Shown: positions 1 through 64,000 of the stretch, piece after piece
Layout of the letters: the number at the start of each line of letters is the position of its first letter
How positions within the stretch are numbered: position 1 is the stretch's first letter
DNA from: Armatimonadota bacterium
Lineage (GTDB): Bacteria; Armatimonadota; DTGP01; JAKQQT01
Direction: 5' to 3'
DNA length: 64,000 bases
NCBI GenBank assembly: GCA_036504095.1
Contig: DASXVS010000026.1
Span: 62,001-126,000, forward strand
Position numbers and translations under genes: made by a program
Notes under the pieces: model-generated
Told to the model about the DNA's origin: nothing
What the model saw: the letters and a program-made list of their open reading frames with translations, nothing else
Database searches by the model: none

Positions 1-1
1 C

Positions 2-388
2 CCGACCTTCAACGGGCCGGTTACCGTTTCCATCAAGTCTGGAACCGGCGCGAGCGGTGCAACCCTGCTCGGGACGACCACCGTGATGGCCGTGAACGGC
101 GTGGCCGTGTTCACCGACCTCGCCATCGACAAGATCGGGACAGGGTACGTCCTGACGTTCTCCAACCCGGTAATGGGAAGCGTGGACAGCAGCGCGTTTG
201 ACGTGCTGGTGGCAGGCTTCAACGCGGGCGACGTGGCGAAGGCTCTCCGGATTGCCGGAGGCTTGATCAACGCCAGCTCGGCCGATGCGGCGCGCCTCAA
301 TATCGAGGGCGCCAACCCCGGCAAGATCGATCTACTGGATGCGGTGCGCCTCGCGCGCAAGGTAGCGAACAAGGATCCGAACCCGTAG
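2..388 (+). CDS. C-terminal part of a secreted protein with a dockerin-like tail (5' end outside window)
   Basis: The reading frame is already open at base 2, so this is the 3' end of a longer gene. An internal ATG at 83 is unlikely to be the true start. The first 65 or so visible residues are beta-rich and Gly/Thr/Val-rich (SIKSGTGASG, MAVNGVAVFTDL), like an Ig-type or bacterial surface repeat. The last 55 residues (GDVAKALRIAGGL ... DLLDAVRLARKVANKDPNP) form two helical half-repeats with Asp/Asn-rich ends. They closely resemble the C-terminus of the beta-helix protein at 48004-49707, which also ends in PNP. I read this as a dockerin type I-like or cell-surface sorting domain. The function of the missing N-terminal part cannot be inferred. 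Confidence 0.8.
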   Translation, partial: PTFNGPVTVSIKSGTGASGATLLGTTTVMAVNGVAVFTDLAIDKIGTGYVLTFSNPVMGSVDSSAFDVLVAGFNAGDVAKALRIAGGLINASSADAARLNIEGANPGKIDLLDAVRLARKVANKDPNP

Positions 389-402
389 ACCGGACCAAGG
401 CT

Positions 403-447
403 GCGGGAGGCAGGTGGCGTACGCGCCACCTGCCTCCCGCGCTTTTT
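403..447 (+). terminator. Rho-independent terminator of the dockerin-tailed gene
   Basis: A perfect 17-bp GC-rich inverted repeat (403-419 with 424-440, four-base loop TACG) is followed by GCTTTTT. It lies 15 bases after the stop codon at 388. There is no A-run on its left side, so it should work only on plus-strand transcripts. Confidence 0.92.
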
Positions 448-466
448 GGTGTCACACTTCCCGCGA

Positions 467-1120
467 CTAACGGACGTTTCGTACCCTTGACAACGCCCGT
501 GTGAGAAGGGCTAACGGTATCAGCGCGATAACCCCCGCAGCCGGAATTGCCAGCAGAAGACGCACATCCCATATCCAGACGAGCACCGTCTGATCGCGCA
601 GCACCGGTGACCACCAGACAACCGCGCCCGCGCCAATGCATGCCCCGGCGACGGTCGCGATCACCGCGGCGAAGCCCCACCGGAACCCCAGAACGCATCC
701 GAGCGCGACGAGAGCGAAAACCACAATAACGCCGTAGAGCGCCGCCGAAATGGTGCCGACAACATCATGGTTGGATCCAAGCATCCAGCCCACTGCGCCG
801 GCCCCGAGCATCACGAGCGCTACCTGGCCCATCCATTTCCAGACCTGGCGCATATGCGGCTGCTCGCGCCCTACCGGCGCAAACGCAGCGATCCAGCGCA
901 CGGCATAAGACAGGACTCTGGTGATCCGGACGCTCCGCTCCAGGATGTATGGCGGCTTGTCCGCGCCGCCGGCGAGCAAACTGACGGTCGTGCCGAACAG
1001 GTAGTTGACGTTGTTCGAGAAGGCTGGCTCATCGGCGTCCAGAATCGTCTCTTTGCCGAAACCGATCAATGAGGCGTTCGCCTGCTGAATTGCTTTCATC
1101 TCGGGGGTCACCGGTCTCAT
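467..1120 (-). CDS. Small multi-pass membrane protein coupled to the patatin-like gene
   Basis: I do not recognise a family for this 217-residue protein. Its ATG (1118-1120) overlaps the patatin stop codon as ATGA, and AGGAGG sits just upstream inside the end of the patatin gene. The longer upstream extension of the frame is therefore rejected. Residues 1-85 are soluble (MRPVTPEMKAIQQANASL) and contain short hydrophobic patches. From about residue 95 onward there are four or five hydrophobic stretches (WMGQVALVMLGAGAVGWML, ALYGVIVVFALVALGCVL, FAAVIATVAGACIGAGAVVWW, LLLAIPAAGVIALIPLALL), so the protein probably sits in the inner membrane. Translational coupling suggests it works with the patatin, perhaps as its membrane anchor, but that is inference. 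Confidence 0.75.
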   Translation of the reverse strand: MRPVTPEMKAIQQANASLIGFGKETILDADEPAFSNNVNYLFGTTVSLLAGGADKPPYILERSVRITRVLSYAVRWIAAFAPVGREQPHMRQVWKWMGQVALVMLGAGAVGWMLGSNHDVVGTISAALYGVIVVFALVALGCVLGFRWGFAAVIATVAGACIGAGAVVWWSPVLRDQTVLVWIWDVRLLLAIPAAGVIALIPLALLTRALSRVRNVR

Positions 1121-3678
1121 TGGTTGCCTCCTTCCTCGGTCTCCAACGGTCTTGAACGATGGATGGCTCCGATATGGGGTTCGTACGCCGGCGCCGGCCC
1201 CGAACGATCGCCCACCCCGCTTCGTGCATTGCCCACCGCCCATTGTCGCGCGGCCCTTTTTCCCATCCGGCCGAGCCGTTCGTGGTACAGATCGGCTTCC
1301 TGTTTCAGAATCGCGTTCTGAGCGTCATAGAGCGCATCTTCGTAGTCCTGTTCGGACCAGCCAGTCCCCTCCCGCTCGGAATAAAGGCGCATGGTGCGCA
1401 GGAGAATCTCACAGGCGTCAAGGCGTCCCCAGATGTAATCATTTCTGCGCCATCGCTCCTCCAGAAAACCCTGCAGGTGGCCAAGGCCTTCGCCGGCCAG
1501 TTTTCGCGCGGCGGGAGTCTCGTCAACCAACTCATCGCAGGTTATCAGATACAGGTTATTGGTATCGTTTGGGCTGACGCGGACGAGGTCGATGGGCCTC
1601 TTCCCGCCGAGATCCGATATCGCACCCAACACGTACCTGACCGCGTCCACCTTGGTGAACCGGGTCTGTGAGGCCCATCGAATGACGGGCTCCAAGCCAC
1701 CGTCATCGTTGGAGCTCACGCCAAGCGGGCGGGTGTAGTTCAGGAGCGCCGTAACCTGGGCCGCGAACCCGTTGACTCCCGGTGCGGCCCCGCCGGCCAC
1801 ATCCAGACCGGACTCTCTGCGACCCCTCTCCGCCTCTTGAGCGATGGCCTCGAGCCAGCGGGCGAGCGCCGTCATTGGATTCGTGGTGGAGTCCGACATC
1901 AGGCGGGCTATAGCGCTGTTCTGGTCCGCTGCGGAGGTTGCGGTTGCCGGAACCTGTAAGAGAAGGCGGAACGCGAATTCCAGATCGTTCAGCATTTGAA
2001 CCGTCGCTGTCCGGAACCTGCTATGGAAGCGAACGAGCCTCGAGTGGTAACTCGGCCAGTCGGTCGTGCCGGCGTCGCGAGGGCGGTCTCCTCGGCCCCC
2101 CGAGCCCACCGGGGGCGCCGAAGACGGGTCGACCGCGGTGTAGAGGTAGTCGTTGAGCTTTTCGAGTTGGAGGTAGAGCGCATATTTGCGGCGCGTGATC
2201 GCCCTGTCAACGCCGCCCGGATCCTGTGACGGGCGCGGCCGGCCGAGTGAATCGTTGATCCGGTCAAGCCGCCTGCGCACCGCGCGGCGCCGAAGATCGT
2301 TCCAGCCCACCGCCTCCAGCGCGGCGAGCGCGGCAAGCGCCACCGGCGTCGGGTCCTGACCCGGTACTTTACCATTGCCGTGCCGATAGAAGATGCCGGC
2401 ATCACTCCCTGGGTTCAGGCGGAGGTGCAACGCGTTCCACGCTTCATTGATCGCGTGCCAACGCTGAATCAACGCGGGATCGTCGTCCAGCAGCACGGTT
2501 TCAACTCGCACCTGATTCAGGATGGTCGGAACTACGGCGTCGTGGTCTCGCCATGATCCATCCGCCAAAGCCGCGGGGTATCCGGCGGCATTCTCCATCT
2601 GCGTCGAAGAGTCGCGGAGCCACTGGCCGCCGAGTTGGCGCGTCAGTTCGTGGATTCCGCTCTCCTGTACCAACCTGCCAAACACTTTGCTCCGCCGGTT
2701 GAAATCGAGAAGATCGCGGATGGAGGGCCAGACGTTCCCCTTCACGCCCATGAAAGACACCGCCATCAGGACGTCCGCCAGCGCCGGCTCGCTTTCCCCG
2801 CCCGGATTCGCGTGGTCCACCGGTCGCCCGGGCGGATTCGGCTCGACGAACAGGATACAGCGGTGCGTGCGTACAAACGCGGGCTTGTCCCTGACAGCGT
2901 CAACCGCCCAATCCACCGGCTGGTTGTCCCACAGCCCTCCATCGACGTACCACACGCGGTCCTGTTCATCGAAGACAGGGCCGAACGCGCCCGGAAACGC
3001 CGCGCTGGCAAGCGTCGCCCTCGCGATCTGCGCCACCTTGCCGGGGTCGAGGAAGTCCTTCCCCGAAAACTCGATGACGTCGGAGCGCGTTTCCACGTCG
3101 ATCTGATGGCCGATCGCGTCGCGTGTGGTCTCGCAGTGCCCCGCCAGATGCGTTCGGCACAGGCGGATGCACAGATCGAGCCCCTTTCCGGGCGGCGACC
3201 CGCTGCCTGCCGCAACGTTGCGGTTGAGTTCATTTTCAAGGACATCCAAAAGGATCCGGCTGTCCATCAGGCCGTCCGGGGCGTCGCCCTTGCGGAATTT
3301 GAGCGCTTCCACGTCGAGCTGGATGAGAAGGATGTCGTGATATCGCACGAAATCGGTTCCGCCGGCGAGGCAGCTTGCCAGGAGAGTGGAATTGACGGCC
3401 CCGGCCGAAGCGCCCGTGAGGATGTCTACAACCGGCCGCATCGGGATCTTGGCGAGGCAGGCGTAATAGCCTTCGGAACCGGATTCCGTTGTGGTGCTGG
3501 AGCTCTCGCGACCGGCGCAATGCGCGTCCCAGGCCTTGGCCAGCCTGAACACCTCGTGAGTAACGCCCGCTTCATACAGGACGAGCGCAATGGCGCCGCT
3601 CATCGCCAACCCCATCCGTATTTCGCTGGTAACGTCCGACGATGGCCGCAAAGGTCCTGCTGTGGTATCGAGCATCAT
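1117..3678 (-). CDS. Large patatin-like phospholipase
   Basis: An 853-residue protein with an N-terminal patatin domain of about 330 residues. The nucleophile elbow GASAG (89-93, Ser91) and the DGG motif (Asp246) supply the Ser-Asp catalytic dyad, and ATLASAAFPGAFGPV is the usual helix before it. The oxyanion-loop region reads GLAMSGA rather than the common GGGxRG. Patatins hydrolyse acyl esters of phospholipids or other lipids. The remaining 500 residues are long, helical and rich in Arg/Leu, resembling the large bacterial patatin-related proteins rather than the short ones. There is no signal peptide, so it is probably cytoplasmic or peripheral on the membrane. The gene starts ATGATG with GGGAG just before it; either ATG is possible. 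It is coupled by ATGA to the downstream membrane protein. Confidence 0.88.
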   Translation of the reverse strand: MMLDTTAGPLRPSSDVTSEIRMGLAMSGAIALVLYEAGVTHEVFRLAKAWDAHCAGRESSSTTTESGSEGYYACLAKIPMRPVVDILTGASAGAVNSTLLASCLAGGTDFVRYHDILLIQLDVEALKFRKGDAPDGLMDSRILLDVLENELNRNVAAGSGSPPGKGLDLCIRLCRTHLAGHCETTRDAIGHQIDVETRSDVIEFSGKDFLDPGKVAQIARATLASAAFPGAFGPVFDEQDRVWYVDGGLWDNQPVDWAVDAVRDKPAFVRTHRCILFVEPNPPGRPVDHANPGGESEPALADVLMAVSFMGVKGNVWPSIRDLLDFNRRSKVFGRLVQESGIHELTRQLGGQWLRDSSTQMENAAGYPAALADGSWRDHDAVVPTILNQVRVETVLLDDDPALIQRWHAINEAWNALHLRLNPGSDAGIFYRHGNGKVPGQDPTPVALAALAALEAVGWNDLRRRAVRRRLDRINDSLGRPRPSQDPGGVDRAITRRKYALYLQLEKLNDYLYTAVDPSSAPPVGSGGRGDRPRDAGTTDWPSYHSRLVRFHSRFRTATVQMLNDLEFAFRLLLQVPATATSAADQNSAIARLMSDSTTNPMTALARWLEAIAQEAERGRRESGLDVAGGAAPGVNGFAAQVTALLNYTRPLGVSSNDDGGLEPVIRWASQTRFTKVDAVRYVLGAISDLGGKRPIDLVRVSPNDTNNLYLITCDELVDETPAARKLAGEGLGHLQGFLEERWRRNDYIWGRLDACEILLRTMRLYSEREGTGWSEQDYEDALYDAQNAILKQEADLYHERLGRMGKRAARQWAVGNARSGVGDRSGPAPAYEPHIGAIHRSRPLETEEGGNQ

Positions 3679-3768
3679 TCACTCCCGTGCTGGAGAACAT
3701 GTGGTTAGCTCGAATTGTATCACGCGCCGTACGGGAAGCGCTAGGACCACGCTCAACGAAGGTTCGGT

Positions 3769-5079
3769 TCAGGCGTCGATGATTTCGCGAACCAGAGGCC
3801 GCCGCACCGGCGGCGCATCCGAGATGGCGAATGCGGTCCGAAGCCTCTCGCGCGCGGATCCCGCCTCGCGGGCGGAGACGGAGTGGATGCGCGCGATAAC
3901 GTCTCCGGCGCGGACCTCTTCGCCCGGCTTCGCCAGCCTGTCGATGCCCACATCCGGGTGGATAGCGGAGTCTTTGGCCAGGCGGCCGCCGCCGAGATCG
4001 CGGACTATCTCGCCGACGATCCGCGCATCACACGCCGACACGAACCCGGACCGGTCGGCCTTCAGTTCCGTGGTTGACGGCGCTGAATGGTCGCGGGCCA
4101 GACGGGCGTTGAATGCGCTCAGATCCGCTCCCTGTCCGATCAGCATTTCGTCCCATTTGCGGCGGGGAGCGCCGGAATCAAGGCACTTCGCCGCCATCTG
4201 TACGCCGTCCGCATCGGAAGCCACCGTGCCCGTCTGCACCAGCAGCGACGCCGCGCACGCCAGAGTAAGCTCACGGAGATCGTCCGGCCCGTTGCCGTCG
4301 AGGCAGTCAACCGACTCCCGCACCTCGACGAAATTGCCTACCGCCCGTCCGATCGGGGTGCCCATATCCGTCCAGAGGGCTCTCGTGTTCACACCGCATT
4401 CGGCGCCCAAGGCGACCATCGCGCGAGCGAGTTTGAGGGAGGAGGCCTCATCCGAGATGGAAGCGGCGGCCCCGAACTTCACGTCCAGCACAAGCGCGTC
4501 CAACCCCTCCGCGAGTTTCTTGGACAGGATGGACGCCGTGATGAGATGCGTTGAGGGGACGGTTCCGGTCGCATCCCGCAAGGCGTAGATTCGTTTGTCG
4601 GCCGGCACCATTTCCTCCGTTTGGCCACAGATGACGCACCCGATCTCCTGTACCTGCTCGATGATCCGCTCAACCGACGGCAATGCGTTATAGCCGGGAA
4701 TGGTCTCCAGCTTATCGAGCGTACCGCCGGTGATGCCCAGGCCGCGGCCCGAAATCATCGGAACGCGGAACCCAAGGCACGCAAGCAACGGCGCAAGGGG
4801 CAGGCTGATCTTGTCCCCCACTCCGCCGGTAGAATGCTTGTCCACCACGGGACGGGGGTCTTCCGGGAAGGAGAGAACACGGCCGGATGTCCGCATCGCC
4901 ATCGTGAGCGATGCCGTTTCGGCCGTTGACAGTCCGCGGAAATACACGGCCATCAGGAAGGCCGCCATCTGGTAGTCGGGGATGCTTTCCGCCGTATAGG
5001 CGGCGATGAGCTCATGGATGCTCGCCGCTGTCAACTCGTGGCCGTCCCGCTTCGCTTCGATGAGGGGCAGGAAATTCAT
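3769..5079 (-). CDS. pdp: Pyrimidine-nucleoside (thymidine) phosphorylase
   Basis: A 436-residue enzyme that splits thymidine, deoxyuridine or uridine with phosphate into the free base and (deoxy)ribose-1-phosphate. The phosphate-binding segment KHSTGGVGDK lies at 81-90, and the family signature SGRGLGITGGTLDKLE at 110-125. The length matches the family (430-440). The chosen ATG (5077-5079) overlaps the cdd stop codon as ATGA; an extended reading that runs back through cdd is rejected. With cdd upstream it forms a pyrimidine salvage unit: cytidine is deaminated to uridine, then phosphorolysed. Whether the preferred substrate is uridine plus thymidine (Pdp) or thymidine alone (DeoA) cannot be told from the sequence. 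Confidence 0.95.
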   Translation of the reverse strand: MNFLPLIEAKRDGHELTAASIHELIAAYTAESIPDYQMAAFLMAVYFRGLSTAETASLTMAMRTSGRVLSFPEDPRPVVDKHSTGGVGDKISLPLAPLLACLGFRVPMISGRGLGITGGTLDKLETIPGYNALPSVERIIEQVQEIGCVICGQTEEMVPADKRIYALRDATGTVPSTHLITASILSKKLAEGLDALVLDVKFGAAASISDEASSLKLARAMVALGAECGVNTRALWTDMGTPIGRAVGNFVEVRESVDCLDGNGPDDLRELTLACAASLLVQTGTVASDADGVQMAAKCLDSGAPRRKWDEMLIGQGADLSAFNARLARDHSAPSTTELKADRSGFVSACDARIVGEIVRDLGGGRLAKDSAIHPDVGIDRLAKPGEEVRAGDVIARIHSVSAREAGSARERLRTAFAISDAPPVRRPLVREIIDA

Positions 5080-5501
5080 CGGTGCATCTGCTCCGGTCCG
5101 AACGGGTGGGTGTATAACTCCTCGAACGGGAGCGTCAGAATATCCCCCGCTGTGTTCGCCGCATAGACAGTGCAATGGGGACCAAATTCGGCGATCACCT
5201 GGCGGCAGAGGCCACACGGCGGCCAAGGTGACGGCGCGTCGGTAACGACCATCACCTCAACAATCTCGATAGTCCCAACGGCGCTGACGGCCGCCACGAT
5301 AGCGCTTCGTTCCGCGCAGATGGTCGCCCCGAACGAGGAGTTCTCGACGTTGCTGCCGGTGAACACGGAGCCGTCACTCAGTCGTATGGCGGCGCCCACA
5401 TGGCAGCGGCTATAGGGTGCATAGGAATTCCCTCGCGCCGTTGCGGCGCGCCGGTACAGATCCTGCACCCGGGGAGAGCTGGTTTGAGTGGTTTCTGACA
5501 T
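5076..5501 (-). CDS. cdd: Cytidine deaminase
   Basis: A 141-residue homotetrameric-type cytidine deaminase that converts cytidine or deoxycytidine to uridine or deoxyuridine. The zinc ligands and proton shuttle are all present: Cys62 and Glu64 in TICAERSA, and Cys96 and Cys99 in PPCGLCRQ. SGSN/VENSSFG at about 50-58 is the normal substrate loop. The gene starts 9 bases after the GH2 stop codon and is coupled by ATGA to the downstream phosphorylase gene, so all three are probably on one transcript. Confidence 0.96.
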   Translation of the reverse strand: MSETTQTSSPRVQDLYRRAATARGNSYAPYSRCHVGAAIRLSDGSVFTGSNVENSSFGATICAERSAIVAAVSAVGTIEIVEVMVVTDAPSPWPPCGLCRQVIAEFGPHCTVYAANTAGDILTLPFEELYTHPFGPEQMHR

Positions 5502-5510
5502 AGGTGTGTA

Positions 5511-8500
5511 TTACATGCTCGGTTTGGCTGCGTATTGTATGTAGTTGTCGAGGAGTTTTCGCGCGACGATGCCGCCGCCGTTCTGCGCGTTGAGATGGCT
5601 CACGATGTCCAGTGTCGACAGGACGATCCTGCCCTTGCCGAGCGGAATTTCGCAGACAGTGGTCGAAACCCGCGGCTCGTTGGTATTCACCGCGCCGGCA
5701 ATGGCCTGCTCCCCCTCCAGCATCAACCCATAGCGTTTCGAGGAGTACGCCGCCAGGTCTGCGTACTCCCAACCCAAGCCGGTGTTCACAGGCAAGCCCT
5801 TGAACAGAGGGTGCTGGCGCACAAACAGATTGCCGCCGAGCCATACGTCCCCGACGACCATTTTGCCGGTGTATTTCACCAGCCCGGCGTCGCTCAGCAC
5901 CCTGGCCCAACGCTCCGTGTCGTCCAGAAAGACCGCGGTGGTCCCGTCCTCACGCACTCGCTTGAGGATATCGTCAACGCGGCGCTGTTCATGCGCGACG
6001 GCGGTCGGGGTTGACCATGACAGAGTCATCTCGGCGCCACCGCCTTCCTGGAAATACTCCAATTTGATGCTGTACGCGTGGCCCGCTTCCAGGTGAACCG
6101 GAATCGCCTTCTTCAACTCGGGGGCGTGCACGATCCAGTCGTCGATTACCAGTTGGCCGTCTACCCAGAGGCGCGCTCCGTCATCGGAACGTGTGCCGAA
6201 TGTGTAATCGCCGGTTTCAGGCGGTGTGACGGTTCCCGTCCAGCGAACGCTGAAATTCTCCCCGCCCATTCCGTCCGCGGGAGGGCCACCCCACACGAAA
6301 GCCACACCTGGGTCAACGCGTGTGGCCGCGAGGGTTTTCAGATCACGGTCACTGAAATACTCGCCCAGCAATCCCGATCGGCCGTCAGTCGCGTGGAGCG
6401 CATCAGCCGGGATCGCGTTGCTCTTGTCCGGATCGGCGTCGCCAATGAGGATGTAGTCTAGTTTACCGAGTCCCTCTGAGTACTTCGGCAGTGTGGTACC
6501 CTTGGTGGATGCGATGTTGGCGGCGATCCGCCCGTCAAGTTCCAGCACCGCGCCGCTCGCCGGTACGGGCGCCGATTTCCAGTCCAGGGCCAGGATTTCA
6601 TCGTCGCCTTCGGCACGCACAATGCCTTTTGCATCCTGTAGTTGAGCGTGAACGGTGTACCTGCCGGCGGACGCCGGAAGGTGGAACTCTACGTTCGTCA
6701 CCAACGGTTGGCCGTATACATCGCCGCCCCGAACCTTCGCCGGCAGGCCGCGAAGGAACTGCGTCACTCCGCCAGGGCCGGTGAGCCACACGCGCAGTTC
6801 GTACTTCCCCCGCAGGTTCACTTCGTTCACCAGATGGAAGTCCACCGTCACGGTGTCGCCCGCATCGACCACCTTGTTCCGCACCTTCACCGCCACGTAC
6901 ACGGGACGGTTATAGCGGGCAATCAAATCCACGGGGCCCTTCGGGTTCCGCCAACAGTCCACGATGCCGGAGTGGTTTTCGTATATCTCGGATTCCCACC
7001 CGTTGACCGCGAAACCGTCCGATACGTTGGCCATTCGCACCGTTTCGATGGTGCGGCCATGGTAGTAGTACTGCGTTCGCGCCATGCCCAGCGTGAGGGA
7101 GTCGACGGTCGGGAAGTACTTCCGCAGCCCCTTGTTGTCGAGGTAGTCGGCGTAAGCCTGGTACCACTTGCGGTATTCGGCGCCATCCCAGCCGTCCTTC
7201 CCGGTCCGCGTGAGTTCGCTGTTGATAACGTCTAGGCGGGGCGGCGTGGAAATTGAGCCTTCTTCACCCCAGTACACGGTTTCCCGCGTGTTGGTTGTGT
7301 AGTTGTAATGGTCGGTCGGGCCTTTGTAGAACTCGCTGAGGTAGTTGCCGGGACCTTCCGCATTGTGATGATCGAACCAACCGGTGATGTGCGGCTTGCT
7401 ATCGTATGGGAGCATATGGAGCTTGCAGGGGTCGGTCTCGCTCTGCGACGAACCTGATGTGAACGTGATGATGCGTGTCGGGTCGATAGCGTGAGCGTCA
7501 GCCATGTCCTTCCCCTGATGCGGCAGTGGCGGCCTGGCTTCCTCGTTGATCATGTCGTATATGACCATACTCGGGTGATTTCGGTCCCGTTTGACCATTC
7601 GCAGCAGCTTCTCACGCGCCCACCGGAACGCGAACGCGTCGCCTCCGCCCGATACATATCCGCCGGGCTCCTCATATTGAAGCAAGCCCAACTCATCGGC
7701 GTAATCCATCACGATGGGCGGGCCGATGCAACGGTGGAAGTTCAGCATGTTCAGGCCGAGCTTCTTGGCGGTCAATATCTGCTTGCGCGCGAGTTCGGGC
7801 GTCGGGTAGAGGCCCGTCACCGGCCAGAAGCCCCACGAAATGGCCGTGCGCAGCACGATCCGCTTGCCGTTCAGGCGAAACACGGCGTTCTTGCCGACAC
7901 CGTCTTGTCCGAACCAACGGAAACCGAACCGCTGCGAAACGGAGTCGATAACGCGGTTGCCAACGAGGATTTCGGCGTCGCAGAAGTACAGGTTCGGGTG
8001 GTCCAGATCCCATAGCTTGGCCGAACGAACGGTCAGGTCATGGGTCAGCCTGTTCTCGCCCGGCTTCAACTGCACTCCCTGGACGTTCTCTGTCTGAACG
8101 ACGCGGCCCGTTTTCGCGTCGCGAATCCGAACCTGGACGCTGCCGTGAACGGCGATGGGCTTTCCGTTCTGTAGCGTGAGATCGACGCCTATCGACCGCA
8201 TCGACGGCTTATTGCGCACGTAAATGTTCTCGATGTGGACCGGATCGGTAACGGTGACGCGAACGGGTCCGCTGATTCCGCCGAAGCCATGGCTGATCGG
8301 CATTGTATAGCGTCCCCAACTGTCGGCCAGCGGATCATACCAGGTGAAGTTGCCGCCATGGTCGGTGATGCGAACAGCCAGTCGATTTGCCTTGCCGCGC
8401 GCGAGTTTTCCCGTAACATCGACGTCGAACGGGGTGTTGCCGATGAGATCATACCCCACCAGTTCGCCGTTCAGGAACACTTCTGCGCGCTGCCGGACGG

Positions 8501-8864
8501 ATGCAAAATGGAGGGTTACGCGGCGGCCGGGCTGTTGCGCCTGCAGGGTGAAATCCGTCCACCACCAGGAAACGCCCGTGTAGTCTCGGCCCAGGCGGTC
8601 CTGCCAGTATTCCTCCACGGTCCCGGGCACGGACACCCGCTCTCCCCCGGCGACCATGGCTTCCCACCCCCCGGTTGGCAGGTTCACCGGCAGCGACTTG
8701 ACGTCGACGGGCGGAAGGTATAGCGTGTCGTTCTGCCATTCCGCCTTTGTGTCGAGCCACAAGGACCATCTGGCTCCCGACAGATCCTTCTCAACGCGCT
8801 GGGCGTGGCTGGGCATCGCGCACAGCACCAACGCGGCCGCTGCAGCAATCAGGCATGCATTCAT
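5511..8864 (-). CDS. Secreted GH2-family glycosidase with PA14 domain
   Basis: A 1117-residue exported enzyme. Residues 1-21 are a signal peptide ending SHAQ. The chosen ATG at 8864 is preceded by AAGGG and begins this signal peptide; an in-frame ATG farther upstream lacks one. Residues 80-210 form the GH2 sugar-binding jelly roll (HFASVRQRAEVFLNGELVG), followed by an Ig-like domain. A TIM barrel from about 320 carries NHPSMVIYDMINEE, with Glu441 as the likely acid/base. Glu534 or Glu535 in YWGEEG is the candidate nucleophile. A PA14 carbohydrate-binding domain follows at about 831-952 (GLLGEYFSDRDL, RSDDGARLWVDG). The C-terminal 160 residues look like a glutamine-amidotransferase-like or beta-galactosidase trimerisation-type fold. 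Beta-galactosidase, beta-glucuronidase or beta-mannosidase activity is possible. Confidence 0.9.
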   Translation of the reverse strand: MNACLIAAAAALVLCAMPSHAQRVEKDLSGARWSLWLDTKAEWQNDTLYLPPVDVKSLPVNLPTGGWEAMVAGGERVSVPGTVEEYWQDRLGRDYTGVSWWWTDFTLQAQQPGRRVTLHFASVRQRAEVFLNGELVGYDLIGNTPFDVDVTGKLARGKANRLAVRITDHGGNFTWYDPLADSWGRYTMPISHGFGGISGPVRVTVTDPVHIENIYVRNKPSMRSIGVDLTLQNGKPIAVHGSVQVRIRDAKTGRVVQTENVQGVQLKPGENRLTHDLTVRSAKLWDLDHPNLYFCDAEILVGNRVIDSVSQRFGFRWFGQDGVGKNAVFRLNGKRIVLRTAISWGFWPVTGLYPTPELARKQILTAKKLGLNMLNFHRCIGPPIVMDYADELGLLQYEEPGGYVSGGGDAFAFRWAREKLLRMVKRDRNHPSMVIYDMINEEARPPLPHQGKDMADAHAIDPTRIITFTSGSSQSETDPCKLHMLPYDSKPHITGWFDHHNAEGPGNYLSEFYKGPTDHYNYTTNTRETVYWGEEGSISTPPRLDVINSELTRTGKDGWDGAEYRKWYQAYADYLDNKGLRKYFPTVDSLTLGMARTQYYYHGRTIETVRMANVSDGFAVNGWESEIYENHSGIVDCWRNPKGPVDLIARYNRPVYVAVKVRNKVVDAGDTVTVDFHLVNEVNLRGKYELRVWLTGPGGVTQFLRGLPAKVRGGDVYGQPLVTNVEFHLPASAGRYTVHAQLQDAKGIVRAEGDDEILALDWKSAPVPASGAVLELDGRIAANIASTKGTTLPKYSEGLGKLDYILIGDADPDKSNAIPADALHATDGRSGLLGEYFSDRDLKTLAATRVDPGVAFVWGGPPADGMGGENFSVRWTGTVTPPETGDYTFGTRSDDGARLWVDGQLVIDDWIVHAPELKKAIPVHLEAGHAYSIKLEYFQEGGGAEMTLSWSTPTAVAHEQRRVDDILKRVREDGTTAVFLDDTERWARVLSDAGLVKYTGKMVVGDVWLGGNLFVRQHPLFKGLPVNTGLGWEYADLAAYSSKRYGLMLEGEQAIAGAVNTNEPRVSTTVCEIPLGKGRIVLSTLDIVSHLNAQNGGGIVARKLLDNYIQYAAKPSM

Positions 8865-8983
8865 GGTTTGACCCTTCCCTATCCGCAGTTTGGATGTTGA
8901 ATCGCCAAGTGTCAATCCTGTGCTTGAACGGCGCTTGTGCTGTTCACCTGACTCCGCCATTTCACGCACCTGGGAGGAATATC
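8865..8983. promoter_or_regulatory. Divergent promoter region between GH2 and GH78 genes
   Basis: This 119-bp gap separates two genes transcribed away from each other, so it must hold both promoters. The rhamnosidase has a strong ribosome site (GGGAGGAA, 8972-8979) before ATG 8984, and the GH2 gene has AAGGG before its ATG. I could not pick convincing -35/-10 pairs or a clear operator dyad by eye. Confidence 0.5.
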
Positions 8984-11596
8984 ATGTCCACTTTGCGCGT
9001 TACACGCGTCTCGACGGAAGGGCTCGTCAATCCGCTCGGAATCGATGAACGCGCTCCGGCCTTCGGGTGGCGGCTGGAGTCCGGTCGTCGGAACCAGGCG
9101 CAGACCGCATATCAGATTCGGGTGGCGCCGAGCCCCCGCCAATTGGCGGACGGTGAAACTCAAACGTGGGATTCGGGACGTGTAATGTCTGCCGAGTCTG
9201 CCTGCGTGGAATACGGCGGCCCGGTCCTGTCTTCGCGCACTCGGTACTACTGGACTGTGCGTGTGTGGGACGGCGGAGATGAACCGTCCGCATGGAGCGA
9301 GCCAGCCTGGTTTGAGACGGCGTTCCTTAAGGCTTCCGACTGGTCGGCGAAGTGGATTGGCGCCCCGAGCCCCGCGGACGGCAAGACGTCGCCCGCGCCG
9401 ATGATGCGGCGTGAATTCACTATCGACGGCCCCGTCAGGAATGCGCGACTGTATGTCTGCGGCTTGGGGTACCACGACGTCTCGATCAACGGCCGGCCGG
9501 TCACTGACGAAGTTCTCGCCCCGGCCTTCACTCCATTTCACAAGCGCGCGGAGTACCTCGTCCACGATGTCACGGAAGCGCTGAGACAAGGGACTAATGC
9601 CGCCGGCGTGACACTGGGCCGCGGCTGGATGGGATTGGCGACTCCCAGTGTCTGGGACCATGCGCACGCGGTCTGGCATCACGAGCCTTGCCTGTTGCTC
9701 CAACTCGAGATCGAGCACGAGGACGGTTCTCGGACGACGATTGTCTCGGACGAGAGTTGGCGCGTCCACGATTCGCCCTCGGTACGGGACTCCATCCTTA
9801 CCGGCGAGACGTACGACGCCCGTCTGGAACAACCCGGCTGGGACGCTCCCGGCTTCGACGATTCGGCCTGGCGGCCCGCGCAGGTTGTCGAAGCGCCGAC
9901 GCAGCACCTCGTCGCGCGCCGGCACGAACCGATCCGTCGTATCGAAGCGATCCGCCCGGTTGCGGTGAGCTCACCCCGGCCCGGTACGTGGGTGTTCGAT
10001 GTGGGTGTCATGATCGCGGGGTGGGCCCGGTTGCGCGTCGAGGGCGTTGCGGGCACAACGGTTGAAATCCGGTACGCCGAGAGGCTGCGCGAGGACGGCG
10101 CCGTTAACAACGACAACGACATCATCTACGAAGAGATACAGGTAGATCGGTACACGCTGCGGGGAAACGGCCCGGAGTGCTGGGAGCCCCGGTTCAGCTA
10201 TAAGGGATTCCGCTATATCCAACTCGATGGTTATCCGGGCACACCCACGCTGGATACCCTCGAAGCCTTCATCGTGCACTCCGACGTGGAAACCCTGGGC
10301 GGCTGGGAATCATCAGACGAGTTGCTGAACACGATTCATCGCATCACCGGTCGGTCTATCCTCAACAATCTGCACGGCATTCCCACCGATACGCCCGTCT
10401 ACGAGAAGAACGGCTGGACCGGGGACGCCCATCTCACGGCGGAGCCCGCGCTGCGCAACTTCGGCATCGCGCGCATCCACGCGAAATGGCTGGACGATAT
10501 AGCGGACAGCCAGCGCGACGACGGCCTCGTCCCGCTTATCATCCCCTGCCCTGGCTGGGGAAATGCCGATTCGCCGGAATGGGGCAGCGCATACCTGCTG
10601 GTAGCGTGGTATCTCTACCAGGCGACTGGCGACATCCGGATTCTGAAACGGCATTTCGCAGGAATGGCCCGGTATGTGGAGTTCCTGGCCTCGCAAGCGG
10701 TTGATTGCATCAGCCCGAGTTGCCTCGGCGACTGGCTGCCTCCCGGATACGACAATCGCGATCCGGAAGGCCCGGCGGTCTCGGCGTCCGCATACACCTT
10801 TACGGATTCCCGGCTCCTGGCCGTAATGGCCCGCACTCTGAGAATGCCGGACGACGCCGCGCGCTTTGACGCGCTCGCCGACCGCATCCGTGACGCCGTG
10901 AACTCGCGATTCCTCGACAAGGGCCATGGCGTGTACAGCACGGACCGGCCGGAGGTGGGCTACCGGCAGACTCCCAATGTGCTGGCCGCAGCATTTGGCA
11001 TCACACCACGGGATCTGGTCCCCCGGGTGGTGGACCGACTGGTCGAGGACATCCACGCAAAGGGCGATCACCTGGACTGCGGGATTCTCGGCACGAAGTG
11101 GATACTGCCCTTGCTGACCGAAAACGGGCACGTGGACCTGGCCTACCGCATCGCAACGCAGCGCACGTATCCCGGTTGGGGTTTCTGGATCGATCGGGGG
11201 GCGACAGCGCTGTGGGAGGCGTGGGACCTCAACTCGCGTTCGCTCGATCACCACATGTTCGGTTCGATAGACGAGTGGTTCTTCAGATACCTCGCCGGCA
11301 TCAACATCGCCGCGCCGGGTTACCGCGAGATCGTGTTCAATCCGTATTTCCCGGCCCGGCTGATCAGCGTCCGCGCGCAAACCGAAACAGTGCGCGGCGA
11401 AGTCGCCTCAGAATGGACGCGTGCGGACGGGGCCATTCACCTCGACGTCACAGTGCCGGTGAACGCCGCTGCGCGCGTGTGCCTGCCTGCGGAGGCCATT
11501 GAATCCCCTTCCAAGGCGATCGCCATTGGCGAGCAGCACACGCGGAGCGTTTACGCCGTCGGTTCCGGCAAGTGGCATTTCGCCGTCCACACGTAG
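8984..11596 (+). CDS. GH78 alpha-L-rhamnosidase
   Basis: An 870-residue enzyme that releases terminal alpha-L-rhamnose from pectin side chains, glycosides or exopolysaccharide. The N-terminal beta-sandwich domains (1-430) include GSGxxFYVxxxG-like segments such as RNARLYVCGLGYHDVSING. The (alpha/alpha)6 barrel begins near 440. The GH78 signature DTPVYEKNGWTGDAH lies at 469-483, with Glu474 and Asp481 as catalytic-site acids, and GWGFWIDRGATALWEAW is the usual late barrel motif. There is no signal peptide, so it is probably cytoplasmic and acts on imported oligosaccharides. The ATG is set by GGGAGGAAT; a longer upstream frame would overlap the divergent GH2 gene and is rejected. Its divergence from the GH2 gene suggests shared control. 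Confidence 0.94.
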   Translation: MSTLRVTRVSTEGLVNPLGIDERAPAFGWRLESGRRNQAQTAYQIRVAPSPRQLADGETQTWDSGRVMSAESACVEYGGPVLSSRTRYYWTVRVWDGGDEPSAWSEPAWFETAFLKASDWSAKWIGAPSPADGKTSPAPMMRREFTIDGPVRNARLYVCGLGYHDVSINGRPVTDEVLAPAFTPFHKRAEYLVHDVTEALRQGTNAAGVTLGRGWMGLATPSVWDHAHAVWHHEPCLLLQLEIEHEDGSRTTIVSDESWRVHDSPSVRDSILTGETYDARLEQPGWDAPGFDDSAWRPAQVVEAPTQHLVARRHEPIRRIEAIRPVAVSSPRPGTWVFDVGVMIAGWARLRVEGVAGTTVEIRYAERLREDGAVNNDNDIIYEEIQVDRYTLRGNGPECWEPRFSYKGFRYIQLDGYPGTPTLDTLEAFIVHSDVETLGGWESSDELLNTIHRITGRSILNNLHGIPTDTPVYEKNGWTGDAHLTAEPALRNFGIARIHAKWLDDIADSQRDDGLVPLIIPCPGWGNADSPEWGSAYLLVAWYLYQATGDIRILKRHFAGMARYVEFLASQAVDCISPSCLGDWLPPGYDNRDPEGPAVSASAYTFTDSRLLAVMARTLRMPDDAARFDALADRIRDAVNSRFLDKGHGVYSTDRPEVGYRQTPNVLAAAFGITPRDLVPRVVDRLVEDIHAKGDHLDCGILGTKWILPLLTENGHVDLAYRIATQRTYPGWGFWIDRGATALWEAWDLNSRSLDHHMFGSIDEWFFRYLAGINIAAPGYREIVFNPYFPARLISVRAQTETVRGEVASEWTRADGAIHLDVTVPVNAAARVCLPAEAIESPSKAIAIGEQHTRSVYAVGSGKWHFAVHT

Positions 11597-11709
11597 CCGT
11601 ATGATGCTGGCGCCGCTATGCCCGGTGACCCACGGACCCCTGGTGCGCAGAGGTGAGTCTATCCCAGTAGCACCCGGAGGAATCGCTTCCGGGAAAAGGA
11701 GAGACCGAT

Positions 11710-12099
11710 ATGAAGATACGCACACTCTTGACGACGGCGGTGGCCGGGCTGACGCTGGGTACCATGGGCCTCATCGGCGCGCCGCAGGCAATAGCACGGG
11801 ACCACGGCGACCGGGATGACGAGAGACAGGAATCTCGCCACAACAACCGCAACTCCGACTCGTATAGCCGGAACTCCGATTCGTACGGCCGGAATTCCGA
11901 TTCGTACGGCTGGAACTCCGACCCGTATGGCGGGAACTGGAGCGGTTATGGCCAGGAGCGGGGGCAGCGACAGCGCGATAGCTTTCGGGGCAAATCCAAA
12001 CACAACCGTGGCAGACATCGCGGATGGTACAAATCCAACGGGCGCGGCCACCAGAACAACCGGTGGCAGGATCGCGATCAGGACGGCGACCGCCGGTAG
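11710..12099 (+). CDS. Small secreted, repeat-rich hydrophilic protein
   Basis: I do not recognise a family. The 129 residues start with a signal peptide (MKIRTLLTTAVAGLTLGTMG, cleavage likely after APQAIA). A very polar chain rich in Asp, Arg, Asn, Ser and Tyr follows. Residues 49-76 hold four imperfect seven-residue repeats: NSDSYSR, NSDSYGR, NSDSYGW, NSDPYGG. The rest is Gln/Arg/Gly-rich. Such composition suggests an unfolded extracellular or periplasmic protein, possibly a matrix or cell-wall polymer-binding protein. A good ribosome site (AAGGAGAG) precedes the ATG. Confidence 0.72.
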   Translation: MKIRTLLTTAVAGLTLGTMGLIGAPQAIARDHGDRDDERQESRHNNRNSDSYSRNSDSYGRNSDSYGWNSDPYGGNWSGYGQERGQRQRDSFRGKSKHNRGRHRGWYKSNGRGHQNNRWQDRDQDGDRR

Positions 12100-12130
12100 A
12101 AAACGCACCACCTGAATAGGCGCCGTTGCG

Positions 12131-12157
12131 GGCCGAACAGCCACACGCTGTTCGGCC
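12131..12157 (+). terminator. Hairpin after the repeat-rich gene, possible terminator
   Basis: An 11-bp GC-rich stem (GGCCGAACAGC with GCTGTTCGGCC, five-base loop) lies 32 bases after the stop codon at 12099. It is not followed by a T-run (TGTTGGCG), so it may be a stabilising hairpin rather than an intrinsic terminator. Confidence 0.45.
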
Positions 12158-12277
12158 TGTTGGCGCCAGATGGTGACCGGATCGCACCTTGGCACGTCAT
12201 ACTATCGGGGCGCCGCGGACCGCCGCGGAGCGAACCCCAACCGATATTGCCAATCCAGAAGCCACGGAAGGCGCCAA

Positions 12278-12532
12278 ATGCTAGTACTCACAAGAAAACA
12301 GGGCCAGTCAATCGTGATCGGAGACTCCGTCGAGGTCTTTATCGTGGAAGTCCGAGGCGACCAGGTGCGACTGGGAATCGAGGCTCCGCGAACTGTCCCG
12401 GTGGTTCGCCGCGAGGTCCTCGTAGAAACCGCAGCAACGGACCGTGAAGCGGCGGTTCCCGACACGGACGATGGGCACCGTCCCGACCCCGGCGTGACGC
12501 TCAAGTCCAACGGTCTATGCGACGAAAAATAA
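12278..12532 (+). CDS. csrA: CsrA carbon storage / translational regulator
   Basis: An 84-residue CsrA. The first 48 residues match the family closely: MLVLTRKQGQSIVIGD, then VEVFIVEVRGDQVRLGIEAPRTVPVVRREV, with the RNA-binding strand-1 residues (LTRK) and the VxRxE segment retained. CsrA dimers bind GGA-containing hairpins near ribosome sites and repress or stabilise mRNAs. The C-terminal 30 residues (ETAATDREAAVPDTDD...) form an acidic tail longer than in the usual 60-70-residue protein. The start is fixed by homology; the longer in-frame reading is not used. It stands alone here, without flagellar fliW, next to secretin and pilus-type genes. Confidence 0.95.
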   Translation: MLVLTRKQGQSIVIGDSVEVFIVEVRGDQVRLGIEAPRTVPVVRREVLVETAATDREAAVPDTDDGHRPDPGVTLKSNGLCDEK

Positions 12533-12821
12533 GTGTGGATGACCGCGACACACCGCGGTCTACCAGGGCTAAATGCGCCCCCGCGACGGGATGAAACCAT
12601 GCCGGCGCTCGACTCGTCATTCCTGTGAAAGGGCATCTATCTTGTCGGGCTGCCCCGGGGTGCGCGGGGGTTCCTGAGTTGAATATCGGCGTTCGATAAT
12701 TCCGCCGCCGGATATTTCGGACGTTTTGAAGGTTTTTGGTCTGAATCTGATCCAACTGAGTAGAATGGAATCGATGACGTTTTCGAGAGTGTGTGGCTTC
12801 AGGCCACGGAAGGAGCATTCA

Positions 12822-13622
12822 ATGAAAAGGACCATCTTCTCGACGTTGGTCATGGCCGGTTTCGCCGGCTTCGTTCTGACTGGCGCCCTGGCGCAGAATA
12901 CACCTACGCCAACTCCTGCACCGGCACCCGCGGCAAAACCGGCCAAGGTTGTCAATATAGACTTCAAGGATATGGCGATCCGGGACGCGTTGGACGCGCT
13001 CTTCCGGGGGACCGGCCTCAACTACGCGCTGACACCGGAAGCTGCCCAGACAGCTCCCACCGTCACCATCAATCTACAAGATGTGACCTTGGACGCGGCG
13101 CTGAGCATCCTCACCAAGTCCAACGGCCTTCGTTATCGGAAAGACCGTGATACTGGCGTCTATATGATCGAACCGAAAACCGCGGACGCGGCGGCGACGC
13201 CGGTTAACGGTACCCCGACAACGCCGGACACTTCTACCACAACGCCAGATACCCCAACGCTGCAGATCGAAAAAATCCCGATGAACTACGCCGACTCCCT
13301 GGACATCTACGGCACGCTGACGGGCCAGGGCAGCAACCGGGCCGGCAATATGATGAACAGCGGCGGAGGCTTCGGCGGCAATAGCGGTTTCGGCGGCAGC
13401 AGCTTCGGCAACAACAGCTTCGGCGGCGGCTTCGGCGGAAACAGCGGCTTCGGCGGCGGTTTCGGCGGAAACAGCGGCTTCGGCGGCGGCTTCGGGAGCA
13501 GCGGCTTCGGCGGTGGCTTCGGGAGTAGCGGCTTCGGCGGCGGTTTCGGCGGAAACAGCGGCTTCGGCGGCGGCTTCGGGAGCAGCGGCTTCGGCGGCGG
13601 ATACGGCGGATTTGGCCGCTGA
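12822..13622 (+). CDS. Secretin N0/STN-type domain fused to a Gly-rich repeat tail
   Basis: A 266-residue exported protein. Residues 1-24 are a signal peptide (VLTGALAQ) and a Pro/Ala/Thr linker follows. Residues 42-123 form one secretin N0/STN-like domain (VVNIDFKDMAIRDALDALFRGTGLNYAL ... LDAALSILTKSNGLRYR ... GVYMIEPK). After a Thr-rich linker, residues 175-266 are almost entirely Gly, Phe, Ser and Asn in GFGGNS / GFGGG units. No secretin pore domain is present. In secretins the N0 domain contacts inner-membrane or periplasmic partners. Here it may dock a Gly-rich adhesive or structural tail to a machine, perhaps the secretins at 14.6-19.4 kb; that is inference. GGAAGGAG precedes the ATG and a terminator follows. 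Confidence 0.8.
   Translation: MKRTIFSTLVMAGFAGFVLTGALAQNTPTPTPAPAPAAKPAKVVNIDFKDMAIRDALDALFRGTGLNYALTPEAAQTAPTVTINLQDVTLDAALSILTKSNGLRYRKDRDTGVYMIEPKTADAAATPVNGTPTTPDTSTTTPDTPTLQIEKIPMNYADSLDIYGTLTGQGSNRAGNMMNSGGGFGGNSGFGGSSFGNNSFGGGFGGNSGFGGGFGGNSGFGGGFGSSGFGGGFGSSGFGGGFGGNSGFGGGFGSSGFGGGYGGFGR
13366..13617 (+). repeat. In-gene tandem repeats encoding GFGG units
   Basis: Short units of about 12-24 bases based on GGCTTCGGCGGC and GGCGGAAACAGC recur throughout this segment, giving many nearly identical GFGGGFGG / GFGGNSGFGG blocks. Such repeats can gain or lose copies by slippage and change protein length without breaking the frame, because the units are multiples of three. Confidence 0.85.
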
Positions 13623-13649
13623 TTTTGGGCCGATCATTTTATCTCATAC

Positions 13650-13684
13650 AGGCGCCTCGTCCAATGGCCGAGGCGCCTCTTTCT
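13650..13684 (+). terminator. Rho-independent terminator after the N0/Gly-rich gene
   Basis: A 10-bp stem (AGGCGCCTCG at 13650-13659 with CGAGGCGCCT at 13669-13678, nine-base loop) is followed by CTTTCTT. It lies 28 bases after the stop codon. Confidence 0.85.
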
Positions 13685-13762
13685 TGAAGAGACACGACGG
13701 TCACGGAACCTCAACTGTCGCATCTTCCGGATCGCGGCTACATTCCGGCCTTGGGAAAACCG

Positions 13763-14308
13763 ATGAAGCATCAGGTTGCGACGACGGCGATTCTCGCGAG
13801 CCTCCTCGCGGTTTCGATACCTTGCGTTGCTCAGACGCCATTCGCGGACGTTCCCAAAGGGCATTGGGCCTATGACTGCGTCCGATCGCTCTACCCGAAA
13901 GCCCTCTTGTTGCCGTATCCCGATGGGACGTTTGGCAGCAAGCGGCTGATGACGCGCTATGAGTTCACGGTTTGTGTCGCCCGTTCGGTTCCCATGTGGG
14001 AGCAGCGTATCGAGGGTAAGCCAGGCAATCGCGCCCCCCTGGCGTTCCCTGTGCCTGATCGGGATGATTTTGCGTGCCTTACTGCATTGGCCGACGAGTT
14101 CACGCCGGAGTTGAAGGTCCTCCAGGTGAACGTGCCAAAGCTGAAGGCGACCCTCAGGCGGCTCCGATTCGCGGCGATGCCGGCGGCGCTGCGTGAGAAC
14201 CCGCTGGCTGTCCCCCCGCCATTCGCGGATGTGCCGCGCAATCATTGGGCGTATGACGCAGTCTGCTTCCTCGCCGATCGTGGGATCATAGGGGGATACC
14301 CGGACTAG
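13763..14308 (+). CDS. SLH-domain protein with truncated second repeat
   Basis: A 181-residue exported protein with a signal peptide (MKHQVATTAILASLLAVSIPCVAQ). A complete SLH motif follows (PFADVPKGHWAYDCVRSLYP ... YPDGTFGSKRLMTRYEFTV, about residues 26-74). A linker of about 75 residues leads to the start of a second SLH motif, PFADVPRNHWAYDAVCFLADRGIIGGYPD. There the frame stops with TAG, exactly where G-T-F and the second half (xxxxTRYEF) should continue. The sequence after the stop does not resume an SLH motif in the same frame. SLH domains bind secondary cell-wall polymers and anchor proteins at the envelope; with one and a half repeats, anchoring may be weak. The neighbouring secretins suggest a cell-envelope role. 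Confidence 0.78.
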   Translation: MKHQVATTAILASLLAVSIPCVAQTPFADVPKGHWAYDCVRSLYPKALLLPYPDGTFGSKRLMTRYEFTVCVARSVPMWEQRIEGKPGNRAPLAFPVPDRDDFACLTALADEFTPELKVLQVNVPKLKATLRRLRFAAMPAALRENPLAVPPPFADVPRNHWAYDAVCFLADRGIIGGYPD

Positions 14309-14626
14309 CAGCCCGAACGCGGTAGAGTCGCCCTCTCACATTTGCCCGTTGAGAAAGCCCTTCCACGCGTGATCCACGGTTCAGGCGTTTTGTGCCTCTC
14401 CCCCCGACCACTGCGGGACTTGACGTGGACGGTCACCCGCGATTTGAGGCGTCAATGGTTCAGGTGCGAACTCCCGGGGCCGTCGACGCGTCGAAGTTTG
14501 TGGACAATTCAACTAGCTTCTCGCAAATTCTTTCCGTTAGGCGCGACCGTGCCCGGTTGCCTTACGTCAAAAGCCCGGTCATAGCATGGGGCCGCTGTTT
14601 CATTTTCTGTTTAATGGGAGTCACGA
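14309..14626. other. 318-bp gap upstream of the first secretin, no gene seen
   Basis: No convincing coding frame with a ribosome site lies here; the short open frames have atypical composition. The segment must contain the secretin cluster promoter. GGGAG at 14616-14620 is the ribosome site for the GTG start at 14627. The AT-richer stretch 14500-14615 (TGTGGACAATTCAACTAGC, TTTCATTTTCTGTTTAATG) is the likeliest promoter and leader. I could not fix the -35/-10 boxes. Confidence 0.5.
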
Positions 14627-16018
14627 GTGACACTGCGCACAAATCCCCTTCTGCGGCGAGCAATGGGCGTATCGCTGCTGATCGGTTCATGTCTTGCATC
14701 GGGCATCGCCCGTCCGGCCCAACCGCTGCCCGCGCCCCGGGTGCCATCCGCGGCCACCGTGCCCCCCGCTCCCGGTCCGGACCCCGCGGCGGTGAAGCCC
14801 GCGGCGCCGACGGCGGATGCAATTCAGATCAGCAAATCGGATAAGGGCATTTCTGTGTATGCCGTCTCGGCGGATGCGCACGCCCTGTTCACCCGTCTCG
14901 CCAAAGAAGCCGGGCTGAAGTTGATTGTCGATGATTCTGTGCGCCGGAACATCACCATCAATCTCATCGACAAGTCCGGCCCGGAGATTCTCGCCAATAT
15001 CGTGGCGGCTTTCGGCCTTTCCAGCCGCGAGGTGAATGGGATCCACATCGTGAGCGAGGGAATCCCGACCAGCCCCTCCTCGTACCTGCTGAGCGACATC
15101 GACGCCATTCGCACCCAGTACGTGCTGGCGCCAAACGCCAAGTCTCTTCTTCCGGTGTTTCTGCAGGACCACGTCAAGACAAACGCCGAGCAGAACTCTG
15201 TAATTCTCTCGGCTCCGCCGGACGTGCTCACGAAATTCCGCCAGGACATCGCTCAATTCGACATCCCGTCCGCGCAGATCATGCTGGATGTCCTGATGGT
15301 TGAGTTCACCGACTCCTCGTCGAAAGAGTTCAGCGCCAAGTTCGATTTGACCACCCGCGGCCGCGAATACACCGTGAATTCGCCCGTAGGGGAAATACTC
15401 TACCGAACGCTGTCAACCCTGCCAAACGGGTTCAATGCGGACATCCACTCCCTCGTCACGCAGGGTAAAGCGCGCATCCGGGCGAATCCCAGCATCGCAA
15501 CCGTGAGCGGACAGGCGGCCAGGATCTTCATCGGGAAGCAAAGGTACATCTCCACACCGGTGAGCATGGGCGGTGATTACTATGGCGGCCGCAACTACAT
15601 CGACGCGGGGGTGACGCTCAACATGACGCCCTGGACCGGCGGTGAGGGCGAGATCATCGTGGACGTTCAACCCGAGATCAGCGTGCTCAGCGCGCCGGAC
15701 CCGAAGACCGGACTCCCGGACAAGAGCACCCGGCGGGCAAACACGACGCTTCACGTCCGGGACGGCGAAACGATCATCATCGGCGGTCTCGTGCAAAAGG
15801 AAACCATGACCACGCGAACGAAGATCCCGATTCTGGGCGATCTGCCGCTCGTGGGTTCCGCCTTCCGCTCGCGTGACGACCGCGAGACGACCACGGACAT
15901 GGTTATCTTCATTACGCCGCACATCCTCTCGCAGACAGGACATCTGCCGGCCGAGCAGGAGAAGGAAATACAGAAGCGGGTACTCCAGGATGACGCGGGA
16001 AAGGCAAAGGTCAATTAG
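14627..16018 (+). CDS. Secretin, first of three tandem paralogues
   Basis: A 463-residue outer-membrane secretin. The GTG start has GGGAG nine bases upstream and opens a signal peptide (LLIGSCLASGIARPAQ). A Pro-rich linker precedes an N0/STN-like domain (about 70-150), then a short N1-type domain (YVLAPNAKSLLPVFLQDHVKT ... IAQFDIPSAQIMLDVLMVEFTD). The pore domain (210-450) has the usual late motifs RIRANPSIATVSGQAARIFIG, TTLHVRDGETIIIGGLVQ, KIPILGDLPLVGSAFRS and MVIFITPHIL. Secretins form gated rings for type II secretion, type IV or Tad pili. There is no AMIN domain, unlike the next two genes. The gene overlaps the second secretin by 29 bases. Confidence 0.9.
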   Translation: MTLRTNPLLRRAMGVSLLIGSCLASGIARPAQPLPAPRVPSAATVPPAPGPDPAAVKPAAPTADAIQISKSDKGISVYAVSADAHALFTRLAKEAGLKLIVDDSVRRNITINLIDKSGPEILANIVAAFGLSSREVNGIHIVSEGIPTSPSSYLLSDIDAIRTQYVLAPNAKSLLPVFLQDHVKTNAEQNSVILSAPPDVLTKFRQDIAQFDIPSAQIMLDVLMVEFTDSSSKEFSAKFDLTTRGREYTVNSPVGEILYRTLSTLPNGFNADIHSLVTQGKARIRANPSIATVSGQAARIFIGKQRYISTPVSMGGDYYGGRNYIDAGVTLNMTPWTGGEGEIIVDVQPEISVLSAPDPKTGLPDKSTRRANTTLHVRDGETIIIGGLVQKETMTTRTKIPILGDLPLVGSAFRSRDDRETTTDMVIFITPHILSQTGHLPAEQEKEIQKRVLQDDAGKAKVN

Positions 16019-17753
16019 GATCCCCGCCCAACTTGCGCGCATTGGCACCACACTGCTGGCGGCCGGCCTTCTGTGTTCACACGCTCAGGCTCAGGGAGCA
16101 GCGTACTGCAACATCACCCGAATATCGGCGAAACGCCTGCCGAATGCCGTTCAGGTGACCATTCAAGCCGATGGAGCGATGCGTCTGAGCGCCAGGATTG
16201 AAGACTTCTTCGATATGAAGGCGCTGCAGGCCGGCAGATTCGAGGATATTGCCAAGCCGGTTTCCTCGCTTCCGTTCCGTGTCGTCAACGCGCGGTCCAG
16301 GGTCAGCAGTTTCACGGACATCGGCCTATACCCGGTGAGCCATGTCGAGGTGTCCGTGCCATCCAACACGCCCGAAGGCATCGGCGTCGATATTCGTGTG
16401 GCGTTGCTGGCCCCTTCGGTGCCGGAATCGGTCGCGATGCTCGAAGATTTCAATTTTGTGGATCCGTCACGAAAGGGATCAGTGGCGAACGTCCAGTTGA
16501 CCCCCGACAAAACGACTCTCATCGTGGTTGTGACCAGCGACCGGCAAACGGCACAGCCTACCGTGCTAAGGTCGGCGCCCCCGGGAGCGCCCGTTCAACT
16601 TGATGTGTCATCGCAAAGCGGTAACATCTCGATCCACGCGCTTAACGCCGACCTGAAGGACATGCTCCGCCGCGTTGCTGTTGCCGCCGGACGCCAGATC
16701 GTGCTCAACGGCACCGCCGATCACACGGTGAGCCTCTGGATGGACGATGTTTCGCTACACGTCGCGCTCAGCACGGTGGCCATCGCGTACGGCCTGAACG
16801 TGGATGATTCGGGGCCGATCCTGCAATTTGCCGACGCGGACGCGCGAAGTGTGCCTTCCTTTGGAATGAGCGTGACGGAGATCATCCCACTGCGATGCAT
16901 CGAGGCCGCCGCTGTCAGGAACTGCCTGCCCGATTTTCTGCTCCGATACACCAGCGCAGACACTCAGCAGAACACGCTCACGGTTTCCGGCCCGGAATAC
17001 CTCGCCCGCAAGGTTCGCGAAGACGTTGCCGTGCTCGATCGCCCCTCGCCCCAGGTGGAATTGTCCGCTCAGGTTCTCGAGTTTGCGTCGAGTGAAGACC
17101 TGGACATGGCGTTGGGGGCGGACGCTGGCAAAGGATCCCGCGGCGCAATAGTCGATGTGGGAACCGGTGACATTTCGATCCGCCAATTGGATGCCGCTCC
17201 CGCGGCGTTTGGCGCACGGCTTCGAGCCCTCCGGGCCTCCGGCCGCGCGCGCCTGGTCGCCACGCCCAGCGGGACCGCCCTGCTCGGCAAAACGGCAGAC
17301 CTCTTCGTCGGACAGCGCAAGTTCGTAAAGACGATGGCTTTCGACTATTCCAATGGAGAATGGACAGCGCAGTTTGTGGGGGTTGACGTTGGCGCCAAGC
17401 TCACGGTCAAGCCCCTGATGCTGGGCGACGGAGGCGTCACGGTCCATCTTGAGCCTTCGGTCAGTACTATTTCGGAGCTGGAGCCCGTGACCGGCTTGCC
17501 CACCGTGAACACCCGAAAACTCTCGACCACTCTACGCGTCAAGGATGGGGACACGCTCGTCGTCGGGGGCCTCGGATTGCATCAGATCGGACGATCGGCG
17601 AGGGGTATACCATTCCTACGCGACCTTCCCCTGATAGGCGGCCTTTTTCGCCTGCCCGGACGTTCGGATTCTTCCAGCGAACTGGTCTTTCTTGTTTCAG
17701 TACACGTACGCAACGCCGCGGAGCGGCCTGGCGTATCGGCGGCGATCATATGA
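15990..17753 (+). CDS. Divergent secretin with AMIN and STN domains, second of three
   Basis: A 587-residue exported protein. After a signal peptide (GTTLLAAGLLCSHAQAQ) comes an AMIN-like beta domain (YCNITRISAKRLPNAVQVTIQ, to about residue 190), an STN/N0-like domain (about 205-290), an N1-like segment (EIIPLRCIEAAAVRNCLPDFLLRY) and a secretin core (about 355-580). The core is the most divergent of the three: the motif that reads ITPHIL or VTPHIL in the neighbours is FLVSVHVRN here, and the final segment is IPFLRDLPLIGGLFRLPG. The ATG at 15990 lies inside the previous gene and its ribosome site is poor. Initiation nearer the previous stop, after AAGGCAAAGG, is possible. It may be a non-pore or assembly-modifying partner of the flanking secretins. 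Confidence 0.82.
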   Translation: MTRERQRSIRIPAQLARIGTTLLAAGLLCSHAQAQGAAYCNITRISAKRLPNAVQVTIQADGAMRLSARIEDFFDMKALQAGRFEDIAKPVSSLPFRVVNARSRVSSFTDIGLYPVSHVEVSVPSNTPEGIGVDIRVALLAPSVPESVAMLEDFNFVDPSRKGSVANVQLTPDKTTLIVVVTSDRQTAQPTVLRSAPPGAPVQLDVSSQSGNISIHALNADLKDMLRRVAVAAGRQIVLNGTADHTVSLWMDDVSLHVALSTVAIAYGLNVDDSGPILQFADADARSVPSFGMSVTEIIPLRCIEAAAVRNCLPDFLLRYTSADTQQNTLTVSGPEYLARKVREDVAVLDRPSPQVELSAQVLEFASSEDLDMALGADAGKGSRGAIVDVGTGDISIRQLDAAPAAFGARLRALRASGRARLVATPSGTALLGKTADLFVGQRKFVKTMAFDYSNGEWTAQFVGVDVGAKLTVKPLMLGDGGVTVHLEPSVSTISELEPVTGLPTVNTRKLSTTLRVKDGDTLVVGGLGLHQIGRSARGIPFLRDLPLIGGLFRLPGRSDSSSELVFLVSVHVRNAAERPGVSAAII

Positions 17754-17767
17754 CGGGAGTACACGGC

Positions 17768-19399
17768 ATGAACCGGATGGTGTGGACGGTGCTGGCTGCG
17801 CTTCTAGCCCCCTCGATGGCGGCGGCGCAGGATTCGGCCTACTGCAATATTACGTCGGTGCGCGCAACCCAATTGAGCAATGGTGTGCAGATAGTCGTGC
17901 GCGCCGACGGCGTGCTCCGGTGGCACAACGCCCGTCCGGGCGGCGCCCAGGTTGTGGTGTATCTGGCGAACGCCAAATCCACCATCGGCAAGAGCTTCAT
18001 CGACGTCGGTAAGTACCCGGTCAGTCACATTCAGTTGGATGTCCCACAGAGCGCCACCCAGGGAGTCGGCATCACCCTGACGGCATCGCTGTACGAACCG
18101 GCAAGCACCAGTATCGAACAGAGCAACGACATGCAAAGCCTCATCATCACCGTCAACAGCAGGCGCACGGTGACGAAACGCCCGGGCGCGGCCTCCTCGG
18201 AAACTACGCCGCCTCCGGCCGCGGGGATGACGGTGACGGTCGACGGCGGCCTCGCCACCGTCTATGCGGAGAAGGCAAAACTGGTTGCCCTTCTCGCCGA
18301 AGTCGGGCATAAGGCCGGGCTGAACATCGCGGTGGACGATTCCGTTAAGGATCGCGAAGTCTCCATGACGCTGGATGCGCTTCCCGTGGCGGACGTTCTG
18401 AAAGGGATCGCCGGCGCGACTGGGCTGGCGCTTAGTGACGAGGGCGGGGTCTATATGGTGACCGACGGCGTGCCGACCGACCTCGCCACGTACCATCTCT
18501 CGTCAACGGAGTCGTTCCGGATGAAATACACCCGCGCGTCAGCAGCGTCCGGGCTGTTGCCAACGTTCCTTTACAGCTATCTTCACGTTAACGAGGCACA
18601 GAACGCGGTGGTGGTGACAGCTCCGGTGCAGATGCTGGACAAGATCCGTGCGGACTTCCAGAAGATCGACGTGCCGCCGTCGCAGATAATGATCGAGGCG
18701 CTTGCGGTGGAAGTCGCTTCCACGGCCGATGCGGGGCCGGCATTGAATCTCTTCTACACCAAGGGTGACCTTACGCTGTCTTCCGACTCCGCGACCGGCG
18801 GAATCACCTACAGCACGATCGGGGCGATGCCGAACGATTTCCAGGCCCGCCTGAATTCGCTGGTTGCGCAGGGCAAGGCGAAGGTGCGCGCCAACCCCAG
18901 AATTGCGGCGGTCAACGGCCAGGACGCAGACCTCTTCGTTGGCGAAACGAAGTTCATCAAAGTTCAGTACAACAGCGGAGGCTACACCCAGGATCGAATA
19001 CAGGGCGTGGATATCGGCGTCAAACTCGGAATTCAGTCGTGGACCGGCGGAAACGGCGAGATCACCTGCACCCTGTCCCCCGAAGTGAGTAACATCAGCG
19101 AACTCGAGCGCGAAACGGGCCTGCCAGTCCTGTCCACGCGCAACGCTCGGACCACGGTGCGGGTAAAAGACGGCGAGACGATCGTCATCGGCGGCCTGAA
19201 CCAACGCCAGGAATACAAAACGAAGACCAGAGTCCCCCTCTTGGGCGGATTGCCGTTTATCGGAAACCTGTTCCGGAGCTCCAAGACCAATACGGTGGAC
19301 TCGGAACTGATGATCTTCGTGACACCGCATATCCTCACGGAAACGGGCCGCCTTAAGGACACCGCGCGCGAAGACGAGATACGCAAGCGGTTCCAGTAG
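17768..19399 (+). CDS. PilQ-like secretin with AMIN domain, third of three
   Basis: A 543-residue secretin. The chosen ATG 17768 has GGGAG eight bases upstream; another ATG at 17750 overlaps the previous stop as ATGA. The signal peptide (MVWTVLAALLAPSMAAAQ) is followed by an AMIN domain (AYCNITSVRATQLSNGVQIVV ... VVVYLANAKSTIGKSF ... YPVSHIQLDVPQ). Next come an N0/STN domain (about 155-235), an N1 segment (RMKYTRASAASGLLPTFLYSY) and a full pore domain ending RVPLLGGLPFIGNLFRSSK and LMIFVTPHILTE. AMIN-N0-N1-secretin is the order of type IV pilus PilQ. Both AMIN domains (this gene and the previous one) begin with YCNIT, so these two genes look like an internal duplication. Confidence 0.9.
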   Translation: MNRMVWTVLAALLAPSMAAAQDSAYCNITSVRATQLSNGVQIVVRADGVLRWHNARPGGAQVVVYLANAKSTIGKSFIDVGKYPVSHIQLDVPQSATQGVGITLTASLYEPASTSIEQSNDMQSLIITVNSRRTVTKRPGAASSETTPPPAAGMTVTVDGGLATVYAEKAKLVALLAEVGHKAGLNIAVDDSVKDREVSMTLDALPVADVLKGIAGATGLALSDEGGVYMVTDGVPTDLATYHLSSTESFRMKYTRASAASGLLPTFLYSYLHVNEAQNAVVVTAPVQMLDKIRADFQKIDVPPSQIMIEALAVEVASTADAGPALNLFYTKGDLTLSSDSATGGITYSTIGAMPNDFQARLNSLVAQGKAKVRANPRIAAVNGQDADLFVGETKFIKVQYNSGGYTQDRIQGVDIGVKLGIQSWTGGNGEITCTLSPEVSNISELERETGLPVLSTRNARTTVRVKDGETIVIGGLNQRQEYKTKTRVPLLGGLPFIGNLFRSSKTNTVDSELMIFVTPHILTETGRLKDTAREDEIRKRFQ

Positions 19400-19550
19400 G
19401 GCCCGCCATCGCTGCCTATCCGGCGGGTGGACGCCTCCACTCGAAAACGAAAAACTGCATTCACATTGAAGGTCTGCTTGGAACTTGGCTCCCGGTCGAA
19501 CAACAATGTATGCGGTAGCCAGCCTTACCCCGGCTTCCCAGACCCTATCT

Positions 19551-21065
19551 ATGGACTATTTGCAATTTGACTCCGTATCCAAGATATTTCCCGGCGTGAA
19601 GGCGCTGGACGGCATTTCGTTCAGCGCAGCGGAAGGCTCGGTTCACGCACTATGCGGTGAGAACGGCGCAGGGAAGAGCACACTCCTCAAGATTCTGAGC
19701 GGCGTATACCGGCCCGATGGCGGTCGCGTCCTGCTGGACGGCAGCCCCGTATCGTTTGCCAACACCAGCGCGGCCATTGCGGCGGGGATCGCCGTCATCT
19801 ATCAGGAGTTGAACCTCGTTCCGGAGATGAGCGTCGCGGAAAACCTCTTCCTCGGGCATATGCCAAACACCGGCGGTGTGGTGGACCGGGCGCTGCTGAT
19901 CGACCAGGCGATGGCCATACTCAACGAACTGGGAGTGGAGGTGAGCGCCCGTACGAAGCTTGGATCGCTTCCAATCGCGCAGCGGCAAATGGTTGAGATC
20001 GCAAAGGCCCTCAGCCGGAACGCCAAGGTCATCGCGTTCGACGAGCCCACCAGCAGTCTCAGCAGCCGCGAAGTGGAGAGCCTGTTCCAGATCATACGCT
20101 CCCTCAAAGCGTCCGGGAAGGTGATCCTGTACGTAAGCCACCGTCTGGACGAGATCTTTGAGATATGCGACTGCGTAACGGTATTTCGTGATGGCCGGCT
20201 TGTGGAGACCTTCCCCGATGTGCGGCAGATCGACGCGGGCGTTATCGTGAACCGGATGGTCGGCCGTTCCATCACGGACATTTTCAGCTACCATCCGCGC
20301 GAACTGGGAGACCCCGCGCTGGAAGTGCGCGGTCTCTCCGGTCCGGGATTGACCGCGCCGCTCGACTTCTCCGTCCGCAAAGGGGAGATCGTCGGGCTCT
20401 TCGGCCTCGTGGGCGCCGGGCGCACCGAGATGCTCAAATTGGTGTACTCCGCCACGCGGGCGACGTCGGGAGAGATCAGGGTAAACGGATCGCCGGTGCG
20501 TATCCGTAATGCGTCCCAGGCGATTCGCAGCGGGATCGTGTTGTGCCCTGAAGATCGCAAGAAGGAAGGCATCGTTCCGGTGCGCAACGTGATGGAGAAC
20601 ATCAATCTGAGCGCGCGGCGGCACTTCTCGTCCATGGGATTCGTCATCAACGAACCGCGGGAACGCAAGAATGCCGTCGTACAGGTGGACAGCCTGAGCA
20701 TCCGCACCCCGTCGCTCAAACAGGCCATTAACAACCTCTCCGGCGGAAACCAGCAGAAGGTCGTTCTCGGACGCTGGCTCAGTGAGGACATCAAGGTCAT
20801 CCTGATGGACGAGCCAACTCGCGGAATTGATGTCGGCGCAAAAAGCGAGATTTATGCGATCATCCAGCGTCTCGCAGAACAGGGCATCGGAGTCGTAGTG
20901 GTGTCCAGCGAACTGCCCGAAGTCCTCGGCATCTGCGACCGCATCGACGTGATGCGACAAGGCCGAATCGTCGCCTCCGTCCCCCGGTCTGAAGGAACCG
21001 AGGAGGGCATTCTGAAACTGGCGCTGCCCGTTTCCACTGATATGGAAGTGAACCCTAACTCATGA
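19551..21065 (+). CDS. araG: L-arabinose ABC importer, ATP-binding protein
   Basis: A 504-residue protein with two fused ABC ATPase domains, as in AraG, RbsA and MglA. The first has Walker A GENGAGKST (36-44). The second has the LSGGNQQK signature with LMDEPTRGIDVGA, and a degenerate Walker A (GLVGAGRTE) as is normal for this family. The ATG giving MDYLQFDSVSKIFPGVKAL matches the family N-terminus. Upstream in-frame starts (TTG 19485, ATG 19506) would add unusual residues, though none has a clear ribosome site. It powers uptake through the coupled permease (ATGA overlap) with the lipoprotein binding protein downstream. The arabinose assignment rests on the neighbouring AraH- and AraF-like proteins. 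Confidence 0.92.
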   Translation: MDYLQFDSVSKIFPGVKALDGISFSAAEGSVHALCGENGAGKSTLLKILSGVYRPDGGRVLLDGSPVSFANTSAAIAAGIAVIYQELNLVPEMSVAENLFLGHMPNTGGVVDRALLIDQAMAILNELGVEVSARTKLGSLPIAQRQMVEIAKALSRNAKVIAFDEPTSSLSSREVESLFQIIRSLKASGKVILYVSHRLDEIFEICDCVTVFRDGRLVETFPDVRQIDAGVIVNRMVGRSITDIFSYHPRELGDPALEVRGLSGPGLTAPLDFSVRKGEIVGLFGLVGAGRTEMLKLVYSATRATSGEIRVNGSPVRIRNASQAIRSGIVLCPEDRKKEGIVPVRNVMENINLSARRHFSSMGFVINEPRERKNAVVQVDSLSIRTPSLKQAINNLSGGNQQKVVLGRWLSEDIKVILMDEPTRGIDVGAKSEIYAIIQRLAEQGIGVVVVSSELPEVLGICDRIDVMRQGRIVASVPRSEGTEEGILKLALPVSTDMEVNPNS

Positions 21066-22048
21066 AGCCAATTGCTGATATCGAACTTCCGGCTCAGCGC
21101 CGCACTGCGTCCACCGCTATCAAAGCAGTGTGGGACTCCGCCGCCATGGCGATCATTTTCGGTCTGTTGTTTATCATTTCCTCCATCATGGTCCCCGACT
21201 TCCTGAGCCCCGTGAACATGCGCGGGTTGGCCCTGGCCGTCGTTCAGGTGGGAGTCGTTTCCTGTACGATGCTGTTCTGCCTTGCTTCCGGGGACTTTGA
21301 CCTCTCGCCAGGCGCCGTGGTTGCGCTGGCCGGCGTTGTGGCGGCCGTTGTGACCAACAAGACCGGCAACGTGGTGATGGGCATGGCGGCCGGTGTGGGC
21401 GCGGGTGGAATCGTCGGATACATCAACGGATTTGTCATCGCCCGCCTCGGAATCAGTGCCATGATCGCCACGCTGGCGACTCAGCAGATAGCCAGGGGGT
21501 TGACGTTCATCAGCTCGAACGGTTCCGCGGTCGGCGTGTCAAACGACGCATTCTACAAGCTGGGAAACACACAGTTCATCGGCGTTCCCCTCCCCGTCTG
21601 GGTCATGGCTGCCTGTTTCCTGTTGTTCGGCTTCATGCTGAACCGGACCATCTTCGGGCGCAACGTCCTGGCCATCGGCGGCAATTCCGAGGCGGCCAAA
21701 CTGGCGGGCATCGATGTAGCACGGACCAGGGTGATCATCTTCACCCTGATGGGTATCGCCGGCGGTTTCGCGGGCATCATCCTGGCGTCCCAGATGACGT
21801 CCGGCCAGCCGAACGAGGGCATGGGCCTGGAGTTGCGCGTTATCTCCGCCTGCGTCCTAGGCGGTGTATCACTGACCGGCGGTGTGGGAACGATGTTCGG
21901 CGTTATCATCGGCGTGCTGATCATGGGCACCGTCCAGAACGTTATGAACCTGCTGAACATACAGCCATTCTGGCAATATGTGGTGAGCGGCCTGGTGCTG
22001 CTGGCGGCCGTGCTATTGGACCGCCTCAAGAACCGCGCCACGGTCTAG
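21062..22048 (+). CDS. araH: L-arabinose ABC importer, permease
   Basis: A 328-residue inner-membrane permease with about nine or ten hydrophobic segments. From memory it resembles E. coli AraH through most of its length, including MLFCLASGDFDLS, NGFVIARL, GRNVLAIGGNSEAAKLAG, ILASQMTSGQP, ISACVLGGVSLTGG and NLLNIQPFWQYVVSGL. That supports AraH rather than a general RbsC. It starts by ATGA overlap with the ATPase gene. It forms the channel for sugar delivered by the periplasmic or lipoprotein binding protein. Confidence 0.93.
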   Translation: MKPIADIELPAQRRTASTAIKAVWDSAAMAIIFGLLFIISSIMVPDFLSPVNMRGLALAVVQVGVVSCTMLFCLASGDFDLSPGAVVALAGVVAAVVTNKTGNVVMGMAAGVGAGGIVGYINGFVIARLGISAMIATLATQQIARGLTFISSNGSAVGVSNDAFYKLGNTQFIGVPLPVWVMAACFLLFGFMLNRTIFGRNVLAIGGNSEAAKLAGIDVARTRVIIFTLMGIAGGFAGIILASQMTSGQPNEGMGLELRVISACVLGGVSLTGGVGTMFGVIIGVLIMGTVQNVMNLLNIQPFWQYVVSGLVLLAAVLLDRLKNRATV

Positions 22049-22099
22049 CATATGGGGCTCAGGGGCCAACGCCTCAGACCTTTGACAAGGAGACAATCG

Positions 22100-23119
22100 A
22101 TGACCAGGAAAGTACTCTTCGCGTGTGCGGCGTTCGCCGCGTTCGGGACGCTGCTCGGAACCGGATGCAACAAGACCAAAAGCGGAAACGGCTCAACGGC
22201 GGCCTCCGGCGAGAAGATCAAGATCGGCTTCATGGTGAAGCAGCCTGAGGAACCGTGGTTTCAGAACGAAGTGAAGTTCGCCCAGCAGGCGGCGGACAAG
22301 GACGGGTTCGAGCTCATCGCGATCCCCGGCACCAGCGGTCAGAACGTGCTGATCGGCATCGACAACCTTGGGTCAAAGGGCGTCAAGGGCCTGGTCATCT
22401 GCGCACCGGACGTCACCATGGGGACCGCCATCCTGAAGAACGCCGCCAAGTTCAATATGAAAGTCTTCGCCGTGGATGACCAGTTGCTGGGGGCCGACGG
22501 CAAGCCGCTGGATATCCCATACATGGGCATCTCCGCCTACGACATCGGGAAGATGGTGGGAAAGACTCTGGCGGACGAAATGAAGAAACGTGGCTGGACG
22601 GCCGCCGACACCGCGGCCTGTGCCATGACCGTGCCGGAACTGGAAACCGCCCGTAAGCGCATACAGGGCGCCGAAGACAGTCTCAAGGAAGCGGGCTTCC
22701 CGATGGACCGTGTGTTCGACAAGCCGAACAAGACGTCCGACACTTCCGGCTCCTTTGCCGCGGCCAATATCGTCCTGGGGCAGCACAGCGACGTGAAACA
22801 CTGGCTTGTTTTCAGCAGCAATGATGAGGGCGTGATGGGCGCCGTGCGCGCGATGGAAAACCGCGGCTTCACGGCGAATGACGTGGTCGGCGTTGGAATC
22901 GGCGGCAGCACCGCGAAAGCCGACTTCGACAAGCCCAAGCCCACCGGACTCTACGCCTCGGTCCTCATCCGCCCCCGCCTCCACGGGTACAATACGAGCG
23001 ACCTGATGTATCAGTGGATTAAGAATGGCAAGGAGCCCCCGAAGGTCACTCTCACCAACGGCACCCTCATCACCCGCGACAACTACAAGAAGGTGATGGC
23101 GGCCGAAGGGCTGCTGTGA
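22100..23119 (+). CDS. araF: L-arabinose-binding lipoprotein
   Basis: A 339-residue sugar-binding protein. The mature part matches AraF: IGFMVKQPEEPWFQNEVKFA, KVFAVDDQ, ELETARKRIQGAEDSLKEAGFP and LITRDNYKK. That is strong support for L-arabinose (or a close pentose/galactose) as ligand. The ATG is preceded by AAGGAGA. The signal ends TLLGTGC (Cys23), read as a lipobox, though Gly rather than Leu occupies the -3 position. It is last in the araG-araH-araF operon, which reverses the usual E. coli order (araFGH). No arabinose catabolic genes are present in the window. Confidence 0.94.
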   Translation: MTRKVLFACAAFAAFGTLLGTGCNKTKSGNGSTAASGEKIKIGFMVKQPEEPWFQNEVKFAQQAADKDGFELIAIPGTSGQNVLIGIDNLGSKGVKGLVICAPDVTMGTAILKNAAKFNMKVFAVDDQLLGADGKPLDIPYMGISAYDIGKMVGKTLADEMKKRGWTAADTAACAMTVPELETARKRIQGAEDSLKEAGFPMDRVFDKPNKTSDTSGSFAAANIVLGQHSDVKHWLVFSSNDEGVMGAVRAMENRGFTANDVVGVGIGGSTAKADFDKPKPTGLYASVLIRPRLHGYNTSDLMYQWIKNGKEPPKVTLTNGTLITRDNYKKVMAAEGLL

Positions 23120-23152
23120 CGAAGTAGCTGGGCAAGGGCGGTCGGAAGAATC

Positions 23153-23196
23153 GGGAGAGGCGGGCGGATATCGATCCGCCCGCCTCTCCCTCTTTT
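23153..23196. terminator. Strong terminator between araF and the Tad locus
   Basis: A perfect 17-bp stem (23153-23169 with 23174-23190, four-base loop) is followed by TCTTTT on the plus strand. It ends the araGHF transcript and may also serve the converging minus-strand tadZ-like gene, although that side lacks a good T-run. Confidence 0.93.
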
Positions 23197-23232
23197 GGCT
23201 GCCCGGCGGCGCACACGCCCTGCGGGCTCCGG

Positions 23233-24558
23233 CTACAGGCCGGGACGCTTGCCGTCGGCCGTCCCCTGCCCGCTCCCGATCAGCCGCTTCCACCCTTTGA
23301 CGAGGCTGGAGCCGCGATCGGCCGGCGGCGGCGGCGCGGACACCGGAACGTGATGGGCCTTCGAAGGGTCGAGCAGCGCTTCGCAGAGCGCGCCCATCGC
23401 CAATTCCATGGGGGTGGAAGCGTTCGTCATGTGCTCGGGGTACCCCGTGTTGAGGAGGTCCACCACGCGCGGGTCGTTCGGTATCTGGGCGAAAACCTCG
23501 TGCCCGAATGCGTGCTCCACGTCCTCGATCTTGAACTTGTTCGACCCGGCGACGCGGTTCGCCAGGATCTTCAGCCGGTCGCTCGACACATAGGCGCCGT
23601 CCAGGGTGTCGTACAACTGCTTCGTGTCCGCGATGGTCGTGTAGTCGAACAGGTTGCACACCAAGAGGACGTCGTTGGCCAGCGCCAGGGCGTGCAGCGT
23701 GGTGGCGTGCAGATACGGCGGGGTGTCGAACACAATGTACTTGTATTCGCTCTTGACGACGCCCAGAAGGCGGTCGAGGCACGCCACCGTCAGCGAGTCC
23801 AGCGGCAGCGGGTCGATGGAGCTGAAAAGCACGTGAAGGCCCGAGGGGTGCTTCTGAACGTAACTCGCGATCAGCGAGGAGTCGATGTCGTCCACCATGG
23901 ACGACAGCTCCGCCAGGATCCGCTCCGGCTTCATGTTGAGCGTCGCGGCCACGTCCCCGAACTGCGTGTACAGATCGACGAGCAGCACCTTCTCCTTGCG
24001 GGCGCGCAGCGCCAAAGCGAGGTTCGTCGCCACCATCGTCTTGCCCACGCCGCCCTTGCCGCCGGTGATGCATATCACGCGGGGCAGCTTCGACGGGTCC
24101 AGAAGCGCCCTCACCGTCGGCGATTCCTCGGCCTTTCCGATCTCCATCAGCCGGGCCAGCGACTCCCGGAGCTCATGGGGGTCCAGCGGCTTCGCGATGA
24201 TGTCGGTCACCCGGTATCGCATGGCGTCGCGCAGGAAAGTGGGGTTATCGCCGCCGGACATCACGATGCACGCGACGTTCGGGGCGAAAGTGTGGATCGC
24301 GTGGGCCGTTTCCAGCGGGCCCAGGACCGGCAGCGTGTCGTCCAGCAGCACGAAATCGGGCGCCAGAAGGCCCGCCATCTGCGCGGCCTCCTGCCCATCC
24401 CCCGCCAGCCCGGCGATTTCCATGCCCATCTCGAACAGGAGGTGGCGCGAGTTCTCCCGCGCGCGCGGATCGTGCTGGGCGATGACGATGCGCCGCCGCT
24501 CCAGTTTCGGTTCGGTGGTGGGCCAGATGTGTGAGGGTGACGCGAATTCGTTACTCAT
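23233..24558 (-). CDS. TadZ/CpaE-like pilus localisation ATPase
   Basis: A 441-residue protein with an N-terminal response-regulator-like receiver domain (23-140; Asp73 in VLLDDTLP, Lys123 in IIAKPLDP) and a C-terminal MinD/ParA ATPase (160-400). The ATPase has a deviant Walker A, GGKGGVGKT (166-174), and KYIVFDTPP as Walker B region. TadZ/CpaE proteins place Tad pili at the correct cell position. The conserved receiver Asp/Lys suggest it may still be phosphorylated, unlike many TadZ proteins. The ATG at 24558 was chosen with upstream GGGAA. It is the last gene of the minus-strand pilus cluster. Confidence 0.88.
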   Translation of the reverse strand: MSNEFASPSHIWPTTEPKLERRRIVIAQHDPRARENSRHLLFEMGMEIAGLAGDGQEAAQMAGLLAPDFVLLDDTLPVLGPLETAHAIHTFAPNVACIVMSGGDNPTFLRDAMRYRVTDIIAKPLDPHELRESLARLMEIGKAEESPTVRALLDPSKLPRVICITGGKGGVGKTMVATNLALALRARKEKVLLVDLYTQFGDVAATLNMKPERILAELSSMVDDIDSSLIASYVQKHPSGLHVLFSSIDPLPLDSLTVACLDRLLGVVKSEYKYIVFDTPPYLHATTLHALALANDVLLVCNLFDYTTIADTKQLYDTLDGAYVSSDRLKILANRVAGSNKFKIEDVEHAFGHEVFAQIPNDPRVVDLLNTGYPEHMTNASTPMELAMGALCEALLDPSKAHHVPVSAPPPPADRGSSLVKGWKRLIGSGQGTADGKRPGL

Positions 24559-24698
24559 CGATGATGGTTCCCAGGTATGCCCCATCGAGGAGCATGGCTG
24601 CCGGCAAAGAATGGTGAATGGCGGCGCGCATAACCGCCCAGTGCGCGCGCCGGCCGTAAGTCAACGATATATTATGGGTCTCGCGTGGACGCGGCGGG

Positions 24699-25865
24699 CT
24701 ACTGCGCAAGGTAGAAACTGCGGATTCCGTAATTCGTCCCATCCGGCACTGTGGAGGTGCCGGTCTGCAGCACCCTGGAGCGCATCACCGGATCAACGAT
24801 ATACCCGGTCACCATCGACTTGTCCGCGGACATCCCCGTGATGAAGAACCCTACGTAGCCCTGGAGGGCGGTATCGAAGCTCTTCTGCCCGCTGCCCGTG
24901 AGGCGGTTGCACTCGACGAAGACGCAGAGGCGGGGGTCTTGCTCATCGGGCCAGCCCGGATCATTCCTATTTGGAAAAATCCGGCCGAGCTGTGCCTCCT
25001 TGGTTAGGACACGCTCAAGAACGGAATCGGTGTCCCCACCGTCAGCGACGCGACATATAGCCCTGGCAGTGGCTGCTTTCCACGCGGCCAGGTCATTCGC
25101 CCACGTAAAACTCTTGTCGTTTGCCACGAACAGCAACGACGCGAGCCAGTACGTATTACCGGCGAGTTTGTAAGCAACGGCGGGAGGATCCCCCTTCAGC
25201 CCGGCGATGTACGCATTTACCGCGGTGGTTACATCCGCCTTAGCGGAGATGCCTGAACCGTTCAGATCCAGCGGGGCAATCTCTATCGTAACGGTCGTTC
25301 CACTGGTGGAAACGCCGTAGTTATTCGAATACCCGTTTCCCTGCGCATCCAGGACGAGTTTCAGGTTGGCATCCCAGCCGTTCCACGCAAGATATTTGTC
25401 CGCCCCGGATGGCCCCGCCTGGCCCGCCATGAGCGCAAACGGGCGCAGCAGGTTGGCGATGCCGGTCAGATCGGCGCTGGCCTGCACCACGGACCTTGCG
25501 CTGACCGGCCTGGTGCCCCAGGCTGAGTTCAACACGTGGGCGAACGGTGTGGCGACGTCTTCGGTCGCATCCACAGTAAGCGCCCAGTTCGCCTCGCTGG
25601 CGGTGGCCGTCGGCGCATTATTGTACCCGGCGTAGTCCAGGGCCACCTGTACCGCGGGGGCGTTCTTCTTGCCGATATCCGGACCGCCGGCAAGGGCCGC
25701 GGAGTCGGTCACGTTCTGTAGGCGGCGCTGGCGGATCACCATGGTGCCGTAATCCACGCTGAGGGCGACGAAAGCCATGAGGACGACCAGAACAAGGACC
25801 ACCTGGACCAGAACGTAGGCGCGCCGCTGATGCCGAATGTTTTCCATCACTTCCGGTTCCTTCAT
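24699..25865 (-). CDS. TadG-like pilus-assembly protein
   Basis: A 388-residue protein with a short cytoplasmic N-terminus (MKEPEVMENIRHQRRAY) and one hydrophobic segment (VLVQVVLVLVVLMAFVALSVD). A TadG-type region follows (YGTMVIRQRRLQNVTDSAALAGG), matching the Flp-pilus TadG N-terminal domain that many secreted TadG/TadE-like proteins share. The remaining 300 residues are extracytoplasmic and have no recognisable VWA MIDAS motif. It begins eight bases after the TadE stop. An alternative ATG at 25847 has a slightly better ribosome site. Role: minor pilus component or assembly factor. Confidence 0.82.
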   Translation of the reverse strand: MKEPEVMENIRHQRRAYVLVQVVLVLVVLMAFVALSVDYGTMVIRQRRLQNVTDSAALAGGPDIGKKNAPAVQVALDYAGYNNAPTATASEANWALTVDATEDVATPFAHVLNSAWGTRPVSARSVVQASADLTGIANLLRPFALMAGQAGPSGADKYLAWNGWDANLKLVLDAQGNGYSNNYGVSTSGTTVTIEIAPLDLNGSGISAKADVTTAVNAYIAGLKGDPPAVAYKLAGNTYWLASLLFVANDKSFTWANDLAAWKAATARAICRVADGGDTDSVLERVLTKEAQLGRIFPNRNDPGWPDEQDPRLCVFVECNRLTGSGQKSFDTALQGYVGFFITGMSADKSMVTGYIVDPVMRSRVLQTGTSTVPDGTNYGIRSFYLAQ

Positions 25866-25873
25866 CCTAACCG

Positions 25874-26374
25874 CTAACCGCCGTAGCGCATAATCGCCGT
25901 TCCCGTGAGGGTCCGGCTCGATGTGGAGCCGCCTCCACCGCCCAGCAGGTTGCCAATGCTGCCCAGCAGGGAGCCGGTGATGTAGTCGTACTTGTAGGTA
26001 ACGATGACCTGTATCTGCGCGTCCGTCCCTCCCGGAGGCGCCGTTCCCGGCGTCCAGTCCGACCACGCCGCGTCCGCCGCCTGGCGCGATTTAGTGACGT
26101 ACGACAGGTAAGTCGGGTCCGTGGAGTGGCGCAAAGGGGCGGCCGCGTTGTTCACGGCGGCCGTCACGGCGGCGCTCGTCCCGCGAAGCGCGGCGGCGCG
26201 CGCGCCCTGGTGCGCGGTCATCGTGACGGTTGCGGAGTTCGAGAGCATGAAGCCCATCTCCATGATCCCGAAAAGCAGGAAGATCAGGAGCGCCGACACG
26301 ATGACGAACTCGACGATCGCGGCGCCGCGCCCGGCCCCTCGCCTCCCCCGGTTATCGTATGCCGTGAGTGTCAT
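25874..26374 (-). CDS. TadE-like pseudopilin
   Basis: A 166-residue minor pilin of the Tad system. The prepilin cleavage motif is present: RGAGRG followed by AAIVEF puts Glu at +5 (Glu22), then a 20-residue hydrophobic helix (VIVSALLIFLLFGIMEMGF). The C-terminal half is Gly/Ser/Thr-rich. Its ATG overlaps the TadV stop as ATGA, so the peptidase that should process it is co-translated. Confidence 0.87.
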   Translation of the reverse strand: MTLTAYDNRGRRGAGRGAAIVEFVIVSALLIFLLFGIMEMGFMLSNSATVTMTAHQGARAAALRGTSAAVTAAVNNAAAPLRHSTDPTYLSYVTKSRQAADAAWSDWTPGTAPPGGTDAQIQVIVTYKYDYITGSLLGSIGNLLGGGGGSTSSRTLTGTAIMRYGG

Positions 26375-26904
26375 CCCAGTTTCATGCCTGCCCAGCCGTA
26401 AATCAGATAGGTGGCGCCGGCGCCCAGCGCGATCGCCAGGGCGTACGGCATCTTGCCCGCCTTAGAATTGGACGCGATATCCACGTCCCGGTTGCCGGAA
26501 GCGCGCTGCACGCTGTTCGCCGTGAAATTCGCGAGGGTGTAGCGCATTACGCCGCGCCGCCACATCACGAAAAGAGCCAGAGGGAAACCGGCGATCCCCC
26601 CGTACAGCGCCGTGCCCAATAAAAACCACGGCCCGCAGAGCGAGCCGACGACCATCAGCAGTTTCGCGTCCCCCGCTCCGCAGCGGAAGAACACCATGTA
26701 AATCAGCCCGGCCGCCAAACCGGCAACCAGGCCTTCCAGCATCGTAATCGAGGACGCCGGGCCGCCCAGCAGCCCCAGCAGTATCCCCAACCCGATCGCC
26801 GGCCAGGTGAGCCAGTTGAACACCTTGCTCCAGCGCAGGTCCGTCGCCGAGGCCACGATCAGCGCGAGGACAAGGATGGCTCTGGCTATTTCTGTATAAT
26901 GCAT
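26371..26904 (-). CDS. TadV/CpaA-type prepilin peptidase (A24 family)
   Basis: A 177-residue polytopic membrane aspartic protease. The two catalytic Asp residues lie in the expected places: Asp22 in ASATDLRWSKVFNWLT and Asp79 in the GAGD motif. It has about six membrane segments and lacks the N-methylation domain of the larger PilD, as is normal for TadV. It cleaves Flp pilins and TadE-like pseudopilins at the Gly before the hydrophobic helix. It sits 40 bases after the last pilin gene. Confidence 0.92.
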   Translation of the reverse strand: MHYTEIARAILVLALIVASATDLRWSKVFNWLTWPAIGLGILLGLLGGPASSITMLEGLVAGLAAGLIYMVFFRCGAGDAKLLMVVGSLCGPWFLLGTALYGGIAGFPLALFVMWRRGVMRYTLANFTANSVQRASGNRDVDIASNSKAGKMPYALAIALGAGATYLIYGWAGMKLG

Positions 26905-26944
26905 CGTGTGTTGCAGGCGTTCCGTAAAATATCGACGGAGTTAC

Positions 26945-27115
26945 TCAGCCATGGGGAACGCCGGCGGCAGTCGCATCGTAGCTGGAGTTCACATTCTTTT
27001 CGAGTAACTTGATCGCGCCTGCGCACGCCCCCGCGAAGAGCGCCGCAAGGAGGACGTACTCGACAAGCGTGCCGCCGTCTTGTTCCGTTATCAGCCGCTC
27101 GATGAGTTCCTTCAT
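26945..27115 (-). CDS. Flp-type pilin, fourth of four
   Basis: A 56-residue Flp prepilin: MKELIERLITEQDGG, then TLVEYVLLAALFAGACAGAIKLL. The cleavage Gly and the Glu-Tyr at +5/+6 are present. It is the most divergent of the four (VNSSYDATAAGVPHG tail). The start follows the shared MKEL/MKAM pattern; upstream in-frame extensions are not supported. Confidence 0.87.
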   Translation of the reverse strand: MKELIERLITEQDGGTLVEYVLLAALFAGACAGAIKLLEKNVNSSYDATAAGVPHG

Positions 27116-27159
27116 ACGTTCCCTGCCAAGGTATGCAATCCCCGTCCCATGCCGCACGC

Positions 27160-27330
27160 TCACTTCAGGGCAGCGGAAATGGCGGGTTCGTTCAGTTTCG
27201 TAACGGTTGCAGTACCAACTGCGGTGACGGCGGCGACGCAGGCAACGGCGACAAGGGTGGCCAGCAACATGTATTCGACAAGCGCCGCGCCCTCCTCATC
27301 CTTGACCAATCTGACGAGCATTGCCTTCAT
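27160..27330 (-). CDS. Flp-type pilin, third of four
   Basis: A 56-residue prepilin: MKAMLVRLVKDEEGAALVEYMLL, then a hydrophobic helix and TATVTKLNEPAISAALK. Cleavage before AALVEY leaves Glu at +5. It is preceded by a hairpin-bearing spacer shared with its neighbour. Confidence 0.9.
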   Translation of the reverse strand: MKAMLVRLVKDEEGAALVEYMLLATLVAVACVAAVTAVGTATVTKLNEPAISAALK

Positions 27331-27399
27331 TTCATATCCGCTGGGTCGCGGAGCAATGGCTTGAGCCCCGCGACCCAGCACTACAGGGGCTACCGAAGC

Positions 27400-27561
27400 T
27401 TAGAGCTTACCCTGTACCGCGTCGAATTGTGCCGACGCTTTTGAGCCAACCGCTGTTACCGCCGCGATGCAAACGACCGCGATAAGGGCGAGAAGGAGGA
27501 CGTACTCAACCATTGAGGCGCCTTCCTCTTCCCGCGCCAACCGGCTAACCAATTCCTTCAT
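27400..27561 (-). CDS. Flp-type pilin, second of four (recent duplicate)
   Basis: A 53-residue prepilin, MKELVSRLAREEEGASMVEYVLLL, differing from the next copy in only a few N-terminal and C-terminal residues (KASAQFDAVQGKL against KASKQFDTVQGKL). Gly before ASMVEY is the cleavage site. It forms part of a 252-bp tandem duplication. Confidence 0.92.
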   Translation of the reverse strand: MKELVSRLAREEEGASMVEYVLLLALIAVVCIAAVTAVGSKASAQFDAVQGKL

Positions 27562-27651
27562 TTCAACATCTCCCGTTTCAGCGTGGCCCCAGTTGGGGCG
27601 CGGAGCAATGGCTTGAGCCCCGCGACCCAGCACTACAGGGGCTACCGAAGC

Positions 27652-27813
27652 TTACAGCTTACCCTGTACCGTGTCGAATTGTTTCGACGCTTTTGAGCCA
27701 ACGGCTGTTACCGCCGCGATGCAAACGACCGCGATAAGGGCGAGAAGGAGGACGTACTCAACCATTGAGGCGCCTTCCTCTTCCTTCATCAACTTGGTGA
27801 TCAGTTCCTTCAT
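27652..27813 (-). CDS. Flp-type pilin, first of four and promoter-proximal
   Basis: A 53-residue prepilin, MKELITKLMKEEEGASMVEYVLLL, with a hydrophobic helix and KQFDTVQGKL tail. AGGAGA lies eight bases before the ATG at 27813. An open frame extending upstream to 28143 is rejected because all four pilins start at the same MKEL/MKAM position. Being first and best preserved, it is the likely major pilin. Confidence 0.92.
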   Translation of the reverse strand: MKELITKLMKEEEGASMVEYVLLLALIAVVCIAAVTAVGSKASKQFDTVQGKL

Positions 27814-28736
27814 TTCAATTTCTCCTGTATTTCGTGTTTGGTGGCGGCATATAACGGGAATATGTATTTCTATAAGCCGTAAGTACCGCCGATGGGAACC
27901 GGATGTCATGTGGTCGGCGGGGCCAGGGATGGGTGCCCTCCGTCCGGGTTGATACAGGCCGGCAAGCCTTATGATGTGGTCCGCTGCGCTGCCCTTGCCG
28001 CCTACCCTCTGTGTCTCTTCAGTTTTGCCCAGGCAGGATGCCTCGTCCGGCCGCTGACCGTTCCCCGGTATCGGGGGGCCGCGGGATGCGTCCGCGCGCC
28101 ACCCACCGGGCTCAGCGGCCCGTATGACCTTCACATTGCACAATCCGGGCCAATCCGCCCGTACCGCACGTTTCCTTCGATTTCGCCCGCTCTACGCTGG
28201 ATTCCGGAATTGTAACCCCACTGCCCCGGAGGAAACCACTCTTTTCCCGGTTTTTTTCGGGCTGCCGGGTTCATCCGGCGGGTGAGCCGTTTCGCGGCGA
28301 CGCGAACCAGGTTTTGTACAACTCCGTGCCTATAAGGGTATAACACAATATAAACGGGTCCCGGACCGCCGCGGGAGTCCCTATAGTCCCAATTGCCGGC
28401 GCATGGCGGTCGCAATTGTTTGCGACTTTCGGCGCCCGAATGAACACCTCGGGCATCGCGCCGGGTTTTGAGCGGGGAACCAGACCGGGCGGTCCACGTT
28501 CGCCTGCTAATACCCTTCATTTACATGATATCAGGGTTTTGGCGTAAGCGGTACTACCCAAATGGCTAGGTTTTTACCTACCCTTTCGGGTAGGTTTTGG
28601 AGGGCGTGAGCGTGGGGGCCGGCCTCAGTCGCGAGTTCATCTTGGACGAATCCGGTGGGGAGCACTGGCCTGCCGGCCAACAATGATATGATAGTACCAA
28701 GATTGTTCTGACTCCGCCATATGGCAGCGCAGAAAG
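27814..28736. other. About 0.9 kb without a convincing gene, upstream of the pilin operon
   Basis: No open frame here has a good ribosome site or recognisable product. The part next to the pilins (27820-27900, AT-richer, with TATAACGGGAATATG on the plus strand) should hold the pilin operon promoter. The section 28215-28360 contains AT-rich stretches (GGGTATAACACAATATAAACG) and short GC-rich inverted repeats. A clear hairpin lies at 28571-28598. The right end serves the plus-strand membrane-protein gene. A regulatory RNA is possible but not shown. Confidence 0.5.
28571..28598. terminator. Symmetrical hairpin with T-rich flanks
   Basis: ACCTACCC (28576-28583) pairs with GGGTAGGT (28588-28595) around loop TTTC. 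TTTTT precedes the stem and TTT follows it, so it could end transcripts in either direction. It lies in the non-coding region, far from any recognised gene end. Confidence 0.55.
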
Positions 28737-30260
28737 GTGAGCCCGAAATTGCAGTTATCGCCTGAACCCCTGTCCGCCAGAATCGAGGCCGCCACGATTA
28801 CCGGCGAAGCTCCTGCCCCGGCGCCGCACCACCGAATCCTGCTCTGGCTACCGGCCCTGCTGATTTTTGCGTGCTGTCTCGGGCGACCTGTCCACGACCC
28901 GGACATCTGGTGGCACATGCGGAATGGGCAGTGGATACTGGCACACCGAATGGTCCCGCAGGTGGACCCATACTCCTTCACCGCGCAGGGCCGGCCGTGG
29001 GTGAGCCAGGAATGGTTGTGGGACGTCTTCGCCCATGGCCTCTGGTCCGCGTTCGGTCCGTTGGGACTCGTCGCCTATACAGCCATCTTCCTTACAGGCA
29101 TATATCTTCTGCTGTGCAGACTGTGCTGGGCACGTTGCGGGGATTACGTGGTCGCCTCGCTGACCGCGCTGTTTGCGATGCTGGCTTTCACTCCCACCTG
29201 GAGTGAGCGCCCGCAACTGTTCACCTTCCTCTTTACGGTCATTTCCCTCTTCGCCATCGACCGACATCTTGCGGGCAATCGGAGGGCGCTGTGGCCCCTG
29301 GTGCCGCTGGTGACGCTCTGGTCGAACCTGCACGCCGGCTATTTCTTCGGGTTGGTCCTGCTGGCGGTCTACACTGCGGGTTCATTCATCTGGGACAGGC
29401 CGAAGTTCCGCGGCTTCCTGACAGTCCTGGCACTCTGCGTCGCGGCGTCACTGGTCAACCCAAATGGCATCAACACCTTGGTGTATCCCCTCTGGATAAT
29501 TCTCAATCCGCCCAAGATCACTCACATCACGACAGACTGGATGTCTCCGAGTTTGCATCAAACATCGGACCAACCAGTCGGAGTGATTCTCCTCGCCGTG
29601 GTCGCTGTGCTGATGTATCGGAAGAACCGGATGCGCCCGGTGGACGCCATCCTGCTGCTGGTGCTGTACCGCATGACCCTTTACTCAGTCAGGCACGTTG
29701 CTCTCTTGGCCCTGGTGGCCGCTCCCATTCTCAGCGTGATGCTGACCTCCCTCTTTGCGGATAAACTGAGCCGCGACGAGAGCAAATCCAGCCCCCTGCT
29801 TCAATGCGGCATTGCCATCCTTGCCCTGGGCTACACCCTGTACGGCGTACAGCATTTGGTGAGGCGTCCCATCGAGGCAACGTCCAGCGATGCCGCACTC
29901 ACTTATCTCGACAGGCACACGTTGGGTCCAAACCTCTGGACCCACTTCAACATCGGCGGCATGGCAATTGGTTTACTGTACCCACGGTACAGGGTGTTCA
30001 TAGATGGCAGGTCCGATTTCTATGGCGACAAAGTGTTCGACGACTACACCCTGATCGAACAGGCATGGGGGCCGTGGAGGGACGTTCTGCGTAAGTACAA
30101 CGTACAGACGATTCTCTGTGACCGGGACGCCCCATTAGCCCAATTGCTGGGCAAAGAAGGCACGTGGGAGCGGGTCTATTCGGACAAGGCGAAATCGGTA
30201 TTTGCCAGGCGGGGCACCTTCGACCCGCAGGCAGCGAGGCAGGCTGAGCATGCGCGGTAA
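28737..30260 (+). CDS. Polytopic membrane protein of unknown function
   Basis: A 507-residue protein with about ten hydrophobic segments. The first periplasmic loop holds DPDIWWHMRNGQWIL ... VPQVDPYSFTAQGRPWVSQEWL, a motif I associate with an uncharacterised family of bacterial multi-pass proteins distantly like PMT/GT39 glycosyltransferases (Asp-rich first loop). The C-terminal 110 residues (NIGGMAIGLLYPRYRVFIDGRSDFYG) are soluble. GTG at 28737 is used with only a weak ribosome site (AGAAAG). It overlaps the methyltransferase gene, which in turn overlaps a DPM-type glycosyltransferase gene, so a role in transferring a lipid-linked sugar at the envelope is plausible. Confidence 0.8.
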   Translation: MSPKLQLSPEPLSARIEAATITGEAPAPAPHHRILLWLPALLIFACCLGRPVHDPDIWWHMRNGQWILAHRMVPQVDPYSFTAQGRPWVSQEWLWDVFAHGLWSAFGPLGLVAYTAIFLTGIYLLLCRLCWARCGDYVVASLTALFAMLAFTPTWSERPQLFTFLFTVISLFAIDRHLAGNRRALWPLVPLVTLWSNLHAGYFFGLVLLAVYTAGSFIWDRPKFRGFLTVLALCVAASLVNPNGINTLVYPLWIILNPPKITHITTDWMSPSLHQTSDQPVGVILLAVVAVLMYRKNRMRPVDAILLLVLYRMTLYSVRHVALLALVAAPILSVMLTSLFADKLSRDESKSSPLLQCGIAILALGYTLYGVQHLVRRPIEATSSDAALTYLDRHTLGPNLWTHFNIGGMAIGLLYPRYRVFIDGRSDFYGDKVFDDYTLIEQAWGPWRDVLRKYNVQTILCDRDAPLAQLLGKEGTWERVYSDKAKSVFARRGTFDPQAARQAEHAR

Positions 30261-31080
30261 CGAAGACCAGGGGCGTCAAGCGGACCGGTTACGGGTTGAG
30301 GAGCATTTCCACGATGAGTGGGCCTTGCACCTGAAACCGGAAGAGGTCCTGGTCGATGAGAGTTGGTCCGCCGCCACATGCCCGGAACACCGGTGGATAC
30401 GGACTCAGCTTGGGGACGTTGCAGGGCTGAGGATATTGGACCTGGGCTGCGGCGCCGGCGAAGCCGCGGTATGGTTCGCCAAGCAAGGGGCGCACGTGAC
30501 GGCGTGTGACCTGAGCAGCGAGTTTCTGAACCTCGTTTCCCAGGTAGCGGCGCTGCATCACGTGGATGTGGAGCTTCATCGGGCCGACGCCGATTCGCTT
30601 CTGCTGCCCGAAGGCAGTTTCGATGTGGTATACGCCGGCAATCTGCTCCATCATGTTGACGTTCGGACGACGCTCAGGCGCATCTCCGATGTACTGAAAC
30701 CGGGCGGGGTCCTGGTCAGTTGGGACCCCCTGGCGCACAACCCGGTGATCAACGCCTACAGAAGACTAGCGAACGGCGTCAGGACTCCAGGCGAGCATCC
30801 GCTTAAACTGTCCGACCTTCGCCTCTTCGACGAGTTCTTCGCGGAAGTTCGGACGGAGTTCTTCTGGCTCACTACCCTGGCGCTCTTCTTGAGGTTTTTC
30901 GCGATCGAAAGGGTCCACCCGAGTGCGCAACGGTATTGGAAGAAGATAATCACCGAGCACGAGAGGCTGACACCCCAATACAACAGACTGGAAAAGGTCG
31001 ATAGCGTTTTGCTGAAGTGGTGTCCGTGGTTAAAGCGCTATTGCTGGAACGTCGCGGTGATCGCGAGGAAATCGAAATGA
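30250..31080 (+). CDS. Class I SAM-dependent methyltransferase
   Basis: A 276-residue protein with a Rossmann methyltransferase core. Motif I is ILDLGCGAGEAAVWFA (about 62-77), the acidic residue after strand 2 lies in VTACDLSS, and motif post-II/III includes FDVVYAGNLLHHV. The C-terminal third is amphipathic (TEFFWLTTLALFLRFFAIERV), suggesting membrane association or a lipid-type substrate, as in UbiE-related enzymes. The ATG at 30250 overlaps the previous gene by 11 bases and the stop overlaps the glycosyltransferase start. The substrate is unknown; a lipid carrier or surface glycan is inferred from neighbours. Confidence 0.88.
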   Translation: MRGNEDQGRQADRLRVEEHFHDEWALHLKPEEVLVDESWSAATCPEHRWIRTQLGDVAGLRILDLGCGAGEAAVWFAKQGAHVTACDLSSEFLNLVSQVAALHHVDVELHRADADSLLLPEGSFDVVYAGNLLHHVDVRTTLRRISDVLKPGGVLVSWDPLAHNPVINAYRRLANGVRTPGEHPLKLSDLRLFDEFFAEVRTEFFWLTTLALFLRFFAIERVHPSAQRYWKKIITEHERLTPQYNRLEKVDSVLLKWCPWLKRYCWNVAVIARKSK

Positions 31081-32039
31081 GCGTGTCGCAGGGTAGCAGC
31101 AGCGAAGTCGTATACTCTATCGTCATACCTGTGTACAACGAGGAGCAGGTGCTGCCGGAACTATACAAGCAGCTCTCCCCTGTTCTCGATTCGCTCGACG
31201 GCGAGGCGGAAGTCGTTTTCGTCGATGACGGCAGCACCGATCAGTCCGCGTCCTTCCTTCGCGGGCTGGCGTGCCGCGATGACCGGGTGCGGACAATCAG
31301 ATTCTCGCGGAATTTCGGCCACCAGGCGGCGATTACGGCCGGCCTTGACGCGGCACGGGGCCAAGCCGTCGTCGTGATGGACGCCGACCTCCAGGATCCG
31401 CCCGAGCTGATTCCCGAGTTGGCGCGCAAATGGCGCGAGGGCTATGAGGTCGTTTACGCCCAACGGCGGTCTCGCCGCGGCGAGTCCTATTTCAAGCGGT
31501 TTTCGGCTTCCATCTATTATCGCCTCATGGTGCATCTCACCAAGGTCGAGATACCGGTCGATGCGGGAGACTTCCGGTTGATCGGTGGATCCGCGCTGGT
31601 CGCGTTGAGGTCGATGCGGGAGAAACATCGGTACGTGCGCGGTATGGTCTCCTGGGTCGGATTCCGCCAGACGGGAGTGCCGTATACGCGGAAAGAGCGT
31701 TTCGCGGGCGAGACGAAGTACACCCTGGGCAGGATGCTGAGGTTCGCCGCAGATGGGATCACCTCGTTCTCGTGGGTACCGCTGCGGATTGCCGTCCACA
31801 TCGGTCTCATCGCATCCGCGCTGAGCCTGGGTATGGTGCTTTGGGTGCTGTATGAGGCGCTGATTGCCCGAAGGACCGTTCCAGGCTGGGCGTCCACCGT
31901 CGTGATTATCCTGTTCCTGGGCGGTGTGCAGCTATTCTCGATCGGCATGTTGGGCGAGTACATCGGACGGGTCTACGACGAAGTGCGCAACAGACCGCTC
32001 TACATCATCGATGATTCCGATGGCGCCGATGACGACTAG
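31077..32039 (+). CDS. DPM1/GtrB-like family 2 glycosyltransferase
   Basis: A 320-residue enzyme of the type that transfers a sugar from a nucleotide donor to polyprenyl phosphate. The GT-A domain (12-235) shows SIVIPVYNEE, VVFVDDGSTDQS, the DxD-like MDADLQDPPE and KHRYVRGM. Two C-terminal membrane segments follow (IAVHIGLIASALSLGMVLWVL, VVIILFLGGVQLFSIGMLGEYIG), ending with the usual GRVYDEVRNRPLYII. The ATG overlaps the methyltransferase stop as ATGA. It probably supplies the lipid-linked sugar used by the upstream membrane protein. Confidence 0.92.
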   Translation: MSVSQGSSSEVVYSIVIPVYNEEQVLPELYKQLSPVLDSLDGEAEVVFVDDGSTDQSASFLRGLACRDDRVRTIRFSRNFGHQAAITAGLDAARGQAVVVMDADLQDPPELIPELARKWREGYEVVYAQRRSRRGESYFKRFSASIYYRLMVHLTKVEIPVDAGDFRLIGGSALVALRSMREKHRYVRGMVSWVGFRQTGVPYTRKERFAGETKYTLGRMLRFAADGITSFSWVPLRIAVHIGLIASALSLGMVLWVLYEALIARRTVPGWASTVVIILFLGGVQLFSIGMLGEYIGRVYDEVRNRPLYIIDDSDGADDD

Positions 32040-32152
32040 CCCGGCGCGATCCAGTCCCCAGCCCCGACCAGGCAAAGACGTACCGGTCTGAAGGGCCTTC
32101 GGCCATTCGTCCTTCGGACGAGGATCGCCCACGCCGATGACGACGAGCGCAG

Positions 32153-32313
32153 CCCTAAGCCCTCAACCCTCAGCCCTAAGCCCTCAACCCTCAGCCCTCA
32201 ACCCTCAGCCCTCAGCCCTCAGTCCTCGGCCCTCAGCCCCCAGCTCTCAGCCCTCAGCCCTCGGCCCTCAGCCCTCAGCCCTTTGCCCTCAGCCCTCGGC
32301 CCTCAGCCCTCAC
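32153..32313. repeat. 23-unit 7-bp minisatellite (CCCTCAG)
   Basis: Exactly 23 consecutive seven-base units fill 161 bases with no length slips. Most are CCCTCAG; variants are CCCTAAG, CCCTCAA, CCCTCGG, TCCTCGG, CCCCCAG, CTCTCAG, CCCTTTG and a final CCCTCAC. The last unit contains the reverse-complemented TGA stop of the citrate synthase gene (32310-32312). The unit is not a multiple of three and lies outside reading frames except at that stop. Confidence 0.95.
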
Positions 32314-33449
32314 CGCCTGTTTATCGGCGTGTACTTGCGTTCCGCGGGGCCTGTGTATTCCGCGCGCGGGCGAATGAGGCGGTTGTTGCCCCACTGTTCC
32401 AGGATGTGCGCCGTCCAGCCCACCACGCGGCTGGCCGCGAAGATGGGCGTATAGAGTTCCGGCGGGATGCCCATCATCTGGTAGATGATCCCGGAATAGA
32501 AGTCCACGTTGGGGTTGACGTTGGTGTTGGCGGTGACGGTCCGTTCCACTTCGCGGGCGGTATCGTACAGTCGCGAGTCGCCGGCGGCCTGGCAGATACG
32601 TTCGGCGTAGCCGCGGAGGATGGCGGCGCGCGGGTCCTCGGTCCGGTACACCCTGTGCCCGAATCCGGGTATTTTGACCTTCCGGCTCAGCGCGTCCGTC
32701 ACCCAGGCCTCGGCCTTCTCCGGCGCGCCGATCTCGTTCAGCATGAGCATCACCTGCTCATTGGCGCCGCCGTGAAGCGGCCCCTTGAGCGCGCTGATGG
32801 CGCTGGTGACGCAGGAGTACATATCGGACATCGTCGCCGCGACCACCCGCGCGGCGAAGGTGGATGCGTTCCATTCGTGGTCGGCGTGCAGTATCAGCGA
32901 GACGTCGAATGTGTTCACCCAGTCCGGATCCGGCTCCTTGCCGTGCAATGTATAGAGGAAATTGTACGCGATGCTCCGGCCCGGGACCGGCCGGATGGGC
33001 TCGTACCCGTTGCGGAGGCGCTGGTGCGCCGTCACCAGTTGCGGCAGGCGTTCCGTGAGGCGGATGGCTTTGCGGAGGCAGGCGTCGAGGCGCGTGTTGC
33101 CGCTGTCCGGATCCCAGTGGCCCAGCGAGGAAACCGCCGTGCGCAGCACCTCCATCGGCGTGGCCGCCTTGGGGAACATGCGCAGGATCATCACGGTCTC
33201 CACCGGCAGTTCCATACTCCCGGTGAAGGTGTCCAGAAAGGCGTTGTACTCCGTTTTGCCGGGCAGTCGCTCGTACCACAGCAGGTAGGCCACCTCTTCA
33301 AAGCATGAGTGTTCCGCCAGTTCGGCGATGTCGTAGCCCCGGTACAGCAGTTTACCGTTTTCCCCGTCGAGGAAACAGATGCTGGATTCGCCCGCGACGA
33401 CGTCCTGCAGCCCCTTGCCCTGTGATGCGCTCTTCTTCCCGTCAGCCAT
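32310..33449 (-). CDS. gltA: Citrate synthase (short, type I dimer-like; 2-methylcitrate synthase possible)
   Basis: A 379-residue enzyme condensing acetyl-CoA and oxaloacetate at the entry to the TCA cycle. The catalytic triad is visible: His226 in GPLHGGANE, His265 in PGFGHRVYR and Asp316 in NPNVDFYSG. LHADHEWNASTF (188-199) is the conserved neighbouring segment. The length is that of the Gram-positive or archaeal-type enzymes, which also include methylcitrate synthase; sequence alone does not separate the two. The ATG at 33449 follows AGGCGGAAC; an in-frame ATG 33 bases upstream adds a non-homologous leader. The stop codon lies within the last minisatellite unit. Confidence 0.93.
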   Translation of the reverse strand: MADGKKSASQGKGLQDVVAGESSICFLDGENGKLLYRGYDIAELAEHSCFEEVAYLLWYERLPGKTEYNAFLDTFTGSMELPVETVMILRMFPKAATPMEVLRTAVSSLGHWDPDSGNTRLDACLRKAIRLTERLPQLVTAHQRLRNGYEPIRPVPGRSIAYNFLYTLHGKEPDPDWVNTFDVSLILHADHEWNASTFAARVVAATMSDMYSCVTSAISALKGPLHGGANEQVMLMLNEIGAPEKAEAWVTDALSRKVKIPGFGHRVYRTEDPRAAILRGYAERICQAAGDSRLYDTAREVERTVTANTNVNPNVDFYSGIIYQMMGIPPELYTPIFAASRVVGWTAHILEQWGNNRLIRPRAEYTGPAERKYTPINRR

Positions 33450-33742
33450 CGTATCCGTTCCGCCTTTCTGTGTGTGCTCCAAACGCGATACTGCATTTTA
33501 GAGGAATGGGGCGCGTTCATCAACTGGAAAACGTCGCGGCCGGCCGTTTGCAGCAGAACAGATACCGCGAACCCCCCGAACGGATCGCCGCCAAGGCCCC
33601 GCCGCGCCTCACCCGGGTTATCCGTAATGTTGTGGGGTCGGTACGGGCCCAGGTGGCGGAATCGCGTGAAGGATTCGGAAATTGGTTAGAAATCGCCAGT
33701 GTTTCCGATTTGTGGTAAGATTACTGAAAGGAGGAGTTTAGG

Positions 33743-34000
33743 ATGAAAACAACAGGTATTTCGGAGAGGGGCCAGGTAACCATACCTGCGGCGATACGGC
33801 GGAAACTCAATATCCAGGCCAATACACGCTTCGTGGTGACAGAGCGTGATTCCGAGGTGGTGTTCAAGCCTTTGCGCACCATCGCGGATGTGGCCGGTAT
33901 ATTCCACGATTACGCGATCGGAAAGACAACCGACTGGGAAACCATCCGCGAAGAGACGATGAAGGCAGTAGCTGAGGAGGTGGCGCGTGAAGGACTCTGA
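33743..34000 (+). CDS. AbrB/MazE-fold antitoxin (VapB-like)
   Basis: An 85-residue protein. The first 45 residues form a swapped-hairpin AbrB DNA-binding fold (TTGISERGQVTIPAAIRRKLNI, RFVVTERDSEVVFKPL), and the acidic/helical tail should wrap the toxin. A strong AAAGGAGG precedes the ATG. The downstream PIN-domain gene overlaps its end by 14 bases. Such antitoxins normally repress their own operon. Confidence 0.9.
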   Translation: MKTTGISERGQVTIPAAIRRKLNIQANTRFVVTERDSEVVFKPLRTIADVAGIFHDYAIGKTTDWETIREETMKAVAEEVAREGL

Positions 34001-34424
34001 GCCCGCCTGTATACAGATAGACGCCAACGTCATCCTTCGATATGTCGCGAAAGATGACCCCGTTCACTTTGAGAAGGCAAGGAGCCTGTTTCGGGCGATG
34101 GGCCGGGAGGAATGCGTCGTCGAATGCGATCCGGTGACTCTGGCTGAGGTGGTGTGGGTGCTGAAATCGTTCTACAAGATCTCAAACGCGGATATTGAGG
34201 AAGGCCTCTTGCCGATCGTCCAGTCTTCCGGATTTCGGATGTCGAACAAAGACCGCTATCTGATCGCGCTGAACCTGTTCGCCACTTCGCTCAGAAGCTA
34301 CGGTGATGCCTGTTGCTGCGCCGCGGCGCTCGAGTCGTGCGACGGCCGGCTCTTTTCCTTCGACCGTGCGCTGTCCGGCGTGCCGGGCGTGGCGCGGCTT
34401 GAGGGTTTGCCGGAGGAACCGTGA
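33987..34424 (+). CDS. PIN-domain ribonuclease toxin (VapC-like)
   Basis: A 145-residue PIN nuclease. The acidic metal ligands are visible: Asp12 in QIDANVILRY, Glu in TLAEVVWVL, Asp in SYGDACCCAAAL and Asp in FSFDRAL. GTG at 33987 is preceded by GAGGAGG inside the antitoxin gene, so translation is coupled. VapC toxins cleave tRNA or rRNA and are neutralised by the cognate antitoxin. Confidence 0.91.
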   Translation: MKDSEPACIQIDANVILRYVAKDDPVHFEKARSLFRAMGREECVVECDPVTLAEVVWVLKSFYKISNADIEEGLLPIVQSSGFRMSNKDRYLIALNLFATSLRSYGDACCCAAALESCDGRLFSFDRALSGVPGVARLEGLPEEP

Positions 34425-34425
34425 A

Positions 34426-34842
34426 GTGTCCCCAAACGCCTTCATCGGAAGACCGGATTCGCCCACTGAGGAAGACATAACGGACGTCCTGGGGCCGGCG
34501 CGACCCCTCTGGGACCAACTCGTGGCAGGACTGGAAGCGCTGGGCGCTGGGGACCGGGAGTGGAACAGCTACTCCGCCAAGGCGGGATGGGCGCTGCGAC
34601 TCAAGCACAACGGCCGGAACATCGTGTACCTGTCCCCGAGCGCGGGCCGCTTCCTCGCTTCGTTCGCCATGGGCGACAGAGCGGTGGAAGCGGCGCGTTC
34701 GAGCGACCTGCCTGCGACCGTCATCAATCTGATCAACGGTTCAAGGCGATACGTCGAGGGAACAGCGGTCCGCATCGAGGTTATGGGCGCCGACGACGTC
34801 GCCACCGTGATGAAGCTGGCCGCCATCAAATTGACGCACTGA
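34426..34842 (+). CDS. DUF3788-family protein
   Basis: A 138-residue small soluble protein. LWDQLVAGLEALGAGDREWNSYSAKAGWALRLKHNGRNIVYLSP and VKLAAIKLTH-type ends resemble DUF3788 proteins, whose function is not known. The start is a GTG at 34426, nine bases after GGAGG located in the end of the toxin gene, so it is probably translated from the vapBC transcript. An earlier in-frame ATG would lie deep inside the toxin gene and is rejected. Confidence 0.78.
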   Translation: MSPNAFIGRPDSPTEEDITDVLGPARPLWDQLVAGLEALGAGDREWNSYSAKAGWALRLKHNGRNIVYLSPSAGRFLASFAMGDRAVEAARSSDLPATVINLINGSRRYVEGTAVRIEVMGADDVATVMKLAAIKLTH

Positions 34843-34871
34843 GTCCGTGCCCCCTGTTCCCCAACCCTTCC

Positions 34872-36548
34872 TCAGTCCGGCAGCCGCAGCACCGCGCCGT
34901 GGTTGGCGCTGGTCACGAGGCGGCTGTAACGTCCCAGCCAGCCCGTGTTGATCTTGTACGGAGGCCTCACCCACGCTTCCTTGCGCTGATAGAGTTCGGC
35001 GTCGTCCACTTCCAGGGTGAGCGTACGGTTCGGGATGTCGATATGGATCGTATCACCGTTCTTCACGAGGGCGATCGGCCCCCCGTCGGCGGCTTCCGGG
35101 CTGATGTGGCCCAGGCACGTTCCCGCCGTCCCGCCGCTGAAGCGCCCGTCTGTGATCAGCGCCACGGTGGTCCCGAGCCCTTGCCCCTTGATCATGCTGG
35201 TCGGTGAGAGCATTTCCGGCATTCCGGGTCCACCCTTGGGGCCTTCGTAGCGGATCACGACCACGTGGCCGGGTTTCACTTCGTGCTTGTCCAAAGCGGC
35301 GAGGCATTCGTCCTGCGACTCGAAGACGATCGCTTTCCCGGTGAAGTCCAGGCACTGCGGCTCGACGCCCGCGGACTTGATCACGGCGCCGTCGGGCGCC
35401 AGGTTGCCGAAGAGCACGGCCAGTCCGCCATCCTCGCTGAATGCGTTGTCGATGGTGTGAATCACATCCGGATTGGTGATCTCGGCGCACGCGACATTCT
35501 CGCCGAGCGTCTTGCCGGTCACCGTGGGGCAGTCCAGGTTCAGCAGGCCCGGCTTCCGGCTGATCTCCTTGAGGATCGCGCCGATGCCGCCGGCCCAGTC
35601 AACATCTTCGATATGGACGTCCGGCTTGGACGGTGAGACCTTGCAGATGCACGGAGTCTTGGCAGACACCTCGTTGAGGCGCTCCAGCGGATAGTCGATC
35701 CCGGCCTCCTTGGCCAGCGCCAGCGCGTGCAACACGGTGTTGGTGGAGCCGCCCATCGCCATATCCAGCACGAAGGCGTTGTCCAGCGATTTCGGCGTGA
35801 CGATGTCGCGCGGCTTGACGTCCCTGGCGACGAGATCGATGATACGGCGTCCGGCCTCTTTGGCCAGTTCCATTCGCCCCTCGGTTTCCGCGAGGCGCGT
35901 GCCATTGCCGGGCAGAGCCAGGCCGATCGCTTCCATCAGGCAGTTCATCGAATTGGCGGTGAACATGCCGGAACAGGAGCCGCAACCCGGACAGCACGAG
36001 TCTTCCAGCGCCTTGAGGTCGATTTCGCTGATCTCGCCGACCTGGAACTTGCCGACCCCCTCGAAAATGGAGATAAGGTCGCCCTTGGTCCCGTCCGGCT
36101 TGATGCCTGCCCGCATCGGCCCACCGGAGACGAACACGGTGGGAATGTTGACGCGAAGCGAGCCCATCAGCATGCCCGGCGTGATCTTGTCGCAGTTGGG
36201 GATGCAGACCATGCCGTCGAAGCAGTGGGCGGTGACCATCGTCTCCACGCAGTCCGCGATCAGTTCGCGACTGGGCAGCGAGTAACGCATGCCCAAATGC
36301 CCCATCGCGATGCCGTCGTCAACCGCGATGGTGTTGAACTCGAACGGCACTCCGCCGGCCTGCCGGATCGCTTCCTTCACGTACGCGCCGAACACGTTCA
36401 GGTGCCGGTGTCCGGGAACGATGTCCACGTACGAATTGCAGACGGCGATGAACGGCTTTTTCATATCTTCGTCAGTCAGCCCGCATGCTTTCAAAAGCCC
36501 GCGATGTCCCGCACGGTCATGTCCGGACTTGATTGTATCTGATCTCAT
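34872..36548 (-). CDS. ilvD: Dihydroxy-acid dehydratase
   Basis: A 558-residue iron-sulphur dehydratase of branched-chain amino-acid and pantothenate synthesis, turning dihydroxy-isovalerate or dihydroxy-methylvalerate into the 2-keto acids. Cluster and active-site segments are present: CNSY near 50, [38 protein letters not shown] and GRFSGGTAG. The length matches the family. The ATG at 36548 has AAGGATGAG upstream. It stands alone, with no other ilv genes beside it. Confidence 0.96.
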
Positions 36549-36563
36549 ATTCTCATCCTTAAA

Positions 36564-36639
36564 TAGGTCGGGCCTCCGTGCCCGACACCGTTCGACCGGC
36601 GTCCCGCCGGACACAGTAGGTCGGGCCTCCGCGCCCGAC
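36564..36639. repeat. Two copies of a palindromic GTCGGGC element
   Basis: A 23-base element beginning TAGGTCGGGCCTCCG occurs at 36564-36586 and again at 36617-36639 with one base changed. Each can fold into a hairpin (GTCGGGC with GCCCGAC). They lie between ilvD and the enolase-family gene. They look like REP-type elements; other copies would be expected elsewhere in the genome. Confidence 0.8.
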
Positions 36640-36754
36640 TCTGCGTTTCATTGATGTAATCAGTATGGGATGGATGGGGCTGCACGTGCCAAGATAACCG
36701 TTAGGGCTGTCTGTAATGGCCTGATGGTAGTCGGAAGCTCAGGAGGTCCAGCTA

Positions 36755-37936
36755 TTGGAATCAGAACTTGCGTGTCGGGCTGACGGGATTCGGAACTGGC
36801 CGTGGGCCGGGGACCTGCCCACCGATGTGAGGATAACGCGAATCATCGGGTTCGACCTTGTGAGCCGGCGGCCCAAGTTTGTGGGCAGGAACTCGCGGTT
36901 GGGCGATCACGGCGATACGGCGACTGATCGCATGGTCCGCCTCTTCACAAACGCCGGTGTCGAGGGGCTGGGCTACTGCGCGGCGGACGAATCTGTTCTT
37001 GCAGTGATGCTTGGCACTGATCCGTTCGCCCAATTCCGCAACCCAAGCGTGGAGAACCCTCTTGCGGAAGGGACGATGCCGCTCTGGGACCTCGTCGGAA
37101 AGGCACTTGGAAAACCAGTGTACGAGTTGCTGGGCGCTCGCGGCCCGAAACGCGTGCCGGCGTACGATGGGTCCATCTACTTCGCCGACCTGATCCCGGA
37201 ATATGCTGGCAACTGGCCGGAGCGGTTCCGCTGGGAGATCGACCTCGGCCGCAAGCAGGGCCACACGGCGTTCAAGGTCAAGATCGGCCGGGGGGCGAAA
37301 TGGATGCCCGCCGAGGAAGGCTTCGAGCGCGACAAGGCGGTACTGACGACGATCCGCGAGGACGCCGGGCCGGAGGCCGTCATCGGAGTCGACGCAAACA
37401 ACGGCTACGACCTGGCGCGAACGAAGCGCTTTCTTACGGAAACGGCCGACCTCAATCTGGCGTTCATTGAGGAGATGTTTCCCGAGGACGTTGAACAGAA
37501 CCTCGAACTGCAGGCGTTCCTCAAAGAGCACGGCCTCGGTGCCTTGGTCTGCGATGGCGAGACTCAGGACACCCTGGAGCCGTTACGCCCGCTCATGGAG
37601 GCCGGCGCCGTGGACATCTATCAGGCGGATATGCGGCGTTTCGGCATCGAAGGCATCCTAACGGAGGCGGCCTGGGCGGAGGAATGCGGTCTGAAGGTGG
37701 CGCCGCACAATTGGGGCTCGCTTATCGGCTACATCATGATCCTGCATATCGGCCGCGAAATTCCCAATTTCTACATGGCGGAACACGATCCGCTGGACAC
37801 GGACGTACTGATCGCCGAGGGCTATGATCTGGAAAACGGCCTGGCAACGGTCCCGGCGACTCCGGGGTTCGGCCTGGCGCTGGACGAAGAACGGTTCGCG
37901 GCCGGCGTGAATCCGAGGTTCGATCTGCTGGCGTGA
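36755..37936 (+). CDS. Enolase-superfamily sugar-acid dehydratase/racemase-like enzyme
   Basis: A 393-residue mandelate racemase/muconate lactonising-type enzyme. Residues visible are the KxK pair (Lys174, Lys176 in AFKVKIG), metal ligands Asp213, Glu239 or Glu240, and Glu269, then Asp291 and His318 (APHNWG). KxK plus a C-terminal His suggests a sugar-acid dehydratase or racemase rather than a muconate cycloisomerase, but the substrate is not evident. The TTG start at 36755 follows a strong AGGAGG at eight bases. Position among carbohydrate genes supports uronate or aldonate metabolism. Confidence 0.85.
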   Translation: MESELACRADGIRNWPWAGDLPTDVRITRIIGFDLVSRRPKFVGRNSRLGDHGDTATDRMVRLFTNAGVEGLGYCAADESVLAVMLGTDPFAQFRNPSVENPLAEGTMPLWDLVGKALGKPVYELLGARGPKRVPAYDGSIYFADLIPEYAGNWPERFRWEIDLGRKQGHTAFKVKIGRGAKWMPAEEGFERDKAVLTTIREDAGPEAVIGVDANNGYDLARTKRFLTETADLNLAFIEEMFPEDVEQNLELQAFLKEHGLGALVCDGETQDTLEPLRPLMEAGAVDIYQADMRRFGIEGILTEAAWAEECGLKVAPHNWGSLIGYIMILHIGREIPNFYMAEHDPLDTDVLIAEGYDLENGLATVPATPGFGLALDEERFAAGVNPRFDLLA

Positions 37937-37954
37937 ACACAAGAGCGCGCGAGC

Positions 37955-37980
37955 ATTCCACCGACTGAAGTCGGTGGGAT
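37955..37980. repeat. Short perfect palindrome CCACCGAC-TGAA-GTCGGTGG
   Basis: An 11-bp stem (one G-T pair) closes on a TGAA loop between the enolase-family gene and the DinB/ankyrin gene. There is no T-run, so it is not a classic terminator. It resembles dispersed bacterial palindromic repeats or the foot hairpins recognised by REP/IS200-type transposases. Confidence 0.7.
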
Positions 37981-38000
37981 ACGCGTCGGAGAAACCACCC

Positions 38001-38774
38001 ATGACATCTGAAACGCAAGTCTACGAGCACGCCCTGTGCGAGCACCTGGATACGATGGTGTACCGGATGAAGCTCATTCCGGCGGATAAATGGGACTGGT
38101 CGCCTGCCGTTTATGTGCCGTCCGCGCGCGTGATTGCGCGGCATACGTGGTCTTGGCTGCGTTGCGATCGCCAACATATTCTTGAGACCGACTGTTCGCG
38201 TCACGAGAGGATTCCCGAACTGGGTGCTCAGGGTGAGTTATCCCTCGCGCTGACCGAGGAGACGGCGGCATGGCGGTCCCTTTTGCGAGGTATGACTGCG
38301 GAACGGCTGGCGGAGCCACGCGCGCAGTTCGGTACGTTCGCGGTGAACGTTCGGTGGTTCGTCTACCACATGATCCAGCACGTGGTCTATAAGTCCGGGC
38401 AGCTCGCGGAGCTGTTCTTCGCGCTTGGCCTGGACGGTCTGGAGCCTTACGACGCTCCGTGGCCGAACGCCTGCTATGATTCACTCGCGCGAGCTCTGGC
38501 GGACCCGCTGCGTCGCGCGCTGATCGAGGGAGACCTCCCGGGACTTGACCGCGCCGTGGCAAACGGCGCCGATCTCAACGGGCGCAATACGGATGGCGAG
38601 ACGCCTCTGCTGCTCGCCGTGGCATTGGGAAACGCCCCAGCCGTCGATCTGCTGCTACGCCTGGGGGCCGATGCGGCCGCGCAAGACTCTCGCGGCAAGA
38701 CCGCCCTCGACTGGGCGGTGTACCTGACGCACTCTGACATTGCCGGGCTGATTCAGCGCGCGCTGGCCGTCTGA
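38001..38774 (+). CDS. DinB-like domain fused to ankyrin repeats
   Basis: A 257-residue protein. Residues 1-155 look like a DinB/YfiT four-helix metal-binding fold: HLDTMVYRMKLIPADKWDW, an early His (SARVIARHTWSWL) and FVYHMIQHVVYKSGQLAELF, where DinB proteins have HxxxH-type ligands. Residues 170-250 hold two ankyrin repeats (GDLPGLDRAVANGADLNGRNTDGETPLLLAV; NAPAVDLLLRLGADAAAQDSRGKTALDWAV). DinB-fold enzymes are often thiol-dependent transferases and ankyrins bind proteins. The combined function is unknown. ATG 38001 has GGAG nine bases upstream. Confidence 0.78.
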   Translation: MTSETQVYEHALCEHLDTMVYRMKLIPADKWDWSPAVYVPSARVIARHTWSWLRCDRQHILETDCSRHERIPELGAQGELSLALTEETAAWRSLLRGMTAERLAEPRAQFGTFAVNVRWFVYHMIQHVVYKSGQLAELFFALGLDGLEPYDAPWPNACYDSLARALADPLRRALIEGDLPGLDRAVANGADLNGRNTDGETPLLLAVALGNAPAVDLLLRLGADAAAQDSRGKTALDWAVYLTHSDIAGLIQRALAV

Positions 38775-38852
38775 CCTCGGCGCTTCCTCACCCGATACCG
38801 CCGCCCTGAATGCCGCCACACGATGGCTCAGGATCTCCATCTGGGTTTCCAT
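38655..38852 (-). CDS. Doubtful 65-residue ORF antisense to the DinB/ankyrin gene
   Basis: An ATG at 38852 has a good ribosome site (CGGAGG, about seven bases upstream) and begins METQMEILSHRVAAFRAAVSGEE, a plausible helical peptide. The last 120 bases, however, run antisense through the end of the ankyrin gene. I recognise no family. It may be a small gene, or the start of one whose end has been lost. Confidence 0.25.
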   Translation of the reverse strand: METQMEILSHRVAAFRAAVSGEEAPRSDGQRALNQPGNVRVRQVHRPVEGGLAARVLRGRIGPQA

Positions 38853-38957
38853 TGTCCGATCCTCCGTCATTGATGTCATTCAATGTGGAGTATCAAACAG
38901 CGATCCTATCCCTGCCCTAAGGCGCACCTAAGCTTCCACCGGGCTGATCCCCCGTTG

Positions 38958-39686
38958 TCAGGGGTTGCTCAGGTACTCCGTGATCTGGCGGACCCGTTCG
39001 GTGCGGCCCCGCCTGCGATTGATGTTGAGCAGGAGCTGCATCGGGGGAACCGGAACCTCCCGGCCTTCCCAGATGGCCGTTTCCAGGTGCGATGCCGCGT
39101 AAGGGCCGGAGTCGGAGGGACCGGAGCCATCCGGTTCCGGGGTGTCAAGGCAGTTCTGGGTCATGAACGCCATCGATATCCTGCAGCCGTGAAACGCCTC
39201 TCCATATGCTGCCGCCACCCAGCCTTCGCATTCCATGAGCGGTTGAAAGGTGTCGGGGCCGAACAGATCACGTACTCGCGGAAGGTCGGACACCTGAGGA
39301 AACACCACGTCCACCCCGCGTGGAACGACGTCCAGTCCTTTGACTGCCAGAACACAGCTTCCGATGAGGAACCAACCGATGCCCGAACCCTCCATGGTGT
39401 CCAGAAAATGGAGCAGGCCTTCCCGCCACAGGTTGCTGCCGGCGGTGAGCGTTTCACCGTACAACTGCTCCGCGTAACGCACGAAATTGGCCGCTGCGTC
39501 GTCGATATACGGTGCGTTCCGTGAAAACGTCTTTGTGTAGCCGTCGCCATCCGGCGTGTAGTAATCCGCCTGAATAGCGCCCAGGTCCCCCGGCGCCACG
39601 TCCGAGAGTCTGAAAATAAAGCTGTCATCGCACTCGGTCACTGTTGCTCTCAACTGGCTCTCCTCCTCATGGACGTTAGTGGCCAT
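38958..39686 (-). CDS. Nucleotidyltransferase-like protein
   Basis: A 242-residue protein. The central part GIGWFLIGSCVLAVKGLDVVPRGVDVVF resembles the GS ... D-x-D active-site strand of minimal nucleotidyltransferases. The first Asp is kept, but the second position reads Val (VDVVF), so activity is uncertain. The rest includes a long N-terminal segment with an Asp-rich head and a C-terminal helical part (PPMQLLLNINRRRGRTERVRQI) like that following NTase domains. The start is uncertain: ATG 39686 or 39713, neither with a strong ribosome site. It lies 40 bases after manA and probably shares its transcript. Confidence 0.55.
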   Translation of the reverse strand: MATNVHEEESQLRATVTECDDSFIFRLSDVAPGDLGAIQADYYTPDGDGYTKTFSRNAPYIDDAAANFVRYAEQLYGETLTAGSNLWREGLLHFLDTMEGSGIGWFLIGSCVLAVKGLDVVPRGVDVVFPQVSDLPRVRDLFGPDTFQPLMECEGWVAAAYGEAFHGCRISMAFMTQNCLDTPEPDGSGPSDSGPYAASHLETAIWEGREVPVPPMQLLLNINRRRGRTERVRQITEYLSNP

Positions 39687-39726
39687 CTTACAGGGTGCGT
39701 GCTGGGGCCGCATGTTCGCGAGCCCG

Positions 39727-41031
39727 TCAGGGAACCTGTAAATTCGCCGGCACCGACGCCTTAAACAGTACGGCGGGTTGCGACGCCTTAACGCGGTAAG
39801 GGAATCCCGCCCGCGCGAAGAAGATGCCGCCACGCTTCAGATCGAGACTCTGCCCTGCGGATTCCACGGTCACGGCTCCCTCCAGCACGATGACGGCGTC
39901 GGGCCCGTGCATCGAGCCGGCGTCAAATCCCGTTCCGCCATCCAGGGCTATCTGGCTCAACTCGAATTCCGCCGCCGGGGTGCGGTATACGGTCTTAACC
40001 TTGGCCACGGCGTCACCGAGGATGACAGCCGACGGACCACTTTCGAACGTGAGCGTCTGCATCAGTTCGGCCACATCTACATGCTTTGGCGTGAGGCCGC
40101 CCCGCAGCACGTTGTCCGAGTTGGCCATCAGTTCAACGTTGATGCCTTCGAGGTAAGCGTGCAGCATACCGGCCGGCTGGTAGGTCCCCTGCCCCGGCTT
40201 CAGATGAACCAGGTTCAGCAGGTAGATGGAGACGATCCCCCGATCCCGATGACCGTCCGGAAGCGGGAAGTTGTCCGCCGCTCGGAGGGCCCAATAGTCC
40301 GCCGAGTCCTTATCCGACGGACGTTCCCCCGCAAGGCGGGCCAGCAGGGGGTTCAACACTCTGTCTATTTCGCCCTGGGGCAGCGCCATGATGCCGCCGT
40401 ATACCGAACGCAGCAGATCCTTGCGGGCGGCCCCTGTTCCGGCGCGCTCCAGCCGCTTCCCGAAATCGCCCAGCACCGGCGCCAGTTCGGGAGTGGTGGC
40501 GCCGAGTCCCGCGATCTCATCCAACGGACGGAAGCCGTGCAGCATCCAGAAGTCGGTGAGGGCGACGTGCACCTCCGGTTTGTGGTTGTCGTCCTTGTAG
40601 TTGCGGTTGGATGCCGTCAGCGGTATCCCCGCCGCGTTTTCGCGGGCAAAGCCTTCTTCGGCCTGCGCCTTGCTCGGGTGTGCCTGGATGGACAGCATCT
40701 TGAACGCGTCCAGCACCTTGAACAGGTAGGGCAGACGATCTTCAAACCGGGCCGCCGTGCTGTCGCCGAGGTACGCATCCGGAGAGGTTTCGATCAGGCG
40801 GTTGAGCGGGATGACTTCGCCGTCGAAGCGGGCGATGGACGGTGCGCCAGGATGGGCCCCGATCCAGAGTTCCGCGTAGGGTTCGCGGATGGTGTTTTCT
40901 ATGCCCAGGAGCCGGGGGATGAATTCATATCCGCCCCAATCGTAATGCTGCACGGCGCCTTCGATCTCCATCACCGCCGGCGCCGCCGCCGACTTGCGAT
41001 CGACGCCGTTCCTTGAAGTGTTGTCCGACAT
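39727..41031 (-). CDS. manA: Mannose-6-phosphate isomerase, class I
   Basis: A 434-residue zinc enzyme interconverting mannose-6-phosphate and fructose-6-phosphate. Zinc-site residues are visible: Gln116 and His118 in SIQAHPSKAQ and Glu153 in NHKPEVHVAL. The second signature is GINVELMANSDNVLRGGLTPKHVD. GGAGGA lies six bases before the ATG at 41031; an upstream in-frame extension lacks support. It links mannose use, or GDP-mannose supply for glycans, to central metabolism. Confidence 0.94.
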   Translation of the reverse strand: MSDNTSRNGVDRKSAAAPAVMEIEGAVQHYDWGGYEFIPRLLGIENTIREPYAELWIGAHPGAPSIARFDGEVIPLNRLIETSPDAYLGDSTAARFEDRLPYLFKVLDAFKMLSIQAHPSKAQAEEGFARENAAGIPLTASNRNYKDDNHKPEVHVALTDFWMLHGFRPLDEIAGLGATTPELAPVLGDFGKRLERAGTGAARKDLLRSVYGGIMALPQGEIDRVLNPLLARLAGERPSDKDSADYWALRAADNFPLPDGHRDRGIVSIYLLNLVHLKPGQGTYQPAGMLHAYLEGINVELMANSDNVLRGGLTPKHVDVAELMQTLTFESGPSAVILGDAVAKVKTVYRTPAAEFELSQIALDGGTGFDAGSMHGPDAVIVLEGAVTVESAGQSLDLKRGGIFFARAGFPYRVKASQPAVLFKASVPANLQVP

Positions 41032-41161
41032 AAGTGGTCCTCCGCTGCCCGCTAAATTGAGCCGCCTGAAATGGGGCAATTTCAGTCTAGCGCGTGAACG
41101 AGCGTCCCTTCCGGACACGCGACGCTCGCGCGTAAAACGTCCGGCAACCTTTTCATGCGCA

Positions 41162-41191
41162 TTGACATCTAATATGCATAAGTATCTTATG
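41162..41191 (+). promoter_or_regulatory. RND operon promoter with operator-like dyad
   Basis: TTGACA (41162-41167), a 17-bp spacer and TCTTAT (41185-41190) make a credible sigma-70 promoter 29 bases before the pump's first gene. A perfect inverted repeat, CATAAG-TAT-CTTATG (41177-41191), covers the -10 box. Its size and symmetry suit a dimeric MarR repressor, and a marR gene lies in the same operon. Confidence 0.72.
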
Positions 41192-41219
41192 GTAGTGAAA
41201 CACTTTTGAGGGGTGTCGC

Positions 41220-42836
41220 ATGAAGAGATGGATCGCCATAGTCATACCGGTCGCCGTACTTCTTGGCCTTGTCGGCTGGCGCCTCGAGCAAAAGACGGCC
41301 GCGGCCGCCGACCAGGCGAAGTCGCGAGACCAACGCAAAAACGCTCCGGTGCCGGTCACCACGGTCTCGGCGACACGCCGCGATATCGTTCAGCGATTCG
41401 AGTCCATCGGCAACGTGGAATCGCCGTTCAACGTGAAAATCGCCCCCAAAACCACCGGGCGTCTGACGTTTCTGGAGGTCCGCGAAGGTGATCGCGTTAC
41501 CCAGGGGCAGGTGCTGGCGCGCATCGACACAGCCGAGATCGAGGCACAGGTTCGGCAGCAGCAGGCGCAGGTCGCCGAGGCACGCTATCGGCTGGCCCAG
41601 GCGAAGATCACCCAGTCCCCGAACAATGTGTCGGTCCACTCCCAGTTGAGTCAACAGGAGGCGGTTCTGGCGGGCGCCAGGGCGGCGTACGCGCAGGCGG
41701 CTTCAAACGACTCCGCCCAGCGGCAGGCTGCGGAAGCCGCCGTTGCCGATGCGCAAGGCAAAGTCAATTCCGCCGTTGCTTCCGTGGCGAACGCTCAGGC
41801 GATGGTTGGCAGCGCCGACGCGAACCTGGCGAACGCGCGCTCCAAGTTCAACCGGATGAACGATCTGTACAAGCAGGGATTTACGGCGGCGCAGGACGTT
41901 GATGATGCGCGCACCACCGTAACCGTGCAGGAAGGCGCTGTTGAGGTCGCCAAAGGCGGCCTGAACGTGGCCAAAGCGCAGCTCGATTCGGCCCGGGCGC
42001 AACTGAACTCCGCACAACAACAAGCGCGCATTGTTGCGACGAAGGGCAAGACCGATATCGTTGCGGCTGCCGCGCAGGTCAAACAGGCAAAGGCAACACT
42101 GGCGACGGCCCGCGCCAATGTCGTCCAGGAACCGGCCTATCGGCAGAACCTGGCGGCTCTTCAGGCAACGGTGGATGCGAGTGTGGCTCAGCTCCGAAGC
42201 GCGCAGGCTCAGCTTTCCGATGCAGTGCTTATCTCGCCCGTCAGCGGATACGTGACGGGCCGCTACCTCGATCCGGGCGCGATGGCTTCGCCCACCACGC
42301 CCATACTGGCCGTCCAGGCGGTTCGACAGGTGTTCGTGAGCGTGCCGGCGCCCGAGGAAGTCGCCACGCGGATGGCGCTTGGAGACCACGGTACCGTGCG
42401 CATCGACGCGCTGCCGGGGAAGACCTTCGTGGGCAAGGTAACGCAGATCAATGCCGCGGCGGACCCAACCAGCCGCCAGTTCACTGTCCGCCTGGTCGTG
42501 GACAATCCCACGGGGTTGCTGAAGCCGGGCATGTTCGCCCGCGCTTCCATTGTCACACGGCGCATCAAGGATGCGTTGGTTCTGCCGCGGGAAGCGGTGA
42601 CCATCGGCCCTGACGGCGCGACGGTGACAGTTGTAAATGACGATGTGGCGTCCATTCGTCCGATCACGACGGGGGCAAGCGATTCCAGCGGCATCTCCAT
42701 TGATTCCGGGTTGCAGGCTGGCGAGAAGGTCGTAGTGATGAGCGCGGCGCCATTGAGAGACGGGCAGAAGGTCCGCATCGGCGCCGGCAAGGGTGGTGGC
42801 AAGGGGCGGCGCGGTCCAATCGGTGGTCGCGGGTAA
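41220..42836 (+). CDS. RND efflux periplasmic adaptor (membrane fusion protein)
   Basis: A 538-residue HlyD/AcrA-type adaptor. One N-terminal membrane segment (IAIVIPVAVLLGLVGW) is followed by a lipoyl half-motif (FNVKIAPKTTGRLTFLEVREGDRVTQGQVLARID), then a long Ala/Gln-rich alpha-hairpin of about 220 residues. The second lipoyl half follows (LISPVSGYVTGRYLDPGAMA), then the beta-barrel and membrane-proximal domains. The hairpin is longer than in AcrA, which explains the 538-residue length against about 400. It is first of a four-gene pump operon. The tail is a Gly/Lys/Arg-rich stretch (KGGGKGRRGPIGGRG). Confidence 0.92.
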   Translation: MKRWIAIVIPVAVLLGLVGWRLEQKTAAAADQAKSRDQRKNAPVPVTTVSATRRDIVQRFESIGNVESPFNVKIAPKTTGRLTFLEVREGDRVTQGQVLARIDTAEIEAQVRQQQAQVAEARYRLAQAKITQSPNNVSVHSQLSQQEAVLAGARAAYAQAASNDSAQRQAAEAAVADAQGKVNSAVASVANAQAMVGSADANLANARSKFNRMNDLYKQGFTAAQDVDDARTTVTVQEGAVEVAKGGLNVAKAQLDSARAQLNSAQQQARIVATKGKTDIVAAAAQVKQAKATLATARANVVQEPAYRQNLAALQATVDASVAQLRSAQAQLSDAVLISPVSGYVTGRYLDPGAMASPTTPILAVQAVRQVFVSVPAPEEVATRMALGDHGTVRIDALPGKTFVGKVTQINAAADPTSRQFTVRLVVDNPTGLLKPGMFARASIVTRRIKDALVLPREAVTIGPDGATVTVVNDDVASIRPITTGASDSSGISIDSGLQAGEKVVVMSAAPLRDGQKVRIGAGKGGGKGRRGPIGGRG

Positions 42837-42848
42837 AGGGCACAAAGA

Positions 42849-45800
42849 ATGGATATCGCACGGTTTTCTGTAACTCGGCCGGTGGCCGTCACGATGCGGA
42901 TCGCGTCGCTGGTACTGCTGGGCGCCATCTGTGTAACGAAGCTGCCGGTGGACCTGCTTCCGCAGGTTTCCATCCCAACGGTTGCGGTTTCCACCAACTG
43001 GCCAAACGTCGCGCCGGAAGAGGTTGAAGCCCAGATCACGAGACCGCTCGAAGAGGCACTTAGCGCCGCCCCCAACATGCAGCAGGTGAGCTCCACGACT
43101 TCGGAGGGCAACTCCAGTGTGCGGGTCCAGTTCCAATGGGGCACGGACGTGGGTCAGGCGGCTGTGGATGTCCTCCAACTCGTTCAGCGCGCCACCAGCC
43201 GCTTCCCCAGCGACCCCACAATTCAGACCCCGCTGGTGTTCAAGTTTGACCCATCCCAGCTTCCGATCCTGATCTACGGCGTTTCCGGAATCAAGGACCC
43301 AGTGAAACTGCGATCGCTTCTGGACAATGAGGTGTCGCCGCTTCTGGAAAGCGCGGACGGGGTAGCCTCGGCCGTCGTGACCGGCGGCCAGCAGCGAGCC
43401 GTCATCATCGACGTCGACCCCATCCGGCTCCAATCCGTTCATCTGTCTCTCAACGACGTGGTGAAACGGATCGCCCAGGAAAACGCGAACCTGCCGGCCG
43501 GGATCGCCAAACAAAGCCAGACCGAATACACGATCCGGAGCCTCGGTTGGTTCAGGAGCCCTGAAGAAATCGCCGCAACGCCTGTTGGGTCTTTCAACGG
43601 CCAGCTTGTTTCCCTTGGCCAGGTTGCCAACGTCCGCGACTCCCACTCCGACACGCGTTTGTACACGCGTTTGAACAAAGAGCCCGCAGCCGGGATCGTG
43701 ATCTCGAAGCAGAGCGGCGGCAACACGGTCGAGGCCGCGCAGTCCGTTCAGGAGAAGCTGAAGCAAGTCCAGAAGCTCTACCCTGAACTGAAGTTCGACC
43801 TCGCATACGACCAAAGCCGGTTCATCGCGGCGTCGGTGAGAGACGTGAAGAACAACGCGCTGCTCGGCGGCATCCTGGCCGTCCTGATCCTTCTGTTCTT
43901 CCTCCGCAATATTCGCAGCACGCTGGTGGTGGCGCTCTCGATCCCGATCTCGATCATCTCGACATTCGCCCTGTTGTACGCATGCGGATTCTCATTAAAC
44001 ACGATGTCGCTCGGGGGGCTGGCGCTCGCGACCGGCCTCATCGTGGACGACGCCGTCGTCGTTCTGGAGAATATCTTCCGGCATATTGAGCGAGACAAGA
44101 AGCGGTCGGCGGAGGCTGCTGTGTCCGCGACGAACGAAATCGCCACGGCCGTTTTCTCCTCGACGCTCACAATCATGGTGGTCTTCCTCCCGCTGCTGCT
44201 CATTAAGGGGCAGGCCGGGCAGATGTATACACAATTCGCCCTGGTCGTTATCTTCGCGATGGCTGTCTCCTGGCTGGACGCAATGACCGTTGTGCCGATG
44301 CTCGCCAGCCGACTGATCAGCGGCGAAGCCCATCGCGAGGCGCTGGAAGTGGATCGGGAGCGCAATTGGCTGGACCGCCGGTTCTTCACGTTTGGCCTCT
44401 GGCTGGAAGCATTGGATGCGAACTACCGTCGCGCGCTCAACTGGACGCTGCGCCATCGTTGGTGGGTCATCGCCGGGGCGGTGGGCCTCTCGGCCGCCAG
44501 CTTCGCCCTACTGCCTTTCGTAGGCAGCGAGCTCATGCCGCAGACAGACAGCGGCGACTTCCGCGTGTCCATAAAGCTGCCGATCGGGACAGCCCTTTCG
44601 CAGACGGATAAAGTCATGCGCCAGGTCGAGGGGATCGTGCTCAGCAACCCTAACGTTCAAATCGCGTTCTCGGCCGCGGGCACCACACTCTCGAACCGGG
44701 GTAACACGACGGCGTTGAACCCCAATCAGGGCTCTGTAACCGTGAAACTGAAGCCGGATCGCAAGGCGTCCACATTGCTGGTCATGGCGGACATCCGGAA
44801 GCAGCTTTCCAGGCTTCCCGGAGTCAAGCCACGCGTCGATCAGTATGACGTCGTTTCCCAGATCATGACCGGTGGCAACCAGAGCATCGATGTGACGATC
44901 TTCGGCGACGATCTCAACACGCTCACGCGCCTCTCCAAGGAGGTGATGTCGCGGGTCCGAGGCGTTGCCGGGTACGAGAATGTGGATGTAAACTGGCAGG
45001 ACGCCACTCCGGAAATCCAGTGGAAGGTCGACCGCCAGAAAGCGCTGCAACAAGGCGTTACCTTCTCGGACGTGGCGGGCACCATCAGCACGGCGACGAA
45101 CGGGACCATCGCGAGTTACTACCACGAAGGCGGCTTCCAGTACCCCATCATCGTTCAGACCGCCGAGAACACGCGCAAAACGATCGCGGAACTCTCCGGC
45201 CTGGTGGTGAGCCCCAGTGGAGCGGCGACCGGCCATGACGTGCTGCTCAGCCAGGTAGCCACTCCGAGTTACGAGGTTGGACCGAGCCAGATCACACGGC
45301 AGGACCGCCGACGTTACATCTCCGTTACCGGCCAGCCGCAGGGTCGCGCGCTGGGCGATGTTCAGGCGGACATCAAGACGGCGCTTGCGGGCATGCAATT
45401 CCCGCAGGGCTACTACTGGGACTGGGGCGCCAATCAGAAACGCCAGCAGGACGAATTCTCGGGCATGCTTCTGGCAGTCGTGCTTGCGGTTGGGCTGATA
45501 TATATGCTGCTCGCCAGCCAGTTCGAATCGTTTGTGCACCCGCTGACAGTTCTGCTCAGCGTACCGCTCTGCGCGGTGGGTGTCATCCTGGCCCTGTTCC
45601 TGACCGGCCGAGCGTTCGGCTTGACCGCCTTTGTCGGCCTGCTGATGCTGGTGGGCATCGTGGTGAAGAACGGTATCCTGCTGGTCGATTACACGAACCT
45701 CCTTCGCAGCCGCGGGATGACCCGGGATGAGGCCGTCCTGAACGCCGGACCCACCCGTCTTCGGCCCATCCTGATGACCGCCAGCGCTGCCGTGCTGGGC

Positions 45801-46031
45801 ATGCTTCCGCTGGCCTTGGGCCTTGGCGAAGGTTCGGAGACGCAGGCGCCGATGGCGACGGCCGTTTGCGGCGGATTGATCACATCTACCCTGCTGACGC
45901 TCTTCGTTGTCCCTTCGGTTTACACGCTGTTCGACGACGCGGCCCGGTTCTTCCGAAAGGATGACCTGGACCTCGCGGCGCCGATTCTTGTTGAGCCAAC
46001 CGTCGGAGCCATCGAAGGGACGGAGGATTGA
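42849..46031 (+). CDS. RND family multidrug/heavy-substrate efflux transporter
   Basis: A 1060-residue proton-driven inner-membrane pump of the AcrB/MexB class. The N-terminus MDIARFSVTRPVAVTM and the two repeated halves are typical. The TM4 proton-relay Asp pair is in GLIVDDAVVVLENIFRHI, with PIAA-like GLMMLVGIVVKNGILLVDY in the second half. ATG 42849 has a modest AAAGGG upstream. With its adaptor and TolC-like channel it should expel small amphipathic molecules to the outside. Substrate not evident. Confidence 0.95.
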   Translation: MDIARFSVTRPVAVTMRIASLVLLGAICVTKLPVDLLPQVSIPTVAVSTNWPNVAPEEVEAQITRPLEEALSAAPNMQQVSSTTSEGNSSVRVQFQWGTDVGQAAVDVLQLVQRATSRFPSDPTIQTPLVFKFDPSQLPILIYGVSGIKDPVKLRSLLDNEVSPLLESADGVASAVVTGGQQRAVIIDVDPIRLQSVHLSLNDVVKRIAQENANLPAGIAKQSQTEYTIRSLGWFRSPEEIAATPVGSFNGQLVSLGQVANVRDSHSDTRLYTRLNKEPAAGIVISKQSGGNTVEAAQSVQEKLKQVQKLYPELKFDLAYDQSRFIAASVRDVKNNALLGGILAVLILLFFLRNIRSTLVVALSIPISIISTFALLYACGFSLNTMSLGGLALATGLIVDDAVVVLENIFRHIERDKKRSAEAAVSATNEIATAVFSSTLTIMVVFLPLLLIKGQAGQMYTQFALVVIFAMAVSWLDAMTVVPMLASRLISGEAHREALEVDRERNWLDRRFFTFGLWLEALDANYRRALNWTLRHRWWVIAGAVGLSAASFALLPFVGSELMPQTDSGDFRVSIKLPIGTALSQTDKVMRQVEGIVLSNPNVQIAFSAAGTTLSNRGNTTALNPNQGSVTVKLKPDRKASTLLVMADIRKQLSRLPGVKPRVDQYDVVSQIMTGGNQSIDVTIFGDDLNTLTRLSKEVMSRVRGVAGYENVDVNWQDATPEIQWKVDRQKALQQGVTFSDVAGTISTATNGTIASYYHEGGFQYPIIVQTAENTRKTIAELSGLVVSPSGAATGHDVLLSQVATPSYEVGPSQITRQDRRRYISVTGQPQGRALGDVQADIKTALAGMQFPQGYYWDWGANQKRQQDEFSGMLLAVVLAVGLIYMLLASQFESFVHPLTVLLSVPLCAVGVILALFLTGRAFGLTAFVGLLMLVGIVVKNGILLVDYTNLLRSRGMTRDEAVLNAGPTRLRPILMTASAAVLGMLPLALGLGEGSETQAPMATAVCGGLITSTLLTLFVVPSVYTLFDDAARFFRKDDLDLAAPILVEPTVGAIEGTED

Positions 46032-46042
46032 AGAGAACAATC

Positions 46043-46534
46043 ATGAATCAACCTATATGTTGCACTCTGGACGAGCAGGCGGGCAGGCTGGAGCAAGTGC
46101 TGCCCGAGATCGCGCGGCGCCTCTTCACACTGACGCCTGAACACCCGGCGTCGGAATTGCCGGTTGGGCAGATACGCGTATGCTCTATTCTTCAAAACGG
46201 GCCCCTCACGCTATCCGCGGTCGGCGAGATTCTCAGCATCAGTTCCAGCGCCATGTCGCAGATTGCGGACCGGCTGGAACGCGCAGGGTATGTGGCGCGG
46301 ACGATGGAAGCGGATGATCGGCGCGTTCGCTTTCTCGGGCTTACCCCGCTCGGCGAGGAGATGATGGCAGTCCGGCGCGAGCATCGAAAACACCGCGCGT
46401 GCCTCGCGCTGTCGCGTCTCGATTGCAAACAGCGGGAAGCGCTCCTGAAATCGTTGGGTATTCTAGCGGAAGCCGCGCTCGCCGTACAGGAAGCGCAGAA
46501 GGATGACTGCGGTTCGCCGCAATCGAGCAAATGA
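46043..46534 (+). CDS. MarR-family transcriptional regulator
   Basis: A 163-residue winged-helix regulator: LPVGQIRVCSILQNGPLTLSAVGEILSISSSAMSQIADRLERAGYVARTMEADDRRVRFLGLTPLGE is the MarR core, with the DxRxxxxxLT wing. ATG 46043 follows AAGAGAAC; a TTG at 46028 would place GGAGGA too close to the start codon. Its placement inside the pump operon, between the RND gene and the TolC-like gene, suggests autoregulation of the pump, most likely through the dyad at 41177-41191. Confidence 0.93.
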   Translation: MNQPICCTLDEQAGRLEQVLPEIARRLFTLTPEHPASELPVGQIRVCSILQNGPLTLSAVGEILSISSSAMSQIADRLERAGYVARTMEADDRRVRFLGLTPLGEEMMAVRREHRKHRACLALSRLDCKQREALLKSLGILAEAALAVQEAQKDDCGSPQSSK

Positions 46535-47973
46535 AGGTACAAATGACAACTAGCGGAATCAATCGCGGCGTCGCGCGGGGTGTGGCGCTCGGACTCTGCA
46601 CGCTGGCGCAGGCTGGAGCGTTCGCCCAGGCAGACCGAACCCCTCCAATTGCCCCCAGGGTCACCGAGACGCCGCTGCCGGCAGCGGTGGTTCTCCCACC
46701 GCCGCCCGTTGCTGCGCCTGAATCGCCTTCGGGGCCCTTGACCGCCGCGGAAGCGGTGGGAATAGCACTTCGGCACCAGGCGACCGTCGAGGCGGCTCGT
46801 GGCGTCCTGAATGCATCGCGCGGGCGCTCGCAGCAGGCAAACGCCGGGCTCCTCCCAACGTTGGGCCTGTCAATGGGCTACACAAAGGCGGACACAATAT
46901 CCGGGACCGGTGCATCCGGTTCCGGGGGCTCAACCGGCGGGACCGGTACCGTTACCTCGACGACGTCGACCGGGTATCAGGCCAATGCGACCGCACGGCA
47001 GTTGCTGTTCGACTTTCAGCACACGCGCAACCTGGCCCGGCAGGCGCGCGCCGAGGAACGTGCCGCGTTCAGCAATCTGACAAAGGTACAGGCAGATCTC
47101 GTGCTGCAGGTGAAGCAGGCGTTCTATGCGCTCGCTCAGTCGGCGCGCCTCGTCTCCGTGAACGAAGCGAACCTCCGGAATGCTAACGATCATCTTGCCC
47201 TGGCGAAGGCGCGACTCGATGCCGGCATGGGCCTACCGTCCGATGTTGTCCGCGCCGAAACGGCGATATCGGAGGCGGCGCTGGCGTTGAACCTTGCGCA
47301 AAACGCGTCTTCCCTTGCCGCCGTAACCCTGGCGAACGCCATGGGCATTGACGTGCGAACCCCGCTGACAGCCGCCGACTCAGGCGAACCGACCGTCGCG
47401 GTGGATGACGTCAATGCGCTGGTTGATACGGCGCTGCGTGACCGTCCGGAAGTCCAGGGGGTGCAGGCCAACCTGGATGCGGCACTGGCGGCATTGCGCG
47501 CCTCCCGGAGCACCAACGCGCCGAGCGTGGTGGGCACTCTTGGCCTGGTTGGCCGCGATACGAATTTCTTCCCGCACAACGATTCACTGACTGTGGGCGC
47601 CACGGTACAATGGAGCGTGTTTGATGCCGGCGCAACGTCCGGGAGGACGCGAGAGGCGGAAGGAAATGTGCAGACTGCCCAGGCGCTTGCGGTGACCGCC
47701 CGCCAGAACGTTACGGTCGATGTCACACAGGCATACCTCAATCTGCGATCCGCTGAACAACGTGTCGTTACGGCGGATGCCGAAGTCGCCAACGCTTTGG
47801 AAGGCGTCCGGCTGGCTGAGGGGAGATACCGGTCAGGCTTGGGCACGTTCATCGAGGTGACCGACGCCCAATCGGCTCTCCTGGCCGCGCAGACTAACAA
47901 GGTCAATGCACAGGCGGCGGTGGATGTCGCGCGTGCAACGATGGCTCACGCGATTGGCTCAAACCTCAGGTAG
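46531..47973 (+). CDS. TolC-family outer-membrane efflux channel
   Basis: A 480-residue outer-membrane factor. After a signal peptide ([14 protein letters not shown]) and Pro-rich linker, two related TolC repeats follow: [45 protein letters not shown] and, in the second half, [41 protein letters not shown]. The ATG overlaps the marR stop as ATGA. It completes the tripartite pump with the adaptor and RND protein. Confidence 0.94.
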
Positions 47974-48003
47974 ACGAAGCCGACCTGGACGCGCCAGGCC
48001 CCA

Positions 48004-49707
48004 CTATGGGTTGGGCTCGATGCCCGCCACTTTGCGCAGGATCCTCGTCGCATCCGTCAAGGTGATGCGGCCGTCGGCGCCCGCGATATCGAGGCGGACG
48101 GCGTCGTTTGGCGTCGCGGTCAGGATGCCGCCGGCGATGCGAAGCGCGCGGCCCACATCAGCCACGCTGAACGCCGCTACGTATTCGTACGATCCCATGT
48201 CGCATCTGGGAGTGCCCGTGTTCCGGCCGTCCTGCGGCCGCGCGACGCCACGCTGGTCCGTTGCGGGGAAACCCGTCAGCGGTCCGGCGTCGATGGCCGG
48301 GCTGCCCGAGAGCAAAGCGTGGGTATACGTAGGGCCGCCGTTGCCCGCAAGGGGCCCGATCTGGGGGTTCACATCCAGGAGGTTCCCGGTGGTCACACCC
48401 GTCAAGACAAGAGCCGCTGAGTTGCTGACGATGTTGTAGCCCTGGGATACCACCACGCCGAGACCGTCCGGTCCCGTGGCTGCTGTATTGCCGCCCAGGA
48501 TGCTGCCGGACAAGCTGAGCGTTCCAGGGCTGGCGGAGACACCTCCGCCCTGAGTCGCCGAATTGGCGGCGATGGTGCTGCTGACGACAATCGCAGTACC
48601 CGAGATTCCTCCCCCAACGTATGCCTTATTGCCGCTCACGGTGGAGTTGACCAGAGTGCAGGAACCCGCCGAGAAGACCCCACCGCCGGCCCCTTTACTG
48701 TTAAGCGTTTTGTCGGCGGCGTTGCCGCTGATCGTGGAGGCGGTGAACGTAAGGCTCTCCGCGCTGATCGCGCTGCTGTAGACACCGCCGCCGTTGAGCG
48801 TACAGGTATTCCCCGATATGCTGCTGTTCACTACTGAAAGGGTTGACGCCAGGACCGATATGCCCCCACCGTCCGCCGACCCCGTGTTCCCGACGATCAC
48901 CGAGCCGTTCCTGACCACACCGGTAGAGATGCTTCCCGCGAGGAAAATGCCGCCACCGCCGGTGCCGGCGTCAAGGCCGGAGGCCGTGTTGGTGCTCACT
49001 GTCGAAGAGTCGAGCGTCAGAACGCAGTTCGCTGCCGCGATACCGCCGCCATTGTTCGCGCTGTTTCCGAACACGGTGCAGGACGTCAGGTTCAGGGTTG
49101 CCGGCACCGCAATGGGAACGCCAACGCCGTTTGCCGCGATACCACCGCCGTTGCTGGGGGCGGTCGTTGACAGGGTCGTATTGCCTTTGACTACGCAGTT
49201 CGTCAGGTTGAGCGTTGCGGCCCGGACGCTGATTCCGCCACCCGCCCTCTCAAAGCCCTTCGGGCTGCCGCCCGTTATGGTCAGGTCGTTGAAAGACACG
49301 ACGAAGTTGACGTCGTCGATGCTCTCAATGGCGAAAACGCGGTCGATGCCGGCCGCGTCCACCACCGCGCCATGGCCGTTGATCGTAAGAGGACCTCTGA
49401 TGTCCAGGTCGCCGTTGGCATCGTTGTGCATATCCACGTCGCTGATAGGGGGAGCGATTGTGAGCCGGTAAGTGAGTCCCGGCTGGAGCTCAATGATGTC
49501 GGCGCCGGACTGAGCGTTAGCGGCCATAATCGCGGATCGCAGCGACACGTTGCCCGTGCTATCGTTCGGCGACGTTGCAGGGCTCACCGCCACGGTGTCC
49601 GCAACGGTGTTGACGGTGAATGTGGCGGCAGTCGCCGGCGCAATGGATATGGCCGCGATCGCGAGAAGATTGGCGGCACGTCTTCCGATTCGATTGCTCT
49701 GGCTCAC
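48004..49707 (-). CDS. Secreted beta-helix surface protein with dockerin-like tail
   Basis: A 567-residue exported protein. The signal peptide ([21 protein letters not shown]) precedes [10 protein letters not shown] and [15 protein letters not shown], features of the CSLREAI/Pmp-type beta-helix proteins. About 400 residues of G-G-G-I/V beta-helix repeats follow ([32 protein letters not shown]). The last 55 residues ([16 protein letters not shown] ... [13 protein letters not shown]) are the dockerin-like domain also at 2-388. GTG at 49707 is preferred: AGGAGG lies ten bases upstream, whereas ATG 49716 touches the ribosome site. Role: adhesin or surface polysaccharide-binding protein. Confidence 0.85.
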
Positions 49708-49752
49708 AACCCACATCCCTCCTGCAGCGAAATCATGATCCGGACAATTCAC

Positions 49753-50280
49753 TCATCCGCGTGCCGGGAAGATGCCCTGCAGCGCGATGATGAAGTTCAC
49801 CGTGAGGAACGGCTGATGGTTTTCGTGCGGCTGGCCTCCTCCCGAAATACCTATGCTTGAAGGATTCAGCGTGCTGTCAATCGTCGGGGCGTTGTTATAG
49901 ACCGCGGTTTGTCCCGCCGCCTCCCTGGCCAGTGCCGCACCGGAAACCGTCCGCGTGTTGCCGGCAGCCGAAGTGCCTTGCAGACTGTGGGAGTGCTGTG
50001 GCATCTGAACGGCGTTCAGTGCAACAGCCTCGGCGCCGCCTGTCTGTCCAATGACGAACGGCGACAGTCCCGGCGCCGATCCCTGGTGAATCGGAACGCG
50101 CCCGCGCATATCCGGGAGTTGGAATGTGGTCCTGCCGTCTCCGCCGAACTGGGTTCCCAGTAAGGAAAACAACGCCGTGTTTTGAGAGATCGAGAGGGTT
50201 GCGCCATCGCACCCTGCCCAGCCCAACGGCGGGAAGTTGAACCCCACCATCTTTATCTCGCCGATAAACGGTTCCGCCAT
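49753..50280 (-). CDS. Phage tail-collar domain protein (MdpB/microcystin-dependent type)
   Basis: A 175-residue protein: PFIGEIKMVGFNFPPLGWAGCDGATLSISQNTALFSLLGTQFGGDGRTTFQLPDMRGRVPIHQG is the tail-collar domain, and the C-terminal part ends FLTVNFIIALQGIFPARG as is typical. Such proteins are widespread in non-phage bacterial loci, and no other phage genes are nearby. A strong GGGGGAGG precedes the ATG. It may be surface-exposed; function uncertain. Confidence 0.85.
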   Translation of the reverse strand: MAEPFIGEIKMVGFNFPPLGWAGCDGATLSISQNTALFSLLGTQFGGDGRTTFQLPDMRGRVPIHQGSAPGLSPFVIGQTGGAEAVALNAVQMPQHSHSLQGTSAAGNTRTVSGAALAREAAGQTAVYNNAPTIDSTLNPSSIGISGGGQPHENHQPFLTVNFIIALQGIFPARG

Positions 50281-50375
50281 GATCCTGACCTCCCCCTTAC
50301 GCGATGCGCGCCGGCGGCGCGCCTCTCTTCTTCCGGTAGTTGCAGCACGCGTCAACATCGTGCGACACTAGATAT

Positions 50376-50921
50376 ATGCCCGGTACCAACCATTCCAGTG
50401 CCACGGCCCACGAACTGACCGTGCGGATTGCCGATCCGGTTCTGGACAACGAACAGCTCTACGCGCTGTTCCGAGACGCCCGCGCCACCGATTTCGCTTC
50501 CCTGGACTGGGACGCCCAGCGCCTCGATGCCTTGCTCCGTGGTCAGTTCGACGCTCAACGTTCCGATTACGACCAGCGATTTCCCGGATCAGAGCAGCGC
50601 CTCGCGCTTCTGGAGGGTACGCCGGTCGCGCTGCTATGGGTCTGGCGCTCCGAAGACCAGATCCGGCTTCTCGATTTCATCGTTGCAGCAGCCCGTCGGA
50701 ACACAGGCATAGGCACCGCGTTGATGCTCCGGTTGCAGGCCGAAGCCGCGGAGGCATCAGTGCCCCTTCGCCACATGGTCGCCGTCACCAACACCCGTGC
50801 GATCCGGCTTTACGAACGCCTGGGCTTCATGACCATCGCGGACGCCGGTTCCCACTTGCTGATGGAATATCCCCCCAACGCTACAGGCGCGACGGGTCTA
50901 CGCGTTCCCGAAGATGGTTGA
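50376..50921 (+). CDS. GNAT-family acetyltransferase
   Basis: A 181-residue N-acetyltransferase with acetyl-CoA-binding motif A RRNTGIGTALMLRLQ and motif B VTNTRAIRLYERLGF. No ribosome site was clear for ATG 50376. Its 3' end overlaps the convergent DUF6916 gene by 41 bases. The substrate is unknown; the neighbouring tail-collar gene suggests co-occurrence rather than a shared pathway. Confidence 0.85.
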   Translation: MPGTNHSSATAHELTVRIADPVLDNEQLYALFRDARATDFASLDWDAQRLDALLRGQFDAQRSDYDQRFPGSEQRLALLEGTPVALLWVWRSEDQIRLLDFIVAAARRNTGIGTALMLRLQAEAAEASVPLRHMVAVTNTRAIRLYERLGFMTIADAGSHLLMEYPPNATGATGLRVPEDG

Positions 50922-51414
50922 ATACCGCCTCGTAGTAAAGGTACCGCGCGTCCGCGCGAACTGGAACGATGAATAGATCGAAAGCGCCGAGGGTCCGATG
51001 CCGCGTTGGATACATCCCCTGTGGCAGCGGTCGACTGAGAGAACCCCGGAAAAGCACTGAGAAGCAGTCCCTGATGACCTCGTGCCCAGGTCCACCGCCG
51101 AGGAGGTCTTTCGCTTCAACGAGCACTGTCTCAACCACTCCGTCTCCAGTTTGAAACGAGAAATGTGTGTTCAGGTGGCGCGCGAACGCGTCCAGGCTCA
51201 GAGTTTCCAGGTTTGCCCTCCTCTGTTGCGGGATGGTCACAACATTAGCGGACGACGCGGGCTTCGCCATGGTCACGGCCGCGAGGGCGCGGGGCAGTCC
51301 CGTAGCATAGGCCCCCAGCCCAGCGGCCATCAGGCCCCCGGCTCTCCGCAGGAACGCGCGCCGATCGGTGACGGTTTGACGGCTCTCGCCTTGAGTTTCC
51401 TCATCGTCAATCAT
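50881..51414 (-). CDS. Tat-exported DUF6916-type protein
   Basis: A 177-residue protein with a Tat-like signal (RRAFLRRAGGLMAAGLGAYATGLPRALA). The mature part matches the small DUF6916-type domain: LETLSLDAFARHLNTHFSF and GCIQ-type ending PQGMYPTRHRTLGAFDLFIVPV. Function unknown. From memory such proteins accompany tail-collar genes, and one lies 0.6 kb away here. The twin-arginine signal implies it folds before export. Confidence 0.72.
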   Translation of the reverse strand: MIDDEETQGESRQTVTDRRAFLRRAGGLMAAGLGAYATGLPRALAAVTMAKPASSANVVTIPQQRRANLETLSLDAFARHLNTHFSFQTGDGVVETVLVEAKDLLGGGPGHEVIRDCFSVLFRGSLSRPLPQGMYPTRHRTLGAFDLFIVPVRADARYLYYEAVFNHLRERVDPSRL

Positions 51415-51555
51415 GGTTGGTTCCGTACCTCCGCAGTTCGATTATAACAATTCGAGCCGAAGGCGACACAGCGGCCTTGTGTCTGTCAAACCCTTGCCAT
51501 AATCGATAGTTCCGGAAACCCGCCTGCACCGGATTCACCGACGGCGTCGCCCCGC

Positions 51556-53037
51556 TTACGGCAGTTCGGTGGTGCCCATGAGGTACCGATCGCATTCACG
51601 GGCGGCGCCCCGGCCCTCATTGATCGCCCATACCACGAGGCTCTGGCCCCGCCGCATGTCACCAGCCGCGAACACGCCCGGCACGTTCGTGGCGAAACAG
51701 TCGTGCTCCGCCTTGGCGTTAGAACGCGCATCCCGGTCGATGCCGAGCTCATCGAGCGCGGCGCCTTCCGGCCCGAGGAATCCCATCGCCAGCAGCACCA
51801 GTTGCGCGGGCCAAACGCGCTCGGATCCGGCAATGGGGCGTGGCGAAAACCGATCGGTCTCGTCCTTTTGCCACTCAACCTGAACGGTGTGGAGTTCTGA
51901 GACGCTGCCGCTCTTGTCCCCGACGAAGCGTTCGGTCTGAATACAGAACACACGGGGGTCGTGGCCAAAAAGTGCGGCGGCCTCTTCCTGGCCATAATCG
52001 GTGGTGAGCACCTTCGGCCACTCAGGCCAGGGGTTGTTGGGCGCCCGCTCCGACGGAGGTTGCGGCAGAATCTCGAACTGGGTCACGCTGCGGCAGCCCT
52101 GACGAAGGGACGTTCCGACGCAGTCCGTGCCTGTGTCACCGCCCCCGATCACGATCACGTCTTTGCCTTCCGCCGAGGTGTAATCCGCGGGCGGCTCGCC
52201 ATTGAGCACGCGCTGGGTGTTGGCCCGCAGAAAGTCCACGGCCAGGTGGATGCCGCCCAGTTCGCGGCCTTCTGTCGGCAGGTCCCTCGCTTTTGTCGCG
52301 CCGCCGCACAGCACGACGGCATCGAATTCATCCGTGAGCTGCTTCGCGGAGATGTCCTTGCCGACTTCGGTGCCCGTAATGAACGTCACCCCCTCTTCGG
52401 CAAGCAGATCCACCCGGCGCTGAACGACTGACTTGTCCAGTTTCATGTTCGGGATGCCGTACATCAGCAGGCCGCCAATGCGATCCGCACGCTCATAAAC
52501 GGTCACCAGGTGACCCACTTTATTCAACTGCGCGGCGCATGACAGGCCCGCCGGCCCGGATCCTACCACGGCCACCTTCTTGCCGGTGCGGTGCGCCGGG
52601 GGAGCCGGGGTAATCCAGCCCTTCTCCCATCCCCGGTCAGCCAGAGTGGCTTCGATGTTCTTGATGGTCACCGGCGGATTGTTGATCCCCAGGACGCACC
52701 CAGCCTCACAGGGGGCCGGACAAACGCGCCCCGTGAACTCCGGGAAATTGTTTGTCCTCTCGAGCCGCTCCAGAGCCTGTTGCCACAGGCCACGGTAGAC
52801 CAGATCGTTCCATTCCGGGATGATGTTCCGGATGGGGCAGCCGGTAGCCATGCCTTTCAGCATGGCGCCGGTATGGCAAAATGGGGTGCCGCAGTCCATA
52901 CACCGCGCACCCTGCTCTTGCAGTATCTCGTCCGAGTGGTGCGACGTGAACTCGTTCCAGTCCTTCACCCGTTCGGCCGGTGAGCGGTAAATCGGGAGTT
53001 CGCGATTGAATTCAAGAAAGCCGGTTGGCTTTGCCAT
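51556..53037 (-). CDS. gltD: Glutamate synthase small subunit
   Basis: A 493-residue NADPH-dependent subunit that feeds electrons to GltB. Cysteine motifs for the Fe-S clusters are CMDCGTPFC and [12 protein letters not shown]-binding [18 protein letters not shown] and NADPH-binding [13 protein letters not shown] follow. The C-terminal FAASDMRRGQ-type motif reads [24 protein letters not shown]. It lies 80 bases after gltB and is on the same transcript. Confidence 0.96.
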
Positions 53038-53117
53038 CTGCTTAGTATCTCCAGGAAGTGTTTCTCAACCCTCGCGCGCGCCGTCCGGCGGCGCGCGCAT
53101 GGTATCTGTTCGCCGGG

Positions 53118-56100
53118 CTAGTTACCACCGACGCGCGCCAGATCGCGCTTGTTCTCTTCAAACGCCGCCATGATTGCTTCGTCGCCGCTCAAACCGGACG
53201 CCTCGGCGCGCTCGATCGCGTCGACCATTCGGCGGTAGTCGTTTGGCAGGACCTTCACGAAACGCGGGCACATCTCGTCCCACTTTTCAAGTACAGCCGC
53301 GCCTCTCGCGCTGCAGGTGTTTTCGACGTGGCGGCGGATGATTCCCTGAACCTCGGCTATTTCCTCCGGATCTTCGAGACGCCCCAGCGTCACCATGTCC
53401 CGGTTATAGCGGCGGGAGAAATCACCTGCCTCGTCGATTACGTAGGCGATGCCGCCAGACATACCCGCCGCGAAATTGCGGCCGATCCGCCCGAGAACGA
53501 CCACGCGACCGCCCGTCATGTATTCGCAGCCGTGGTCGCCGATCCCTTCCACAACGGCGGTGGCCCCGCTGTTTCGCACGCAGAACCGTTCGCCGGCCAC
53601 GCCGCGCACATACGCCTCACCGCCCGTGGCGCCGTAGAACGCCACGTTGCCGATGATCACGTTCTCTTCCGCCACAAACGGCGAAGTGCGCGGTGGGAAG
53701 ACGATGATTTTGCCGCCGGAGAGCCCTTTGCCAACGTAGTCATTGCCGTCGCCTTCCAGCGTCAGGGACACGCCTTTGGGGATGAACGCGCCGAAGCTCT
53801 GTCCCGCCGAACCCTGGAAATGGAGGCTGATGGTGTCGTCCGGAAGACCGGCGGCCCCGTAACGACGGGTGACTTCGCTCCCTAGAATGGTCCCCGTTGC
53901 CCGGTTCGTGTTACGGATCGGCAGCGTCGCAGAGACCGGCGTTCCATGCTCCAGCGCCGGCTCGGCGATGTACATCAGCACCTCGCGGTCCATCGACCGT
54001 TCGATTCCGTGCTGCTGAGGGATGCCGCAGCAACGGCCTACATTGTCCGCGACGTCCGGCATGTGCAGGATCGCGGACAGGTCGAGCCCTCGCGCCTTCC
54101 AGTGTTCAACCGCCGTGTGGGCGTCCAGTTTGTCGGTGCGGCCAACCATCTCCCCGACGGAGCGAAAGCCCAATTTAGCCATCCATTCACGCATCTCCTG
54201 CGCAATGAACCGCATGAAATTCTCAACGTGCGCCGGATCGCCTTTGAAGCATTTTCGCAATTCAGGGTTCTGCGTGGCTACTCCGACGGGGCAGGTGTCC
54301 AGATGGCAAACGCGCATCATCACGCAGCCGAGTACAATGAGCGGCGCCGTGGCAAATCCGAACTCCTCGGCCCCGAGGAGCGCCGCCACCACCACGTCGC
54401 GCCCCGTCATCAATTTGCCGTCCGTCTCGATGACGATCCGGCTTCGCAGATCGTTGAGCATCAGCGTCTGATGCGTTTCGGCCAGGCCCAGTTCCCACGG
54501 CAGCCCGGTATGAAGAACGCTGCTTCGGGGTGAAGCGCCGGTCCCGCCATCGTAACCGCTGATCAGCACGACGTCCGCGTGCGCTTTCGCCACGCCGGCC
54601 GCGATCGTGCCAACACCGACTACGCTGACGAGTTTCACGCTGATGCGCGCCTGCTCGTTAGCGTTCTTGAGGTCATGGATCAACTCCGCCAGGTCTTCGA
54701 TCGAGTAGATGTCGTGGTGCGGCGGCGGCGAAATGAGCCCGACCCCCGGCGTGGAGTGGCGAACCTTCGCGATCCAGGGGTAGACCTTGTTACCGGGAAG
54801 CTGACCGCCTTCGCCGGGCTTCGCGCCCTGCGCCATTTTGATCTGAATCTCTTTGGCATTGACCAGATATTCGCTGGTCACTCCAAACCGCGCGGATGCA
54901 ACCTGCTTGATCGCGCTGCACCGTGAGTCGCCGTTTTCGTCCGGGATGTAGCGCTCCGGGTCTTCCCCGCCCTCACCCGTATTGCTCTTGCCGCCAAGAC
55001 GGTTCATGGCGATAGCGAGGCTCTCGTGCGCCTCCTTGCTGATGGAACCGTAGGACATAGCCCCGGTCTTGAACCTCTTGACGATCGAGTCTACGGACTC
55101 AACCTCCGTCAGAGGGAGCGGCTCGCGTGCCAATTTGAGGTCGAGGAGCCCCCGCAGCGTGCAACGGTGCTCCGATTCGGCATTTACGCTTGATGTGAAC
55201 TGCCGGAAGAGGTTGTAGTCGCCCGCGCGGCAGGCAGACTGCAGCGTATTGATCGACTCGGGGTTATACAGGTGGTACTCGCCATCGGATCGCCACTGGT
55301 ACTGGCCACCCGAGTCCAGCGTCACGAACTCGGCCGGTCGGTCCGAGAACGCAGCTTCATGGCGCAGTTGCACCTCGCGCGCGATCTCCCTCATCCCGAT
55401 CCCCTCGATGCGGGACGGTGTGCCAGTGAAATACCGGTCGATGACCGAATGATGGATGCCGATCGCCTCGAACACCTGCGCGCCGCGGTAACTCTGAATC
55501 GTTGAGATCCCCATCTTGGACATCGTCTTGACGACGCCCTTCGCGAGTGCCTTGGCGTATTTCTTCTCGGCTTCCGCCTCCGTCGTTCCGGGCAGCCAGC
55601 CTTCCCCGATCATATCGTGGATCGCCTCGTAGGCCAGATACGGGTTGATGGCGCCCGCGCCATATCCCACCAGCAGCGCAACGTGATGCACCTCGCGCGG
55701 CTCACCGGATTCGAGGACGAGGCCTACCTTGGTCCTCATTTCCTCGCGCACGAGGTGATGATGCAGGCCCGAAACCGCCAGAAGCGCCGGGATCGGAGCG
55801 TGGTCCTTGTCAACCGCGCGGTCCGACAGAATCAGGATGTTGCAGCCTTCTGCGATCGCCCGCCGCGATTCACGGTAGAGGCGCTCCATCGCGGCCTCCA
55901 GGCCGGCGCCACCGTCCGCCACCTTGTAGACGATCGACATAGTGATCGCCTTCAACCCGGGCGATGTATTGTGGCGGATCTGCTCGAGCTCATAATTGCT
56001 CAGGATGGGGTACTTCAGCCGGATCTGGTGGCAGCTGGCCGGTTCCGGGTGAAGGAGATTCCGTTCCGGTCCGATGACGGTCTCGGTCGCCGTAACGATC

Positions 56101-57710
56101 TCCTCGCGGATGGCGTCGATCGGCGGGTTGGTAACCTGCGCGAAAATCTGCTGGAAGTAGTTGTAGAGCAGCTGAGGGTGGTCCGAAAGCACCGCAAGCG
56201 GCGTATCGGCGCCCATCGAGCCCACCGGCTCTATGCCGTCCTTGGCCATCGGCTGCAGGATGAGACGCAAGTCCTCGTACGTGTATCCGAACACCTTGAG
56301 GCGCTTCAGAATGGTCGTATGCTGCCGCACAGACACGTGCGGTGGCGCCGGAAGGTTCTCCAGCGGGACGAGGTTGTCGTCCAGCCATTGCCGGTAAGGA
56401 TACTCAGCGGCGAGTTCGTGCTCAATCTCCTTGTCCGGTATGACGCGGCCCTGCTCAGTATCGATGACGAGCATTCGCCCGGGCCGAATCCGGCCCTTCT
56501 TGGCGATCTGCTCCGGCGGGATATTCAGCACTCCCACTTCCGAGGCCAGGATGACCTTGTCATCGGTTGTCACCCAATAGCGGGCAGGCCGGAGACCGTT
56601 GCGATCCAGCACCGAACAGATGCGGATTCCATCAGTGAAGGCCATCGCCGCCGGGCCGTCCCACGGCTCGATGAGTGACGAATGGAACTCGTAGAACGCC
56701 TTGAGCTCTTCCGTCATCGTGTCGTGCCCCGCCCACGGTTCCGGGATCATCATCATCACGGCGTGCGGAAGCGACCTGCCGGCGAGGACCAGCAATTCCA
56801 GCCAGTTATCGAACATCGCGGAATCGCTGCCGTTCGGGTCGATGATCGGAAGCACCTTTTTCAAGTCGTTTCCGAACACATACGACGCCATCTGGCCTTC
56901 GCGAGCGCGCATCCAGTTCACGTTTCCGCGCAGAGTATTGATCTCTCCGTTGTGCAGGGTGTAACGGTAAGGGTGCGCGCGCTCCCAACTGGGGAACGTA
57001 TTTGTGCTGAACCGGGAGTGAACGAGCGCGATGGCGGTGACGATGGACGTGTCCGCAAGGTCCGGGTAGAACTCATCTACCTGCTGCGGAGTGAGCATCC
57101 CCTTGTACACCAGCGTGCGGGCGGACATGCTGTTGACGTAAAATGTCTCTGCGCCCACCGCCCATTCCGCGTGGCGCAGTGCCTTCTCAGCCCGTTTACG
57201 GATCACATAAAGTTTTCGTTCAAACCCCTGGACGTCCTTCACGCTCGCGCTGCGGCGGATGAACACCTGCCGGACGTATGGCTGGGACGCGCTGGCGGTT
57301 TCGCCAAGCGTGTCGCTGCGCGTCGGCACCGTTCGCCAGCCGATGACCTCCTGGCCTTCCTCATGCACGATGGTTTCCAGCCCCGCCTCGCAGGCCGTGC
57401 GGGCAAGCGGGTCCTGGGGAAGGAAGAGCATGCCGATGCCGTATTCCCCAGGCGCGGGCAGGTCGAAATCGGTGACCGCCTTGAAGAATGCATGCGGAAT
57501 CTGGATGAGCACTCCCGCGCCGTCACCGGAATTCGCATCGGAGCCCCGGGCGCCCCGGTGATCGAGGTTTACCAGGATCGTCAGAGCCTGCCGCAGGATG
57601 TCGTGCGAGGCTCGACCCTTAATATCCGCAACAAATCCGACCCCGCACGAATCGTGCTCCAGTCCTGGGTCATATAAGCCTTGACGGGTGGGCATCCCGT
57701 TTGCTGTCAT
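53118..57710 (-). CDS. gltB: Glutamate synthase large subunit
   Basis: A 1530-residue enzyme forming glutamate from glutamine and 2-oxoglutarate. Residues 22 onward begin with the catalytic Cys of the N-terminal amidotransferase (HDSCGVGF), so the first 21 residues are a propeptide to be removed. The central FMN domain holds the 3Fe-4S Cys set [15 protein letters not shown], and the C-terminus has the GxGxG beta-helix ([39 protein letters not shown]). The first ATG, with GAGG seven bases upstream, is used. Together with gltD it is the main ammonium-assimilation step. Confidence 0.97.
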
Positions 57711-57854
57711 TCCATAACCTCGCTTGTCTATTCCTGCCCGGTTGGGAGCCGGACTGTCTTACGCGTGCTGATGGGGATCTCCGAAAATACAAACGCCAGC
57801 CCCTGGGCTGGTGTTCGACGCCGTAATATCTCCGCGGTTTACTTTATGATATAC

Positions 57855-57891
57855 ACTATAGCGCCCTGTTCGTGCGTTGTTTCACAAACAA
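57855..57891 (-). promoter_or_regulatory. Candidate gltB promoter with operator-like dyad
   Basis: On the minus strand TATAGT (57855-57860) can act as -10, about 140 bases upstream of the gltB start. A perfect inverted repeat TTGTTT-GTG-AAACAA (57877-57891) covers the expected -35 position. The -35 match itself is weak (GAAACA), as if an activator or repressor decides expression. A nitrogen-responsive regulator is possible but not shown. Confidence 0.45.
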
Positions 57892-57969
57892 TTCGCGGCC
57901 TGTGCGCTGAGCCGTGACGAACGAGGAGCCGGTTTGGCGATGGCATCGGCCCGTCCCTACCCTCGGGTT

Positions 57970-58192
57970 CTACCTGGCGAACACCAGCCTCAGGAGCGCG
58001 GCAGCGTCTGAGATATCGGCGGTTCCGGAGCCAACCACGTCCACCGCGGCAATCTGATCCCCTCCTATGCCGCTCAGTCCGGCAACGATTCAGACTGCGC
58101 CAGGAACGTCCTGAATATCGAAGACGTCGTCGCCATTCACATCGTGCCGTGGTGTCATAGCGCCCCACGGATGCGGGTCCAGTCTGGCCCCG
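57970..58192 (-). pseudogene. Broken dockerin-like domain remnant
   Basis: On the minus strand one frame reads HDVNGDDVFDIQDVPGAV, stop (TGA 58090-58092), IVAGLSGIGGDQIAAVDVVGSG, TADISDAAALLRLVFAR, stop (57970-57972). The two halves are the paired D-x-N-G-D / D-I-x-D-A repeats of a dockerin type I domain. The internal TGA stands where CGA (Arg) would give the usual RIVAGL. There is no plausible start or ribosome site. It is best read as the decayed C-terminus of a lost secreted protein of the same type as the genes at 2-388 and 48004-49707. Confidence 0.72.
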
Positions 58193-58195
58193 CCG

Positions 58196-58225
58196 TTGTA
58201 CACGGGCGTTGCGGCTGGGTATAAT
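58196..58225 (+). promoter_or_regulatory. Promoter of the ArsR-HTH/sugar ABC operon
   Basis: TTGTAC (58196-58201) and a consensus TATAAT (58220-58225) are 18 bases apart, 21 bases before the GTG start at 58247. This makes a short leader. Confidence 0.75.
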
Positions 58226-58246
58226 ATATTCGAAGGTCCCGACACA

Positions 58247-59191
58247 GTGAACAAAGCACGTCTCTCTGAAGTTCGCGGCATCGACAGCGCCACGCTGTTC
58301 AAAGCCCTGTCATCCGACACCCGGCGGGGAATTCTGCGCATGCTGCAGAGAGGCCCCATGGGCATCAGTGCCCTCGCCCAGGGTGTGGGCGTTTCCCGTT
58401 CGTCCGTTACGCGCCACATTCTGGATCTTGCCGAAGAGGGCCTCGTGAGGACGGAAACCGTAGCCGGCGAACAGGGATCGCAGAAGATGTGCCGCCTTCG
58501 CTACGAGCACGTGCTGGTCTCCTTTGAGGGCCCCCCCACCCCCGAGCCGCACGTGGAAGAGACCGAGATGCCCATCGGCATGTACTCCCGGGCGGATGTT
58601 GAGCGCCCCTGCGGCCTTGCCAGCTCCACCGGCATCATCGGCTCCATCGACGATCCCCAGGCATTCCTCCTCCCCGAACGCGCCTCCGCCCAGTTGATCT
58701 GGGTTGGCCGCGGCTCGGTCGAATATGTCTTCCCGAATCGCGTGCCTCAGGGCGCCGAGATCACCCGCCTCGAACTCGCCATGGAGATCTGTTCGGAACT
58801 CGCCATGCACCGGATCGACTGCCCCGGCGACGTGACCGTGTGGATCAACGAAGTGGAAATCGGCACCTGGACATCGTTCGGCGGGTTTGGCGAGAATCGC
58901 GGCCGGCTGACGCCGACGTGGTGGTGGGACACTCGCACCCAGTACGGAATGTTGAAGGTATGGGCGGTCGACGATGAAGGGGCTTACGTGGATGGATCGC
59001 CGGAATCGGCCAACACGATTTCGCAGCTTGGCCTGCATTACAAAGCACCGGTAAACGTGCGGATCGGAATCAAGCCCGATGCGACGAACCTCGGCTGCTT
59101 CAACCTGTTCGGCCGGCATTTCGGCAATTACGAACAGGACATGATCTTGCGCTTGCACTATCTCGACCGCCCGAAAGAGAGCAATCCATGA
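58247..59191 (+). CDS. ArsR-type HTH regulator with large unknown C-terminal domain
   Basis: A 314-residue protein. Residues 8-85 are an ArsR winged helix (DSATLFKALSSDTRRGILRMLQRGPMGISALAQGVGVSRSSVTRHILDLAEEGLVRTE). No metal-site CxC motif was found. Residues 120-314 form a beta-rich domain of unknown family, with WINEVEIGTWTSFGGFGENRGRLTPTWWWDTRTQYGMLKVW, reminiscent of a carbohydrate-binding jelly roll. I infer sugar sensing. GTG 58247 has AAGG nearby and a consensus promoter just upstream. It overlaps the binding-protein gene as ATGA and so is the first gene of the transporter operon. Confidence 0.8.
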   Translation: MNKARLSEVRGIDSATLFKALSSDTRRGILRMLQRGPMGISALAQGVGVSRSSVTRHILDLAEEGLVRTETVAGEQGSQKMCRLRYEHVLVSFEGPPTPEPHVEETEMPIGMYSRADVERPCGLASSTGIIGSIDDPQAFLLPERASAQLIWVGRGSVEYVFPNRVPQGAEITRLELAMEICSELAMHRIDCPGDVTVWINEVEIGTWTSFGGFGENRGRLTPTWWWDTRTQYGMLKVWAVDDEGAYVDGSPESANTISQLGLHYKAPVNVRIGIKPDATNLGCFNLFGRHFGNYEQDMILRLHYLDRPKESNP

Positions 59192-60486
59192 CACCCTCTT
59201 TGTCCCAGGCCTGGCGCCGCGCAGCCCTCTTGTGTATCGCCGTCCTCGCCTCAGGGTGCGGGCAAGGCGCGCACCGCAAGATCACGGTGCGATTCTGGAA
59301 CGGCTTCACTGGACCCGATGGCCGCACGATGCTCCGAATGGTAAAGCGCTTCAACGAGCAAAACCCGGACGTTCACGTGGTCATGCAGAGGATGGCGTGG
59401 GCGACCTACTACAACAAGCTTTTCGTCGCCGGAATAGGCCACCGCGCCCCCGAGGTGTTCGTCATCCATACGCGCGCGATGAATCGATTCGCCGGCGCCG
59501 GGTTCGCCCGGCCCAACGACGATCTCGTCAATGGGCCGTCGGGAATCGATATCCGGGACGTGGACGCGAATGTGTGGAACGCGGTCAAGTTCGGAGGAAA
59601 GCACTACGGGCTCCCCCTGGACGTGCACGTCATGGGGATGTATTACAACAAGACCCTGTTCCGGAAAGCCGGGCTCGTGGACGCGCAGGGCAACCCCAAG
59701 GTGCCGACCAATCGTCCCGAATTCATGGACGCCATGCGGCGGCTCACCAAGAAGGGGCAGAACGGCGGACAGGACCAGTGGGGCTTCGTGTTCACCAATT
59801 TCGAGTCGAACACATACACCTTCATGCGGCAGTTCGGCGGTGAGTTCTTCACCAAGGACTACTCGCGCTGCACGATGAACGAGCCCCGCAACATCGCCGG
59901 CCTGCAGTTCTGCTCGGACATCGTGAACAAATACCACTACGCGCCGTCTCCGGAGAATTTCGATTCCTGGATCGGTTTCCGACAGGGCAAGATCGCCATG
60001 GCCTTCGAGGGCATCTATATGCTCGCGGACCTCGAGAAGCAGAAGAACCTTGACTTCGGCGGCGCCCCCGTCCCACAGGTGGACGGCTATCACCGCGTGT
60101 GGGCGGATTCGCACAACCTTTGCCTGCGATCCGATCTCAAAGGCCCGGAACTCGAGGCGTCCTGGCGCTTCATGAAGTTTCTTTCGGACAACAGCCTCGA
60201 CTGGGCGGCAGGCGGCCAGGTCCCGGTCCGCAAGAGCCTCCGCCGGACCGCTCGATTCAAAGCGATGACGGTGCAGTCGCAATTCGCCAAACAGATTCCG
60301 CTAGTAACGTATCTGCCCAGCCTTCCCTTCGTGTTCGAGTTCCAGACGGAGCTCGATCTCGCGGTTGAGAAGGTCTTGCGCGGCAACGGCACGACAAAAG
60401 AGGCGCTGGACATCGCCACAAACAACGTGAATGCCGTCATTGCCCGGGAACAGGCGGCGCGGGAAACCGGGGGGAGACAGCCATGA
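59188..60486 (+). CDS. Sugar ABC transporter substrate-binding lipoprotein
   Basis: A 432-residue carbohydrate-uptake (CUT1) binding protein. Signal peptide ends VLASGC, a lipobox giving a lipid anchor. The mature part opens ITVRFWNGFTGPDGRTMLRMVKRFNEQNPDVHV, the usual MalE/UgpB-type start. LDVHVMGMYYNKTLFRKAGL and WADSHNLCLRSD are typical. Substrate not evident; the convergent fucosidase suggests fucosylated or xyloglucan/rhamnogalacturonan oligosaccharides. Overlaps the regulator gene as ATGA. Confidence 0.93.
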   Translation: MTPSLSQAWRRAALLCIAVLASGCGQGAHRKITVRFWNGFTGPDGRTMLRMVKRFNEQNPDVHVVMQRMAWATYYNKLFVAGIGHRAPEVFVIHTRAMNRFAGAGFARPNDDLVNGPSGIDIRDVDANVWNAVKFGGKHYGLPLDVHVMGMYYNKTLFRKAGLVDAQGNPKVPTNRPEFMDAMRRLTKKGQNGGQDQWGFVFTNFESNTYTFMRQFGGEFFTKDYSRCTMNEPRNIAGLQFCSDIVNKYHYAPSPENFDSWIGFRQGKIAMAFEGIYMLADLEKQKNLDFGGAPVPQVDGYHRVWADSHNLCLRSDLKGPELEASWRFMKFLSDNSLDWAAGGQVPVRKSLRRTARFKAMTVQSQFAKQIPLVTYLPSLPFVFEFQTELDLAVEKVLRGNGTTKEALDIATNNVNAVIAREQAARETGGRQP

Positions 60487-61385
60487 CGAGTGAACCCGTT
60501 TCGACCGCACAACGGCGACGAAGGCGAAACTGGGACCGGTGGTCCGGCTACCTGTTCGCCCTGCCCTACCTGATTCTGTTCGGGATGTTTCTGATCGCAC
60601 CCCTCATCTACGGGCTCGGGATCTCGTTCTTCCGCTGGGATCTGCTGTCGCCGGTGCCGCCGAAGCTCATCGGCGTGGCCAATTACCGCGAGAGTTTCAG
60701 CGATCCCTATTTCTGGAAAGCCCTCTGGGCGACCCTGCGGTTCGTGGTGATGGCGGTGCCGTTCACCATCGGCTCCGCCCTCATCATGGCCCTTGGCCTG
60801 CACTCCGTGGCAGCCTCGCGCCAGAGCATGTATCGGGCGGCATACTTCCTGCCGACCATCCTCACCATCTCGGTCGTGGGCATCCTCTGGCGATGGTTCT
60901 ACAACAGCGAGTTCGGCGTGTTCAACGCCTATCTGAGCGCTTTCGGCATAAAGGTCCCCTGGTTGACGAGCACTGGAGTCGCCATGAAGTCGATCGCGCT
61001 CATGACGCTATGGTGGACAACCGGCGGCCCGATGGTCGTTCTGCTGGCGGGTTTGCACGACATCCCTGCCCAGTTCCGTGAGGCAGCGTCGCTGGACGGC
61101 GCATCGAGCTGGCAGCAGTTCCGGCACGTCACCATCCCGCTCCTCCGTCCGGTTCTCCTGTTCGTGATGGTGATGAACATCATCGGGAGCTTCCAGGTGT
61201 TCGGCCAGACCTACATGATCACGAGCGGCGGGCCGGAAATGTCAACGCGCTCTCTCGTTCAGTTCATCTATGAAACGGCGTTCAACAACTACCGCATGGG
61301 CTATGCCGCCGCGCTGAGCTGGATATTGTTCGTGGTGATCGCCATCTTTTCCTTTGGCCAGTTCCGGTTGATGAGGGAGCGCTGA
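60483..61385 (+). CDS. Sugar ABC transporter permease, MalF type
   Basis: A 300-residue inner-membrane permease with six hydrophobic segments. The EAA loop, which contacts the ATPase, is FREAASLDGASSWQQFRHVTIPLLRPVLLFVMVM. It starts by ATGA overlap with the binding-protein gene. An ATPase is not encoded in this operon, so a shared MsmK-type ATPase elsewhere is expected. Confidence 0.94.
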   Translation: MTSEPVSTAQRRRRRNWDRWSGYLFALPYLILFGMFLIAPLIYGLGISFFRWDLLSPVPPKLIGVANYRESFSDPYFWKALWATLRFVVMAVPFTIGSALIMALGLHSVAASRQSMYRAAYFLPTILTISVVGILWRWFYNSEFGVFNAYLSAFGIKVPWLTSTGVAMKSIALMTLWWTTGGPMVVLLAGLHDIPAQFREAASLDGASSWQQFRHVTIPLLRPVLLFVMVMNIIGSFQVFGQTYMITSGGPEMSTRSLVQFIYETAFNNYRMGYAAALSWILFVVIAIFSFGQFRLMRER

Positions 61386-61420
61386 GCCGCCCCACGGCCC
61401 CGAATTCTGAGGTATCGTGA

Positions 61421-62296
61421 ATGGTTTCGACCGCAAAACAACCAACTACCGTATCGCCGGTCTCCGCGAGGACGCAAAGGCTTGGGCGCCGCTGGCTGCT
61501 GGAGGCGCTGGTCGCGGCGGGAGCGCTCATTTTCGTGCTTCCGGTCGCCATCATGCTGATCACGTCGCTGAAGCCCGACTCGGAGATCGTTCAGTTCACC
61601 GGCCTGCTGCCGAAGGCCGCGACGCTGGCCAATTTCCGGGAAGTGCTCGGCAACTCCGAGGAAATACCGATTTTCCGATGGTTCTTCAACAGCGTTTTCA
61701 TCGCCGGCTCGGTGACGTTCCTGGTCCTGACGGTTTCGTCCTTTGCGGCGTATGCGCTCGCCCGGTTGGACCTGCCCGGCGGACGCACCGTATTCCTGAT
61801 CATCGTGAGCACGCTCATGGTCCCAGGCCAGATACTGCTGGTGCCGGTTTACCTCATCTTGAACCACCTGGGCTGGCTGGACACGCCCGCCGCGCTGATC
61901 ATCCCTGCCGGCGCGGGAGCTTTCGGTGTGTTCCTGCTCTATCAGTTCTTCCTGGGTATCCCGCGCGACCTCGAGGAAGCAGCCGCGCTCGATGGATGCT
62001 CCCGGGCAAGCATCCTGTGGCGGGTGGTGCTTCCTCTTTCCAGGCCGGCGCTCGCCACGCTCGGAATCTTTACTTTCGTCGGCGCGTGGAACGATTTCCT
62101 CGGCCCGATGGTCTTTCTGGATTCCGTGGACAAGTACACCCTGCCGGTCGGCATCGCCCTGTTTCAGAGCTCGTACTACGCGGAATACAGCCTCACGTTG
62201 GCCGCCAGCGTGATTTGCACCCTCCCCGTGCTGATCGCGTTCCTCCTCTTCCAGAAGAACATCATCGAGGGAATCGCGCTTACGGGCCTGAAGTGA
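61421..62296 (+). CDS. Sugar ABC transporter permease, MalG type
   Basis: A 291-residue permease with six hydrophobic segments and the EAA loop LEEAAALDGCSRASILWRVVLPLSRPALATLGIF. GAGG is a few bases before ATG 61421. It is the last gene of the operon; its end overlaps the convergent GH95 gene by 17 bases, so the two transcripts collide without a separate terminator. Confidence 0.94.
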   Translation: MVSTAKQPTTVSPVSARTQRLGRRWLLEALVAAGALIFVLPVAIMLITSLKPDSEIVQFTGLLPKAATLANFREVLGNSEEIPIFRWFFNSVFIAGSVTFLVLTVSSFAAYALARLDLPGGRTVFLIIVSTLMVPGQILLVPVYLILNHLGWLDTPAALIIPAGAGAFGVFLLYQFFLGIPRDLEEAAALDGCSRASILWRVVLPLSRPALATLGIFTFVGAWNDFLGPMVFLDSVDKYTLPVGIALFQSSYYAEYSLTLAASVICTLPVLIAFLLFQKNIIEGIALTGLK

Positions 62297-64000
62297 GCGC
62301 GATGGTGATAGAATCCGGTTTGCCGGCGCGAAGAGTCATGGACCGCGTTCCCCTCACGGAAGGTGTGCGGATGTCGATGGTCTGATCGATCGCGGATTCC
62401 AGGTTGGCGGTCACGCTCTCCGAATTCCACATCAGCTCCCTGAGGGTCACCTGGCCTCGGCACAGGACTCCGGTGAGCCGCCCTGCCGGCATCTGCCGCG
62501 GTAGCGCCGGCAGCAGCGTCACTTCACCAGGCCAGGACTGAACCAGGGAGTGGATCAGCACGGCCGGCAACCCGCCGCTCAAGTCCGTGTTGAAGATGCT
62601 CCCCGGATCGTGGGACGTTGCCAGGTTCGGGAAGTAGTAATTCCGTGCGAGGCGGTCAACCACGAAGCCCACCGATTCGCTGTCACCGAGGCTGCCGGCC
62701 GCGAGGCCCAGCTGCACCAGGCCGAACGCCATGACTCCCCCACCCGGCTCCCTTCGACGCTCTGCGATGCGCAAGTCCAAGGCGCGCTGAAACGCCTTGC
62801 GCAACGGTGGGTTATCGCCTATCTCGGATGGCAGACCCCAGAACAGCGGATAGAGGTGCGAGCAATGGCGATGGGCATAGTTGTCGTCCAGGCCGGGCCA
62901 TGTCCACTCCTTCACGGCGCCGTCCTTGTTGATCTGATACGCCGGTATCTTGTGAAGCATGCCATTCCATCGGTCGATGAGGTCCGGGTCGGCCCCCAAT
63001 ACCTTGCCGGCTGCGATGAGGTCGGTCAGAAGCCCCTTCAACGCAGCGATATCCATCGTTGCGTTGACGCACGCCTGCGACGGGCTGTTACCAGGGTTGT
63101 TCTCCGGCGAATACGATGGTGAGAACAGCCACTTGCCGTCATTGCCGGACACCAGGAAATCCTCGAAGAAGGCGGCAGCCTCCTTCATATAGGGGAAGGC
63201 GCGCTTGCGAAGGAAATCGCGGTCGCCCGTGTACAGGTAGTAATCGAAGTAGAACCGGGCGGCCCAGGCGGCGCCAACCGTCCAGAAGGTCATCGGCCAC
63301 GTAGCGTCAAAGTGGTTCTGCAGGAAATGCGAACTCGTTCGGGAGGGAACGTAGAGCCCGCGCGCATTGTACAGACGTTTCGCGTTTTCGCGGCACTGGT
63401 CGAGATGGCTCTCGAGATATCCGAAGTAGCTCTTCAGACACTCCGGGAGGTTCCCGGATAGGAGGCTCGCGATGGCAGCCTGCACGTTTCCGTTCTGCGT
63501 ATAGTCACCCGACCACGGAGGCGTCCACGTTCCCGACCACACGCCTTGCAGGTTTGGCGGCCAATCTCCGCAACTCGAAAGAATCGCGTAACGCCCTGCG
63601 TCCAAGGCCTTCTCCAGCATGGCCGGCGACAGTGCGTCTTCCCGTGAACGCCGGACCAGTTCTTCGGCGGCTAATCCCCGATCTATCCCTCCGCCAAGGT
63701 CCAGGTGCACCCTGTCAAACAGCCTGCCGTGAACCTTGCGATGGTCTGACAGGAGCCGATCGAAAGAAGCATCCAGGCGCGCGACGCCCTTTAGCGCCGA
63801 TCCCGCGCTGTCCGGTTCAACCCTCAGAATGACCAGGACGCTGTCCGCTCCCTTCACGGCCAGTCGATTGCCCTCAACCGTGGAGTCGCCGGACGCGGCG
63901 ATCACCTGCGCACCACACCCGTACTCACCGCCCGTGAGGGCGAACGTGCTCCGGTAGAACAACCACCCCTGTTCTGCCATGGCATGCACCTGCTTGATGC
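62280..64000 (-). CDS. GH95 alpha-L-fucosidase, 5' end outside window
   Basis: The minus-strand frame stays open to the right edge, so the start lies outside the window. The visible 570 residues are the (alpha/alpha)6 barrel and C-terminal beta domain of GH95 1,2-alpha-L-fucosidases/alpha-L-galactosidases. Motifs: SSCGDWPPNLQGVWSGTWTPPWSGDYTQNGNVQAA (active-site Asn region), FSPSYSPENNPG (likely acid Glu) and HRHCSHLYPLFWGLP. Family members have about 750 residues, so roughly 200 are missing here. It probably acts on oligosaccharides handled by the convergent ABC importer. Confidence 0.9.
   Translation of the reverse strand, partial: IKQVHAMAEQGWLFYRSTFALTGGEYGCGAQVIAASGDSTVEGNRLAVKGADSVLVILRVEPDSAGSALKGVARLDASFDRLLSDHRKVHGRLFDRVHLDLGGGIDRGLAAEELVRRSREDALSPAMLEKALDAGRYAILSSCGDWPPNLQGVWSGTWTPPWSGDYTQNGNVQAAIASLLSGNLPECLKSYFGYLESHLDQCRENAKRLYNARGLYVPSRTSSHFLQNHFDATWPMTFWTVGAAWAARFYFDYYLYTGDRDFLRKRAFPYMKEAAAFFEDFLVSGNDGKWLFSPSYSPENNPGNSPSQACVNATMDIAALKGLLTDLIAAGKVLGADPDLIDRWNGMLHKIPAYQINKDGAVKEWTWPGLDDNYAHRHCSHLYPLFWGLPSEIGDNPPLRKAFQRALDLRIAERRREPGGGVMAFGLVQLGLAAGSLGDSESVGFVVDRLARNYYFPNLATSHDPGSIFNTDLSGGLPAVLIHSLVQSWPGEVTLLPALPRQMPAGRLTGVLCRGQVTLRELMWNSESVTANLESAIDQTIDIRTPSVRGTRSMTLRAGKPDSITIALTSGP

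What the first reader, a model, noticed from the sequence alone, without database searches (positions are those of the whole stretch)
12822..19399. Three tandem, non-identical secretins with an isolated N0-domain protein and an SLH protein
Secretin genes usually occur singly within pilus or type II secretion loci. Here three follow each other (14627, 15990, 17768) with overlaps or near-zero spacing. The first lacks an AMIN domain; the second and third share an AMIN domain opening YCNIT. The second has an altered final motif (VSVHVRN where the others have TPHIL). Just upstream, a protein carries a lone N0/STN domain with a Gly-rich tail. This could be a hetero-oligomeric secretin ring or a set of exchangeable gates, which I do not know to be described.
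Basis: partly seen in the sequence, partly recalled or inferred. Interest (0 to 1): 0.75.

Follow-up and report, generated by a model that had tools for sequence, protein, structure and literature searches.

The report
Conserved three-secretin operon in Armatimonadota
Bacteria of the phylum Armatimonadota carry three different genes for the same kind of outer-membrane gate protein side by side, always in the same order and without any of the usual machine genes, which suggests that the three proteins build one mixed gate instead of the usual gate made of identical copies.

Summary
The three secretin genes are real: S1 14627-16018, S2 15990-17753, S3 17750-19399, all +, with Pfam Secretin E 8e-40, 3e-32 and 5e-41. 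They are not a local oddity. About 72 of 291 held genomes of the phylum carry the set. All 53 same-contig S1-S3 pairs lie on one strand with one S2-sized gap, and one genome out of all shows a break that contig ends or a frameshift do not explain. S1, S2 and S3 are three separate clades. Flanking genes differ from family to family, so the triplet is a free-standing, translationally coupled unit. The own genome's Tad and type IV pilus operons have their own secretins. The lone STN protein and the SLH protein upstream are bystanders: a pilus-operon paralogue behind its own terminator-like hairpin, and a truncated SLH protein. S1 and S3 always keep the membrane-inserting helical-loop motif; S2 has lost it in 27 of 49 cases yet is under purifying selection. 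Best explanation: an obligate three-subunit, probably hetero-oligomeric, secretin channel (inferred; no complex was tested). Cargo and engine are unknown. I found no described multi-secretin operon in the papers searched; occurrence outside the phylum was barely testable.

The parts
14627..16018 (+). S1: canonical secretin without AMIN-like domain; signal peptide, N0-like, N1, secretin domain (about 15452-15928), helical-loop motif, conserved C-terminal tail GHLPAEQEK
   Evidence: Pfam Secretin E 7.9e-40, Secretin_N 1.1e-4; own clade 100/100; helical-loop motif in 51/51 orthologues
15990..17753 (+). S2: divergent secretin with AMIN-like N-terminal domain (about 16107-16535), N0 (16596-16835), N1 (16872-17039), secretin domain (17052-17711); altered last motif VSVHVRN; no C-terminal tail
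   Evidence: Pfam Secretin E 3.1e-32; AlphaFold2 pLDDT 88.6; Foldseek hits are secretins; helical-loop motif kept here but lost in 27/49 orthologues
17750..19399 (+). S3: canonical secretin with AMIN-like domain (about 17843-18157), N0 (18224-18463), N1 (18500-18667), secretin domain (18683-19336), C-terminal helix (19361-19393)
   Evidence: Pfam Secretin E 4.9e-41, AMIN E 0.0048 below cut-off; AlphaFold2 pLDDT 76.9; helical-loop motif and TP motif in 46/46 orthologues
15990..16018 (+). 29-bp overlap of S1 and S2 reading frames
   Evidence: junction distances in 48 triplets
17750..17753 (+). ATGA overlap of S2 stop and S3 start (coupled translation)
   Evidence: -4 is the commonest distance at both junctions
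12822..13622 (+). NOT part of the unit: STN (N0) domain protein with Gly-rich tail, paralogue of a small protein next to pilQ in the own genome's pilus operon
   Evidence: 71% identity over 133 aa to L043:11459-12265; not next to triplets in relatives
13650..13686 (+). terminator-like hairpin (10-bp GC-rich stem then CTTTCTT) after the STN gene, separating it from the secretins
   Evidence: fold -23 kcal/mol, z -3.1; sequence; the consensus scan missed it because of its loop length
13763..14308 (+). NOT part of the unit: SLH protein cut short in its second SLH repeat, probably a truncated copy
   Evidence: SLH 29/44 positions; 39-47% identical to the N-terminal part of open frames of 576-779 aa elsewhere in the genome

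Best explanation
S1, S2 and S3 form one free-standing operon for an obligate three-component secretin channel in the outer membrane. S1 and S3 keep everything a pore-forming secretin needs: the amphipathic helical loop that inserts into the membrane, the last beta strand and a C-terminal helix. S2 keeps the AMIN-N0-N1-secretin fold but in more than half of the lineages has lost the helical loop, and it mostly lacks the C-terminal tail, so there it probably cannot insert alone and must assemble together with S1 and/or S3. Translational coupling supplies the three subunits together. The AMIN-like domains of S2 and S3 would fix the periplasmic part to peptidoglycan. The channel would serve as a gate for a cargo or filament whose engine is encoded elsewhere. 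Shown here: the genes, order, coupling, lineage-wide co-retention, three clades, cognate duplicated sets, purifying selection, and the asymmetry of the helical loop. Inferred: physical assembly into one complex, membrane location, peptidoglycan binding, function as a gate.
For: All 53 same-contig S1-S3 pairs in 291 genomes are on one strand with a gap of 1697-2153 bp, one S2. Every complete locus read is S1-S2-S3 and the incomplete ones end at contig ends except G222. S1, S2 and S3 are each one clade, 100/100, 95/92 and 99/98. The commonest junction is a 4-bp overlap at both joints. Flanks are not shared between families. G275 and G276 each hold two diverged triplets, each kept together and matching across the two genomes as sets. 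S2 dN/dS 0.08-0.4 within genera. Helical-loop motif: S1 51/51, S3 46/46, S2 22/49, at least 3 and by parsimony 5 changes on the S1 tree. That loop is described as the most conserved secretin part and as essential for insertion (PMC6532946, PMC8134430). Mixed multimers of full-length and truncated PulD form (PMC4604470).
Against: All solved secretin rings that came up here are listed with a single kind of secretin subunit. No interaction, expression or structure of a complex was tested. In this genome S2 still has a helical loop (DLPLIGGLF) and a full predicted fold, so it might form its own ring. Correlated divergence (r 0.88-0.91) is what shared ancestry alone gives. G222 has S1 with only the first part of S2 and no S3.
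Confidence: 0.5

Rival explanations
1. Three separate homo-oligomeric secretins, co-expressed and used as alternative gates by pilus or secretion machines encoded elsewhere in the genome.
For: The own genome has 12 secretion-ATPase matches and several PilM/PilMNO sets that could use further gates. S2 of this window still has a full secretin fold and a loop.
Against: The Tad operon and both PilMNO operons of this genome have their own secretins. Alternative gates need not be kept in one order, coupled, or duplicated together. S2 without an insertion loop cannot easily form its own outer-membrane ring.
Confidence: 0.2
2. S1 and/or S3 form the channel and S2 is a dedicated assembly factor or cap built from a secretin fold (pilotin- or plug-like), not a stoichiometric wall subunit.
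For: S2 evolves fastest, mostly lacks the C-terminal tail and has repeatedly lost the insertion loop and the TP motif, but stays under selection.
Against: S2 keeps a well-predicted secretin barrel segment as well as N0 and N1, more than a pilotin would need.
Confidence: 0.2
3. Relics of tandem duplication: one gene works and the others are redundant or decaying.
For: S2 is the fastest-evolving and has lost motifs; G222 has lost most of S2 and S3.
Against: The duplication predates the spread over about 25 families, all three genes stay open in almost every genome and S2 dN/dS is well below 1.
Confidence: 0.04
4. The triplet is the secretin part of a scattered type IV pilus, type II secretion or Tad system.
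For: Best profile scores are GspD and PilQ; Tad-type genes lie about 4 kb downstream in this window.
Against: Tad and PilMNO operons elsewhere in the genome have their own secretins; PilM is in 278 of 291 genomes whether or not they have the triplet; relatives' triplets are not next to such genes; NCBIfam cut-offs for GspD, PilQ and SctC are not reached.
Confidence: 0.06

Closest known systems
Type II secretion secretin GspD / type IV pilus secretin PilQ (Pfam PF00263)
   Same: Secretin domain, N1 and N0 domains; AMIN-like N-terminal domain as in PilQ; helical loop in S1 and S3; Foldseek and sequence hits to solved GspD and PilQ
   Different: Three paralogues in one operon without pilus or secretion machine genes; profile scores well under the GspD (351) and PilQ (284) cut-offs; one paralogue repeatedly without the helical loop
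Mitochondrial T2SS-like GspD plus GspDL (PMC8134430)
   Same: A canonical secretin C-domain protein co-occurs with a particularly divergent paralogue, read by the authors as an elaboration of the pore
   Different: Eukaryotic, truncated, part of a wider T2SS-like gene set; two paralogues instead of three and not an operon
Filamentous phage secretin pIV (7ofh)
   Same: Secretin without an attached bacterial secretion operon; sequence and fold hit
   Different: Single gene, homo-15-mer, phage-encoded; the triplet is chromosomal and old in the phylum
Tad secretin RcpA/CpaC
   Same: Secretin domain; a Tad-type gene cluster lies nearby in this window
   Different: The genome's Tad secretin is another gene on contig C80 inside a Tad operon; it lies outside the S1, S2 and S3 clades

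Membership tests
Secretin superfamily (PF00263) | Secretin domain over the curated cut-off | tested here: met
   S1 136.6, S2 111.9, S3 140.6 bits against 27.5
Secretin superfamily (PF00263) | Amphipathic helical loop near the beta-lip | tested here: inconclusive
   Motif in S1 51/51, S3 46/46, S2 22/49; the window's S2 has it. S1 and S3 meet it, the S2 family only partly
Secretin superfamily (PF00263) | Ring of 12-15 identical subunits in the outer membrane | not testable with these tools
   Only single-chain models could be run
Type II secretion GspD (TIGR02517) | Curated equivalog score and a Gsp gene cluster | tested here: not met
   101-154 bits against 351; no Gsp genes seen around the triplet
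Type IV pilus PilQ (TIGR02515) | Curated score and position next to pilMNOP | tested here: not met
   99-130 bits against 284; PilMNO operons of this genome have other secretins on contigs C25 and C2
Type III secretion SctC (TIGR02516) | Curated equivalog score | tested here: not met
   86-94 bits against 238
Tad secretin CpaC/RcpA | Gene inside a Tad operon, BON-type N-terminus | tested here: not met
   Tad-operon secretin is on contig C80 (L039); no BON domain reported for S1-S3
AMIN domain (PF11741) in S2 and S3 | Curated AMIN score | tested here: inconclusive
   S3 17.4 bits against 20.5, S2 none; both models show a beta-rich N-terminal domain

The most novel reading that the evidence does not exclude
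A bacterial outer-membrane secretin built from three different, non-interchangeable paralogous subunits, one of which often cannot insert by itself: the first hetero-oligomeric secretin, free-standing from any known secretion or pilus operon.
Probability: 0.42. Interest if true: 0.85.

Novelty: new variant of a known kind. Interest (0 to 1): 0.62.

Why it matters
To my knowledge every characterised secretin is a ring of identical subunits. A phylum-wide operon that always keeps three paralogues together, with one losing the membrane-insertion loop, makes it directly testable whether secretin rings can be mixed, how ring symmetry and gating evolve by gene duplication, and what a secretin does without an adjacent machine. 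It also gives a marker for the little-studied envelope of Armatimonadota.

Tried and rejected
(1) STN protein, SLH protein and Tad genes as parts of the system: rejected by relatives' neighbourhoods and by the terminator-like hairpin. (2) Pilus or Tad secretin: rejected by own-genome operons with other secretins and by the PilM pattern. (3) Decay: rejected by dN/dS and open frames. (4) Search outside the phylum: the one genome-contig scan used a single sequence and short patterns and found only three close relatives, all from Armatimonadota-type MAGs, plus a Vibrio secretin at 26%; 299 genomes of the phylum of that Vibrio record gave none at 1e-60; the listed plasmid hits were all under 30% identity. 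So absence outside the phylum is not shown. (5) Papers: no hits on tandem, orphan, mixed or heteromeric secretins among open-licence papers. (6) Conserved Cys of YCNIT as a disulphide link: not followed, present in only about half of S2 and S3. (7) The first end-motif counts used loose patterns that mis-cut some sequences; the counts replace them. (8) The consensus promoter and terminator scan found nothing above chance. (9) dN/dS of pairs with saturated or low-quality alignments (for example L088/L089) is unreliable and was not used.

Full report
Observation. The window lies in a 4.68-Mb assembly (98.6% complete; contig C26, 62001-126000). Relatives found by name are an Armatimonadetes MAG, a Candidatus Zipacnadia MAG and an uncultured Chthonomonadales MAG, so the phylum is Armatimonadota. 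Three + strand ORFs encode secretins: S1 14627-16018 (463 aa), S2 15990-17753 (587 aa) and S3 17750-19399 (549 aa). Pfam Secretin E-values are 7.9e-40, 3.1e-32 and 4.9e-41. S2 and S3 begin with a related domain (YCNIT) that scores just below the AMIN cut-off in S3 and is not recognised in S2. S1 lacks it. The odd end of S2 (VSVHVRN) is real.

Conservation. S2 was searched in 60 relatives and S1 and S3 in 291 genomes of the phylum. S1 orthologues are in 67 genomes and S3 in 64; together about 72 genomes and about 25 families. All 53 pairs on one contig are on the same strand with 1697-2153 bp between the matches, room for one S2. Reading 55 loci with position-specific profiles gave S1-S2-S3 in every complete case. 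Incomplete cases stop at contig ends. The exceptions are G222, a single-contig assembly with S1 and only the first 147 residues of S2, and G266 with a frameshifted S3. A maximum-likelihood tree of 16 triplets and five other secretins of this genome makes S1, S2 and S3 one clade each, 100/100, 95/92 and 99/98. The triplet is therefore old and inherited as ordered, differentiated genes. It is patchy: the one other held genome of the same family (G001) lacks it, so losses or transfers have occurred.

Free-standing unit. Clustering of flanking genes shows sharing only inside a family (f4: miaB and an aldolase-like gene; f19: a recR-type region), otherwise nothing specific recurs. The commonest junction at both joints is a 4-bp start-stop overlap, which points to coupled translation. 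In this genome the Tad operon (contig C80) and two PilMNO operons (C25, C2) have their own secretins, and two lone secretins lie on C48 and C71 (read from gene calls). PilM is in 278 of 291 genomes with or without the triplet. The triplet is thus not obviously the gate of the known machines.

Bystanders. The STN protein is 71% identical over 133 residues to a small protein next to pilQ in the C25 pilus operon. It is followed by a GC-rich hairpin and a T-rich stretch (13650-13686; -23 kcal/mol, z -3.1). The SLH protein stops inside its second SLH repeat and matches the N-terminal part of longer open frames of 576-779 aa elsewhere in the genome. Neither is next to triplets in relatives.

Division of labour. 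The helical-loop motif hPhhGx(1-3)F is present in 51/51 S1 and 46/46 S3 but in 22/49 S2. On the S1 tree this needs five changes by parsimony, at least three on supported branches. Published work calls this loop the most conserved part of EpsD, seen in all solved secretins (PMC6532946), and essential for membrane insertion (PMC8134430). S1 and S3 also share a conserved C-terminal tail, G(H/R)LP..E....R.RF, mostly missing in S2. S2 is nevertheless under purifying selection: dN/dS 0.08-0.4 within genera, against 0.02-0.3 for S1 and S3. In this window S2 still has the loop and a confident full model of AMIN-like, N0, N1 and secretin domains (pLDDT 88.6); S3 gave pLDDT 76.9. Foldseek returns only secretins as top hits. 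G275 and G276 each carry two triplets. Within a genome the two sets are about 46/25/49% identical (S1/S2/S3), but each set matches its counterpart in the other genome at 68/53/57% (the last over a partial S3) or 80/70/83%. They behave as cognate sets.

Mechanism. The best reading is an obligate three-subunit secretin, probably one mixed complex in which S1 and S3 insert and S2 depends on them. Physical assembly is inferred. The same data allow S2 to be an assembly factor or cap, or, less likely, three separate rings. The cargo and the energy source are unknown; no ATPase, pilin or platform gene travels with the unit.

Novelty. The proteins belong to the secretin superfamily but reach none of the GspD, PilQ or SctC cut-offs. 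I found no described bacterial operon of several secretins among the papers searched. The nearest idea is the mitochondrial GspD with its divergent partner GspDL. Limits: the paper library holds open-licence papers only, and distribution outside the phylum was tested only weakly.

Noticed in passing
window 23233-28143 (-): Partial Tad-type cluster: CpaE-like protein, TadG/TadE-like proteins, a prepilin-peptidase-like protein and several small Flp-like pilins, without ATPase, platform or secretin genes; those are on contig C80, which has a second CpaE-like gene. The Tad system seems split over two loci (names from reading the translations).
   Followed up: partly
window 12822-13622 and L043 11459-12265: A small N0 (STN) protein with Gly-rich tail exists twice: once inside the pilMNO-pilQ operon and once alone in this window; an extra N0 ring for the pilus secretin is possible.
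   Followed up: partly
window 13763-14308: SLH protein cut short inside its second repeat, resembling the N-terminus of longer SLH-bearing open frames on contigs C41, C45 and C72; likely a truncated copy.
   Followed up: partly
L040 9333-10865 and L041 9390-10919 (own genome, contigs C48 and C71): Two further lone secretins without machine genes in the same genome; the C48 one scores highest against S1 of the non-triplet secretins and lies beside small secreted proteins.
   Followed up: no
L088, L089, L096, L097 (G275, G276): Two genomes carry two strongly diverged triplets each, kept as matching sets (one copy is cut by a contig end).
   Followed up: yes
L075 5172-7524 (G222): Only case with S1 intact, S2 cut after about 147 residues and S3 missing in a single-contig assembly; true loss or misassembly not decided.
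   Followed up: partly
window 27160-27633 (-): Two neighbouring Flp-like pilin ORFs share an identical upstream-coded stretch MLGRGAQAIAPRP, a sign of recent tandem duplication including the leader region.
   Followed up: no
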